Source: a virus
IMG/VR virus record: IMGVR_UViG_3300010297_000032
Coordinates: 1 to 33,405 of that record
Length of the DNA stretch: 33,405 nt
Direction: 5' to 3' (one strand)
The notes beneath the pieces were generated by a model. That model was not told where the DNA came from. It did no database searches and saw nothing but the letters and a program-made list of their open reading frames with translations. Shown one piece after another: positions 1 to 33,405 of this stretch; position 1 is the first letter of the stretch; each line of letters opens with the position of its first letter. A program made the translations under genes and the position numbers.

Positions 1-1426
1 CCAAGGGGGTTAATGTGGCGACATTGTTGGTGCAAGTGTCGCTGGACTGCGTGGGTGAGCCTGATGTTTTGAAGTTATTAGCACCGTTCAGAGCAACAAC
101 CGCGAGAGAGTTACGGTTAGTGGCCGCGCTTGCCGTCGCTGTTATCGTGACGGTCTGAGCCGTTGAGTATTCGTCATACGTTCCGGCATGACTGGCGTTC
201 GCTCCAGATTCAATTGTGGCGTCAAATACTTCCGTGGCTCCAGTATATGATATTGTGCAAACACCCGCCGAACCCTGAACTCCGCTGACTGCAAGAACAA
301 TCCCGTTTGCAGGGCAGCTTACAGAGCCAGAAGGTGTGCTACTCGTAGCCGCTTCGGTGTAGCTATCGTAAACAGAAAGACCTGTGGCTGAATTTATTGT
401 CCAGATGCCAATGCCGCATTTCTCCATTGTGCCGCCGGTAACAGAAACGACCACATCAGCGGTTGTCCCGGTTGTCACATTAGCAACCCAGAAGGCGACA
501 TCATTATTATCATTGCCCTCAAGGTAAAGAAGTTGGTTTGCGGTAACCCCGCCAACCGTGACTCCTGAGAAATTAATGCCGCTTGCGCCGCCGCCCGTCA
601 CCGTCGAAACGATCACCTGTCTGTCAGCATCAGCCGTTCCGATATCCTGAGAAGAAAATGTGTAAGAACTCGCGGTGTTCGACGTATCAACCGCGTTCGT
701 TTCGTATTGTCCGCCAGATACATCGCCAGAAATACTTTCGTCCGCACCTAACGCATTTGCGTCAGTAAACGGCAAATAGAAACCGTTGTTCCCAAACGTA
801 AGGCCAGCATTTGCAATATCTATCGGACGCCAAACGCCGTTGGTGTCGTATTCGCCAAAGCTGGTCTCGGTTAAGGCTGTTCCGTCTATATAACAATATT
901 CAGATAAGTATCCGTCCCAAAACTGAGTACTGGCTTGTCCAATGTCCAAGGTATCAGCATCAAAAAGAGTGCCGTCGCCGTTTTGTGCAATATTATACTG
1001 TGCTGTATTGAAAGCAGTAATTTCAGAGCCGTTAAGATACATCTTAGCTCTATCTGAAGCGGTTGCTTGTGTTGTGTCTTGTACTACAACCAAATGATAC
1101 CAAGAATGAGGATCACGAAACACTTGAGTAGTTATAAGTTGAATGGCAACGCCACCAGCTTCGTTGTAATAGGTTAAAGTATCGTCAGCGTTTATTCTTA
1201 TAAAACCAAGCGCAGCAGTCCTGCGTTTAAGAAGATAAGTAACAATACCTAGATTGCCACGCTTAAACCAAAAAGAAACCGTAAATGTTTTCAGATTACC
1301 AGCAGCACTTGGAGTACGAGTCAGATACTGACTGCTCCCATCATCCAGCACGATGCTGTTATCAACCGAGTAACCGCCGGTAGCAGCACCGGCAGCGCCT
1401 AGTAGCGCATTACGGAAGCCTGTCAT
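1..1426 (-). CDS. Tail fibre / receptor-binding-type protein with LamG-like domain, 3' end cut by window edge
   Basis: This frame is open from an ATG at 1426 to the window edge, about 475 codons with no stop, so the C-terminus lies outside. The start overlaps the stop of the preceding gene by one base (TAATG). Residues ~20-190 look like a concanavalin/LamG-type jelly-roll: early 'VDNSIVLDDGSSQYL', then 'FTVSFWFKRG', 'HSWYHLVVVQD' and 'KMYLNGSEIT', ending in 'DGYLSEYCYIDGTAL'. Such domains bind glycans and are common in phage tail fibres and appendages. The second half is a Ser/Thr/Gly-rich beta-type region with short repeated GG-V motifs. Base composition is patchy: about 50-55% GC in sampled rows near the ends and about 42% between 1140 and 1260, which suggests mosaic origin. 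The role in host recognition is inferred from domain and position. Confidence 0.75.
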   Translation of the reverse strand, partial: MTGFRNALLGAAGAATGGYSVDNSIVLDDGSSQYLTRTPSAAGNLKTFTVSFWFKRGNLGIVTYLLKRRTAALGFIRINADDTLTYYNEAGGVAIQLITTQVFRDPHSWYHLVVVQDTTQATASDRAKMYLNGSEITAFNTAQYNIAQNGDGTLFDADTLDIGQASTQFWDGYLSEYCYIDGTALTETSFGEYDTNGVWRPIDIANAGLTFGNNGFYLPFTDANALGADESISGDVSGGQYETNAVDTSNTASSYTFSSQDIGTADADRQVIVSTVTGGGASGINFSGVTVGGVTANQLLYLEGNDNNDVAFWVANVTTGTTADVVVSVTGGTMEKCGIGIWTINSATGLSVYDSYTEAATSSTPSGSVSCPANGIVLAVSGVQGSAGVCTISYTGATEVFDATIESGANASHAGTYDEYSTAQTVTITATASAATNRNSLAVVALNGANNFKTSGSPTQSSDTCTNNVATLTPL

Positions 1427-1998
1427 TACTGCATGTCCAATCCAGCAGCAAAGCCGTACCAAGTGGTGCCGCCGTCGATTGTGGTGAAACAAAGAATGTC
1501 TTTACCCGCTGCCGTAAGCGTTGGCGCTGTACCACCGGCCCAATCAACTGCTGCGGGCCAGTTGACCGTCTGGCTTCCGCCGTTGGTTAGATACAGAACG
1601 AATCCGCACTGCTCGTCGCTTGCAGTTGGGTTGCTGAATGTGAAAGTGTTTTCGCTCGTATCGACGGTTGCGCTGACGGAGTTGCCTAGCGTCAGGTCAA
1701 TGTCGATCGTGCCGCCGCCCGTTGAGCCGATGGCGTTGGTGACTTCGCCGTAGTCTTTGAGGTTAAGTCTAGAGACAGTATTATCATTAAAATCAGTTGC
1801 TTCGTCATTTTTAACTGTAGCAGCATCATACTGTTGAAGAGTTACACCAAGGTCAGTAGAATCGTATTTACTGTTTACAGCAGTTTGAACAGCAGAAAAC
1901 TCAGTATTAAAATCACTGCCTGAAATAACTTTATTAGGATCAGCGTCAGCTAAACCATCTTTGCCAGACCAGCTTACTTGAATTGTATAATCGCTCAT
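1426..1998 (-). CDS. Tail-fibre-associated structural protein
   Basis: A protein of 190 residues with a good Shine-Dalgarno (AAGGAAT) before the ATG at 1998. The N-terminus (SWSGKDGLADADPNKVISG) and the following 'FNTEFSAVQTAVNSKYD' segment resemble the N-terminal part of tail-fibre proteins I know from marine podoviruses, where it attaches the fibre to the tail. The C-terminal half is Gly/Thr-rich and ends in 'TTWYGFAAGLDMQ', a beta-strand pattern typical of fibre tips. It overlaps the next fibre gene by one base, so the two are probably translated together and may form one appendage. Composition changes sharply near 1750: the C-terminal coding part is about 63% GC in sampled rows and the N-terminal part about 35-38%. 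The function is inferred from these patterns and position. Confidence 0.65.
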   Translation of the reverse strand: MSDYTIQVSWSGKDGLADADPNKVISGSDFNTEFSAVQTAVNSKYDSTDLGVTLQQYDAATVKNDEATDFNDNTVSRLNLKDYGEVTNAIGSTGGGTIDIDLTLGNSVSATVDTSENTFTFSNPTASDEQCGFVLYLTNGGSQTVNWPAAVDWAGGTAPTLTAAGKDILCFTTIDGGTTWYGFAAGLDMQ

Positions 1999-2031
1999 TG
2001 TTTAATTCCTTGTTTTCCTATATGTGGTCGT

Positions 2032-2211
2032 TTATCTTGGAGAAAATTTAGCTACACTATAAATAGACCTAGCTTTTCCATACAAATAAGGTTCTCTAAT
2101 TTCTTGTCTAAAGTCTGACAACTTCATAAACAATTGTTGCTTTTTCCAAGGAAGTTGTTTTTCCTTAGGAAAAGGTTTTACTATAGACCTTTTACGCCCA
2201 CGCACAGGCAT
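2032..2211 (-). CDS. Small basic protein of unknown function (59 aa)
   Basis: An open frame of 59 codons starting at the ATG at 2211, preceded by AGAGGAA at good spacing. That ribosome site lies in the last codons of the previous mini-gene. The product is basic (MPVRGRKRSIVKPFPKEK at the start) with a short aromatic C-terminal part containing 'EIREPYLYGKARS'. No domain was recognised. It sits in the late structural block between an uncharacterised protein and the tail-fibre genes. Support comes from the ribosome site, tight packing and lack of any competing frame. Confidence 0.6.
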   Translation of the reverse strand: MPVRGRKRSIVKPFPKEKQLPWKKQQLFMKLSDFRQEIREPYLYGKARSIYSVAKFSPR

Positions 2212-2213
2212 AC

Positions 2214-2336
2214 TTAAATTCCTCTAAGTTCTTGTTTCCAACGAAAAGCATTTTTCTTACGTTGTTCTTCAGTAATTTTCTTTTTCTTCTTAGGTTTAGA
2301 GGCTTTACGAGCCTTACGCATTTTAACAGATTTCAT
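2214..2336 (-). CDS. Lysine-rich mini-protein (40 aa)
   Basis: A 40-codon frame whose ATG at 2336 overlaps the stop of the upstream gene by one base (TAATG), the coupling arrangement used repeatedly in this genome. The product is strongly basic, with a run of Lys/Arg in its first half (KKKKKITEEQRKK) and a C-terminus of FRWKQELRGI. It may bind nucleic acid or sit in the virion, but this is only inferred from charge. A second lysine-rich mini-protein of the same length heads the late operon at 9914-10036. Confidence 0.55.
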   Translation of the reverse strand: MKSVKMRKARKASKPKKKKKITEEQRKKNAFRWKQELRGI

Positions 2337-2905
2337 TACCAGAATTTAACCCCGTGCTCTTTGTTGCGTTTGCGGACTAGCTCTAGCAACTTGTTGCGTT
2401 CAATGTCTAATATCTCTTGAATAGAATTTATGTCAATCTTAGGATTATCGTCTACCACCCTCTTAATGCTACCTCTAGGAGTTTCTAGTCCTTGGGTTGT
2501 GACTTTTTTTCTACTGTCTTTAGGAGTAAGCAGTCCTCCTTTTGGAAACTCAAGTGCTGACGTTTTCGGTGCTGTACTTTTTTCTTTAGACGCTTTAAGT
2601 TTGCTGCCGTTTTGCACGTCACTTTTTTCGTACTCCCTGTCGCTAACTTTATCTAAATCTTCATCTTGTATAAGTAAATCTAAAATGTTTTCAAGACCAT
2701 CAGCTTCTTCTGAAAACCCATTTCCTTTAAACTCTAAAGCATTATCTTCAAGAAATTTTTCTATATCTTCACTAGAAGCTGCTGGATTAGACGCACGATA
2801 AGTGCGCTCTACTAACTCGTTGTACAGTTTAATGATTTTATTTTTAATTTTTTCTAGTTCAAGATCGTAACTTGTGTCTATTAAAGCAGATTCAAAAGTT
2901 AACAT
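2336..2905 (-). CDS. Uncharacterised late protein (189 aa), predicted helical/charged
   Basis: A complete 189-residue frame in the late operon, 16 bases downstream of the virion-protein gene at 2922-3779. The product is hydrophilic. The N-terminal ~40 residues look helical (LELEKIKNKIIKLYNELVER). The middle is low-complexity, rich in Lys, Ser, Asp and Pro, with two short related stretches, 'FPKGGLLTPKDSRKK' and 'GLETPRGSIKRV'. A C-terminal helix (ILDIERNKLLELVRKRNK) closes the protein. No family was recognised. The ribosome site is weak (AAAGATAA). Coiled-coil ends with a flexible centre would fit an assembly or accessory protein, but this is conjecture. Confidence 0.6.
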   Translation of the reverse strand: MLTFESALIDTSYDLELEKIKNKIIKLYNELVERTYRASNPAASSEDIEKFLEDNALEFKGNGFSEEADGLENILDLLIQDEDLDKVSDREYEKSDVQNGSKLKASKEKSTAPKTSALEFPKGGLLTPKDSRKKVTTQGLETPRGSIKRVVDDNPKIDINSIQEILDIERNKLLELVRKRNKEHGVKFW

Positions 2906-2921
2906 ATGTTTATCTTTCTAA

Positions 2922-3779
2922 TCAATTTGCTGTGTATACAATATTAAATGACGCAGCTACAGCATTGTTACTACCAGATGCAGATGTTCTGGTTTCTATA
3001 TCAGTTTTTTCTGTAAATGGAACAGGAATAACAAATTCTTGATCTAAAAATCCATTTGAAATAGTAATCTTTTGTGCAGTTTTAAAAACTTCATTAAAGG
3101 GTCTTTGTACCAATCTTCCAGTAACATACTGATTTACGTTAGAAGTTCCCACAGAAAAAGAACCTCTAAGAATATAAGCAGTGTATCCAGCCGGAACAGT
3201 CCACAAAGCCATAAGTGTTTGGTTTTCTCCAAAAGTAATCTTTGCATATATAGTAGCTGGAACACCAGCAGTTACTGTACCAGTTCCCACATAAATATTA
3301 CCAGCCGCTGTATCACCTGAACCCGCTGTAATAACAAAAGCTCTAAAAACTCTAATAAATGTAGTAGTTGTTAAAACTTCAGTTTGCCCATTTAAAGTTA
3401 CTGTTTCTTCTGCTTCATTATAATTTTCATCTAAACCAGAAACTACAACAGTTCTTGCACCTGTACCAGCAGAAGTATCATCAGCACTAGTGCTTGAAAC
3501 TTTCATTTGTATAGCTGAAGAAGGATAAACGTAAACTCCACCCTGATCCCAGATAGTTTCTTCTGTACCATTTACATCAGGATTAAACCCAAATTTAAAA
3601 ACAGATTTTACACCTGTAACATTGTTGCTTGTAATTTGAAACTTGTATAGTAAGTCACTTGTAGGTAATGCATTAGTAGACGAAGTAAGTCCATTTACAG
3701 AATTAGAAATTACATGAACACCAAAAGTGTCTCCTATAATTCTGCTTATATCTGGACTTGTGTATTTAGCGTCAGCCAT
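2922..3779 (-). CDS. Virion structural protein (285 aa)
   Basis: A 285-residue protein that overlaps the end of the FmdB-like gene by 8 bases (ATGGCTGA). It is rich in Thr, Ser, Val and Gly, has almost no Cys, and shows beta-strand patterns throughout (TVVVSGLDENYNEAEETV, AFVITAGSGDTAAGNIYVG, TLMALWTVPAGYTAYILRG). I know similar proteins as structural components downstream of the capsid gene in marine podoviruses. The likely role is a head decoration, fibre or tail component. The assignment rests on composition, fold pattern and place two genes after the major capsid protein; no catalytic motif is present. Confidence 0.6.
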   Translation of the reverse strand: MADAKYTSPDISRIIGDTFGVHVISNSVNGLTSSTNALPTSDLLYKFQITSNNVTGVKSVFKFGFNPDVNGTEETIWDQGGVYVYPSSAIQMKVSSTSADDTSAGTGARTVVVSGLDENYNEAEETVTLNGQTEVLTTTTFIRVFRAFVITAGSGDTAAGNIYVGTGTVTAGVPATIYAKITFGENQTLMALWTVPAGYTAYILRGSFSVGTSNVNQYVTGRLVQRPFNEVFKTAQKITISNGFLDQEFVIPVPFTEKTDIETRTSASGSNNAVAASFNIVYTAN

Positions 3780-3984
3780 TAGATATTACGCCGTTACCAT
3801 TAACTTCATGATCTCTAACCCAACGCTCATCTTTAGTCATTGTTTGAATGCTAGGAAAAGAAATAGAGTGGAGAGCCTTACCGCCGCACATACAACACTT
3901 CATAGGTTTCTTCCTGTCTGCCATAGACCTAAAGTCTACTTGAACATTATCACAGTCCTTACAAGTGTAGTTGTACGAAGGCAT
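3772..3984 (-). CDS. FmdB-type zinc-ribbon protein
   Basis: A 70-residue protein starting MPSYNYTCKDC, with two CxxC pairs (C8/C11 and C30 or C31/C33) that form the zinc ribbon of FmdB-like putative regulators. The start at 3984 has AGAGGAGA upstream. It lies directly downstream of the major capsid gene and overlaps the next virion gene by 8 bases, so it belongs to the late operon. FmdB-like ribbons occur in many phages but their role there is not established; zinc binding is inferred from the cysteines. Confidence 0.75.
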   Translation of the reverse strand: MPSYNYTCKDCDNVQVDFRSMADRKKPMKCCMCGGKALHSISFPSIQTMTKDERWVRDHEVNGNGVISNG

Positions 3985-4011
3985 AGGCTCTCCTCTCAGT
4001 TATTTACTAGC

Positions 4012-4935
4012 TTACGCAGCCGGTACAACAAAGGCCACACCAGCATTGTTACGGAGTTCCGCAACACCGTACAGCGTGTCAGCCGTAAAGAGATCACCAA
4101 GATACTCTTGTTTGTACTGAGTCTGAGAGCGAACTCCCATCTGCTCCGCAAGGCACAAAGCGTCTTTGTGAAGCATGACACCAACGCGACCACCGGCTGA
4201 ATCAACAGACGGGCAGTTAGACGAAACATAAACGTCCATACCGTAAATTGAACCAATTTTGCCGGTCTTAATGGCATTACCGTCACCAATGTACTGCTGC
4301 TCAGTAAAACGGTTAATACCAAGCATATCGTTTGCAGCAATCGGAGGAATAACCATGCAACGGTTATCCATCGGAACATCAGCATTGTCCAAGGTCAAGA
4401 TCATTGCACGAATACCAGCATCCGTAATGTCGGTGTCATTCGGCGTACCACCCGTATACAAGGTCGTACCGTCGCCACCAATGACGGCCTTTTCGTACTC
4501 AGCCGCACCGGAACCACCGACCGTACCGCCCTGAAGACCTTCAGCCAACGCAAAGATGTCCGTGTCAACCTGAGTCGCCAGAGCATAACCAGCATCGTCA
4601 GTGTAGAACCGACGAAGAGACTGTAGCGCCTGAACTTCAGTAATGTCTTCAATAACAACTGAATATTCATAGTGCTTGTTAATGCTCACGTTTACGGTAG
4701 AGTGAGTATCACCCTGAAGCGTAACTTGAGTGTTAGCCGATTTAGCATTGGCCGAACCACGAACAGGCGCAGGAATGTGAATGGTGTCACCTTTCTTGCC
4801 ATTGTGGTTAATTTTAGTAACAACATTTGCCAAAACAAGATTAGACTTGTAAGTAGCAATAACTTCGTCCGACCACAGTTCGGGAATAAAATTCGCCGCA
4901 GTAGTCGTAGTTTGATGGTTAGAACCCAAAGCCAT
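4012..4935 (-). CDS. Major capsid protein
   Basis: A 307-residue protein with a strong Shine-Dalgarno (AGGAG) before the ATG at 4935, directly downstream of the scaffold gene, the usual place for a podovirus coat protein. The opening (TTTAANFIPELWSDEVIA, then 'KSNLVLANVV') and the 'GKKGDTIHIPAPVRG' segment match coat proteins I know from marine podophages. The later 'ALATQVDTDIFALAEG' helix and 'RCMVIPPIAANDMLGINR' match the spine-helix/P-domain pattern of HK97-fold capsids. It would form the icosahedral shell. The HK97 fold is inferred from family knowledge. Its GC is higher and its codons look more uniform than those of neighbouring small genes, as expected for a highly expressed virion protein. 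Confidence 0.88.
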   Translation of the reverse strand: MALGSNHQTTTTAANFIPELWSDEVIATYKSNLVLANVVTKINHNGKKGDTIHIPAPVRGSANAKSANTQVTLQGDTHSTVNVSINKHYEYSVVIEDITEVQALQSLRRFYTDDAGYALATQVDTDIFALAEGLQGGTVGGSGAAEYEKAVIGGDGTTLYTGGTPNDTDITDAGIRAMILTLDNADVPMDNRCMVIPPIAANDMLGINRFTEQQYIGDGNAIKTGKIGSIYGMDVYVSSNCPSVDSAGGRVGVMLHKDALCLAEQMGVRSQTQYKQEYLGDLFTADTLYGVAELRNNAGVAFVVPAA

Positions 4936-4962
4936 AATTTAGCTCCTATTCATATCTAAGGG

Positions 4963-5754
4963 TTATTTTACACGACCCTCAGCGTATGCCTGTAGTATTT
5001 CATCTTGTAACTCAGTATAACGCGAAGGATCAGTTTGTTTAAGTCTGATTAGATCAGCCCTACGGTAGATTTTCTTACCGCTGGATTCAGCAGATGATCT
5101 AGTAACACCCTTTCCTGTTTTTAGTGCTTGCTCACGTTTTTCTGTTTTTTGCGCTTCAGCTTCTGCAGTATTACTAATAAGAGCACGTTCTTTCCAATTA
5201 CCAATTAACTCCATTGCAGAAGGCAAATGATAGTTATGAGCATTAACAAACAGTTGTTTGCGTACTTCACTTCCACCTACCCATTCCTGAAACTTAGGAT
5301 TGGCTACAATATCTAAGTAGTCAGGATGCGCCTCTTTGAGTTGTTGAGTTGTAGCTTGCATATGTTGCTTTTTTTGCTGCTCTTCAAACTCACGGAACTT
5401 TGGATGATTTTCAATAGCCTTGTTGACAGCTTTGCCAGGGTCATCAAAAAAATCGTCCTCATCATAATCTTCTTGCGCTGTTTGAGTCCCGCTTTGAGTA
5501 GTAAGCTGTTGCTGAAGAATTTGATCAGTTAGCTTTCGAAGCTCTCCTAGTTCCTGACCTTTTCTTCCAAGTTCTTTTTCCAAGTTTTCGTAAGATGACA
5601 CAACTTCAGCCATTGACTTACCTTGAAATTTTGTTGGAAGTTCACTTTGAGGTTCTTCCTCTTGTTCAGGAGCCTCAGATAAGTCTTCAGTAATTTCTGT
5701 AAACTCTTCAGTTTCTTCAGCTTCTTGATTTTCTTCAACAACAATACTATCCAT
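4963..5754 (-). CDS. Capsid assembly scaffolding protein
   Basis: A 263-residue hydrophilic protein just before the major capsid gene, with GGAGG upstream of the ATG at 5754. The first ~40 residues are extremely acidic (EEN, EAEETEEFTE). Next come 'TKFQGKSMAEVVSSYENLEK' and a Lys/Glu-rich coiled coil, an arrangement shared by T7-like scaffolds. A second acidic patch (QEDYDEDDFFDDPGKA) precedes more helix. The C-terminus is basic and helical (KKIYRRADLIRLKQTDP to AYAEGRVK) and probably contacts the coat protein. Such proteins direct procapsid assembly and then leave. No protease gene was seen, so release without cleavage is likely. The family call rests on position, charge pattern and helical character. 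Confidence 0.82.
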   Translation of the reverse strand: MDSIVVEENQEAEETEEFTEITEDLSEAPEQEEEPQSELPTKFQGKSMAEVVSSYENLEKELGRKGQELGELRKLTDQILQQQLTTQSGTQTAQEDYDEDDFFDDPGKAVNKAIENHPKFREFEEQQKKQHMQATTQQLKEAHPDYLDIVANPKFQEWVGGSEVRKQLFVNAHNYHLPSAMELIGNWKERALISNTAEAEAQKTEKREQALKTGKGVTRSSAESSGKKIYRRADLIRLKQTDPSRYTELQDEILQAYAEGRVK

Positions 5755-5795
5755 AGTACTAACCTCCGTCCCTAAGATTGTGGAGTTAAAATATG

Positions 5796-6032
5796 CTAGA
5801 GTTGGCTTTCTTGTTCCAATTGATCTAGCGCGAGTTTAGTAGTATCCTCTAGATTAATCATCATGTTAAGGATATCTACTTGTCCTTTTCGATAGAAAAG
5901 GGTCTTCTCGTCGTTTATAGAGCTTAATTCTTCTAGTGTAGTTACGAAGTCTTCTAGTTCACTTATCCAAATAGACCACGCTTCACTAGTAAATAACTCT
6001 AGACGCCGTTCTAAAATCTCTTGATCTGTCAA
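5796..6032 (-). CDS. Small protein between portal and scaffold (78 aa), TTG start
   Basis: A 78-residue acidic, helical protein between portal and scaffold genes. The first codon is TTG at 6032, overlapping the portal stop. AAGGAG sits eight bases before it and no ATG is available until about residue 56, so TTG is the likely true start. The sequence has leucine-rich helices (EILERRLELFTSEAW, 'ELEDFVTTLEELSS'). Similar short proteins occur at this place in marine podovirus genomes, but I do not know a function. A role in head assembly is suggested only by position. Confidence 0.65.
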   Translation of the reverse strand: MTDQEILERRLELFTSEAWSIWISELEDFVTTLEELSSINDEKTLFYRKGQVDILNMMINLEDTTKLALDQLEQESQL

Positions 6033-7984
6033 CCCATGCGCTCCTTAGACGCTTTAGCAAGGTTGAGGATCGTCTCAGACTGCAAGTGTTCCACCTCTGG
6101 AATATTACGTGCAGTTTCTGATTGCATGTTCTGCGCTTCGCTACGGAGCTTTTCAATCTTAGCCATCTTTTCAGCCAAGTCAATCTGAGTTTTTGCCATA
6201 GCAGCTTCAGAACCATTCTCTTGTGCATCTGCTTGGTACTTAGCAGCCTGTGCGTAATCTTTAACAGTACCAGCTTTCATCTCTTCTAGTTCTAGCATCA
6301 GCTTCTGAAGCTCTAATTGTTTAACCATATTGGTCAACTGAAGCTCTTGAGGATCACCTTGCAAGGATTGTGCGATAGCTTTCTGCATCTGTCCACGGTT
6401 GGACATAGAGCTATTTTCAAAGATAGCCATTAACAAGATACCGTGAGGCATAGTTCCAGGTTGTGTCATAGACAACAACTGGATCATTTGCATCATCTCA
6501 ATTTCTTTAGCCATAATACCCATAGAACTATAAGCCTTAAACTTGTAGTCACCAGCAGGGTAACGATCTGGAGAAAACTGAATGTAACGCCAAGTAGTCT
6601 TTTCAATAAGAGGTACAAGGAAGTTTTCAGTAAAGTTCATAATAGTCCGTTTCTGGCGTTTAATTGATGCAGCCTGAATCATGGACATACCAGAGGCTGT
6701 AGAATTACGTGGGTTGCTGTAGTTGCTATTGGCGCTGTCCATAGCACCAGTACCCATTTGAACCATACGTTCTAGTTCAGCAGCCTCAGTAAACGTAGAG
6801 TTAGCCACTTGACCGAAGTTAATAGGCATTAAGGTCTGACGCGGATCACCGTTGGTGAGGATAGTCTTACCCGCTTTAACCTCAAACTTAACACCACGAG
6901 GTAGTCTAGTGGCGTCTACACCCATCATTGGGTGCGTAGTCAAGGCTAAGGCATCAATACGAGCGCGAAGCTCCGCATCTAAAGCTTTCTGGGGATTGTA
7001 TCCCTTCTCAGCTACGCCCCTTCCCCAGAACTTATTTGGAACGCGATCAAGCTGGAAGGCTATAAACGGACGATCTTCCATTAGGTATGGGTTCTCTTCA
7101 GCTTTAAGAACTACATTGTCGTTAGCAATAACAACAACAGCCTCTACCAAATCATCATCTTCATAATCAAAATCTTCTGCTTCATTAACGTCTTTTACAA
7201 GGTACTTTTTAGGTATCCGGCCCCAGTACTCAGTAATCTTAACCTTGTCTTCTACGTCTTCAGCAGCGTCATTTTCTTCATCAAAGTTAAAGTTAATTTT
7301 TTGAAAGTCACCTAAAGGTTTACTTTCGTAAATTCCTTCTTTCATTCCCTCAGTGATTTCGTACTTAGGTTTAACGACAATCTGTGCTACACCTAAAGCA
7401 TTATCAATAGAAGTAGCAGAAGGATCAATAACAAATTGTTTAGGCGTAAGAGGATCAAGTGTAATAGAAGGTACAACTTTTTCACTTACTGCTACATCAG
7501 TAGTATAAGTCTGAGGAATTTGAAACTCAGACATTACTTTTTCTATTTTTTCTTCTATGTTTATTTTACCAATGCCGGTTCCATATATAGCAGCGTTAAG
7601 AAGACACTCAGAAACACTGTCTTTAATTTTACACCGTTCTAAATCTTCTTTTAAAACTTTTTTAATTACCATAGCATCAGTTGGGTTCTGATCCATAATG
7701 TCATCTTGAATATCAAACCACTCATCACGACCAAAAACTGCTTCTTCTAGTTCTGCTACGGTGGACTCAATTGCCTGTTGCGTGGCCGGTGCTATGAGGC
7801 GTGACTGTTCAGATTGACGAGTTTTATCTGAAACATCCCAAAGACCTCTCCAAATGCGATAGTACTCATCCCAACGACTTTCATAGTTGGTATTTCGATG
7901 ATCTTCCCATTCTGTAGTCTTATTAACTACCCAAGCTGCTAAAGCAGAGAGAGGGTCTTTAAAGCCGTCCATGTCGTGTGCCAT
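6029..7984 (-). CDS. Portal (head-tail connector) protein
   Basis: A 651-residue protein that follows TerL by six bases and precedes scaffold and capsid, the standard place for the portal. The N-terminus has aromatic-rich helices (WEDHRNTNYESRWDEYYRIW). The middle contains 'LTPKQFVIDPSATSIDNALG' and 'PYLMEDRPFIAFQLDRVPNK', a wing/clip layout seen in portals of P22- and T7-like phages. The last ~130 residues are predicted long helix rich in Gln, Glu, Lys and Ala (from 'QKAIAQSLQGDPQELQ' to 'LNLAKASKERMG'), which fits a C-terminal barrel as in P22 gp1. Twelve copies would form the DNA entry ring that docks TerL. The family is firm from context; the P22-like subtype is inferred. Confidence 0.85.
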   Translation of the reverse strand: MAHDMDGFKDPLSALAAWVVNKTTEWEDHRNTNYESRWDEYYRIWRGLWDVSDKTRQSEQSRLIAPATQQAIESTVAELEEAVFGRDEWFDIQDDIMDQNPTDAMVIKKVLKEDLERCKIKDSVSECLLNAAIYGTGIGKINIEEKIEKVMSEFQIPQTYTTDVAVSEKVVPSITLDPLTPKQFVIDPSATSIDNALGVAQIVVKPKYEITEGMKEGIYESKPLGDFQKINFNFDEENDAAEDVEDKVKITEYWGRIPKKYLVKDVNEAEDFDYEDDDLVEAVVVIANDNVVLKAEENPYLMEDRPFIAFQLDRVPNKFWGRGVAEKGYNPQKALDAELRARIDALALTTHPMMGVDATRLPRGVKFEVKAGKTILTNGDPRQTLMPINFGQVANSTFTEAAELERMVQMGTGAMDSANSNYSNPRNSTASGMSMIQAASIKRQKRTIMNFTENFLVPLIEKTTWRYIQFSPDRYPAGDYKFKAYSSMGIMAKEIEMMQMIQLLSMTQPGTMPHGILLMAIFENSSMSNRGQMQKAIAQSLQGDPQELQLTNMVKQLELQKLMLELEEMKAGTVKDYAQAAKYQADAQENGSEAAMAKTQIDLAEKMAKIEKLRSEAQNMQSETARNIPEVEHLQSETILNLAKASKERMG

Positions 7985-7990
7985 ATTGGT

Positions 7991-9256
7991 CTAGTATCCT
8001 GCTACTGCGTCTAAAGGTTCCCACTCGTCCAAATCAATGCTTTGTGCAAAGTCTGCTACACTAACTTGGTCTATGTACGCTAGAGAGTCTAGCAAGTCAT
8101 CGTGGCTTAAAGGGCTAGGAAAATCCATCATTTGACTTATGAACTCATGGTTCCAGTCAGCCTTTCTGAACTTAATTTTACCGTGTTCAAAGCGACCTTG
8201 AAGAGCCCAGGCAATCCTATCTTGTTTCTTCTTACCACCGTGAGTAACGTCAGTAATGTTAATCCACCTACCACGTTCTCTCATAATATCTTCTAAGTAG
8301 GGCATAATAGCGTTCTTAAGCGAACCTGATTCAATCCCCACTGTAGTAGCTTCTACGTCTTCAGCTACGTCTAGTATCCTTGAGGCTGTTTCTTTAATGT
8401 CCCAACGTCCGTGGTGAATATCTTTAACTAACCACTCATCACCAATGATCTTAACTACAGATATTGCCGTTTCGTCGAGCTTGGAAGATTTAGTACCTCT
8501 CCCTTTATCAGCCTTTTCAAATCCAGCAGGGTCAACTGAAATGACATAACTGCCCTGCACATCTTCAAATACAGAGTCTTCAACGTACTTTACCCACTCT
8601 TCCTTAAATACACCACCACTGAAGCTCTGAAAGGAGGCTTCAAACTCCTGTAGGAAGGCTTGGGTGGACATGGTTTTCTTAGCTGCCTGGATTTCTTCAG
8701 GGTCTAAGAATGCATTGTCAGTACTGTTGAAGCTAAATGCTTCCCATTCTCCACTTTTGTCTTCTTCGGCGTCAATCCACAGTTTATAAAAGTGGTTCTT
8801 GCCAGCGGGTGTGCCTATGAATAAAGCTTTACCCTTAACGTCTGCCAGAGTAGGACGTAAAATAACATCCCAAGTTTCTGGTTTCATAGTAGCGTACTCA
8901 TCTAAAACTAAGAATGCGTAGCCTTGTCCACGTAAAGTATCTGGTCTATCGCTACCTTTAACGTAAATCTTTCTATCGTTTACTAGAGTAACTACCCCAG
9001 TGTTCTCATGTACACTCTTGATTACTTGAGAACCTATGTCCTTTAGAATACCCCACATTATGTCTTTTCCCATTTGAAAAGTAGGGGCAATGTAAGCCAC
9101 ATCTTTTGAAGTTGACTGGAGTGCTTCAATTAACAACATCCATCCAGCTAAATATGACTTACCAAACCGTCTCCCGCAAGCTGCTATTTTAAATCGAGCA
9201 GGAGACTTAAAAATTTGCATTTGAGCATCGTGAAGTGTAACTTTTAAATCACTCAC
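7991..9256 (-). CDS. terL: Terminase large subunit (packaging ATPase/nuclease)
   Basis: A 421-residue protein that drives ATP-powered DNA packaging and cuts the concatemer. The ATPase half shows a Walker A at ~26-34 (ACGRRFGKS), a Walker B at ~115-120 (FLVLDE) and a coupling-type motif GTPAGK at ~148-153. The nuclease half has RNase H-fold acids in 'VISVDPAG' (D242), 'VGIESG' (E309) and 'SHDDLLDSLAY' (D386/D390). The start is GTG at 9256, inside the end of the TerS gene (8-base overlap), with GAGGT upstream. It is at the short end for TerL proteins, but all motifs are present. Confidence 0.93.
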   Translation of the reverse strand: MSDLKVTLHDAQMQIFKSPARFKIAACGRRFGKSYLAGWMLLIEALQSTSKDVAYIAPTFQMGKDIMWGILKDIGSQVIKSVHENTGVVTLVNDRKIYVKGSDRPDTLRGQGYAFLVLDEYATMKPETWDVILRPTLADVKGKALFIGTPAGKNHFYKLWIDAEEDKSGEWEAFSFNSTDNAFLDPEEIQAAKKTMSTQAFLQEFEASFQSFSGGVFKEEWVKYVEDSVFEDVQGSYVISVDPAGFEKADKGRGTKSSKLDETAISVVKIIGDEWLVKDIHHGRWDIKETASRILDVAEDVEATTVGIESGSLKNAIMPYLEDIMRERGRWINITDVTHGGKKKQDRIAWALQGRFEHGKIKFRKADWNHEFISQMMDFPSPLSHDDLLDSLAYIDQVSVADFAQSIDLDEWEPLDAVAGY

Positions 9257-9629
9257 TAAGAGATACCTCAGAGTACTCAGCTTCTATAATTTCTTGTTCC
9301 TTGGCTTCTTTGGCTTCAATTACCTTAACACCTTCTACAATAATGTTAATGCCAAGGTCACCGTGGTCGTGTGTAATTTCTACTGCTTTACTTGTAGGAA
9401 TAATTCTGTCCATACACATTTTAAGACAGTGCCTATCGCCTTCAAGAGCTAATTCAATTACCTTATTGACAATCTCTGGTCCTTTAGTAGACATAAGTTC
9501 TCTTGAAAGTTTAGTATATTTGTTAAGAGAACCCTTTGGTCTACCTTCAGGGTTTAAAGGCTTCATCCCTTTAAAAAAATTAGGATTACCCGGCTTTCTT
9601 TTGACTGCTGTACTTTCTTCGTCTGACAT
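9249..9629 (-). CDS. Probable terminase small subunit (DUF5681-like)
   Basis: A 126-residue protein upstream of and overlapping TerL, with AGGAG before the ATG at 9629. Near the N-terminus it has 'LNPEGRPKGSLNKYTKLSRE', the signature of DUF5681-type proteins that often sit before TerL and act as DNA-recognition small subunits. The middle is helical ('EIVNKVIELALEGDRHCLKM') and the tail acidic (residues 106-126). The small subunit would select viral DNA and load TerL. The assignment rests on motif and gene order; a basic N-terminus and acidic C-terminus fit the role. Confidence 0.75.
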   Translation of the reverse strand: MSDEESTAVKRKPGNPNFFKGMKPLNPEGRPKGSLNKYTKLSRELMSTKGPEIVNKVIELALEGDRHCLKMCMDRIIPTSKAVEITHDHGDLGINIIVEGVKVIEAKEAKEQEIIEAEYSEVSLSE

Positions 9630-9668
9630 TAATTACTCCTGACTTTGCCCTACTTTGTAGGAAGACAG

Positions 9669-9917
9669 TTACCACTTTTTACAACTCCAGTATCTTGCTG
9701 ATAATTTATCTGGAGGAGACGTATCACACTTATGTCTAGCTCTAAAACTTTTTCTTCGACTAGGTTGGTCTTTTTTAATAGTCATATTAGGGTCACCAAA
9801 CCTAACAAGCTTTACTTGGTCCCCTTTTTTTGCTAGTACAGCAAACTTTTTAGACTTGCCTGGAGTACGCTTAGGTTTGTTATAACCAGAAAACTTCTCG
9901 CCACGGTAATTTATCAT
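9669..9917 (-). CDS. Conserved small marine-phage protein (82 aa)
   Basis: A basic 82-residue protein whose ATG overlaps the stop of the previous mini-gene (ATGA). It contains 'KFAVLAKKGDQVKLVRFGDP' and the C-terminal block 'RRKSFRARHKCD' followed by 'LSARYWSCKKW', which I recognise as a widely conserved block in marine phage proteins of unknown function. Two cysteines and a histidine in the C-terminal part could bind metal, but this is inference. It lies at the head of the late operon before TerS. Downstream, 9649-9661 holds a small 5-bp inverted repeat (CCTAC/GTAGG) of doubtful meaning. Confidence 0.75.
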   Translation of the reverse strand: MINYRGEKFSGYNKPKRTPGKSKKFAVLAKKGDQVKLVRFGDPNMTIKKDQPSRRKSFRARHKCDTSPPDKLSARYWSCKKW

Positions 9918-10036
9918 TTTTTCTTTTTCTTTTTATAGGTATATTTTACTTTTTTACCAGTTTTTTCAGCCTCTTCCTTAGCTTTTTTCTTTCCGGCTGC
10001 GCTGTAAGAATAACGCTTTTTACCAACCATAGGCAT
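9914..10036 (-). CDS. Lysine-rich mini-protein heading the late operon (40 aa)
   Basis: A 40-codon frame starting at the ATG at 10036, seven bases after AGGAG. It is the first gene downstream of the leftward promoter at 10233-10261, about 190 bases from the predicted transcript start. The product begins MPMVGKKRYSYSAAGKKK and ends in six lysines. An internal ATG at 10030 is possible but fits the ribosome site less well. Its stop overlaps the next start (ATGA). The highly basic nature suggests nucleic-acid contact; the true role is unknown. Confidence 0.7.
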   Translation of the reverse strand: MPMVGKKRYSYSAAGKKKAKEEAEKTGKKVKYTYKKKKKK

Positions 10037-10113
10037 TAGACAACTCCTCTATTAATTATTTTAGATTATGTCTTGTTTTTTACTAAAACAACAACTAAAT
10101 CAGTACTTTAGGA

Positions 10114-10123
10114 TACTATAGGA
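10114..10123 (+). promoter_or_regulatory. TACTATAG motif, copy 1
   Basis: TACTATAGGA lies 78 bases past the late operon's first codon. With 12 bases of upstream sequence it matches the copy at 12727 at 18 of 22 positions. The core CTATAGG resembles the start-site half of T7/SP6-family promoters. No good sigma70 -35 box is placed for it. The function is unproven. Confidence 0.4.
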
Positions 10124-10225
10124 TATCCGCGTTTACTACTTATTAATTCATGATGTAACTAACTAAACTAAATTAAGGTATGAGTAGTCTAGTTGTGCGC
10201 GGGTAGTGTTTCTAATGTGTCTTTA

Positions 10226-10261
10226 TACACTTATTATAGCATATTTTTAGACTAAAGTCAA
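10226..10261 (-). promoter_or_regulatory. Leftward sigma70-type late promoter with extended -10
   Basis: On the minus strand TTGACT (10261-10256, 5/6 match to consensus) is followed by exactly 17 bases and TATAAT (10238-10233), with TG one base ahead of the -10 (extended -10). Transcription would start near 10226 and run into the late genes. The spacer contains the palindrome TTTAGACTAAA (10246-10256), and the palindrome AATAGCTATT (10260-10269) overlaps the -35 box, so a repressor or activator may act here. Confidence 0.75.
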
Positions 10262-10397
10262 TAGCTATTTTATGCTATAGGTTCTTTAGTAGTCTTTAGT
10301 GCCGCCTAAGGATGCTTTTGTCAAGCTTTAATTTTACATTCATGTTATTTTTATTATATCTTTTGACCTCAAAAGTCCTTCTCATGTACCTATGACT

Positions 10398-10405
10398 TAC
10401 TATAG
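10398..10405 (+). promoter_or_regulatory. TACTATAG motif, copy 2
   Basis: The octamer occurs as GACTTACTATAGAAAAAC, which by eye resembles the SP6 promoter core (GACACTATAGAAG). It faces the early genes. The function is unproven. Confidence 0.4.
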
Positions 10406-10557
10406 AAAAACTCTAGCAGTCAAAGGGTCCCCCCGGGTACCACATTAGACCACAATTGGCACACTTTGCAGTAAACGCATAAGTAACACTTAAGATTGGC
10501 ATAAGTATTGCATCAGTACATAATAACCCTACAGTTTACTCAGGTATTCTAATGTGA

Positions 10558-10565
10558 TACTATAG
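10558..10565 (+). promoter_or_regulatory. TACTATAG motif, copy 3, possible rightward promoter
   Basis: The octamer lies just before the inverted iteron copy at 10574. Here TACTAT could also serve as an extended -10 (TGATACTAT) with TTTACT 17 bases upstream (10535-10540), so a host-type promoter and a phage-specific site are both possible. Confidence 0.4.
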
Positions 10566-10573
10566 TGTAATCA

Positions 10574-10586
10574 TTGTGTGCTGATG
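10574..10586 (-). repeat. Inverted copy of the iteron sequence (13 bp)
   Basis: TTGTGTGCTGATG here is the exact reverse complement of the iteron stretch at 10681-10693 (13 of 13). The two arms are separated by 94 bases containing most of the direct repeats, so a protein binding the iterons could also bridge or loop to this site. Confidence 0.7.
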
Positions 10587-10625
10587 AAAATGGCAGTGAA
10601 AGAGTGCAAGAGTGTGGTGTTTAGA

Positions 10626-10698
10626 CACATCAGCACACATCAGTCCCACATCAGTCCCACAACAGCACACATCAGTCCCACATCAGCACACAACAGCC
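10626..10698 (+). repeat. Seven-unit iteron array, CACAWCAG with 2-3 bp spacers
   Basis: Seven copies of an 8-mer start at 10626, 10636, 10647, 10658, 10668, 10679 and 10689. Five read CACATCAG and two (the fourth and seventh) CACAACAG. The linkers are CA, TCC, TCC, CA, TCC, CA and a final CC, so the period is 10 or 11 bases, one turn of the helix. All sites would therefore face the same side of DNA. This is typical of binding arrays for an origin-binding or regulatory protein. The rightward promoter begins about 90 bases downstream. Confidence 0.85.
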
Positions 10699-10789
10699 TG
10701 GATAATGTGTTGTATTATTGTCACACTTTAGTCACTCAATAGGTCAATATCATAGGTAAACCATTGAAAACATTGGATAAATTTTTTTA

Positions 10790-10817
10790 TTGCAATAACT
10801 CTTTTTATGCTTATAAT
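10790..10817 (+). promoter_or_regulatory. Rightward sigma70-type early promoter
   Basis: TTGCAA (10790-10795, 4/6 match) is followed by 16 bases and a consensus TATAAT (10812-10817). The predicted start near 10824 gives a leader of about 40 bases to the ATG at 10864, which has AGGAA at proper distance. It would drive the early genes. Confidence 0.65.
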
Positions 10818-10863
10818 CATAATCATCGAACAGCGACACACAATTTTGAATAGGAACACACTT

Positions 10864-11277
10864 ATGGACAAATTTGAGAAAGCTTGTAGAGCCAGTGAGC
10901 GATTAGGCGAAACTAATGACTGTACAGTCAAGGCCATTAGTATCGCTGGTAGAGTACCCTACAACGTCGCCTATGACGCTTGCAAGGCCGAGGGGAGAAG
11001 GTACCGGCGCGGAATGTACCCTACCCAATGGAAAAGAGCTATCCTTCGCGTAGGTTGCGCTTATATAGAAGTGGCAAAAAACCCACTACAGAGGAACGGC
11101 AGCAGGTATACAGTGAAGACAATAGGTCAGAAGTACCCACAAGGTTATTACATTGTGAAGGTTCGGGGACATGCTTTGGCAATGGTTAATGGTCAGGTTC
11201 TTGACTGGACCGAAGGTAGAAAACACCGGGTACAGGAAGTTATAAAAGTCATTGTTCCGAAAGGTAGCAGGTCCTAA
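10864..11277 (+). CDS. Papain-like cysteine protease-like early protein (137 aa)
   Basis: This is the first gene after the early promoter. The ATG at 10864 is chosen because AGGAA precedes it; an upstream ATG in the same frame (10807) lies within the promoter. The protein has 'NDCTVKAISIAG' near the N-terminus (C20), 'VRGHALAMVNGQVLDW' near the C-terminus (H103, D114) and GYYIVKV before the His. A Cys at the start of a helix, then a His between strands and an Asp after a turn, is the layout of papain-like or C39-like folds in phage and bacterial proteins. Proteolysis or transpeptidation of a host protein, or a non-catalytic role, are all possible. The fold and triad are inferred by pattern. 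Being the first early gene suggests a host-takeover function. Confidence 0.6.
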   Translation: MDKFEKACRASERLGETNDCTVKAISIAGRVPYNVAYDACKAEGRRYRRGMYPTQWKRAILRVGCAYIEVAKNPLQRNGSRYTVKTIGQKYPQGYYIVKVRGHALAMVNGQVLDWTEGRKHRVQEVIKVIVPKGSRS

Positions 11278-11278
11278 A

Positions 11279-11332
11279 ATTAGTCTTGTACAGTGTGCCC
11301 TAGTGTGCTAGGGTACACGATAGAAGACTAAT
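11279..11332 (+). other. 54-nt near-perfect stem-loop between first and second early genes
   Basis: The outer arms ATTAGTCTT (11279-11287) and AAGACTAAT (11324-11332) pair over 9 bp. The inner arms 11293-11303 and 11308-11318 pair over 11 bp, including one G-U, closing a TGTG tetraloop. Between them is a 5x5 internal region in which two A-U pairs can form. No T-run follows, so it is not a standard terminator. It could be an RNase III-type processing site, an mRNA-stabilising element or a DNA operator. Confidence 0.7.
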
Positions 11333-11355
11333 GAAAACTTGAAAGGATTTAAACC

Positions 11356-11973
11356 ATGTTAGTTAAGGAAGCTTTAGAATTTGGCAAGGTGTCAAAAGGT
11401 AACAGTAAAATGCCTGGAACAAGCTACGCAATAGATGCGTTCGCATGTAAAACAGGTAGCAAATTAGCAGAGATTAAAGGTACACCATGCGCCAGTTGCT
11501 ACGCGAGGAAACTGCAGAAACTTCGGCCTAGCGTAAACCAGGGTTATAAGGCCAACCTTGAAAAGTGGCGTAAGGCTAGTGCGGAACAGTGGGTTTCGGC
11601 AATGGTGTTTCAGATTGAACGCAGTGGCACACAATATCATCGCTGGTTCGATAGTGGAGACTTACAATCTAAGGCTATGTTGGAAAACATTATAGAAGTG
11701 TGCAAACGTACACCTAACGTAAAGCACTGGTTACCTACACAAGAAAGGGACATCATAAAAGGTATTGACACTCCAGCCAATCTTGTGATACGTTTATCAG
11801 GTAGCAAGGTAAACGGCAGAGCACCTAATGCTGACAACACCAGTACAGTGTTTGATAAGCACGGCCAGCCAATAGGACAAGAATGCCTTGCGTATACCAG
11901 AGGCAACAATTGTGGGGACTGTCGCGCCTGTTGGGACCCTGCAGTTAAGAATGTAAGTTATAAGAAACATTGA
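11356..11973 (+). CDS. GP88-like protein (Cys-rich, phage family)
   Basis: A 205-residue protein with AAAGGAT before the ATG at 11356. It matches my knowledge of the phage gene-product-88 family (Pfam GP88): 'KMPGTSYAIDAFACKTGSKL' at the start, 'GTPCASCYARK' (C45, C48), 'HRWFDSGDLQS' at 95-104, 'WLPTQE' at 125-130, and a C-terminal cluster with C177, C186, C189 and C192 ('NNCGDCRACW'). The cysteines could hold zinc or an iron-sulphur cluster. The biochemical function of the family is, to my knowledge, undetermined. It follows the 54-nt stem-loop and leads the cassette of small early genes. Confidence 0.75.
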   Translation: MLVKEALEFGKVSKGNSKMPGTSYAIDAFACKTGSKLAEIKGTPCASCYARKLQKLRPSVNQGYKANLEKWRKASAEQWVSAMVFQIERSGTQYHRWFDSGDLQSKAMLENIIEVCKRTPNVKHWLPTQERDIIKGIDTPANLVIRLSGSKVNGRAPNADNTSTVFDKHGQPIGQECLAYTRGNNCGDCRACWDPAVKNVSYKKH

Positions 11974-11980
11974 GAAGCTA

Positions 11981-12109
11981 ATGGCAAAACAGATTGACGA
12001 TAAAAAAATAACAGGTGAATGGGCAAAACACTTGCGCCCATATGGAAAGAGACAAGCGAACAAAAAACTACGTAAACTTAACAAGAAAAGGAACTTGAAA
12101 GATGAATAA
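11981..12109 (+). CDS. Small basic early protein (42 aa)
   Basis: A 42-codon frame seven bases after the GP88-like gene, with GAGAAG before the ATG. The product is very basic in its second half (KKLRKLNKKRNLKDE) with 'GEWAKHLRPYGKRQAN' in the middle. Its last 8 bases overlap the next small gene. No family was recognised; a DNA- or RNA-binding role is only suggested by charge. Confidence 0.55.
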   Translation: MAKQIDDKKITGEWAKHLRPYGKRQANKKLRKLNKKRNLKDE

Positions 12110-12218
12110 AACTATTGACACTTTAGAAAAACTGGCGTATATTATGGCAGTGACTACAATGTGCGTCGGAATGTTCTTCTTAAGTTACGTATTGACAACA
12201 CACTGGATTGCAATGTAA
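12102..12218 (+). CDS. Small membrane protein (38 aa)
   Basis: The ATG at 12102 follows AAAAGGAAC and overlaps the previous gene by 8 bases. After a short polar start (MNKTIDTLEK) residues ~11-32 form one hydrophobic segment with no charge (LAYIMAVTTMCVGMFFLSYV), so a single-pass inner-membrane protein is likely. The DNA also contains TTGACA (12115-12120) and TATATT (12138-12143) 17 bases apart, a possible internal promoter. The start resembles that of the exonuclease gene (MTKTIDTL), probably by chance. Confidence 0.55.
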   Translation: MNKTIDTLEKLAYIMAVTTMCVGMFFLSYVLTTHWIAM

Positions 12219-12219
12219 G

Positions 12220-12291
12220 ATGTTCAATAGGTACGAATGGCTCAGTATATGGCTAACGCTTTTAATACTAACAGTTGAAAGGTTTATGTGA
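12220..12291 (+). CDS. Possible tiny hydrophobic peptide (23 aa)
   Basis: A 23-codon frame starts one base after the previous stop and ends just before the next ATG. The product (MFNRYEWLSIWLTLLILTVE then RFM) is one hydrophobic helix with charged ends. The ribosome site is weak (GTAAG). It could be translated by coupling or could be leader sequence for the next gene; support is limited. Confidence 0.35.
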   Translation: MFNRYEWLSIWLTLLILTVERFM

Positions 12292-12292
12292 A

Positions 12293-12475
12293 ATGAAGTA
12301 TCAAGATATGATTGATGAGCTATGGGAAATGGATAGCTTCTTTATGTCCCTCAATGAGTTAACGGTACTTGCTAAAGTGGGGTATCAGGTTAAGATGGAC
12401 CGGCTAGATTACGATGAAATTAGTAACCTGTACAACGAAAGGTTTAGTGATGAAAACACGGAAGGAACAGAATAA
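12293..12475 (+). CDS. Uncharacterised acidic early protein (60 aa)
   Basis: The ATG at 12293 is taken as start; an in-frame TTG at 12275 lacks a ribosome site. The protein is acidic and predicted helical (MKYQDMIDELWEMDSFF at the start, 'DRLDYDEISNLYNERF' later). Its stop overlaps the next ATG (TAATG). No family was recognised. It is part of the tiny-gene cassette between GP88 and SSB. Confidence 0.6.
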   Translation: MKYQDMIDELWEMDSFFMSLNELTVLAKVGYQVKMDRLDYDEISNLYNERFSDENTEGTE

Positions 12476-12660
12476 TGCGCTGTAAAATATGCGATGGCAA
12501 ATTGACATTTCAAGAGCGTGTAACATTCGATGATAAGTCTGGAGAATACTTAGACATGTGTGCTAAGTGCCAGGATGTTGTAAATAAGACACACTATGGA
12601 GACTATTATCACTTTGATGAGCCTTTAGAGGTTGACATTGATGCGGATGATGAGTTATAA
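12475..12660 (+). CDS. Small zinc-ribbon protein (61 aa)
   Basis: A 61-residue protein with CKIC (C3/C6) and CAKC (C29/C32), a spacing that fits a zinc ribbon. The ends are acidic (DEPLEVDIDADDEL). It is translationally coupled to the previous gene by a one-base overlap. The metal site is inferred from the cysteine pairs. A regulatory or host-protein-binding role is possible; I do not recognise the family. An 84-base gap follows with a weak hairpin (TATTC/GAATA, 12671-12684) and the fourth TACTATAG copy. Confidence 0.65.
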   Translation: MRCKICDGKLTFQERVTFDDKSGEYLDMCAKCQDVVNKTHYGDYYHFDEPLEVDIDADDEL

Positions 12661-12726
12661 TAGACCTAAGTATTCAAAAGAATAGGTTTATTCATTAAGT
12701 TAACTCTATAAGTTCATACCTTAGTA

Positions 12727-12736
12727 TACTATAGGA
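12727..12736 (+). promoter_or_regulatory. TACTATAG motif, copy 4, before a small gene
   Basis: TACTATAGGA sits directly in front of AGGAG and the ATG at 12745. If RNA started at the first G after CTATA, as in T7-type promoters, the leader would be about 11 bases and keep the ribosome site. A sigma70 reading would leave almost no leader. The flank matches copy 1 at 18 of 22 bases. Confidence 0.45.
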
Positions 12737-12744
12737 CAGGAGCT

Positions 12745-12909
12745 ATGTCTAAACACAAACACAAGTTTAAAGCTAAAAGGAAAACAAGGAACCCTGAAAA
12801 GGTGATAATGGATCGACACTATCATCCTAAGGTGTTCCGTAGACAAAAGCGTAAACTCGAAGATGATGTAATGTTAAACGAAATTAAGGAGTACTATGAC
12901 AATGGCTAA
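12745..12909 (+). CDS. Small basic His-rich protein (54 aa)
   Basis: A 54-codon frame with a strong AGGAG before the ATG at 12745. The start is Lys/His-rich (MSKHKHKFKAKRKTR), the middle has 'DRHYHPKVFRRQKRK', and the C-terminus is acidic and helical. The charge suggests RNA or DNA contact, but no family was recognised. The gene overlaps the next one by 14 bases and is the first after the TACTATAG copy at 12727, so it may start a separate transcription unit. Confidence 0.6.
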   Translation: MSKHKHKFKAKRKTRNPEKVIMDRHYHPKVFRRQKRKLEDDVMLNEIKEYYDNG

Positions 12910-13132
12910 AGTTAAGATGGTAAACCCTGAACACACTGTTCAAAACAACCACGGCGTCCACAATCCCGTGTCCTATAGAGAATTTATTGATGGTGCATAT
13001 GAAATAGTCAATGATTTCGTCAACGAGCTATGGGAGTGTGAAGGAGATGTTTGGATGTCCCAAGTGCGTAAGCTGTCAGAGTTGCGCTGGCAATTACACT
13101 GGATTAAACGTGAGCTAGAAAAGGAGGACTAA
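12896..13132 (+). CDS. Uncharacterised early protein (78 aa)
   Basis: The frame starts MTMAK at 12896, with AAGGAG four bases upstream; a second ATG at 12902 gives a spacing of ten and is equally possible. The product contains 'HNPVSYREFIDGAYEIVNDF' and a Trp-rich C-terminal helix (LSELRWQLHWIKRELEKED). The helical, amphipathic nature suggests a small binding protein. No family was recognised. Confidence 0.6.
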   Translation: MTMAKVKMVNPEHTVQNNHGVHNPVSYREFIDGAYEIVNDFVNELWECEGDVWMSQVRKLSELRWQLHWIKRELEKED

Positions 13133-13133
13133 A

Positions 13134-13310
13134 GTGCAGTATCAAGTGTTTGCAGTAAGTGACCGCATCTATACGAACACCAATGTTGGTGATTATTTCC
13201 AAGGTGGAATTGTAGTTGATGGCTTGCTTGACGAAGAGACAGAGCAGTTTTTATTGGTTATTAGATACCAACAGAACAAGGAGAACTTTGAGATAAGGAT
13301 ATTTGAATAA
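13134..13310 (+). CDS. Small early protein with GTG start (58 aa)
   Basis: The GTG at 13134 follows a strong AAGGAGG, so it is preferred although no ATG is used. The 58-residue product starts MQYQVFAVSDRIYTN and looks like a small beta-rich domain (GGIVVDGLLDEETEQFLLVI). Its stop overlaps the next ATG by one base. No family was recognised. Confidence 0.55.
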   Translation: MQYQVFAVSDRIYTNTNVGDYFQGGIVVDGLLDEETEQFLLVIRYQQNKENFEIRIFE

Positions 13311-13474
13311 TGCTGTACGCCATAGTGGTGTATTTTTTGCTTGACAGTGGGCAAACACAACGTGTAGAATTATTGCATCTATACAGCACTCTAGATAAGT
13401 GTGAACAGGTTGCGTTGGTAATCAGCCAAGGTAACACCAACTATGAAACCAAGTGTGAACAACGAAAGGAATAG
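13310..13474 (+). CDS. Small protein with hydrophobic N-terminus (54 aa)
   Basis: A 54-codon frame coupled to the previous gene by TAATG. The first eleven residues are hydrophobic (MLYAIVVYFLL), followed by a soluble part with two cysteines (C31 and C49). The hydrophobic start could be a short membrane anchor or simply a core beta strand. No family was recognised. Confidence 0.5.
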   Translation: MLYAIVVYFLLDSGQTQRVELLHLYSTLDKCEQVALVISQGNTNYETKCEQRKE

Positions 13475-13480
13475 AATACT

Positions 13481-13681
13481 ATGGATAGTCAAATCGAACT
13501 ATTGAAAAATCATTTTAATGCTGGTAAATCTATCAGCAACTACGAAGCACGGGATATGTACCGTATCAATAGCCTATCCCGGCGCATTAATGACCTCGAA
13601 GAACGAGGCATGTCTATCAATCGGCAACGTAAGATTGATCAAACCGGACGCCAGTATGTCCGTTATTCTGTAGCTAACTAA
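13481..13681 (+). CDS. Helix-turn-helix protein (HTH_39-like)
   Basis: A 66-residue protein starting at 13481 after AAAGGAA. It matches the pattern of small phage winged-helix proteins (HTH_39 type): 'IELLKNHFNAGKSISNYEA', then 'YRINSLSRRINDLEERG' as the recognition part, and a wing with 'RQYVRYSVAN'. It probably binds DNA and is a good candidate for regulating the early/late switch or for reading the iterons, but the target is unknown. It lies just before SSB. Confidence 0.75.
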   Translation: MDSQIELLKNHFNAGKSISNYEARDMYRINSLSRRINDLEERGMSINRQRKIDQTGRQYVRYSVAN

Positions 13682-13699
13682 ACTAAGGAGACTAAAACT

Positions 13700-14086
13700 A
13701 TGCCTATCTCAGAAGGAACTGTAGCGTTTTGTAACCTGAACCAGACTGAACTTTATCAAGGCCAGGATACTGGCAAGTATAATCTGACCGTAACTCTTGA
13801 CGGTGATCAGGCTCACGCCTTGAGTGAACAAGGTATTCGCCTGAAAGAATGGGAGGATGACGAAGGCAACGTGTTTGTCCAGCGTAAGTTCAGCACCAAG
13901 TACAGTGTCCCTGTCATTGATTCAGAAGACAATGAGATCAGCAAGGATATTCCTCGTGGCTCTAAGGTCCGTGTTCAGTGGTCCGAGGGTTTTAATAGCC
14001 CTAACTGGGGACTTGGGACGTACTTGCAGAAGGTCCGTGTTCTTGAACTTGCAGAAGATACCAAGGCAACAGAAGAGGGGTTCTAG
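13700..14086 (+). CDS. Single-stranded DNA-binding protein-like (128 aa)
   Basis: A 128-residue protein directly upstream of the primase-helicase, with AAGGAG before its ATG. It shows beta-rich segments that fit an OB-fold ('KYNLTVTLDGDQAHALSEQG', 'VRVQWSEGFNSPNWGLGTYL', 'KVRVLELAED') and ends in an acidic tail with a terminal Phe (EDTKATEEGF). T7 gp2.5 has the same kind of acidic, Phe-ended tail, which contacts polymerase and helicase. It would coat single-stranded DNA during replication and recombination. Family membership is inferred from tail, size and position. Confidence 0.7.
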   Translation: MPISEGTVAFCNLNQTELYQGQDTGKYNLTVTLDGDQAHALSEQGIRLKEWEDDEGNVFVQRKFSTKYSVPVIDSEDNEISKDIPRGSKVRVQWSEGFNSPNWGLGTYLQKVRVLELAEDTKATEEGF

Positions 14087-14094
14087 GGTATATC

Positions 14095-15711
14095 ATGGGA
14101 AAGGTACAGCGAAAGGAAGCTTGCCCACAATGTCGGGCGCGAGGCAATGACAGGTCTGGAGACAACCTGATTGTGTTTGACGATGGCAAGTACTGCTTCG
14201 CTTGCCAATACTATGAGGGGGGAGGGAAACCTCCCTCCTACCCTTCACCAATCAAACCAATAAGTAGGACGTATGAAATGAAAGGTGTACACGCACCACT
14301 CCCTAATCGTAGTGTAAGCCAACGTATCACTGAGAAGTTCGGTGTTACAGTTGACAACGGAACCACCTACTATCCGTACCACAATGCAAATGGTGACACG
14401 ATAGGCTGTAAGGTACGGGCTGAAGGTAAGAAGTTTAGGACTGAGGGTGACATTACCAATGCTCAGTTGTTTGGACAACACCTGTGGCGTGAGGGTCAGA
14501 AGTACGTCACAGTAACTGAAGGCGAAGAGGATGCGCTAGCCGTGGCTGAGATGTTCGAGGGCAAATGGCCTGTGGTTAGTGTCAAGACAGGCTCCGGTGG
14601 TGCCTTGAAGGACATCAAACAGAACCTAGAATGGTTAGAAACCTTCGAGAATGTGGTCTTGTGCTTCGATAATGATGATTCTGGCAAGGATGCAGTCGAT
14701 CAGATACTACCGTTGTTCTCACCACAGAAGGCTAGAGTAGTCAACCTTCCGCTTAAGGATGCTAGTGATATGCTCCAAGCTGGACGTGTGCGGGACTTTG
14801 TATCCGCATGGTGGGATGCTAAAGAGTACCGTCCCGTAGGTATCGTAAAGTTCGGAGACGATGAGGTATGGGAGGCATTCCTGCGGCGTGGTACTGAGGA
14901 GATTATCCCGCTGCCTGAGTCGTACAGGAAGCTTAACCAAATGCTGAACGGTGGTGTAGCTGCAGGAGAGATCACGTTAATCTCAGCCTTCACGTCCGTA
15001 GGTAAGACAACACTGGTGTACAATCTCTTGTACGACATGGCACTAAACTCTGGTAAGAGGATAGGTGGGGTGTTCCTAGAGGCTGACCTAGGTGAGAATG
15101 CAGAGAAGCTTATCTCTATTCACGCCCAGGAGAATATCGCCCAGTTGACACAAGAGGAACGTGACAACGAAGGGTACAAGTTATATTACGATGACCTAGC
15201 GGAGAATGCAGACTACTTTATCCTTGATCACCAAGGTCAGGTGGATATTGAGATATTGTTTGCGAAGCTTAGGTGGATGGCATTAGGTGCAGACTGTGAC
15301 GTAATTATTCTTGATCCTCTCCAGGCTGCTATCAAGTCAGCAGACAATGATCAGGTTGATGAGTTCATGGACCGCTGCCTTAAGTTAGTCAAGCAGACCG
15401 GCCTATCTATGATTATGGTATCTCACCTAAAGAAACCAATGTCAACAATCAAGGACCCTCACTACGTATCTGAGTACGATACTAAAGGGTCCGGTAGCAT
15501 CAACCAGATTGCCTTCAATCACATTATGATGACGCGAGACAAGATGTCTGACGATGAGTACACCCAGAACAGTACCCAATTACACCTAGTGAAAAACCGT
15601 AGGGTAGGTAGGACTGGTAGTGCTGGTTGGTTGTACTACGAAGAGAGCACTGGCCGGATGGTCGAAGGTAATGAACCTGAACTGGAAGGGATTAAAGATG
15701 ACGAGTTCTAA
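14095..15711 (+). CDS. T7 gp4-type DNA primase-helicase
   Basis: A 538-residue bifunctional enzyme that makes RNA primers and unwinds DNA at the fork. The order is an N-terminal zinc-binding domain with C10, C13, C34 and C37; a TOPRIM primase domain with 'VTEGEEDALA' (~140-149) and 'FDNDDSGKDA' (191-200); and a C-terminal RecA/DnaB-type helicase with Walker A 'SAFTSVGKTT' (297-306), Walker B 'VIILDPL' (403-409) and the sensor 'MVSHLKKP' (H444). It ends in an acidic tail with terminal Phe (GIKDDEF), like T7 gp4, where the tail docks on DNA polymerase. It overlaps the next gene by 14 bases and follows SSB by eight. Confidence 0.93.
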   Translation: MGKVQRKEACPQCRARGNDRSGDNLIVFDDGKYCFACQYYEGGGKPPSYPSPIKPISRTYEMKGVHAPLPNRSVSQRITEKFGVTVDNGTTYYPYHNANGDTIGCKVRAEGKKFRTEGDITNAQLFGQHLWREGQKYVTVTEGEEDALAVAEMFEGKWPVVSVKTGSGGALKDIKQNLEWLETFENVVLCFDNDDSGKDAVDQILPLFSPQKARVVNLPLKDASDMLQAGRVRDFVSAWWDAKEYRPVGIVKFGDDEVWEAFLRRGTEEIIPLPESYRKLNQMLNGGVAAGEITLISAFTSVGKTTLVYNLLYDMALNSGKRIGGVFLEADLGENAEKLISIHAQENIAQLTQEERDNEGYKLYYDDLAENADYFILDHQGQVDIEILFAKLRWMALGADCDVIILDPLQAAIKSADNDQVDEFMDRCLKLVKQTGLSMIMVSHLKKPMSTIKDPHYVSEYDTKGSGSINQIAFNHIMMTRDKMSDDEYTQNSTQLHLVKNRRVGRTGSAGWLYYEESTGRMVEGNEPELEGIKDDEF

Positions 15712-16339
15712 AGGTAAGTACTATAAAGACAACCCTGAAACTAAACGAAAACACAATGCGACAAGACGGACTACCGTCTGTTCTGACGGGATAAAACGGG
15801 TTGTGTACCCAAGCCACCCTGACTACCCAGGGGAGAGGGTACTGAAACCGACTAAACAAATAGACCCTTTGATAGCCAAACTACGGGCAGAGGACAAAGC
15901 TATTTACGAAGCTTCGGACAACAAACAATCACTCTTGAAACAAGGGTTTGTTTATGTTATATCTAATCCAGCGTGGCAAGAGTGGGTGAAGGTTGGACAC
16001 AGCAGGGACCCAGAACGTAGACTATCAAGTTACAATACAGGTTGCCCTGATAGAGACTACACACTTAATGGATATGTTTACTTTGAGAACAGGATAGAGG
16101 CAGAACAGACTGTACACCAGTCACTAGAAGACGGACATTTCTCACGTAGAGGTGAGTGGTTCAATTGTCCAACTCAGTATGTACTAACAAAGCTAGGTGA
16201 ATTAGATGAAGCACTTAATTCTGGACATAGAGACAACGGAACTACAAAACCGGAAGGTCGAACTTGTACACATGATAGGAACGAAGGACCTGAGCACTGG
16301 GTTCAGGAAGAACTTCAACTCCCCACATCTACAGACTGA
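15698..16339 (+). CDS. GIY-YIG/T5orf172-type nuclease-like protein between primase and polymerase
   Basis: The ATG at 15698 overlaps the primase gene by 14 bases and has AAGGG upstream; a longer frame from 15620 lies within primase and is not preferred. The 213-residue product has a basic N-terminal region, then at ~82-165 a T5orf172-like domain: 'GFVYVISNPAWQEWVKVGHS', 'RDPERRLSSYNTGCP', 'EAEQTVHQSL' and 'GEWFNCP'. These domains are related to GIY-YIG nucleases and occur in mobile endonucleases and host-attack proteins. The last ~44 residues are encoded inside the start of the polymerase gene in another frame and look unstructured. The gene may have entered here as a homing-type element; activity is not shown. 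Confidence 0.75.
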   Translation: MTSSKGKYYKDNPETKRKHNATRRTTVCSDGIKRVVYPSHPDYPGERVLKPTKQIDPLIAKLRAEDKAIYEASDNKQSLLKQGFVYVISNPAWQEWVKVGHSRDPERRLSSYNTGCPDRDYTLNGYVYFENRIEAEQTVHQSLEDGHFSRRGEWFNCPTQYVLTKLGELDEALNSGHRDNGTTKPEGRTCTHDRNEGPEHWVQEELQLPTSTD

Positions 16340-17945
16340 GGAAATACAGGAGTGGATCAATGGATTTGATTATATTATTGGTCACAATATTATTGGGTTT
16401 GACAGTATTGTGATGCAGCAGAACCTAGGGATTGACTTTAGTGGTGTTGAACTAATCGACACGTTAGTTCTCTCACGCCTCCACAATCCTCAACGTGAGG
16501 GTGGTCATTCCCTAGGTTCTTGGGGTGAACGGTTAGGCTTCGACAAGCTAGACTTCAATGACTGGACTAAGTTCTCCCCTGAAATGGAAGAGTACTGTAA
16601 CCGTGACGTTGACCTGACAGAAAAATTGTACGTACATTTGTCTGACAAATTTGAACACGTTGAAGGTAAATGTGTACAGCTTGAATATGACGTTAGGCGC
16701 ATCATCACACAACAAGAGCACAACGGTTGGCTGCTTGACCAACGTAAGTGCTTTGATCTTATGGCTCAGTTTAAGGAGAGAACACTTGAGGTTGAACGAG
16801 AAGTACATAGACGTTTTAAACCGTTGCCGGTTGCGGGAAGAGAGATTACACCTAAGTTCAAAAAGGGTGGTAAACTTTCTGTGGTGGGTCTTAAATTCCT
16901 TGGTGATAGCTGGGGTTCTGTATGTGGTCCTTTTTCTAGGGTTGATTGGCCCAGTTTTAATCTAAGTTCCAGGCAACAGATTGCTAGACACCTTAAGTTC
17001 TTTGGATGGAAACCTAAAAAGTTTACAGAAAAAGGACACACCATTGTTGATGAACAGGTGCTAGAGAATGTTAAGATACCTGAGGCTCAGTTGATTGCTG
17101 AGTACCTACTATTGAAGAAACGTGACGCTCAGGTTCAGTCTTGGGTTGATGCTGTAGAGGACGATGGCAGGGTCCACGGTGAGGTTAATACTAATGGTGC
17201 TGTAACGGGACGTATGACCCACAGTAGCCCCAACATGGCTCAAGTACCGGCATCCTACAGCCCTTATGGGGACGAGTGTAGGTCTTGTTGGATTGTACCG
17301 GAAGGATATAAACTGGTGGGTGTAGATGCATCTGGTCTTGAGCTACGTATGTTAGCTCACTACATGAATGACGAGGGCTACACCAATGAGATACTTACAG
17401 GTGACATTCACACTGCTAACCAACTGGCAGCAGGACTTGAAACAAGAGACCAAGCCAAGACGTTTATCTACGCCTTCCTCTACGGAGCGGGTGACGCCAA
17501 GATTGGTAGTATCGCAGGAGGTTCTGCAGCAACAGGCAAGAAGCTTAAGGAACAATTCCTATCCAACACTCCAGCACTTAAGGAACTACGAGAGAGGATC
17601 ATTCACAACGCTGAAGTACGTGGACATCTGCTTGGACTAGACGGTAGGAAGTTAATCATTAGGTCCTCACATGCTGCAGTTAATACCCTACTTCAGAGTG
17701 CAGGTGCAATTATTATGAAAAAAGCCTTGACACTTCTAGAAAAGTATGCGATAATAAATACAATAGAGTTTAAATTAGTAGGTAATATTCACGATGAGAT
17801 ACAGGCTGAGGTGCCTGAAGAACAAGCAGACAAGTTCGGATGGCTGGCAGTAGACTGCATAAGAGCAGCCGGTAAAGAGTTTAATTTGAATTGTCCTTTG
17901 GATGGTGACTACAAAATAGGTGATACATGGGCACAAACACACTAA
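16206..17945 (+). CDS. Family A DNA polymerase (T7 gp5-like) with 3'-5' exonuclease
   Basis: The 579-residue replicative polymerase. The exonuclease domain has Exo I 'LDIETTE' (D7, E9), Exo II 'GHNIIGFDS' (N61, D66) and Exo III 'YCNRDVD' (Y130, D134). The polymerase domain has motif A 'GVDASGLELRM' (D374), the O-helix 'RDQAKTFIYAFLYGAGD' (R414, K418, Y422, Y426) and motif C 'NIHDEI' (H529, D530, E531). The O-helix is nearly identical to the one I know from T7 gp5. It is shorter than T7's 704 residues, and I see no long insertion that would bind thioredoxin. The ATG at 16206 has AGGTGA upstream and lies 134 bases inside the preceding gene. Exo I starts at residue 6, so this start is needed. 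Confidence 0.95.
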   Translation: MKHLILDIETTELQNRKVELVHMIGTKDLSTGFRKNFNSPHLQTEEIQEWINGFDYIIGHNIIGFDSIVMQQNLGIDFSGVELIDTLVLSRLHNPQREGGHSLGSWGERLGFDKLDFNDWTKFSPEMEEYCNRDVDLTEKLYVHLSDKFEHVEGKCVQLEYDVRRIITQQEHNGWLLDQRKCFDLMAQFKERTLEVEREVHRRFKPLPVAGREITPKFKKGGKLSVVGLKFLGDSWGSVCGPFSRVDWPSFNLSSRQQIARHLKFFGWKPKKFTEKGHTIVDEQVLENVKIPEAQLIAEYLLLKKRDAQVQSWVDAVEDDGRVHGEVNTNGAVTGRMTHSSPNMAQVPASYSPYGDECRSCWIVPEGYKLVGVDASGLELRMLAHYMNDEGYTNEILTGDIHTANQLAAGLETRDQAKTFIYAFLYGAGDAKIGSIAGGSAATGKKLKEQFLSNTPALKELRERIIHNAEVRGHLLGLDGRKLIIRSSHAAVNTLLQSAGAIIMKKALTLLEKYAIINTIEFKLVGNIHDEIQAEVPEEQADKFGWLAVDCIRAAGKEFNLNCPLDGDYKIGDTWAQTH

Positions 17946-18127
17946 CTTCCCCTATTAAAGCAATTAGGGCCTACTGTTTAGACTGCTCAGGGGGAAATGC
18001 TGCAGAGGTTAATAGATGTGTGATAGAAAGATGTGAGTTATACCCTTTTAGGTTTGGTAAAAACCCTTTTCATAAGCGAGCATCAACTAAAACGAAACAG
18101 AAATTAGGAGTAGACATAGATGACTAA
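17927..18127 (+). CDS. Small Cys-rich phage protein (66 aa)
   Basis: A 66-residue protein that overlaps the polymerase end by 19 bases, with AGGTGA before its ATG. It contains 'IKAIRAYCLDCSGGNAAEVN' and 'CELYPFRFGKNPF', a conserved block I know from many phages and prophages, with four cysteines (C17, C20, C31, C36) that can form a zinc site. The function is unknown. Its place between polymerase and exonuclease suggests a replication or recombination accessory. Confidence 0.7.
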   Translation: MGTNTLTSPIKAIRAYCLDCSGGNAAEVNRCVIERCELYPFRFGKNPFHKRASTKTKQKLGVDIDD

Positions 18128-19031
18128 AACAATAGACACTTTAGTAGAAGACGTTTACCAACTGATGGTGTCCAAACGGGCAGAGCCTGGGGTAGATGTA
18201 GAGAGTATCATCGAAGACTTCGGCCAGAATGTTAAGGCTATTATGAAGAAGGAGTTTGTACCTTCCATCCGTGGCTACGATGACCGTAACATCCGCCTGT
18301 CTTCCGTAGGTAAGCCTGAGTTGCAGCAGTGGTACGCTGCACGTAAGTACAAAGGTGAAAAGATTCAACCCCACACATTGATCAAGTTCATGTACGGACA
18401 CCTGATCGAAGAACTAGTGTTGACTTTGGTTCAGTTGGCAGGGCATGAGGTTACTGACCAGCAGAAAGAAGTTAAGGTTGCTGGTATCACTGGACACATG
18501 GACTGTAAGATTGATGGTCTGACTACTGATGTCAAGAGTACCACCAAGTTTGGACTTATGAAGTTCAAGGACGGAACCTTAGCTAAGGATGATGACTTTG
18601 GGTACGTTGATCAGTTAAAGGCTTACGCTCACGCCGAAGGTGAAACCAAGTTTGCTTGGCTTGCTATGGACCGTGACAGTGGTAAACTTGCGGTGCTACA
18701 GTATGATCTAGAGGATAAAAAACATCCTATGTACGAGCACTACTCAGGTGATATTGAGGAGAAAATTAAAGAAGTAAAAAAGTCTGTGGAAGGCGAGGAC
18801 CAACCTTCAAAATGTGCCTTGCCTATTGCAGATGGAAAGTCAGGAAACTTAAAGCTTGCTACTATTTGTTCTTACTGCAAATACAAACGCCATTGTTATC
18901 CAGAAGTACGGGGCTTTGCTACAGGGTCTGGTCCCAAGTTCTTAACTACTGTCGTAAACGTGCCTAAGAACCGCTCTGGTTTACCTTACCCTGAACTAGA
19001 CTTAACAAAAGGAGAAGTAGACTATGGTTAA
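18120..19031 (+). CDS. PD-(D/E)XK exonuclease (Cas4/RecB-like)
   Basis: A 303-residue nuclease with AGGAG before the ATG at 18120. The fold signature is 'GHLIEELVL' (E97/E98), 'GITGHMDCKIDG' (D128, D132), 'TTDVKSTTKFG' (D137, K139) and 'YVDQLKAYAHA' (Q165). After it come C232, C250, C253 and C259 ('ICSYCKYKRHC'), which may hold an iron-sulphur cluster as in Cas4/AddB-type nucleases, although here all four are C-terminal. It stands where T7 has its gp6 exonuclease, so it probably processes DNA ends, recombination intermediates and host DNA for nucleotides. Confidence 0.85.
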   Translation: MTKTIDTLVEDVYQLMVSKRAEPGVDVESIIEDFGQNVKAIMKKEFVPSIRGYDDRNIRLSSVGKPELQQWYAARKYKGEKIQPHTLIKFMYGHLIEELVLTLVQLAGHEVTDQQKEVKVAGITGHMDCKIDGLTTDVKSTTKFGLMKFKDGTLAKDDDFGYVDQLKAYAHAEGETKFAWLAMDRDSGKLAVLQYDLEDKKHPMYEHYSGDIEEKIKEVKKSVEGEDQPSKCALPIADGKSGNLKLATICSYCKYKRHCYPEVRGFATGSGPKFLTTVVNVPKNRSGLPYPELDLTKGEVDYG

Positions 19032-19299
19032 AATTACCACCATGATCCGGGCATCTTCAGCACGGACGCCACAGTTCCCTGACATGCAGAATGCTTTGCT
19101 GGCAGACGGATGGGAGTTTGACGGTTCGGTGCAGATCAACAACGCAACCGGAGAAATGTTTAGGTTCTTTATGAAAGACTCTAAACACACACCTGAAGCT
19201 AAACCCGCTAATCGTAAAGGTAAAGCTACTGACAAGCCGGAACCTAAGACAAGGAAGCTGGGTGATGGCCCGGAAGAAGAAGACGAAGTACAAGAGTAA
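19024..19299 (+). CDS. Uncharacterised replication-region protein (91 aa)
   Basis: A 91-residue protein with AAGGAG upstream, overlapping the exonuclease end by 8 bases and the endonuclease I start by 35. The N-terminal half is a small folded-looking domain (MQNALLADGWEFDGSVQ, 'GEMFRFFMKD'). The C-terminal half is a flexible Lys/Pro/Glu-rich tail ending in acids (EEEDEVQE). No family was recognised. Its place between two nucleases suggests an accessory function in DNA processing. Confidence 0.6.
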   Translation: MVKITTMIRASSARTPQFPDMQNALLADGWEFDGSVQINNATGEMFRFFMKDSKHTPEAKPANRKGKATDKPEPKTRKLGDGPEEEDEVQE

Positions 19300-19648
19300 G
19301 TTTGAAGAGCGTACTGCAGAGGTTCTAAAGGGCCTCTGCAAGTACGAACCTAAGAAGATAGGATACATAATCAAGCGTAACTACGTACCTGACTTCGTAG
19401 GAAAAAACAAGAAGAACAAGAGCGTAGAGATTATTGTTGAGGCTAAGGGGTTCTTTAGAGTAGGAGATACACAGAAGTACACCTCAATCCGAGACTGTCT
19501 CCCTAAGGATAAGAAGCTAGTGTTCCTTTTGTACAGGCCAACAACTAAGATAAGGAAAGGAGCTAAGATGACTATGGCAGAGTGGTGCGAAAAGGAAGGA
19601 CTGGAGTGGTACACTCTAGATAATATCAAAGATGCCTTTACCAAATAA
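19265..19648 (+). CDS. T7-type endonuclease I (Holliday junction resolvase)
   Basis: A 127-residue protein that resolves branched DNA and helps degrade host DNA. The ATG at 19265 follows AAGGAAG; a GTG three bases earlier is also possible. The active site of T7 gp3 is matched by 'KSKFEERTAEVL' (E14 or E15), 'YVPDFVG' (D43) and 'VEAKGFF' (E59, K61). Downstream 'KLVFLLYRPTTKIRKGAKM' and 'EWCEKEGLEWY' match the T7 family pattern. It lacks the long C-terminal tail of T7's enzyme. Confidence 0.88.
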   Translation: MARKKKTKYKSKFEERTAEVLKGLCKYEPKKIGYIIKRNYVPDFVGKNKKNKSVEIIVEAKGFFRVGDTQKYTSIRDCLPKDKKLVFLLYRPTTKIRKGAKMTMAEWCEKEGLEWYTLDNIKDAFTK

Positions 19649-19862
19649 GTTATTCTTTGAGAGACTAGCTGACATGGCTGATGCTACTCTATTGTGTGAC
19701 CTTATGGATATTACCAGTGAGGACATCATTGAACGGTTTGAGGATTTAGTGTTAGAAAATATAACTCAATTGCGAGAAGTGTTTGACATTAGCTTTGAAC
19801 TAGAATATAATGAAGATATATATGAAGATGAAGAGGATGATGACAATGAATACGAAGACTGA
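19632..19862 (+). CDS. Very acidic small protein (76 aa)
   Basis: A 76-residue protein overlapping the endonuclease I end by 17 bases. By count it has 27 Asp/Glu and 4 Lys/Arg, ending in an almost pure acidic tail (EDIYEDEEDDDNEYED). The N-terminal part (KLFFERLADMADATLLCDLM) is helical. I recall short proteins with a similar start in marine podoviruses, without known function. A DNA-mimic or inhibitor role is possible from charge alone. The ribosome site is weak, so translation may be coupled. Confidence 0.6.
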   Translation: MPLPNKLFFERLADMADATLLCDLMDITSEDIIERFEDLVLENITQLREVFDISFELEYNEDIYEDEEDDDNEYED

Positions 19863-20094
19863 GTTAAAAAATACAGACGAAATGTACGATATGGTCATGT
19901 CTTTTGATGTCATTGTCGGACGTATGGAATGTATCAGACGCATCGCTGAGACTATGAAGGACATAGAAGACTGTAGCAGTCAAGAGTACGAGTTATGCGG
20001 ACAAGCTGCACAGTTTATTTTAGATGAGTGTACAAGAGCTAGGGCTGAGTTTTTAGCTGAGGTTAATAAATCCTATAATCCTATTATGCAGTAG
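19846..20094 (+). CDS. Uncharacterised helical early protein (82 aa)
   Basis: The ATG at 19846 (MNTKTELKNTDEMYDMV) is preferred because AGAGGA lies nine bases upstream; a longer frame from 19810 would run through the acidic coding end of the previous gene. The 82-residue product is helical with three cysteines and a regular pattern (VGRMECIRRIAETMKDIEDC, 'AAQFILDECTRARAEFLAEV'), which may form a helical bundle. No family was recognised. Confidence 0.55.
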   Translation: MNTKTELKNTDEMYDMVMSFDVIVGRMECIRRIAETMKDIEDCSSQEYELCGQAAQFILDECTRARAEFLAEVNKSYNPIMQ

Positions 20095-20106
20095 GAGACT
20101 TGTAAA

Positions 20107-20361
20107 ATGAGTACTGACACGTCAACCAAAGTAGCTGCTAAACAATATCAAGTTGGTGGTACACACTATAAGGACATGCCTATCCAACCTATTGAGTTTA
20201 TTCACAAGAACGAACTAGGTTTCTGTGAAGGTAATATTGTTAAGTACGCTTGCCGACACAAGGCCAAGGGTGGAATACAAGACTTAGATAAGATCATTCA
20301 CTATGCGAAGCTAGCTAAGGAGTTGTACTATGGGCAGAAAACAAACGGAGGTGTTACGTGA
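20107..20361 (+). CDS. DUF3310-type protein (84 aa)
   Basis: An 84-residue protein with AGGAGA before the ATG. It matches the phage DUF3310 signature: 'QVGGTHYKDMPIQPIEF', 'CEGNIVKYACRHKAKGGIQD' and 'LDKIIHYAKLAKELY'. The family is widespread in phages and is sometimes annotated as a nucleotide-kinase-like protein, but its reaction is not established. Its location just upstream of the ribonucleotide reductase suggests nucleotide metabolism. Confidence 0.85.
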   Translation: MSTDTSTKVAAKQYQVGGTHYKDMPIQPIEFIHKNELGFCEGNIVKYACRHKAKGGIQDLDKIIHYAKLAKELYYGQKTNGGVT

Positions 20362-20528
20362 AAGACACTCTTGACATGATGGCGATAGAGGAAGTACGTA
20401 AGGACTACGAGAACTTCCGTGTTCACAACATGGGTGCAGTGACTAGGCTGCTGCCTCTACTAAACGGAGATGAAGACCGAGCTTGGGAATTAGTATTTTC
20501 TTGGGCATCTGAAGATGCTAATACCTGA
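20358..20528 (+). CDS. Small early protein with GTG start (56 aa)
   Basis: The GTG at 20358 overlaps the previous stop (GTGA) and has a strong GGAGGTG six bases before it. The 56-residue product is acidic and helical ('MMAIEEVRKDYENFRVHNM', 'NGDEDRAWELVFSWASED'). No family was recognised. It is coupled on both sides, overlapping the next gene by 14 bases. Confidence 0.6.
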   Translation: MKDTLDMMAIEEVRKDYENFRVHNMGAVTRLLPLLNGDEDRAWELVFSWASEDANT

Positions 20529-20703
20529 GCTTAAGAAGCAAGGGGTAGGTATAGCAGGAGCACAGGACTATAAGGTAGACAGCGATAACTTCATATGCCA
20601 CTACTGTCATAAAGAACATGAGTGTCCCGCTGTAGCTAAAGCAGTACCGATGAGATTTTGGTGTAGTAAGGAGTGTTTTGAGAATGAACGGACCAACGAT
20701 TAA
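20515..20703 (+). CDS. Small zinc-finger-like protein (62 aa)
   Basis: A 62-residue protein overlapping both neighbours. It has 'ICHYCHKEHECPAV' and 'FWCSKECFEN', giving C28, C31, C37, C50 and C54 with nearby histidines, a pattern that fits a zinc finger (MYM/FCS-like by eye). It overlaps the RNR start by 20 bases. The metal role is inferred; it may bind DNA, RNA or a host protein. Confidence 0.6.
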   Translation: MLIPELKKQGVGIAGAQDYKVDSDNFICHYCHKEHECPAVAKAVPMRFWCSKECFENERTND

Positions 20704-22372
20704 ACCTTGTGACGATCTTCACGCTATGAAGTATCGTCTTGCTAATGAAAGTTTTGAAGAAGCTATTGCGCGGCAAGCTGCCGCTATGGGAGATGATGAT
20801 GAACATCGTAGCACGTATAAAGAAATCACTATGGACATGCGGTTCCTTCCTGCGGGTAGAGTTCAGTCCGCAATGGGATCACCTAGGAATGTTACGGCAC
20901 TCAATTGTTTCGTCAGTGGAGTTATTGAAGACTCTATGGACTCGATCATGCAAAGAGCCAGTGAAGCTGCTGAAACGATGCGGAGAGGAGGTGGCATTGG
21001 CTACGACTTCTCTCTTATTCGGCCTCGTGGTGACCGTATTGTGTCTCTTGATAGTTCTGCTAGCGGTCCCGTTTCTTTTATGCATATCTTTGATGCCGTT
21101 TGCAGAACGATTGTATCAGCGGGACACCGTCGGGGAGCAATGATGGCAGTGCTTAGAGTGGATCATCCTGACATTGAGGAGTTCATTCGAGCGAAAAAGA
21201 ACGACAAGGACCTGACTAACTTTAACATTAGTGTTGGTGTTACAGACGAGTTTATGCAAGCCGTTGAGAGGGATCAAGAGTTTGATCTTAAGTTCAAGGG
21301 TAAAGTCTACACCACCATCAATGCCCGTATGTTGTGGGATGAAATCATGCGTAACAATTGGGATTGGGCAGAGCCGGGTGTGATCTTCATTGATAAGGTG
21401 AATAAAGATAATCCTCTCAACTACATTGAAACTATTGCTGCTACTAATCCCTGTGGTGAACAACCCTTACCACCTTACGGTGCTTGTTTGTTGGGTTCTT
21501 TTAATCTAATTAAGTACATCGAAGATGGTGTGTTTATTTTTAGTAAACTTAAGCAAGACATTCCTTACGTTGTACGTGCTATGGACAACGTCATTGACCG
21601 TACTAACTACCCTCTTAAGGAGCAGCATAAGGAACATCAGAAGAAACGTAGGATTGGTATTGGTGTAACTGGTCTTGCTAATACTCTTGCCCTACTGGGC
21701 ATCAAGTACGGTTCCTCTGAGTCAGTGAAGTTTACTAAGAAGGTAATGAAGACCCTTACGTACACCTGTTACGAAGCTAGTTCTGACCTTGCGGCAGAGA
21801 AGGGAGCGTTCCCATTTTTCAAAGCAGAAGACTACTTGAAGAGTGGTTTCGTCTCTCGTCTTCCTAAAGACTTACAAGAAAAGATCAAGAAGCAGGGTAT
21901 CCGTAACAGTCACCTCATCTCTATAGCACCCACTGGTACGATTAGTTTTACCGCTGACAACGTAAGTTCTGGTATCGAACCAGTGTTTGCTTTGGAGTAC
22001 GATAGGACTGTTCAGCTACCTGAAGGTCCTATCATTATGAAAATGCGTGACTATGCCTACGAGAAGTTTGGGATTAAAGGTGAGGTAGCTAATGACCTAT
22101 CAGTTGATGATCACCTTGCTATTCAGATGGCAGTGCAGCCTTACGTAGACAGTGCCGTTAGTAAGACCATCAACGTAGGTGATGCTGTTACCTTTGATGA
22201 GTTTAAAGATGTGTACATGAAGGGTTGGAAAGGTGGACTCAAGGGAGTTACCACGTTCCGGCTTGCCGGTAAACGGTACGGTATCTTGAATGTAGCTGAT
22301 GAACCTCAGAACAATGAAGTAGGCGCTGCTTGTTATGTTGATCCTGAGACTGGCACTAAGGAATGCAGTTAA
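20684..22372 (+). CDS. nrdJ: Class II (adenosylcobalamin-dependent) ribonucleotide reductase
   Basis: An enzyme of 562 residues that makes deoxyribonucleotides using coenzyme B12. The ATG at 20684 is ten bases after GGAG; an in-frame TTG at 20678 is the alternative. It shows 'TALNCFVSG' (C75) and 'NPCGEQPLPPYGACLLGSFN' (C257 thiyl, E259, C268 pairing with C75), the typical class II block, and 'GIGVTGLANTLALLG' and 'ISIAPTGTISF' further on. The C-terminal tail has C550 and C561, likely the shuttling thiols. No small (NrdB) subunit or glycyl-radical activase is present, which fits class II. It is compact relative to bacterial NrdJ. It is the last early gene and is followed by the terminator at 22413. 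Confidence 0.9.
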   Translation: MNGPTIKPCDDLHAMKYRLANESFEEAIARQAAAMGDDDEHRSTYKEITMDMRFLPAGRVQSAMGSPRNVTALNCFVSGVIEDSMDSIMQRASEAAETMRRGGGIGYDFSLIRPRGDRIVSLDSSASGPVSFMHIFDAVCRTIVSAGHRRGAMMAVLRVDHPDIEEFIRAKKNDKDLTNFNISVGVTDEFMQAVERDQEFDLKFKGKVYTTINARMLWDEIMRNNWDWAEPGVIFIDKVNKDNPLNYIETIAATNPCGEQPLPPYGACLLGSFNLIKYIEDGVFIFSKLKQDIPYVVRAMDNVIDRTNYPLKEQHKEHQKKRRIGIGVTGLANTLALLGIKYGSSESVKFTKKVMKTLTYTCYEASSDLAAEKGAFPFFKAEDYLKSGFVSRLPKDLQEKIKKQGIRNSHLISIAPTGTISFTADNVSSGIEPVFALEYDRTVQLPEGPIIMKMRDYAYEKFGIKGEVANDLSVDDHLAIQMAVQPYVDSAVSKTINVGDAVTFDEFKDVYMKGWKGGLKGVTTFRLAGKRYGILNVADEPQNNEVGAACYVDPETGTKECS

Positions 22373-22392
22373 AAGCTAAAGAACTAAGTTAA

Positions 22393-22500
22393 CTACTGAA
22401 TTAAGGCTACTTCAGAAGCGCAACGAGAGCAAACAAATCTGCTTTCGCTGCCTTCTGGTTTTTTATGACCAAAGACTATACAAATAAATTTCTTAAACAT
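22393..22500 (-). CDS. Small CxxC protein, DUF1660-like (35 aa)
   Basis: A 35-codon frame starting at 22500, coupled to the previous mini-gene by TAATG. The product starts MFKKFICIVFGHKKP and has 'FVCSRCASE', the pattern of small phage proteins of the DUF1660 type (Cys, FGHK, then CxxC). A zinc site is likely. Its coding DNA also forms the early-operon terminator on the other strand. It is the last gene of the leftward block, 20 bases from the RNR stop. Confidence 0.6.
   Translation of the reverse strand: MFKKFICIVFGHKKPEGSESRFVCSRCASEVALIQ
22413..22464 (+). terminator. Rho-independent terminator of the early operon
   Basis: CAGAAG (22413-22418), GCA (22420-22422) and 22424-22431 pair with 22440-22447, TGC (22449-22451) and CTTCTG (22452-22457), with one bulged base, one 1x1 mismatch, one G-U and an 8-base loop. 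G and six Ts follow (22459-22464). This is a long, strong stem with a U-tract on the plus strand, 40 bases after the RNR stop. It lies wholly within the antisense of the mini-gene at 22393-22500; the other strand has no T-run, so it acts in one direction. Confidence 0.85.
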
Positions 22501-22580
22501 TACTTACGTTCCCTATAGTGTTTAGTGTGATAGATGAAGTTATGCAAACACCAACGAAGGCGAGTCTTTAGTTTATTCAT
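22500..22580 (-). CDS. Possible tiny basic protein (26 aa)
   Basis: A 26-codon frame starting at the ATG at 22580, within the last codons of the preceding gene (8-base overlap), with GAGAGGAAAC just before it. The product is basic (MNKLKTRLRWCLHNFIYHTK then HYRERK). It is coupled to the next gene by TAATG. The ribosome site and packing support it, but the length is too short to be sure. Confidence 0.45.
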   Translation of the reverse strand: MNKLKTRLRWCLHNFIYHTKHYRERK

Positions 22581-24090
22581 TTGTTTCCTCTCGTGGTCTT
22601 AGTGTAGATTTAGCTGCTCTTAAGGAACCAAAGCCCGCTACGTCAGCAAAAAGTCTGCTGTAATCTTTACGAGTGGGCTGGAGTTTAGCTACGGCTTGTG
22701 CTCTTGCCCACTGTTCTCTAGTCTTAAACCCTGCTGGTACTTTACCAGAGACATCTACACCAGGAACTTTCTTGTAGTTCTCTATAGCTCTAGCCTCAGC
22801 AGCTACCTTCTTATTCTTGAGTTTAGCTTGAGCCTTCAACTGTTTAGCTGTTGGCTTCTTTTTCTTTACCAAATCGTACACGATAGGTTCAGATACATTC
22901 ATGTATCTAGCAGCCCCTGGCATCTTTTGCCCTAGCATATCGTGTTCATCATTAACAATAGACACAAGCTTACCACGTTTGTTAATGGCAGTCATGTAGT
23001 TAGCACCACCTATTTCAAAGGCGTCTGTCTTTGCTGACCCAGTAACAATAGCTGGTTTACCTTTGAGAACAGCATCTGGATTTAATACACGCACCCCTGC
23101 TTTCTCTAGTTTATCTAAGAACACAGCATCCCTGTTGAACCCCTTACCGCCTTCAAACACTTCACTCTTCAGTTCATTCATGGTCTTGCCACCAAACATA
23201 GGAGACTTGTCAAGTCCTTGCTGTAGGTTACCAGCGGAACCAGAATGCACCCTACGGATATTCATCTGGTAATCTTTACCCTTCATGCCTATAGCTGGTA
23301 AGGTTTCAATTTGCTTAAAGATTTCTCCTACCTCGTCCTTAGCCATACCAGATAGATCACCAACAGTATCATAGTAGTCATCTACGTTAAACTTCTCAAA
23401 CGTAGCAACGTGATCAATCTCGTCTATGTTATTTAAGAAACCTTTAGATGCTGAAGTACCTTGATACTGATTAATCATAGACCGGGATTGGTTTAATTGG
23501 CCCATAGCTTTCTTAGCTTCTTGGGAAGCTGTAGACCGTAGTGCTTTAGCCTTCTCATCTATTGCTTTAAAAGCTGGAGTGTTATCTTCCCCTGCCTTCT
23601 TCATCTTACGAAGTTGACCCTCTAAAGATCGAAGGTCAGGGGTAACTTCTTCAGATATTTTAAGAGCGTTACGTGCAGCCTTCTGGTCAGCAGCACTAAT
23701 ATTAAATTCTTTTTGTATTGCTCTCGCTTCTGGAGCGTACCTTGATTTAACCATATTGCTAACGCCTTCAGGCATTGTGTTAGCCCACGCTGCAGCTTGT
23801 TTAATCCTGCCTCCTCCACCATAGAACCCTGGAATATCATTACGTAAGTTGGTCATAGCCTTCTGTGCAGTACGTGTGATACCAGCAGAAGGAACCCAAG
23901 GTAATAGACCAGCAGCCATCAGCCCAGCGTTAGCCCAACTAGGGTCGTCGTATAAATTCTTAGCGTCAGCGCCAAACCCTACTATATCACCAACTACAGG
24001 TATAGGAGCGGTAGCTAGGGCGGCTCTATCCCACCAAGGCATATCGTCCCATATCTGTTGGAACAAACCTTTCTCTTTTTTATCAGTCAT
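22573..24090 (-). CDS. Virion/ejection-type protein with pretoxin-like N-terminus (505 aa)
   Basis: A 505-residue late protein overlapping the 955-residue gene by 8 bases. Residues ~25-75 ('APIPVVGDIVGFGADAKNLY' and 'ANAGLMAAGLLPWVPSAG') resemble the hydrophobic 'pretoxin' linker found before toxin domains and in phage internal virion proteins. The middle is helical and charged. Around 340-400 there is 'AIVTGSAKTDAFEIGGANYM' and 'LVSIVNDEHDMLGQKMPG', which look like a folded, possibly enzymatic domain. The end is Lys/Ala-rich. It is last in the row of ejection-type genes, so it is probably carried in the head and injected with DNA. The exact function is unknown. Confidence 0.55.
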   Translation of the reverse strand: MTDKKEKGLFQQIWDDMPWWDRAALATAPIPVVGDIVGFGADAKNLYDDPSWANAGLMAAGLLPWVPSAGITRTAQKAMTNLRNDIPGFYGGGGRIKQAAAWANTMPEGVSNMVKSRYAPEARAIQKEFNISAADQKAARNALKISEEVTPDLRSLEGQLRKMKKAGEDNTPAFKAIDEKAKALRSTASQEAKKAMGQLNQSRSMINQYQGTSASKGFLNNIDEIDHVATFEKFNVDDYYDTVGDLSGMAKDEVGEIFKQIETLPAIGMKGKDYQMNIRRVHSGSAGNLQQGLDKSPMFGGKTMNELKSEVFEGGKGFNRDAVFLDKLEKAGVRVLNPDAVLKGKPAIVTGSAKTDAFEIGGANYMTAINKRGKLVSIVNDEHDMLGQKMPGAARYMNVSEPIVYDLVKKKKPTAKQLKAQAKLKNKKVAAEARAIENYKKVPGVDVSGKVPAGFKTREQWARAQAVAKLQPTRKDYSRLFADVAGFGSLRAAKSTLRPREETNE

Positions 24091-26950
24091 CCCAATAAGT
24101 CCTGTCTTGCCATTTCTCTAGACCACCACCAAGATAGTTGTATAAAATAGTCCCTAGACCTGGAATCATTTTGTACACTTTACCGTAGTCTGGTTCTTCC
24201 TTGAAAGGTTCAGTAATCAAACCGCCAGCAATGTCTACTAGAGGAGCAGCAGGAGCAACCTGATTAGCTAACCATTCTGATATCCTGCCAGTGCTAATAT
24301 ATTTATCAGTGACGTACTTAGAACCACCATAGATACTAGCAAGAGACCAAAGGGCTTCAGTAGGTAAGTCATTAGGATCGACTTCTCGTCCTAGTGCTAT
24401 ATTCTTTGCAGTGTCAACAGCGAGGTTACCACTGGACAACCAAAGTCCTAACAGTGTAGCGTTCCTTAGTGCTTCTTTCTTGTTCCCTTTTCTCCACTTC
24501 TGGACAACATCCCTTCTAACAACATCGTACTGCTTTAACATAAAGGACTTGAGCATATATAGGATACGAGCGTTAGGATTGTCTAACTGCACTTTGGTCA
24601 TCTCACTAAGCGTGATAGGCTGAACACCAGAAAGCTCAGTGAATAGATGTTGCTTTACCAGAGGGGTAATTCTACCAGCTTCAAGGTCAGCTAACAACGC
24701 TTCCATCTCTGGGCCATAAACATCCCCCCACTCTTTAGTCAACTTCTGTCTGCCTTTAGAAGTTTTAGCTAACTTCTGACCCTTCTTAAGAGCGGCGTTA
24801 ATGAATGTGGTTTTACCCAAACGGTCAATAGCTTTAAAACCAGATACCCCTAACATCTTATCCAGAGCTTTTGACAGAGCACTAGGGTTACTAAACTCAT
24901 GGGACACTGTGTTGTACAAACCAATGTCCTTTAGCGACATCTTATTACCACCAGGGATAATAGCCTTAGCCAGAGCTACAGCACCGTGCTTGTACCCTGT
25001 CATGCTTAAGTCCCCTAACTGCTTGGCAGCGGACATAACGTCAGCAATAGTTCCCATGTACCCAAGGTCTCTGACTGCACCAATAACATTATGTGGTGAT
25101 TGTTCAGCTTTAGGGTTGAAACGTGAACCTAATAACTCTATAAGGTTTGACTCCTGAAGTTCATCAATCTTTCCAGAATTTCTAAGCTGCCCTAAAAGGT
25201 TAGCTATTCCGTCATTAACTTCTTGCTCAGGATTGTCTACAGTAAGTTTAGGGGGGTTAGCATCACCTGCCAACATACGTCTACGCTCTGCAGTATTGGT
25301 AGCAAAACGTATGTACTTCTCTAAAGCTTCTTCAGGTTTGTAGTACTCCCCTCTTAACTCTTCAGGTATTCTAACAAACTGTCTCGACTTTTCAAAGCTA
25401 ACTTTACCAGTAGGACTCTGCCTAACCTCGAACCCTTTAACTAGGTTCTCAACTATGTCTTCCTTAACCTGAGCAGGGATTTGATGTACCGATATCTTAT
25501 TAGATTTTGCGTATCTCTCTAGGTTTACATTAATAAGATTTTGTTCACGTTTGCCTAACTTAAGGCGCATGGAATCTATGTCCTTCACCATACGTGGGAA
25601 GTAATCAGATACGTAGTCGAAAGTAGAACCAGTGTCTTTCAAGTCTCCGTAGACTTCTTTCAGAACACTCTTAACAGGCTGGAAAGCTTCATACGCTTCT
25701 GGTGCATACCTCTCCATAATACCTTCAGCAGCCTTAAAATTACCGTCATTTAGGTACATGGTAACGTCACCGTACACCCTCTGATCCATATCTTTTAAGG
25801 CTCTACTGAACGCTTGAGTTTTCTCAAGACGCATTTCAGTCTTGTAATGAACATCGTGCTCAAACTTCATAAGCCTTTTGAATACGTCAGGGGAGTAGTT
25901 ACGAACACGAGTAGAGATTGTCCCTAATGCGTTGTCGATCCATTGGTTCTTAACACGGCTTACAGCACTATCATTAGCCATAGCGTGTTGAACCTCACGT
26001 TCACCTTTAGAGGGGACACCGTAGTACGGATCAGAACCCGTGCGGTTGAACGCACGTACAATTTTATCTGTAGACACTTTAAGGTCATCTGCAATCTGAG
26101 GAATTACAGCGTCACTAACTTCTACTCCTTGGTTCTTTAAGTCATCAATCTTTTTATTAACTTTACGGACTAAGCTCTTATCCAGTCCCTGTATTAGTTT
26201 ATCACCAGCAAACTTAATTGCCCCGCCTGTAGCAGCACCTGCAACAGTACCTACAAGAACATTAACAGGGTCAATAGTTCCTGTCTTAGATAAATCACTA
26301 GCTGCAGCGAATGCTCCACCATAGGCACCACTTGCTGCAGTAACACCTTTAAGACCTGCGCCAACAGGCAGAAGAGTAGAAGGGTCTGCCATAGAGCCTA
26401 CTACAGTACCTGCCATCCCTGCCAGAGAGTCTTCGTCTTCCCTAAAGTCTTGTCCCCACTTCTGCTGTAGCCACTCAGCCCTTTTCTTGGCTATCATGTC
26501 CCTACGTTCCTGGGGTGTCGCATCAGAAAAACCCTTGCCCCACCGCTCATCTGCAGTTTGATAACCAAAACCCTCAACGTCATCATAAGCAAAACCACCA
26601 AGAGGCATCAGAGACTCAAGGTAGTCTCCGACCATTTGTGTAAACCCTTCAGACTTGTCGTACTGATACTTAAACTGGGCTAGACTATCGTTGTATCTTG
26701 TACGTACAAGCTTACCCTCCCTTACAATGTCCCCTGGTTCTGCTCCCTTTTCCTGTAGATTAGGGTACATAGAGATGTCATCTTTAGTTAGAATGTACTC
26801 TTCAGCAGTAGAATCTTCTTGTTTTTGTGCGTATTCTTCTTGTTTAACAAGCTTACCGTCTATAACTTTATCACCTACTACAGCACCCTTTTGTTGAAGA
26901 TTAGGGTAGTCCTGTAAGTCCTGATCAGTTATGGTGAAAACTTCCGCCAC
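24083..26950 (-). CDS. Large internal virion (DNA-ejection) protein, 955 aa
   Basis: The largest gene in the window. The start is GTG at 26950, overlapping the previous stop by one base, with GGGGAG eight bases upstream. The N-terminus has two related ~31-residue repeats (7-37 and 54-84; shared 'YPNLQ-KGA--GD' and 'GKLV'). At ~175-260 lies a long Gly/Ala-rich hydrophobic stretch ('LAGMAGTVVGSMADPSTLLP', 'VLVGTVAGAATGGAIKF') that could insert in membranes. The rest is helical and charged. Size, composition and place between tail tube and last late genes fit a T7 gp15/gp16-type ejectosome protein that forms a channel for DNA entry. No lytic transglycosylase motif was seen. Confidence 0.7.
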   Translation of the reverse strand: MAEVFTITDQDLQDYPNLQQKGAVVGDKVIDGKLVKQEEYAQKQEDSTAEEYILTKDDISMYPNLQEKGAEPGDIVREGKLVRTRYNDSLAQFKYQYDKSEGFTQMVGDYLESLMPLGGFAYDDVEGFGYQTADERWGKGFSDATPQERRDMIAKKRAEWLQQKWGQDFREDEDSLAGMAGTVVGSMADPSTLLPVGAGLKGVTAASGAYGGAFAAASDLSKTGTIDPVNVLVGTVAGAATGGAIKFAGDKLIQGLDKSLVRKVNKKIDDLKNQGVEVSDAVIPQIADDLKVSTDKIVRAFNRTGSDPYYGVPSKGEREVQHAMANDSAVSRVKNQWIDNALGTISTRVRNYSPDVFKRLMKFEHDVHYKTEMRLEKTQAFSRALKDMDQRVYGDVTMYLNDGNFKAAEGIMERYAPEAYEAFQPVKSVLKEVYGDLKDTGSTFDYVSDYFPRMVKDIDSMRLKLGKREQNLINVNLERYAKSNKISVHQIPAQVKEDIVENLVKGFEVRQSPTGKVSFEKSRQFVRIPEELRGEYYKPEEALEKYIRFATNTAERRRMLAGDANPPKLTVDNPEQEVNDGIANLLGQLRNSGKIDELQESNLIELLGSRFNPKAEQSPHNVIGAVRDLGYMGTIADVMSAAKQLGDLSMTGYKHGAVALAKAIIPGGNKMSLKDIGLYNTVSHEFSNPSALSKALDKMLGVSGFKAIDRLGKTTFINAALKKGQKLAKTSKGRQKLTKEWGDVYGPEMEALLADLEAGRITPLVKQHLFTELSGVQPITLSEMTKVQLDNPNARILYMLKSFMLKQYDVVRRDVVQKWRKGNKKEALRNATLLGLWLSSGNLAVDTAKNIALGREVDPNDLPTEALWSLASIYGGSKYVTDKYISTGRISEWLANQVAPAAPLVDIAGGLITEPFKEEPDYGKVYKMIPGLGTILYNYLGGGLEKWQDRTYWDD

Positions 26951-27981
26951 TATTTAACTCCCCTCATGGCTTTAGCTTTTTTAACATTAGCTCCTGCTCT
27001 AATGAGAGCGTTCTCTAAAGACTTTTCACCACTGTCCATTAGCCTCTTTGCTTCAGTGTATACTTCATTCTGTTCTCCTTTTGATATAGACAGCCATCTA
27101 CGACCAAATACACTATCCAAAGCGTCTCTAACTTGTTTATTAGAACTATATACACTACCGAAAACTTTATACTCATTTCGACTTGGGACTGTGACAGGAC
27201 GTGGACGCTTACCTTCGATAGTTTTCATGGTTCGTTCCATAGCAGCTTCATCACGCTGGGCCTGAATAGCAGCCTGTCCTTGGATGTTTGTAATACCTCT
27301 CTCTCCAGCAGCTTCATCACGTTGTTTCTGAAGTTCAGATTGAGCGATGATACGCTCCTGCTGTAGCACTGCTTTCTGTTGACGATCTAGTTCAGCTAGT
27401 TTATCCCTCGCTGCAATCTTTTTATCGTCCGATGTAGCGGATGCAGTAATACGTCTTGTCTCAATAATTTCCCTAGCGATACGGTCCTTCTCTGACTGAA
27501 GAGCTTTCCAAGTTCTCTGAGTATCAGCTTCTTCCTTCCTAGCAGCAGCTTCAGACTGTTGGAATTTAGAACCGTACTCATTCTGTTTACGCTTCATTAC
27601 CTCTCCAGCCTCGTTGACGTACCCACGTCCAGATAGTTCAGCAATAATTGAGTCGTACTCAGCCTCAGTGATTACACCGTCCTGCGCGGCGTTCTCAAAC
27701 AGTTTGTTCATTTCAGAACGGTCTTTATCCCTCTTAATAGCTTGCTTAAGAATTGGGTCCTGATACGCTTGATCCCCAAGCATGGATGTAGCAGCCCCTT
27801 GACCAATGTCACGAAAAGCCTGACGCATACCACGTTGAGATTGTGCAGCTATATTAACCAAAGGATCACTATAGATGTTACCTTCAAGGTACGCTTGACG
27901 TTCCTTAGCTAGCTCAGCCCTACGTTGGGCTGCTTCAGTACCCATAGTGTTTGCAAATAAACCTTGTCTAGCCATTTTCAT
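26950..27981 (-). CDS. Coiled-coil internal virion protein (343 aa)
   Basis: A 343-residue, strongly helical protein. The ATG at 27981 has AAGGAAC four bases before it; the second ATG at 27975 (MARQGLFANTMG) has a spacing of ten and may be the true start. Residues ~130-265 are a long Glu/Lys/Arg/Gln-rich coiled coil (for example 'ARKEEADTQRTWKALQSEKD'). The C-terminus is compact (RWLSISKGEQNEVYTEAKRL). It lies between two other ejection-type genes and is probably an inner-core or ejection protein. No enzyme motif is visible. Confidence 0.6.
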   Translation of the reverse strand: MKMARQGLFANTMGTEAAQRRAELAKERQAYLEGNIYSDPLVNIAAQSQRGMRQAFRDIGQGAATSMLGDQAYQDPILKQAIKRDKDRSEMNKLFENAAQDGVITEAEYDSIIAELSGRGYVNEAGEVMKRKQNEYGSKFQQSEAAARKEEADTQRTWKALQSEKDRIAREIIETRRITASATSDDKKIAARDKLAELDRQQKAVLQQERIIAQSELQKQRDEAAGERGITNIQGQAAIQAQRDEAAMERTMKTIEGKRPRPVTVPSRNEYKVFGSVYSSNKQVRDALDSVFGRRWLSISKGEQNEVYTEAKRLMDSGEKSLENALIRAGANVKKAKAMRGVK

Positions 27982-28002
27982 ATGTTCCTTTTATTATATC
28001 AT

Positions 28003-29289
28003 TTAAAACGGGCTGAAGCTACCCCAACCATCGCCATCATTATTACTAGATCCATTACTAGACCCATCACTTCCACTGTCAACAGTGCCAGTGGGACCAG
28101 CTTCTTCCATAGCATTAGCAAAAGCATCATCCAGAGATAGCCCGCCAATCGTCCCGCCATACGGTCCTGAAGCCCAATCTCCTGATAGAGCCATAGACTC
28201 TTCAAGTTGCGCTTGTTCCCGAGCCGCTAAATCTACAAGGTCATTATAACCCAGTGTAGGATTGTTAGCCGCGAGGCTATTCCACGCATATCCTTCTTTG
28301 TTACTCAAGGAGCCAAGTGCTTCACTGTTAGTCATGCCAGGAAAGTCCATAGACATACTAGGACCAGGGCCAAACATATCCGTCATGTAACCTAATGCAA
28401 ACGGGTCTTCATATGCTGACATAGACATACGTCCATCAGGACCTAATACGCCTGTAGTCATATCCACCCAGTCAGCTAAATCCTTTCCTTGAATTTGTCC
28501 CAAAGGGGCACCTTCTTCATTTTGAATAGTAACCCACTCGTCAGGATGATTTTCGGTAATATCTTTAGCCATGTTTCTAGCACTCTTAGGTCCCCATTGA
28601 ATACCCCCGCCGCCTGGAGCCTCACTGTCCCACTCAAACTTAGAAGTTGCAGGGTTGTAAGCTAGATTACTGTCCTCGTTTGGATTCCAATCGTGATAAG
28701 CGCCCATTGAGTTTAGAGCAGAAGCAGCACTACCAAACAGTCCAAAAGGACCACCCAACAAACCGCCGAGGAGTGTACTGCCAACGCCTAACATAGAAGC
28801 ACCAACTTTTCGACCCATCCCAACACTGGGGTCTTGCAATGCTCTAACCATATTAGAGAAAGGCCCTTGGTTGCCCCTAGTGTAAGTGTTAATAGGATCA
28901 AACTCTGCAGCCAAGAAGTTGCTAAAGTCAGCTTTGATGCCGTCTACCAATCCACCTAAGCCACCCGAAAATAAACCTTTAGCCCCCTCACCAACATCAA
29001 ACACATCCCCAACTTCAAAGTTATCGAAGATACCTTTAGCGCTATCAAAGAGACTTTCAAAGCTCTCCCCAACAGAAATGCTAGGAGAGGGACCTGAAAC
29101 AGAGCTATCGTCATTATAGTCCCAATTCTCGTCAGTCAAGTAGCGGTCTACCCAACGCTTAGGGTAGTACTGAGGAGGAGCAGAGGCAGCAGTTGCATCA
29201 GGAGTATCAGCAGTGTCCCCTCTCAATTTTCCACCTTGGCTTAATATCCACTGATCTAACCAAGATATCCCTGTTGGGTTAATAGCCAT
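28003..29289 (-). CDS. Gly/Ser-rich internal virion protein (428 aa)
   Basis: A 428-residue protein two bases downstream of the 256-residue gene. It has an N-terminal 'MAINPTGISWLDQWILSQGG', an acidic Ser/Asp/Pro-rich part, and a Gly-rich hydrophobic segment at ~170-195 ('GASMLGVGSTLLGGLLGGPF') that could span or perturb a membrane. The tail is a Gly/Ser/Asn/Asp low-complexity stretch ending GWGSFSPF. This composition is common in podovirus ejection proteins. No domain was recognised; the role is inferred from context. Confidence 0.55.
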   Translation of the reverse strand: MAINPTGISWLDQWILSQGGKLRGDTADTPDATAASAPPQYYPKRWVDRYLTDENWDYNDDSSVSGPSPSISVGESFESLFDSAKGIFDNFEVGDVFDVGEGAKGLFSGGLGGLVDGIKADFSNFLAAEFDPINTYTRGNQGPFSNMVRALQDPSVGMGRKVGASMLGVGSTLLGGLLGGPFGLFGSAASALNSMGAYHDWNPNEDSNLAYNPATSKFEWDSEAPGGGGIQWGPKSARNMAKDITENHPDEWVTIQNEEGAPLGQIQGKDLADWVDMTTGVLGPDGRMSMSAYEDPFALGYMTDMFGPGPSMSMDFPGMTNSEALGSLSNKEGYAWNSLAANNPTLGYNDLVDLAAREQAQLEESMALSGDWASGPYGGTIGGLSLDDAFANAMEEAGPTGTVDSGSDGSSNGSSNNDGDGWGSFSPF

Positions 29290-29291
29290 TA

Positions 29292-30062
29292 TTAAGGTCT
29301 CCTAGTTCCAAAGTTCTGCCTAACAACATCCCCTAGTCCTAACAAACCAGCACTCATCGGCGTACCAGCAGCAGCTTGGGTTCTCGCAAGAAGCTGCTGT
29401 GCAGAGGCTTGAGATGCCAGACCAGCACTTGCAGTCTGCCCAAGAGTACCACCGATACCACGGCCCACATTGGCGTACTGTAACGGGATATCTAACAGGC
29501 CAGTCGCACGGCCAAGGTCACCAGACTCACGACCAAGGAGAGTGTCAATCAAAGCCTGAGCGCGGTTGAAAGACTGTTCCCTACGTTGTAGCTGACCAGT
29601 ACCAATAGCCTCTTCTAAAGCACGTTGTTCTTCAGCACCACCAGTAGAACCTAAGCGACCTTGAGCCAAAAGACGTGTTTCCAAATCGGTTCTTTTTCTA
29701 TTTTCTTGCTCAGTAAACATAGGCTCTTGTTGTTGGTAAAAAACATCAGCAGCAGCAAAAGGATCAAGGCCATACTCTAACGCCTGTGCTCCCCACAGAC
29801 CACTACGGGCTAAAGCTCCTTGATATATATCCGTTAACTCAGGAGACAGCATAAGTGTACCTAAGCGACCTTCGCTATCAAAGGCAGCAGTGCCTCCTAA
29901 ACTACCAATAGCCCAAGGTTCTGCAGCCGCTAGTGCATCAGCAGATTGTTGCCGGATAGCTGCAGCCTGTGCTTCCGCTGCGCTAGTAGCGGCTCTCCCT
30001 TGTTCTCTAGAACCTAGATAGCTCAATCCACCAGCAATTAAGTCACCAAGTAATGATGCCAT
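29292..30062 (-). CDS. Internal virion / ejection protein (256 aa)
   Basis: A 256-residue protein with AGAGGT before the ATG at 30062, first of the ejection-type row after the tail tube genes. The N-terminus has a short hydrophobic helix (MASLLGDLIAGGLSYLG) followed by an Ala/Gln-rich helix ('AATSAAEAQAAAIRQQSADA'). A Gly/Arg/Gln-rich segment follows ('LETRLLAQGRLGSTGGAEEQ'). This arrangement matches T7 gp14/P22 gp7-like pilot proteins, which leave the head first and enter the cell envelope. The assignment is by pattern and order. Confidence 0.6.
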   Translation of the reverse strand: MASLLGDLIAGGLSYLGSREQGRAATSAAEAQAAAIRQQSADALAAAEPWAIGSLGGTAAFDSEGRLGTLMLSPELTDIYQGALARSGLWGAQALEYGLDPFAAADVFYQQQEPMFTEQENRKRTDLETRLLAQGRLGSTGGAEEQRALEEAIGTGQLQRREQSFNRAQALIDTLLGRESGDLGRATGLLDIPLQYANVGRGIGGTLGQTASAGLASQASAQQLLARTQAAAGTPMSAGLLGLGDVVRQNFGTRRP

Positions 30063-30079
30063 TTTTGTTTACCTCTTAG

Positions 30080-31720
30080 TTATCGTATTTTGCCAAGCTT
30101 TGATAAAAGCACGGCTGTAATTAAAGTTGATGCTTTACCCTTAACTTCTGTAGTCATTTTAATACGGATTACCCGACCAGTACGTGCAAGAGGAACTCTA
30201 TATTGTCTTGGACTAGCAGCAGGAGCATACTTAGCAATACCGTATAAAGAAGTTTGATCTCCCCATAAATACGTAGTAGCGTCTGATGTAAGGGTAAATG
30301 TTTTTGAGTAGATGCTGTCCTCTTCGTAATCTTTAGAAATAAAAATAGTACTCGTAGCGTCTTCACCGCCACTAATAGACATCAATCCAGTTTTAACAAT
30401 TTTAGCTACAACAGGCTTTCCAAGGTCTAACCAAGGACTTTGAAAAGACCAGTTGTATTGATTGTTTGTGTAAGCCCAACAAATAGGTGATCTCCAAGTG
30501 TTACCAGCAGCTTCACAAACACTTTGATTGCCATAAGTACCTGTAACGTCACTAATTGATACATCATAGTAACCATCATACTCTGCTACAGAATTAGATA
30601 AACCCATGTACATTTTACCATCAACGGTACTAAAAGCACAAAGAGGATTATCGTTAAAAGTCCAAATAGTAATACGAGGAAATTCTTTCTTACCTAAAGC
30701 AAAATCAAAACAATACGCAATGTCATCATCTGGCATAAAAGTAACAACAAAACCTTCTTTTTGATAGTAACAACTTTTAATATTGTCTACGTCAGCATCA
30801 ACTAAAAGACGTACTAAAGCGTTACGGACAGTAGTTGTAAGTCCTTCTAGCGGTGATCTACCATCTGTTTGAGTTGTACGTTGAAAAGACTCTAGACCTT
30901 CATAAGAAAGAAAGACTATGTCAGCACCTACGTACACAATGTTGTCACGTCCAGCAAGTCCTTTATCTCTAATTAGTTCTTCAAGAACCATTGTTGATGG
31001 GTCTTCAGCACCCTTGTAAATTGCTATATTTTCTTTACCAAAAATAACAATCTTATTTTCTAAAGCAGCCAACCCAACAATTTCATCATTGCCCCAGACT
31101 GTATGTAAATCTAAAACTCCTGCAGCACCACCAGTAAGTTTTTCACCGATAAGGTTATCAGAGTAGTACAGAGTGCCAGGGTCTTCAGTAATACCACCGT
31201 ACCACATACGACCAAACTCACCTAAACCACAAGAGGGATCAAAGGTAGTGGGACCAGTAGGCGCTGCGTAAGCACCTAAGTCATCAATATCGTACCAGTT
31301 AGTTCCATCATAATTTATAACCTTATGTCCACTTTGGATACCCCAAAACTCAGTGTTAAAGTTAATCCACTGCCAGTTACTATCAGTGATAGTCTGGGGT
31401 GTACCAGAAAAAGACTGAGTAGTTAAGTTGTTAGGCGTTACTGTAGTATCTAGTTTTACAATAGTACTGCCAGAACCACCAAAGCATTCTGTAGTACGAT
31501 CACTTTTAGTATAACATCCAAAAGATTTTACTGGAGAAGCTACAGTCTTTGATATTTGTTTAACACCTTGACGTGGTCCCATACGACCTTCAAGGTCATA
31601 TACAATATTTTCAGCCTCAGTCAACCACTCTGGACCTAGAGTAGAAGTCTGCCCCTGAGTATTAAGTCCTCTTGAGCCTAGCCCATTAAGAACAATAGGT
31701 GTTGTAGGTTTAGCTGGCAT
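30080..31720 (-). CDS. Tail tube / hub protein (gp10- or gp12-like, 546 aa)
   Basis: A 546-residue protein overlapping the previous gene by 11 bases. It starts with 'LNGLGSRGLNTQGQTSTLGP' and 'AENIVYDLEGRMGPRQGV', the pattern of P22 gp10-like and T7 gp12-like tail proteins, and has beta-propeller-type repeats ('LAALENKIVIFGKENIAIYK', 'VYVGADIVFLSYEGLESFQR', 'AFSTVDGKMYMGLSNSVAEY'). It would close the portal channel after packaging and form the short tail tube. It is smaller than T7 gp12 (794) and closer to P22 gp10 (472). Confidence 0.75.
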   Translation of the reverse strand: MPAKPTTPIVLNGLGSRGLNTQGQTSTLGPEWLTEAENIVYDLEGRMGPRQGVKQISKTVASPVKSFGCYTKSDRTTECFGGSGSTIVKLDTTVTPNNLTTQSFSGTPQTITDSNWQWINFNTEFWGIQSGHKVINYDGTNWYDIDDLGAYAAPTGPTTFDPSCGLGEFGRMWYGGITEDPGTLYYSDNLIGEKLTGGAAGVLDLHTVWGNDEIVGLAALENKIVIFGKENIAIYKGAEDPSTMVLEELIRDKGLAGRDNIVYVGADIVFLSYEGLESFQRTTQTDGRSPLEGLTTTVRNALVRLLVDADVDNIKSCYYQKEGFVVTFMPDDDIAYCFDFALGKKEFPRITIWTFNDNPLCAFSTVDGKMYMGLSNSVAEYDGYYDVSISDVTGTYGNQSVCEAAGNTWRSPICWAYTNNQYNWSFQSPWLDLGKPVVAKIVKTGLMSISGGEDATSTIFISKDYEEDSIYSKTFTLTSDATTYLWGDQTSLYGIAKYAPAASPRQYRVPLARTGRVIRIKMTTEVKGKASTLITAVLLSKLGKIR

Positions 31721-32366
31721 ACCAAACAGTCTCGTCTATAGTTCGAAGAGCATCTTGAGAAATAGCATCTGATAATGCACTGTCAAACCTAGCTCCTGCT
31801 GTTTCGCTGATAGTACCACCGTCTTCTCCACGTTCATTAAGAGCCAAAGCATAGGTGCCTAATTCTACAAGCCTTTCCTGTACCGTAAAAGTGTCAGCAG
31901 CAAGCGTTAAGTCATTTTGAGGAATAACTACATTTATTTTAATGTCATACACAGCATCAGGCGTAGGCCAAAAATGAATATCATTATCTTCTAAGCGATA
32001 ATAAAATGGCTGTCCAGTTTGAGTAGTACCTACGTATGTATAATTAAAAAAATCAGAATCACTAATTTGTCGTAAAACGGAGTCATTAGTGTTGTCAATA
32101 ACTTGTAGTATTCTAGAACGATTTGTTACATTAGGCATATCGTATTCTACAGTACTAGCCGCAGTAGTTACAGTTTGAATAGATCGAAGAGAAGTCCAGT
32201 CCCAAGAATTTTCAATGTGTTCTTTAATCTCATTTACTAATACTCCTATTAACTTCTGATAATCGTCAAGCTCAGAAGATGCGGAGATAGCTCCTGACCA
32301 ATCAGAACCAATAGTATTTTCTCGAAGCCTAGTCAGTACGTTATCAATAACAGTTCTGTAACTCAT
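31710..32366 (-). CDS. Tail tubular protein A / head-tail adaptor (218 aa)
   Basis: A 218-residue protein with GGAGA before the ATG at 32366. It shows the adaptor pattern of T7 gp11/P22 gp4-like proteins: N-terminal helices ('TVIDNVLTRLRENTIGSDWS', 'LIGVLVNEIKEHIENSWDWT'), then a strand region with 'PFYYRLEDNDIHFWPTPDAV' and a last helical part. A ring of these proteins would sit under the portal and hold the hub protein encoded next. Confidence 0.78.
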   Translation of the reverse strand: MSYRTVIDNVLTRLRENTIGSDWSGAISASSELDDYQKLIGVLVNEIKEHIENSWDWTSLRSIQTVTTAASTVEYDMPNVTNRSRILQVIDNTNDSVLRQISDSDFFNYTYVGTTQTGQPFYYRLEDNDIHFWPTPDAVYDIKINVVIPQNDLTLAADTFTVQERLVELGTYALALNERGEDGGTISETAGARFDSALSDAISQDALRTIDETVWYAS

Positions 32367-32370
32367 TATT

Positions 32371-32817
32371 TTAAATCTCCGTTAGGAATAATTCTCTTTC
32401 TGCTTTTCGTCTACGTAAAAGACCAGGAATTATTTTTTTACCAGCATATTTCCACTTAAGCAATTCATTTGCACAACCTTCGTAATCTTTTCTATTTAAT
32501 TTCATTCTTGCTGTACTTCTTTGAAAAGCTCCTGAACCGATGTTGTACACAAAACTACATAAAGCTGAGAATTGATTTTCAGTAAGCGGCACTTTAACAA
32601 GATTAGCTATTGTAAACTCTGTAGTTTTTAAATCTCTTTCCATTAATTCCTGAGCTATTTCCTCAGTAATGTTTGGATGATTTTCAGTTACTCTTTTATT
32701 GTCTATTCCATAAATAGACCCAAATCCTATTGTCCAAATTCCAGCTACATCTTTATAAGGAGTAGAAGAAAATCCTTCAAAATCTTTTAGTAATTCAACA
32801 CCATTTTTATTTATCAT
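32371..32817 (-). CDS. Lysozyme / endolysin (GH24, T4-type)
   Basis: A 148-residue muramidase that cuts peptidoglycan for lysis. Catalytic residues match the T4 lysozyme spacing: E14 ('LLKDFEGF'), D23 ('YKDVAGIW') and T29 ('WTIGFGS'), 9 and 6 residues apart as in E11/D20/T26. 'VPLTENQFSALCSFVYNIGS' is another family block. The ATG at 32817 overlaps the holin stop (ATGA). A longer frame from 33021 would add 68 residues read from within the holin gene and is rejected. ATG at 32826 is a minor alternative. There is no clear signal peptide, so holin-dependent export is likely. Confidence 0.9.
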   Translation of the reverse strand: MINKNGVELLKDFEGFSSTPYKDVAGIWTIGFGSIYGIDNKRVTENHPNITEEIAQELMERDLKTTEFTIANLVKVPLTENQFSALCSFVYNIGSGAFQRSTARMKLNRKDYEGCANELLKWKYAGKKIIPGLLRRRKAERELFLTEI

Positions 32818-33248
32818 TTCGACCATTTGCTTACTAAGCGTTGACCAAACCAAAAACTTATGATAACACTGAAAATACTGACTATCTCGTTTGACCAAAG
32901 TTTCTGAAAAAGCTCTGTGCTTATCAGTCCAAAAGCTGAAAGAAAAGTAAGCAAAACAAATTCCAAGAAAAAGAAATATGTAATTAAAGGTCTTACGGTT
33001 GCTGATAAATCTACTACCCATTGACTAGCTCTTTTAGTTTCTTCAGCGTAATTTCGATGAATAGCTAAGTTTGCTTTACCTGTGTTAGTAATTAAAGCTT
33101 CGTCTCTTTTATCTTGAGCTTGTTGGCTTAAAATTTTAAGTTCATGTTCTTTGTCTCTTTGATCTTGTTTACTGTCCATGTACATCTTAAATAAACCAGG
33201 GCCAGTAGAAGTAACAAATCCTAAAAGAGAACCTATTAAACTTATCAT
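32814..33248 (-). CDS. Holin, GTA 3-TM-like
   Basis: The ATG at 33248 (MISLIGSLLGFV) is preferred; the longer frame begins with TTG at 33266 inside the preceding gene. A ribosome site (GGAAAAG) is suitably placed. The 144-residue product has an N-terminal hydrophobic helix, a charged helix (SKQDQRDKEHELKILSQQA), then 'VVDLSATVRPLITYFFFLEF' and two further hydrophobic segments ending 'IISFWFGQRLV'. The 'RPLITY' and 'FWFG-R' blocks match holins of the GTA three-TM type. It would permeabilise the inner membrane and let the lysozyme out. Confidence 0.72.
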   Translation of the reverse strand: MISLIGSLLGFVTSTGPGLFKMYMDSKQDQRDKEHELKILSQQAQDKRDEALITNTGKANLAIHRNYAEETKRASQWVVDLSATVRPLITYFFFLEFVLLTFLSAFGLISTELFQKLWSNEIVSIFSVIISFWFGQRLVSKWSK

Positions 33249-33249
33249 A

Positions 33250-33387
33250 TTATACTTCTTTTCCAAGTTCTAAATCTATTAACATAAAAACACCTTCTTG
33301 ACTTTCCCAGACTTCCATACTTTCGTTCATAAAGTTAATAACAAAATGTTTCTTTTTCTTTTTGAACATATAATATGTGGGAAACAT
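33250..33387 (-). CDS. Small protein upstream of holin (45 aa)
   Basis: A 45-codon frame with ATG at 33387 (MFPTYYMFKKKKKHFVINFM), ending two bases before the holin start. The reading frame stays open to the window edge, so a longer protein starting outside is possible. It has an aromatic/basic N-terminus and an acidic C-terminus (LIDLELGKEV). The ribosome site near 33387 is weak. The function is unknown. Confidence 0.5.
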   Translation of the reverse strand: MFPTYYMFKKKKKHFVINFMNESMEVWESQEGVFMLIDLELGKEV

Positions 33388-33405
33388 TATGCAATGCTGT
33401 CTTTC
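33386..33405 (-). CDS. Possible 3' end of an upstream late gene (window edge)
   Basis: In a second frame the last bases read ...KDSIA and a TAA that overlaps the next ATG by one base (TAATG), the same junction used at several places in this genome. Only about six codons are visible, so this is a tentative tail end of a gene that lies mainly outside the window. Confidence 0.25.

Follow-up and report, generated by a model that had tools for sequence, protein, structure and literature searches.

What task would be served by a set of seven evenly spaced short repeats that sits where the early and late genes of a phage diverge? We studied this question in a virus record of 33,405 bases (the whole stretch is called the window here), for which a reading of the letters and open reading frames, made without database searches (the sequence-only reading), had proposed a replication origin or master switch. 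Comparison with related viral contigs leads to a different answer, namely that the seven repeats most likely adjoin the site where the phage DNA is cut into genome lengths. The window itself is probably an incomplete genome, since a contig of 44,763 bases (L077) with the same junction and the same protein in the small-terminase (TerS) position is 11 kb longer.

The array and its setting

The array occupies 10626-10696 on the plus strand and consists of seven CACAWCAG units that start at 10626, 10636, 10647, 10658, 10668, 10679 and 10689, in steps of 10, 11, 11, 10, 11 and 10 bp with spacers CA or TCC. All of these coordinates had been given correctly by the sequence-only reading, as had the exact 13-bp inverted pair in which 10574-10586 (minus strand) is the reverse complement of 10681-10693; the same element agrees with 10628-10640 at 12 of 13 positions. 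A single further copy of the unit occurs in the window, at 452, and the count of 8 compares with 2.65 expected and at least 8 in 0 of 100 shuffles. When chains were allowed at most one mismatch per copy and steps of 9-14 bp, the phased chain in the 120 nt after the predicted cut described below comprised 7 copies, and 20 dinucleotide shuffles gave no chain longer than 2. The earlier suggestion of a regular three-unit pattern stands insofar as the CACAACAG variants are units 4 and 7, but the pattern is most simply explained by block duplication, because periods of 32 and 21 outscore 11 in Tandem Repeats Finder, and the array likely grew in this way.

The genes on either side are oriented away from the array. 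To its left, on the minus strand, lie the genes of a DUF5681 protein in the TerS position (9249-9629; Pfam PF18932, 31.9 bits with a cut-off of 27.5), which we take from its gene position to be the small terminase, and of the terminase large subunit, TerL (7991-9256). The DUF5681 family was detected in 16 of 16 records at an E value of 0.001 and lies above the curated cut-off in 12 of them, and within the phage group the proteins in the TerS position are related to DUF5681 and have a core that is strongly conserved. The predicted TerS structure (pLDDT 54) is too poor to reveal a DNA-binding fold, and alignment to solved structures gave a designed protein as the sole match (E 0.19). TerL is above the Pfam cut-offs for Terminase_6N and Terminase_6C and below that for the T7 RNaseH-like domain; in NCBIfam, T7-type and PBSX-type models score about equally, both far below cut-off. 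To the right, on the plus strand, follow the early genes and those for a gp2.5-like SSB, a primase-helicase (DnaB_C and Toprim, with the T7 N-domain below cut-off) and PolA. Further along, at 20678-22372, the window encodes a Class II (B12-dependent) ribonucleotide reductase whose closest counterparts, at 57-59% identity, are those of the roseophages CRP-9 and CRP-738 and of oyster-associated phage contigs.

A predicted genome end beside the array

Relatives were collected through TerS searches of viral contigs, from which the best 80 of 296, the best 80 of 306 and the best 80 of 356 matches were merged into 236 loci with 127 distinct upstream stretches. A cut score of at least 14.5 and at least 150 nt past the cut were required for the non-redundant set, in which 70 relatives and the window were reduced to 29 sequences at 70% identity; the window's cut in this set was placed by eye, and the first seed list contained the window's motif. 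A pattern scan with the conserved element called block B below returned 11 contigs, with the junction visible by eye in 0 of the 7 additional ones, and a 97-nt piece of the junction used as query found 6 records at an E value of 3.

The relatives share a common frame, which runs from block A through a G/C run, variable phased repeats, block B and phased repeats to the early genes; many of them have other short repeats at the place equivalent to the array. Block A (CATGT(G/A)N4TGA with its flank; 10383-10402, plus strand) has a single match in the window and is present in 26 of the 29 non-redundant sequences, window included. A G/C run lies 21-27 nt past the predicted repeat start in 23 of the 29, with both elements present, and that of the window, GGGTCCCCCC at 10426-10435, lies at +23. 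Block B (10597-10618, plus strand) holds the conserved cut motif, with the predicted cut at 10614/10615. When a motif model was built from the 28 relatives with the window left out, 10614 was the top site of the whole window at 24.6 bits, 14 bits above the runner-up on either strand (10.4 bits), and this score was reached in 0 of 500 shuffles of 10403-10902. The occurrence of block A, the G/C run and block B in order, together with the cut motif, thus points to a predicted direct terminal repeat of 212 bp (10403-10614, plus strand), which block A adjoins at its start. The right end of this predicted repeat is well supported, by the motif and by contig ends, and its left end, placed by homology, is tentative. 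The inverted partner precedes the conserved cut motif, and the array succeeds it, starting 11 nt past the predicted terminal repeat.

The ends of assembled fragments provide a constraint on the position of the cut. Among relatives, 60 distinct contig or scaffold ends lie on the TerS side (within 1,150 nt), with truncated contigs counted even where they are exact prefixes of a longer contig; for 47 of these ends a position could be assigned on a sister that runs through, and for 13 it could not. Seven of the 47 fall on one and the same homologous base, corresponding to 10614, one other position received 2, and the rest received 1 each. When exact-prefix contigs are removed, 51 ends are left, 39 of them mapped and 7 of these on that base. 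Two of the seven (L174 and L175) come from near-identical phages; another, G001 (38,197 bp), carries a direct terminal repeat of 128 bp that is exact and ends on the shared base, and in a further one, G015, a scaffold gap starts exactly there. By eye, L251 (offset +6 in the scan, where its sister's cut was misplaced) ends at the identical motif base as well; L287 and L318 end 7 and 14 nt past it, and L059 ends at the G/C run. The exact cut placement in the motif model was fixed after the contig ends had been seen, and so the independent evidence is the piling-up on one base only. The left boundary is less sure because it depends on one contig, the length of whose repeat, 128 bp, is one base off a common assembly k-mer size; among relatives, G001 alone has an early-side start at the left end of the repeat.

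A fixed, sequence-specific end is therefore seen from contig ends in relatives and from the motif alone in the window, where the phage DNA would be cut at 10614/10615. The same sequence at both ends was seen in one relative contig, as the 128-bp exact repeat, and the window spans the junction only. The window phage's own contigs (L001, L002 and L077, identical over 10403-10720) run through the cut site, which is expected, without amounting to proof, if the repeat is longer than the assembly k-mer. Assemblers circularise genomes with long terminal repeats, a behaviour reported for P-SSP7 (PMC3350473), and such closing into circles would explain the through-going contigs. A cohesive-end (cos) reading of the G/C run was dropped, given that contig ends gather at block B and that one contig has a terminal direct repeat.

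The predicted terminal repeats also carry promoter-like elements. At 10497-10511 (plus strand), inside that of the window, lies the single window copy of TGGCA-N6-TTGC, a spacing that we take to be that of sigma54 (RpoN) -24/-12 promoters. The pattern occurs 39 times in 14 of the 29 sequences (window included) from -330 to +150 of the cut, where 0.12 copies are expected, and twice in 190 kb elsewhere; other spacings, from 2 to 11, gave 0-2 copies each. These sigma54-like elements (found in L042, L061, L066, L070, L215, L221, L296 and others) occur on both strands, often several together, and mostly within predicted terminal repeats. By title and abstract, none of the matches listed in a literature search concerned sigma54 elements in phage terminal repeats. 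Downstream of the array, 10790-10817 (plus strand) is a possible sigma70 promoter of the early genes (10 of 12 matches), and promoter-like matches near there are no commoner than in shuffles (4 vs. 3.7).

Helical phasing in relatives

The sequence-only reading had made its proposal depend on conservation of the repeat phasing in relatives, and this phasing was found. We counted exact 5-mer self-matches by lag in stretches of 120 nt in the 28 non-redundant relatives, with the window excluded. Matches at lag 10 numbered 105 after the cut, compared with 7 (sd 3) in shuffles, and 162 before it, compared with 6 (sd 3), so that around the cut 10-bp-spaced self-matches exceed shuffles 15- to 27-fold; lag 20 is raised too, with 71 after and 83 before. 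At least 4 matches at lags 9-12 were present in 16 of the 28 relatives after the cut and in 20 before it, as against 2 and 4 at the control lags 7, 8, 13 and 14. Farther out, lag 10 gave 2 matches at +300 to +420 (5 in shuffles). Two stretches intended as controls were not clean: -420 to -300 is also phased (lag 10, 52 vs. 4), and +600 to +720 is raised at lag 12 (26 vs. 4), perhaps from coding repeats. Despite them, the signal peaks around the cut. Strong arrays are common among the relatives and not universal, with chains of at least 3 phased copies after the cut in 8 of the 29 sequences and inside the terminal repeat in 11.

Other repeats lie farther towards TerS. In L040, L044, L047, L054 and L070, about 70-200 nt upstream of TerS, ACTTAAGT/TACTTAAG palindromes are paired 10 bp apart near the TerS leader and might explain some of the phasing plateau in that direction. 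Just before block A, repeats with steps of 10-11 bp (GACCTAAGTA; GACTACTTAA) were seen about 480-540 nt upstream of TerS in L066 and about 440-500 nt upstream in L064 and L065; they are a possible counterpart of the right-end array of T7.

The sequences on the two sides of the cut are related within species. Inverted sharing across the cut amounted to 219, compared with 189.7 when permuted (0 of 10,000), and direct sharing to 206, compared with 181.4 (11 of 10,000), in both cases driven by a subset, as 7 of 29 (inverted) and 10 of 29 (direct) reach the 95th percentile of foreign pairs. A conserved hairpin around the cut was considered and rejected: across relatives the enrichment is much the same for inverted as for direct sharing, and as single-stranded DNA the 10574-10700 stretch folds better than its shuffles (z of -2.66), with an unremarkable z of -0.99 for the shorter 10560-10660. 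A search of Rfam returned two matches, both far below gathering scores.

Between species, the idea that repeat sequence is unshared was not upheld. In a set pre-selected for less than 70% identity, the longest shared word averages 6.90 after the cut (6.78, sd 0.06, when shuffled) and 6.91 before it (6.45, sd 0.03), so that words compared like with like lie slightly above shuffles after the cut and somewhat above them before it, and pairs sharing a word of at least 10 nt number 23 of 406 after the cut and 21 of 406 before it; the window and L299, for instance, have an 11-nt word in common. Variation of the repeat sequence is thus wide but incomplete.

Known phage ends and competing explanations

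The sequence-only reading held that T7-like phages usually lack such repeats, which is mistaken. In T7, the terminal repeat is 160 bp and an array of CCTAAAG starts at 175, 14 nt beyond it, in mostly 13-bp steps, with three more copies within the terminal repeat. We take the left-end array to be SRL and its right-end equivalent SRR, with a presumed role in concatemer processing; among the matches listed in a literature search, none addressed the function of SRL, SRR or CCTAAAG. As in T7, the short direct repeats of the window start just past the terminal repeat (11 nt, from a predicted end) and before rightward early promoters, and a G/C element lies near the left end of the repeat. The window array thus matches that of T7 in kind and location, differing in unit and B-DNA phase: the unit is CACAWCAG and the steps are 10-11 bp, with lag 10 dominant in relatives, so that units are in helix phase in the window and not in T7. 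The order within the G/C element also differs, with a G-run followed by a C-run in the window, a C-run followed by a G-run about 25-30 nt from the left end in T7, gh-1 and P-SSP7, and a C-run in phiKMV. Further, early and late genes diverge in the window, unlike in T7, and a T7-type RNA polymerase, an Autographiviridae trait that the same search found in T7 and SP6, was detected in 0 of 16 records, which may be incomplete and which include the 44.8-kb contig with the same junction.

Arrays after the terminal repeat extend to some other phages, although with spacings of 12-13 bp and other sequences in SP6 and T3. In SP6 (terminal repeat of 174), lags 12 and 24 stand out (0 of 100 shuffles), and T3 (terminal repeat of 231) has a weaker signal at lag 13 (2 of 100). 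In the 160 nt covered by the test, the signal is borderline in gh-1 and in phiKMV (1 of 100 for each) and weak in ICBM1 (5 of 100), and no array is seen in P-SSP7 (23 of 100); K1F shows lags 16 and 29 in a stretch picked without a known repeat end, and in ICBM2 the terminal repeat is followed by matches at lags 31, 11 and 20. ICBM1, which likewise lacks a T7-type RNA polymerase, and ICBM2 are marine podophages (cobaviruses, Zobellviridae) whose direct terminal repeats measure 172 and 159 bp and are C-rich at the left end (PMC6775973). A place among the cobaviruses is not established for the window phage, because its TerS had no tblastn match at an E value of 1e-5 in a collection of 50,697 phage records. 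Lambda has repeated terminase sites. In SPP1, multiple terminase contacts that flank the first cut have been described (PMC9611059). Unlike these cosB and pac sites (lambda, SPP1, PaP3), the one relative contig with both ends has a direct terminal repeat and not cohesive ends.

We consider it reasonably probable that the array is the form taken in the window phage by the T7-type array of short repeats flanking a terminal repeat, and that it probably docks terminase or a DNA-bending partner. Confidence differs between the two parts, being high for a genome-end array and evenly balanced for the docking of terminase, where binder and function are at stake. Replication would yield end-to-end concatemers, which terminase would cut at the right end of the terminal repeat (10614/10615). 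In T7-type phages, concatemer cutting at this end is sequence specific and the completion of the left end is incompletely understood (PMC3350473). The array and its inverted partner, with further phased copies in relatives, would flank the cut and expose a contact on the same face of the DNA at each turn of the helix. An oligomer, either the small terminase or a cooperating bending protein, could thereby dock, wrap the DNA, place the cut and help to regenerate both ends. Wrapping of DNA by the small terminase has been proposed and is contested (PMC9611059), and once-per-turn contacts that straddle a cut would suit a wrapping or bending oligomer. The strongly conserved core of TerS beside repeats that vary argues against simple sequence reading by TerS; instead, either TerS might respond to shape and phase, or the repeats might be read by a variable tail of TerS or by a bending partner. 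A bolder version, which we find doubtful, is that the packaging machinery reads helical phase over base sequence, with the 10-base periodicity selected while the unit drifts, as would be predicted if DNA were wound around a small-terminase oligomer (the "nucleosome model", which is contested), and that the RpoN-like -24/-12 elements tie the host sigma54 polymerase to the entering end.

Three other explanations were weighed against a T7-type genome-end array. A cooperative operator of early, or divergent, transcription is suggested by the position of the array upstream of the first early gene, the promoter-like site at 10790-10817 and the sigma54-like element at 10497. We regard it as unlikely, as about 90 bp separate the end of the array from that site, unit sequences differ widely between species and phasing is equal or stronger before the cut. 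The HTH_39 protein at 13481-13681, put forward by the sequence-only reading as a binder, is a poor candidate and was rejected as a universal one: it was found in 6 of 15 records and is missing from G006 and G010, whose junctions nevertheless carry repeats with 10-11 bp steps. Quite unlikely is a selfish or slippage-driven minisatellite that has no function, to which the turnover of sequences between species, the block duplication indicated by periods 21 and 32, and terminal regions that may be slippage-prone during end repair would all be congenial; differing units nonetheless share a 10-11 bp step and a place around the cut, and plain slippage predicts neither.

The original proposal of an iteron-type replication origin, where an initiator would bind the phased repeats and open nearby AT-rich DNA, has in its favor phased direct repeats in a non-coding stretch adjoining early genes, a T-rich stretch at about 10781-10790, past the array, and a GC-skew minimum at the array. 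This minimum near 10.6 kb, which had been expected to support an origin, is real but follows gene orientation, as AT skew changes sign at the same place and the GC-skew trend reverses near 22.5 kb, at another switch of gene strand. The site is, moreover, a predicted genome end, phased repeats flank the cut on both sides in relatives, and replication genes of the primase-helicase, PolA and gp2.5-like SSB kind are present, with no Rep-type initiator recognised among ten window proteins scanned in Pfam. An origin is thus very unlikely as the main explanation, and neither it nor a master switch is supported, although either may be an extra role beside that at the genome end.

A 2022 review calls DNA recognition by the small terminase "a key question still unanswered" and describes the wrapping model as unsupported by biochemical data (PMC9611059). 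The phage group described here, in which a recurring phase, a widely varying sequence and one cut position are found across many species, constitutes a natural data set that makes TerS recognition testable, and the ten-base spacing, which persists in many related phages across wide changes in repeat sequence, is relevant to how packaging enzymes locate ends. Likely genome ends can also be marked for an uncultivated group of marine phages, and circular contigs could be opened at the right base.
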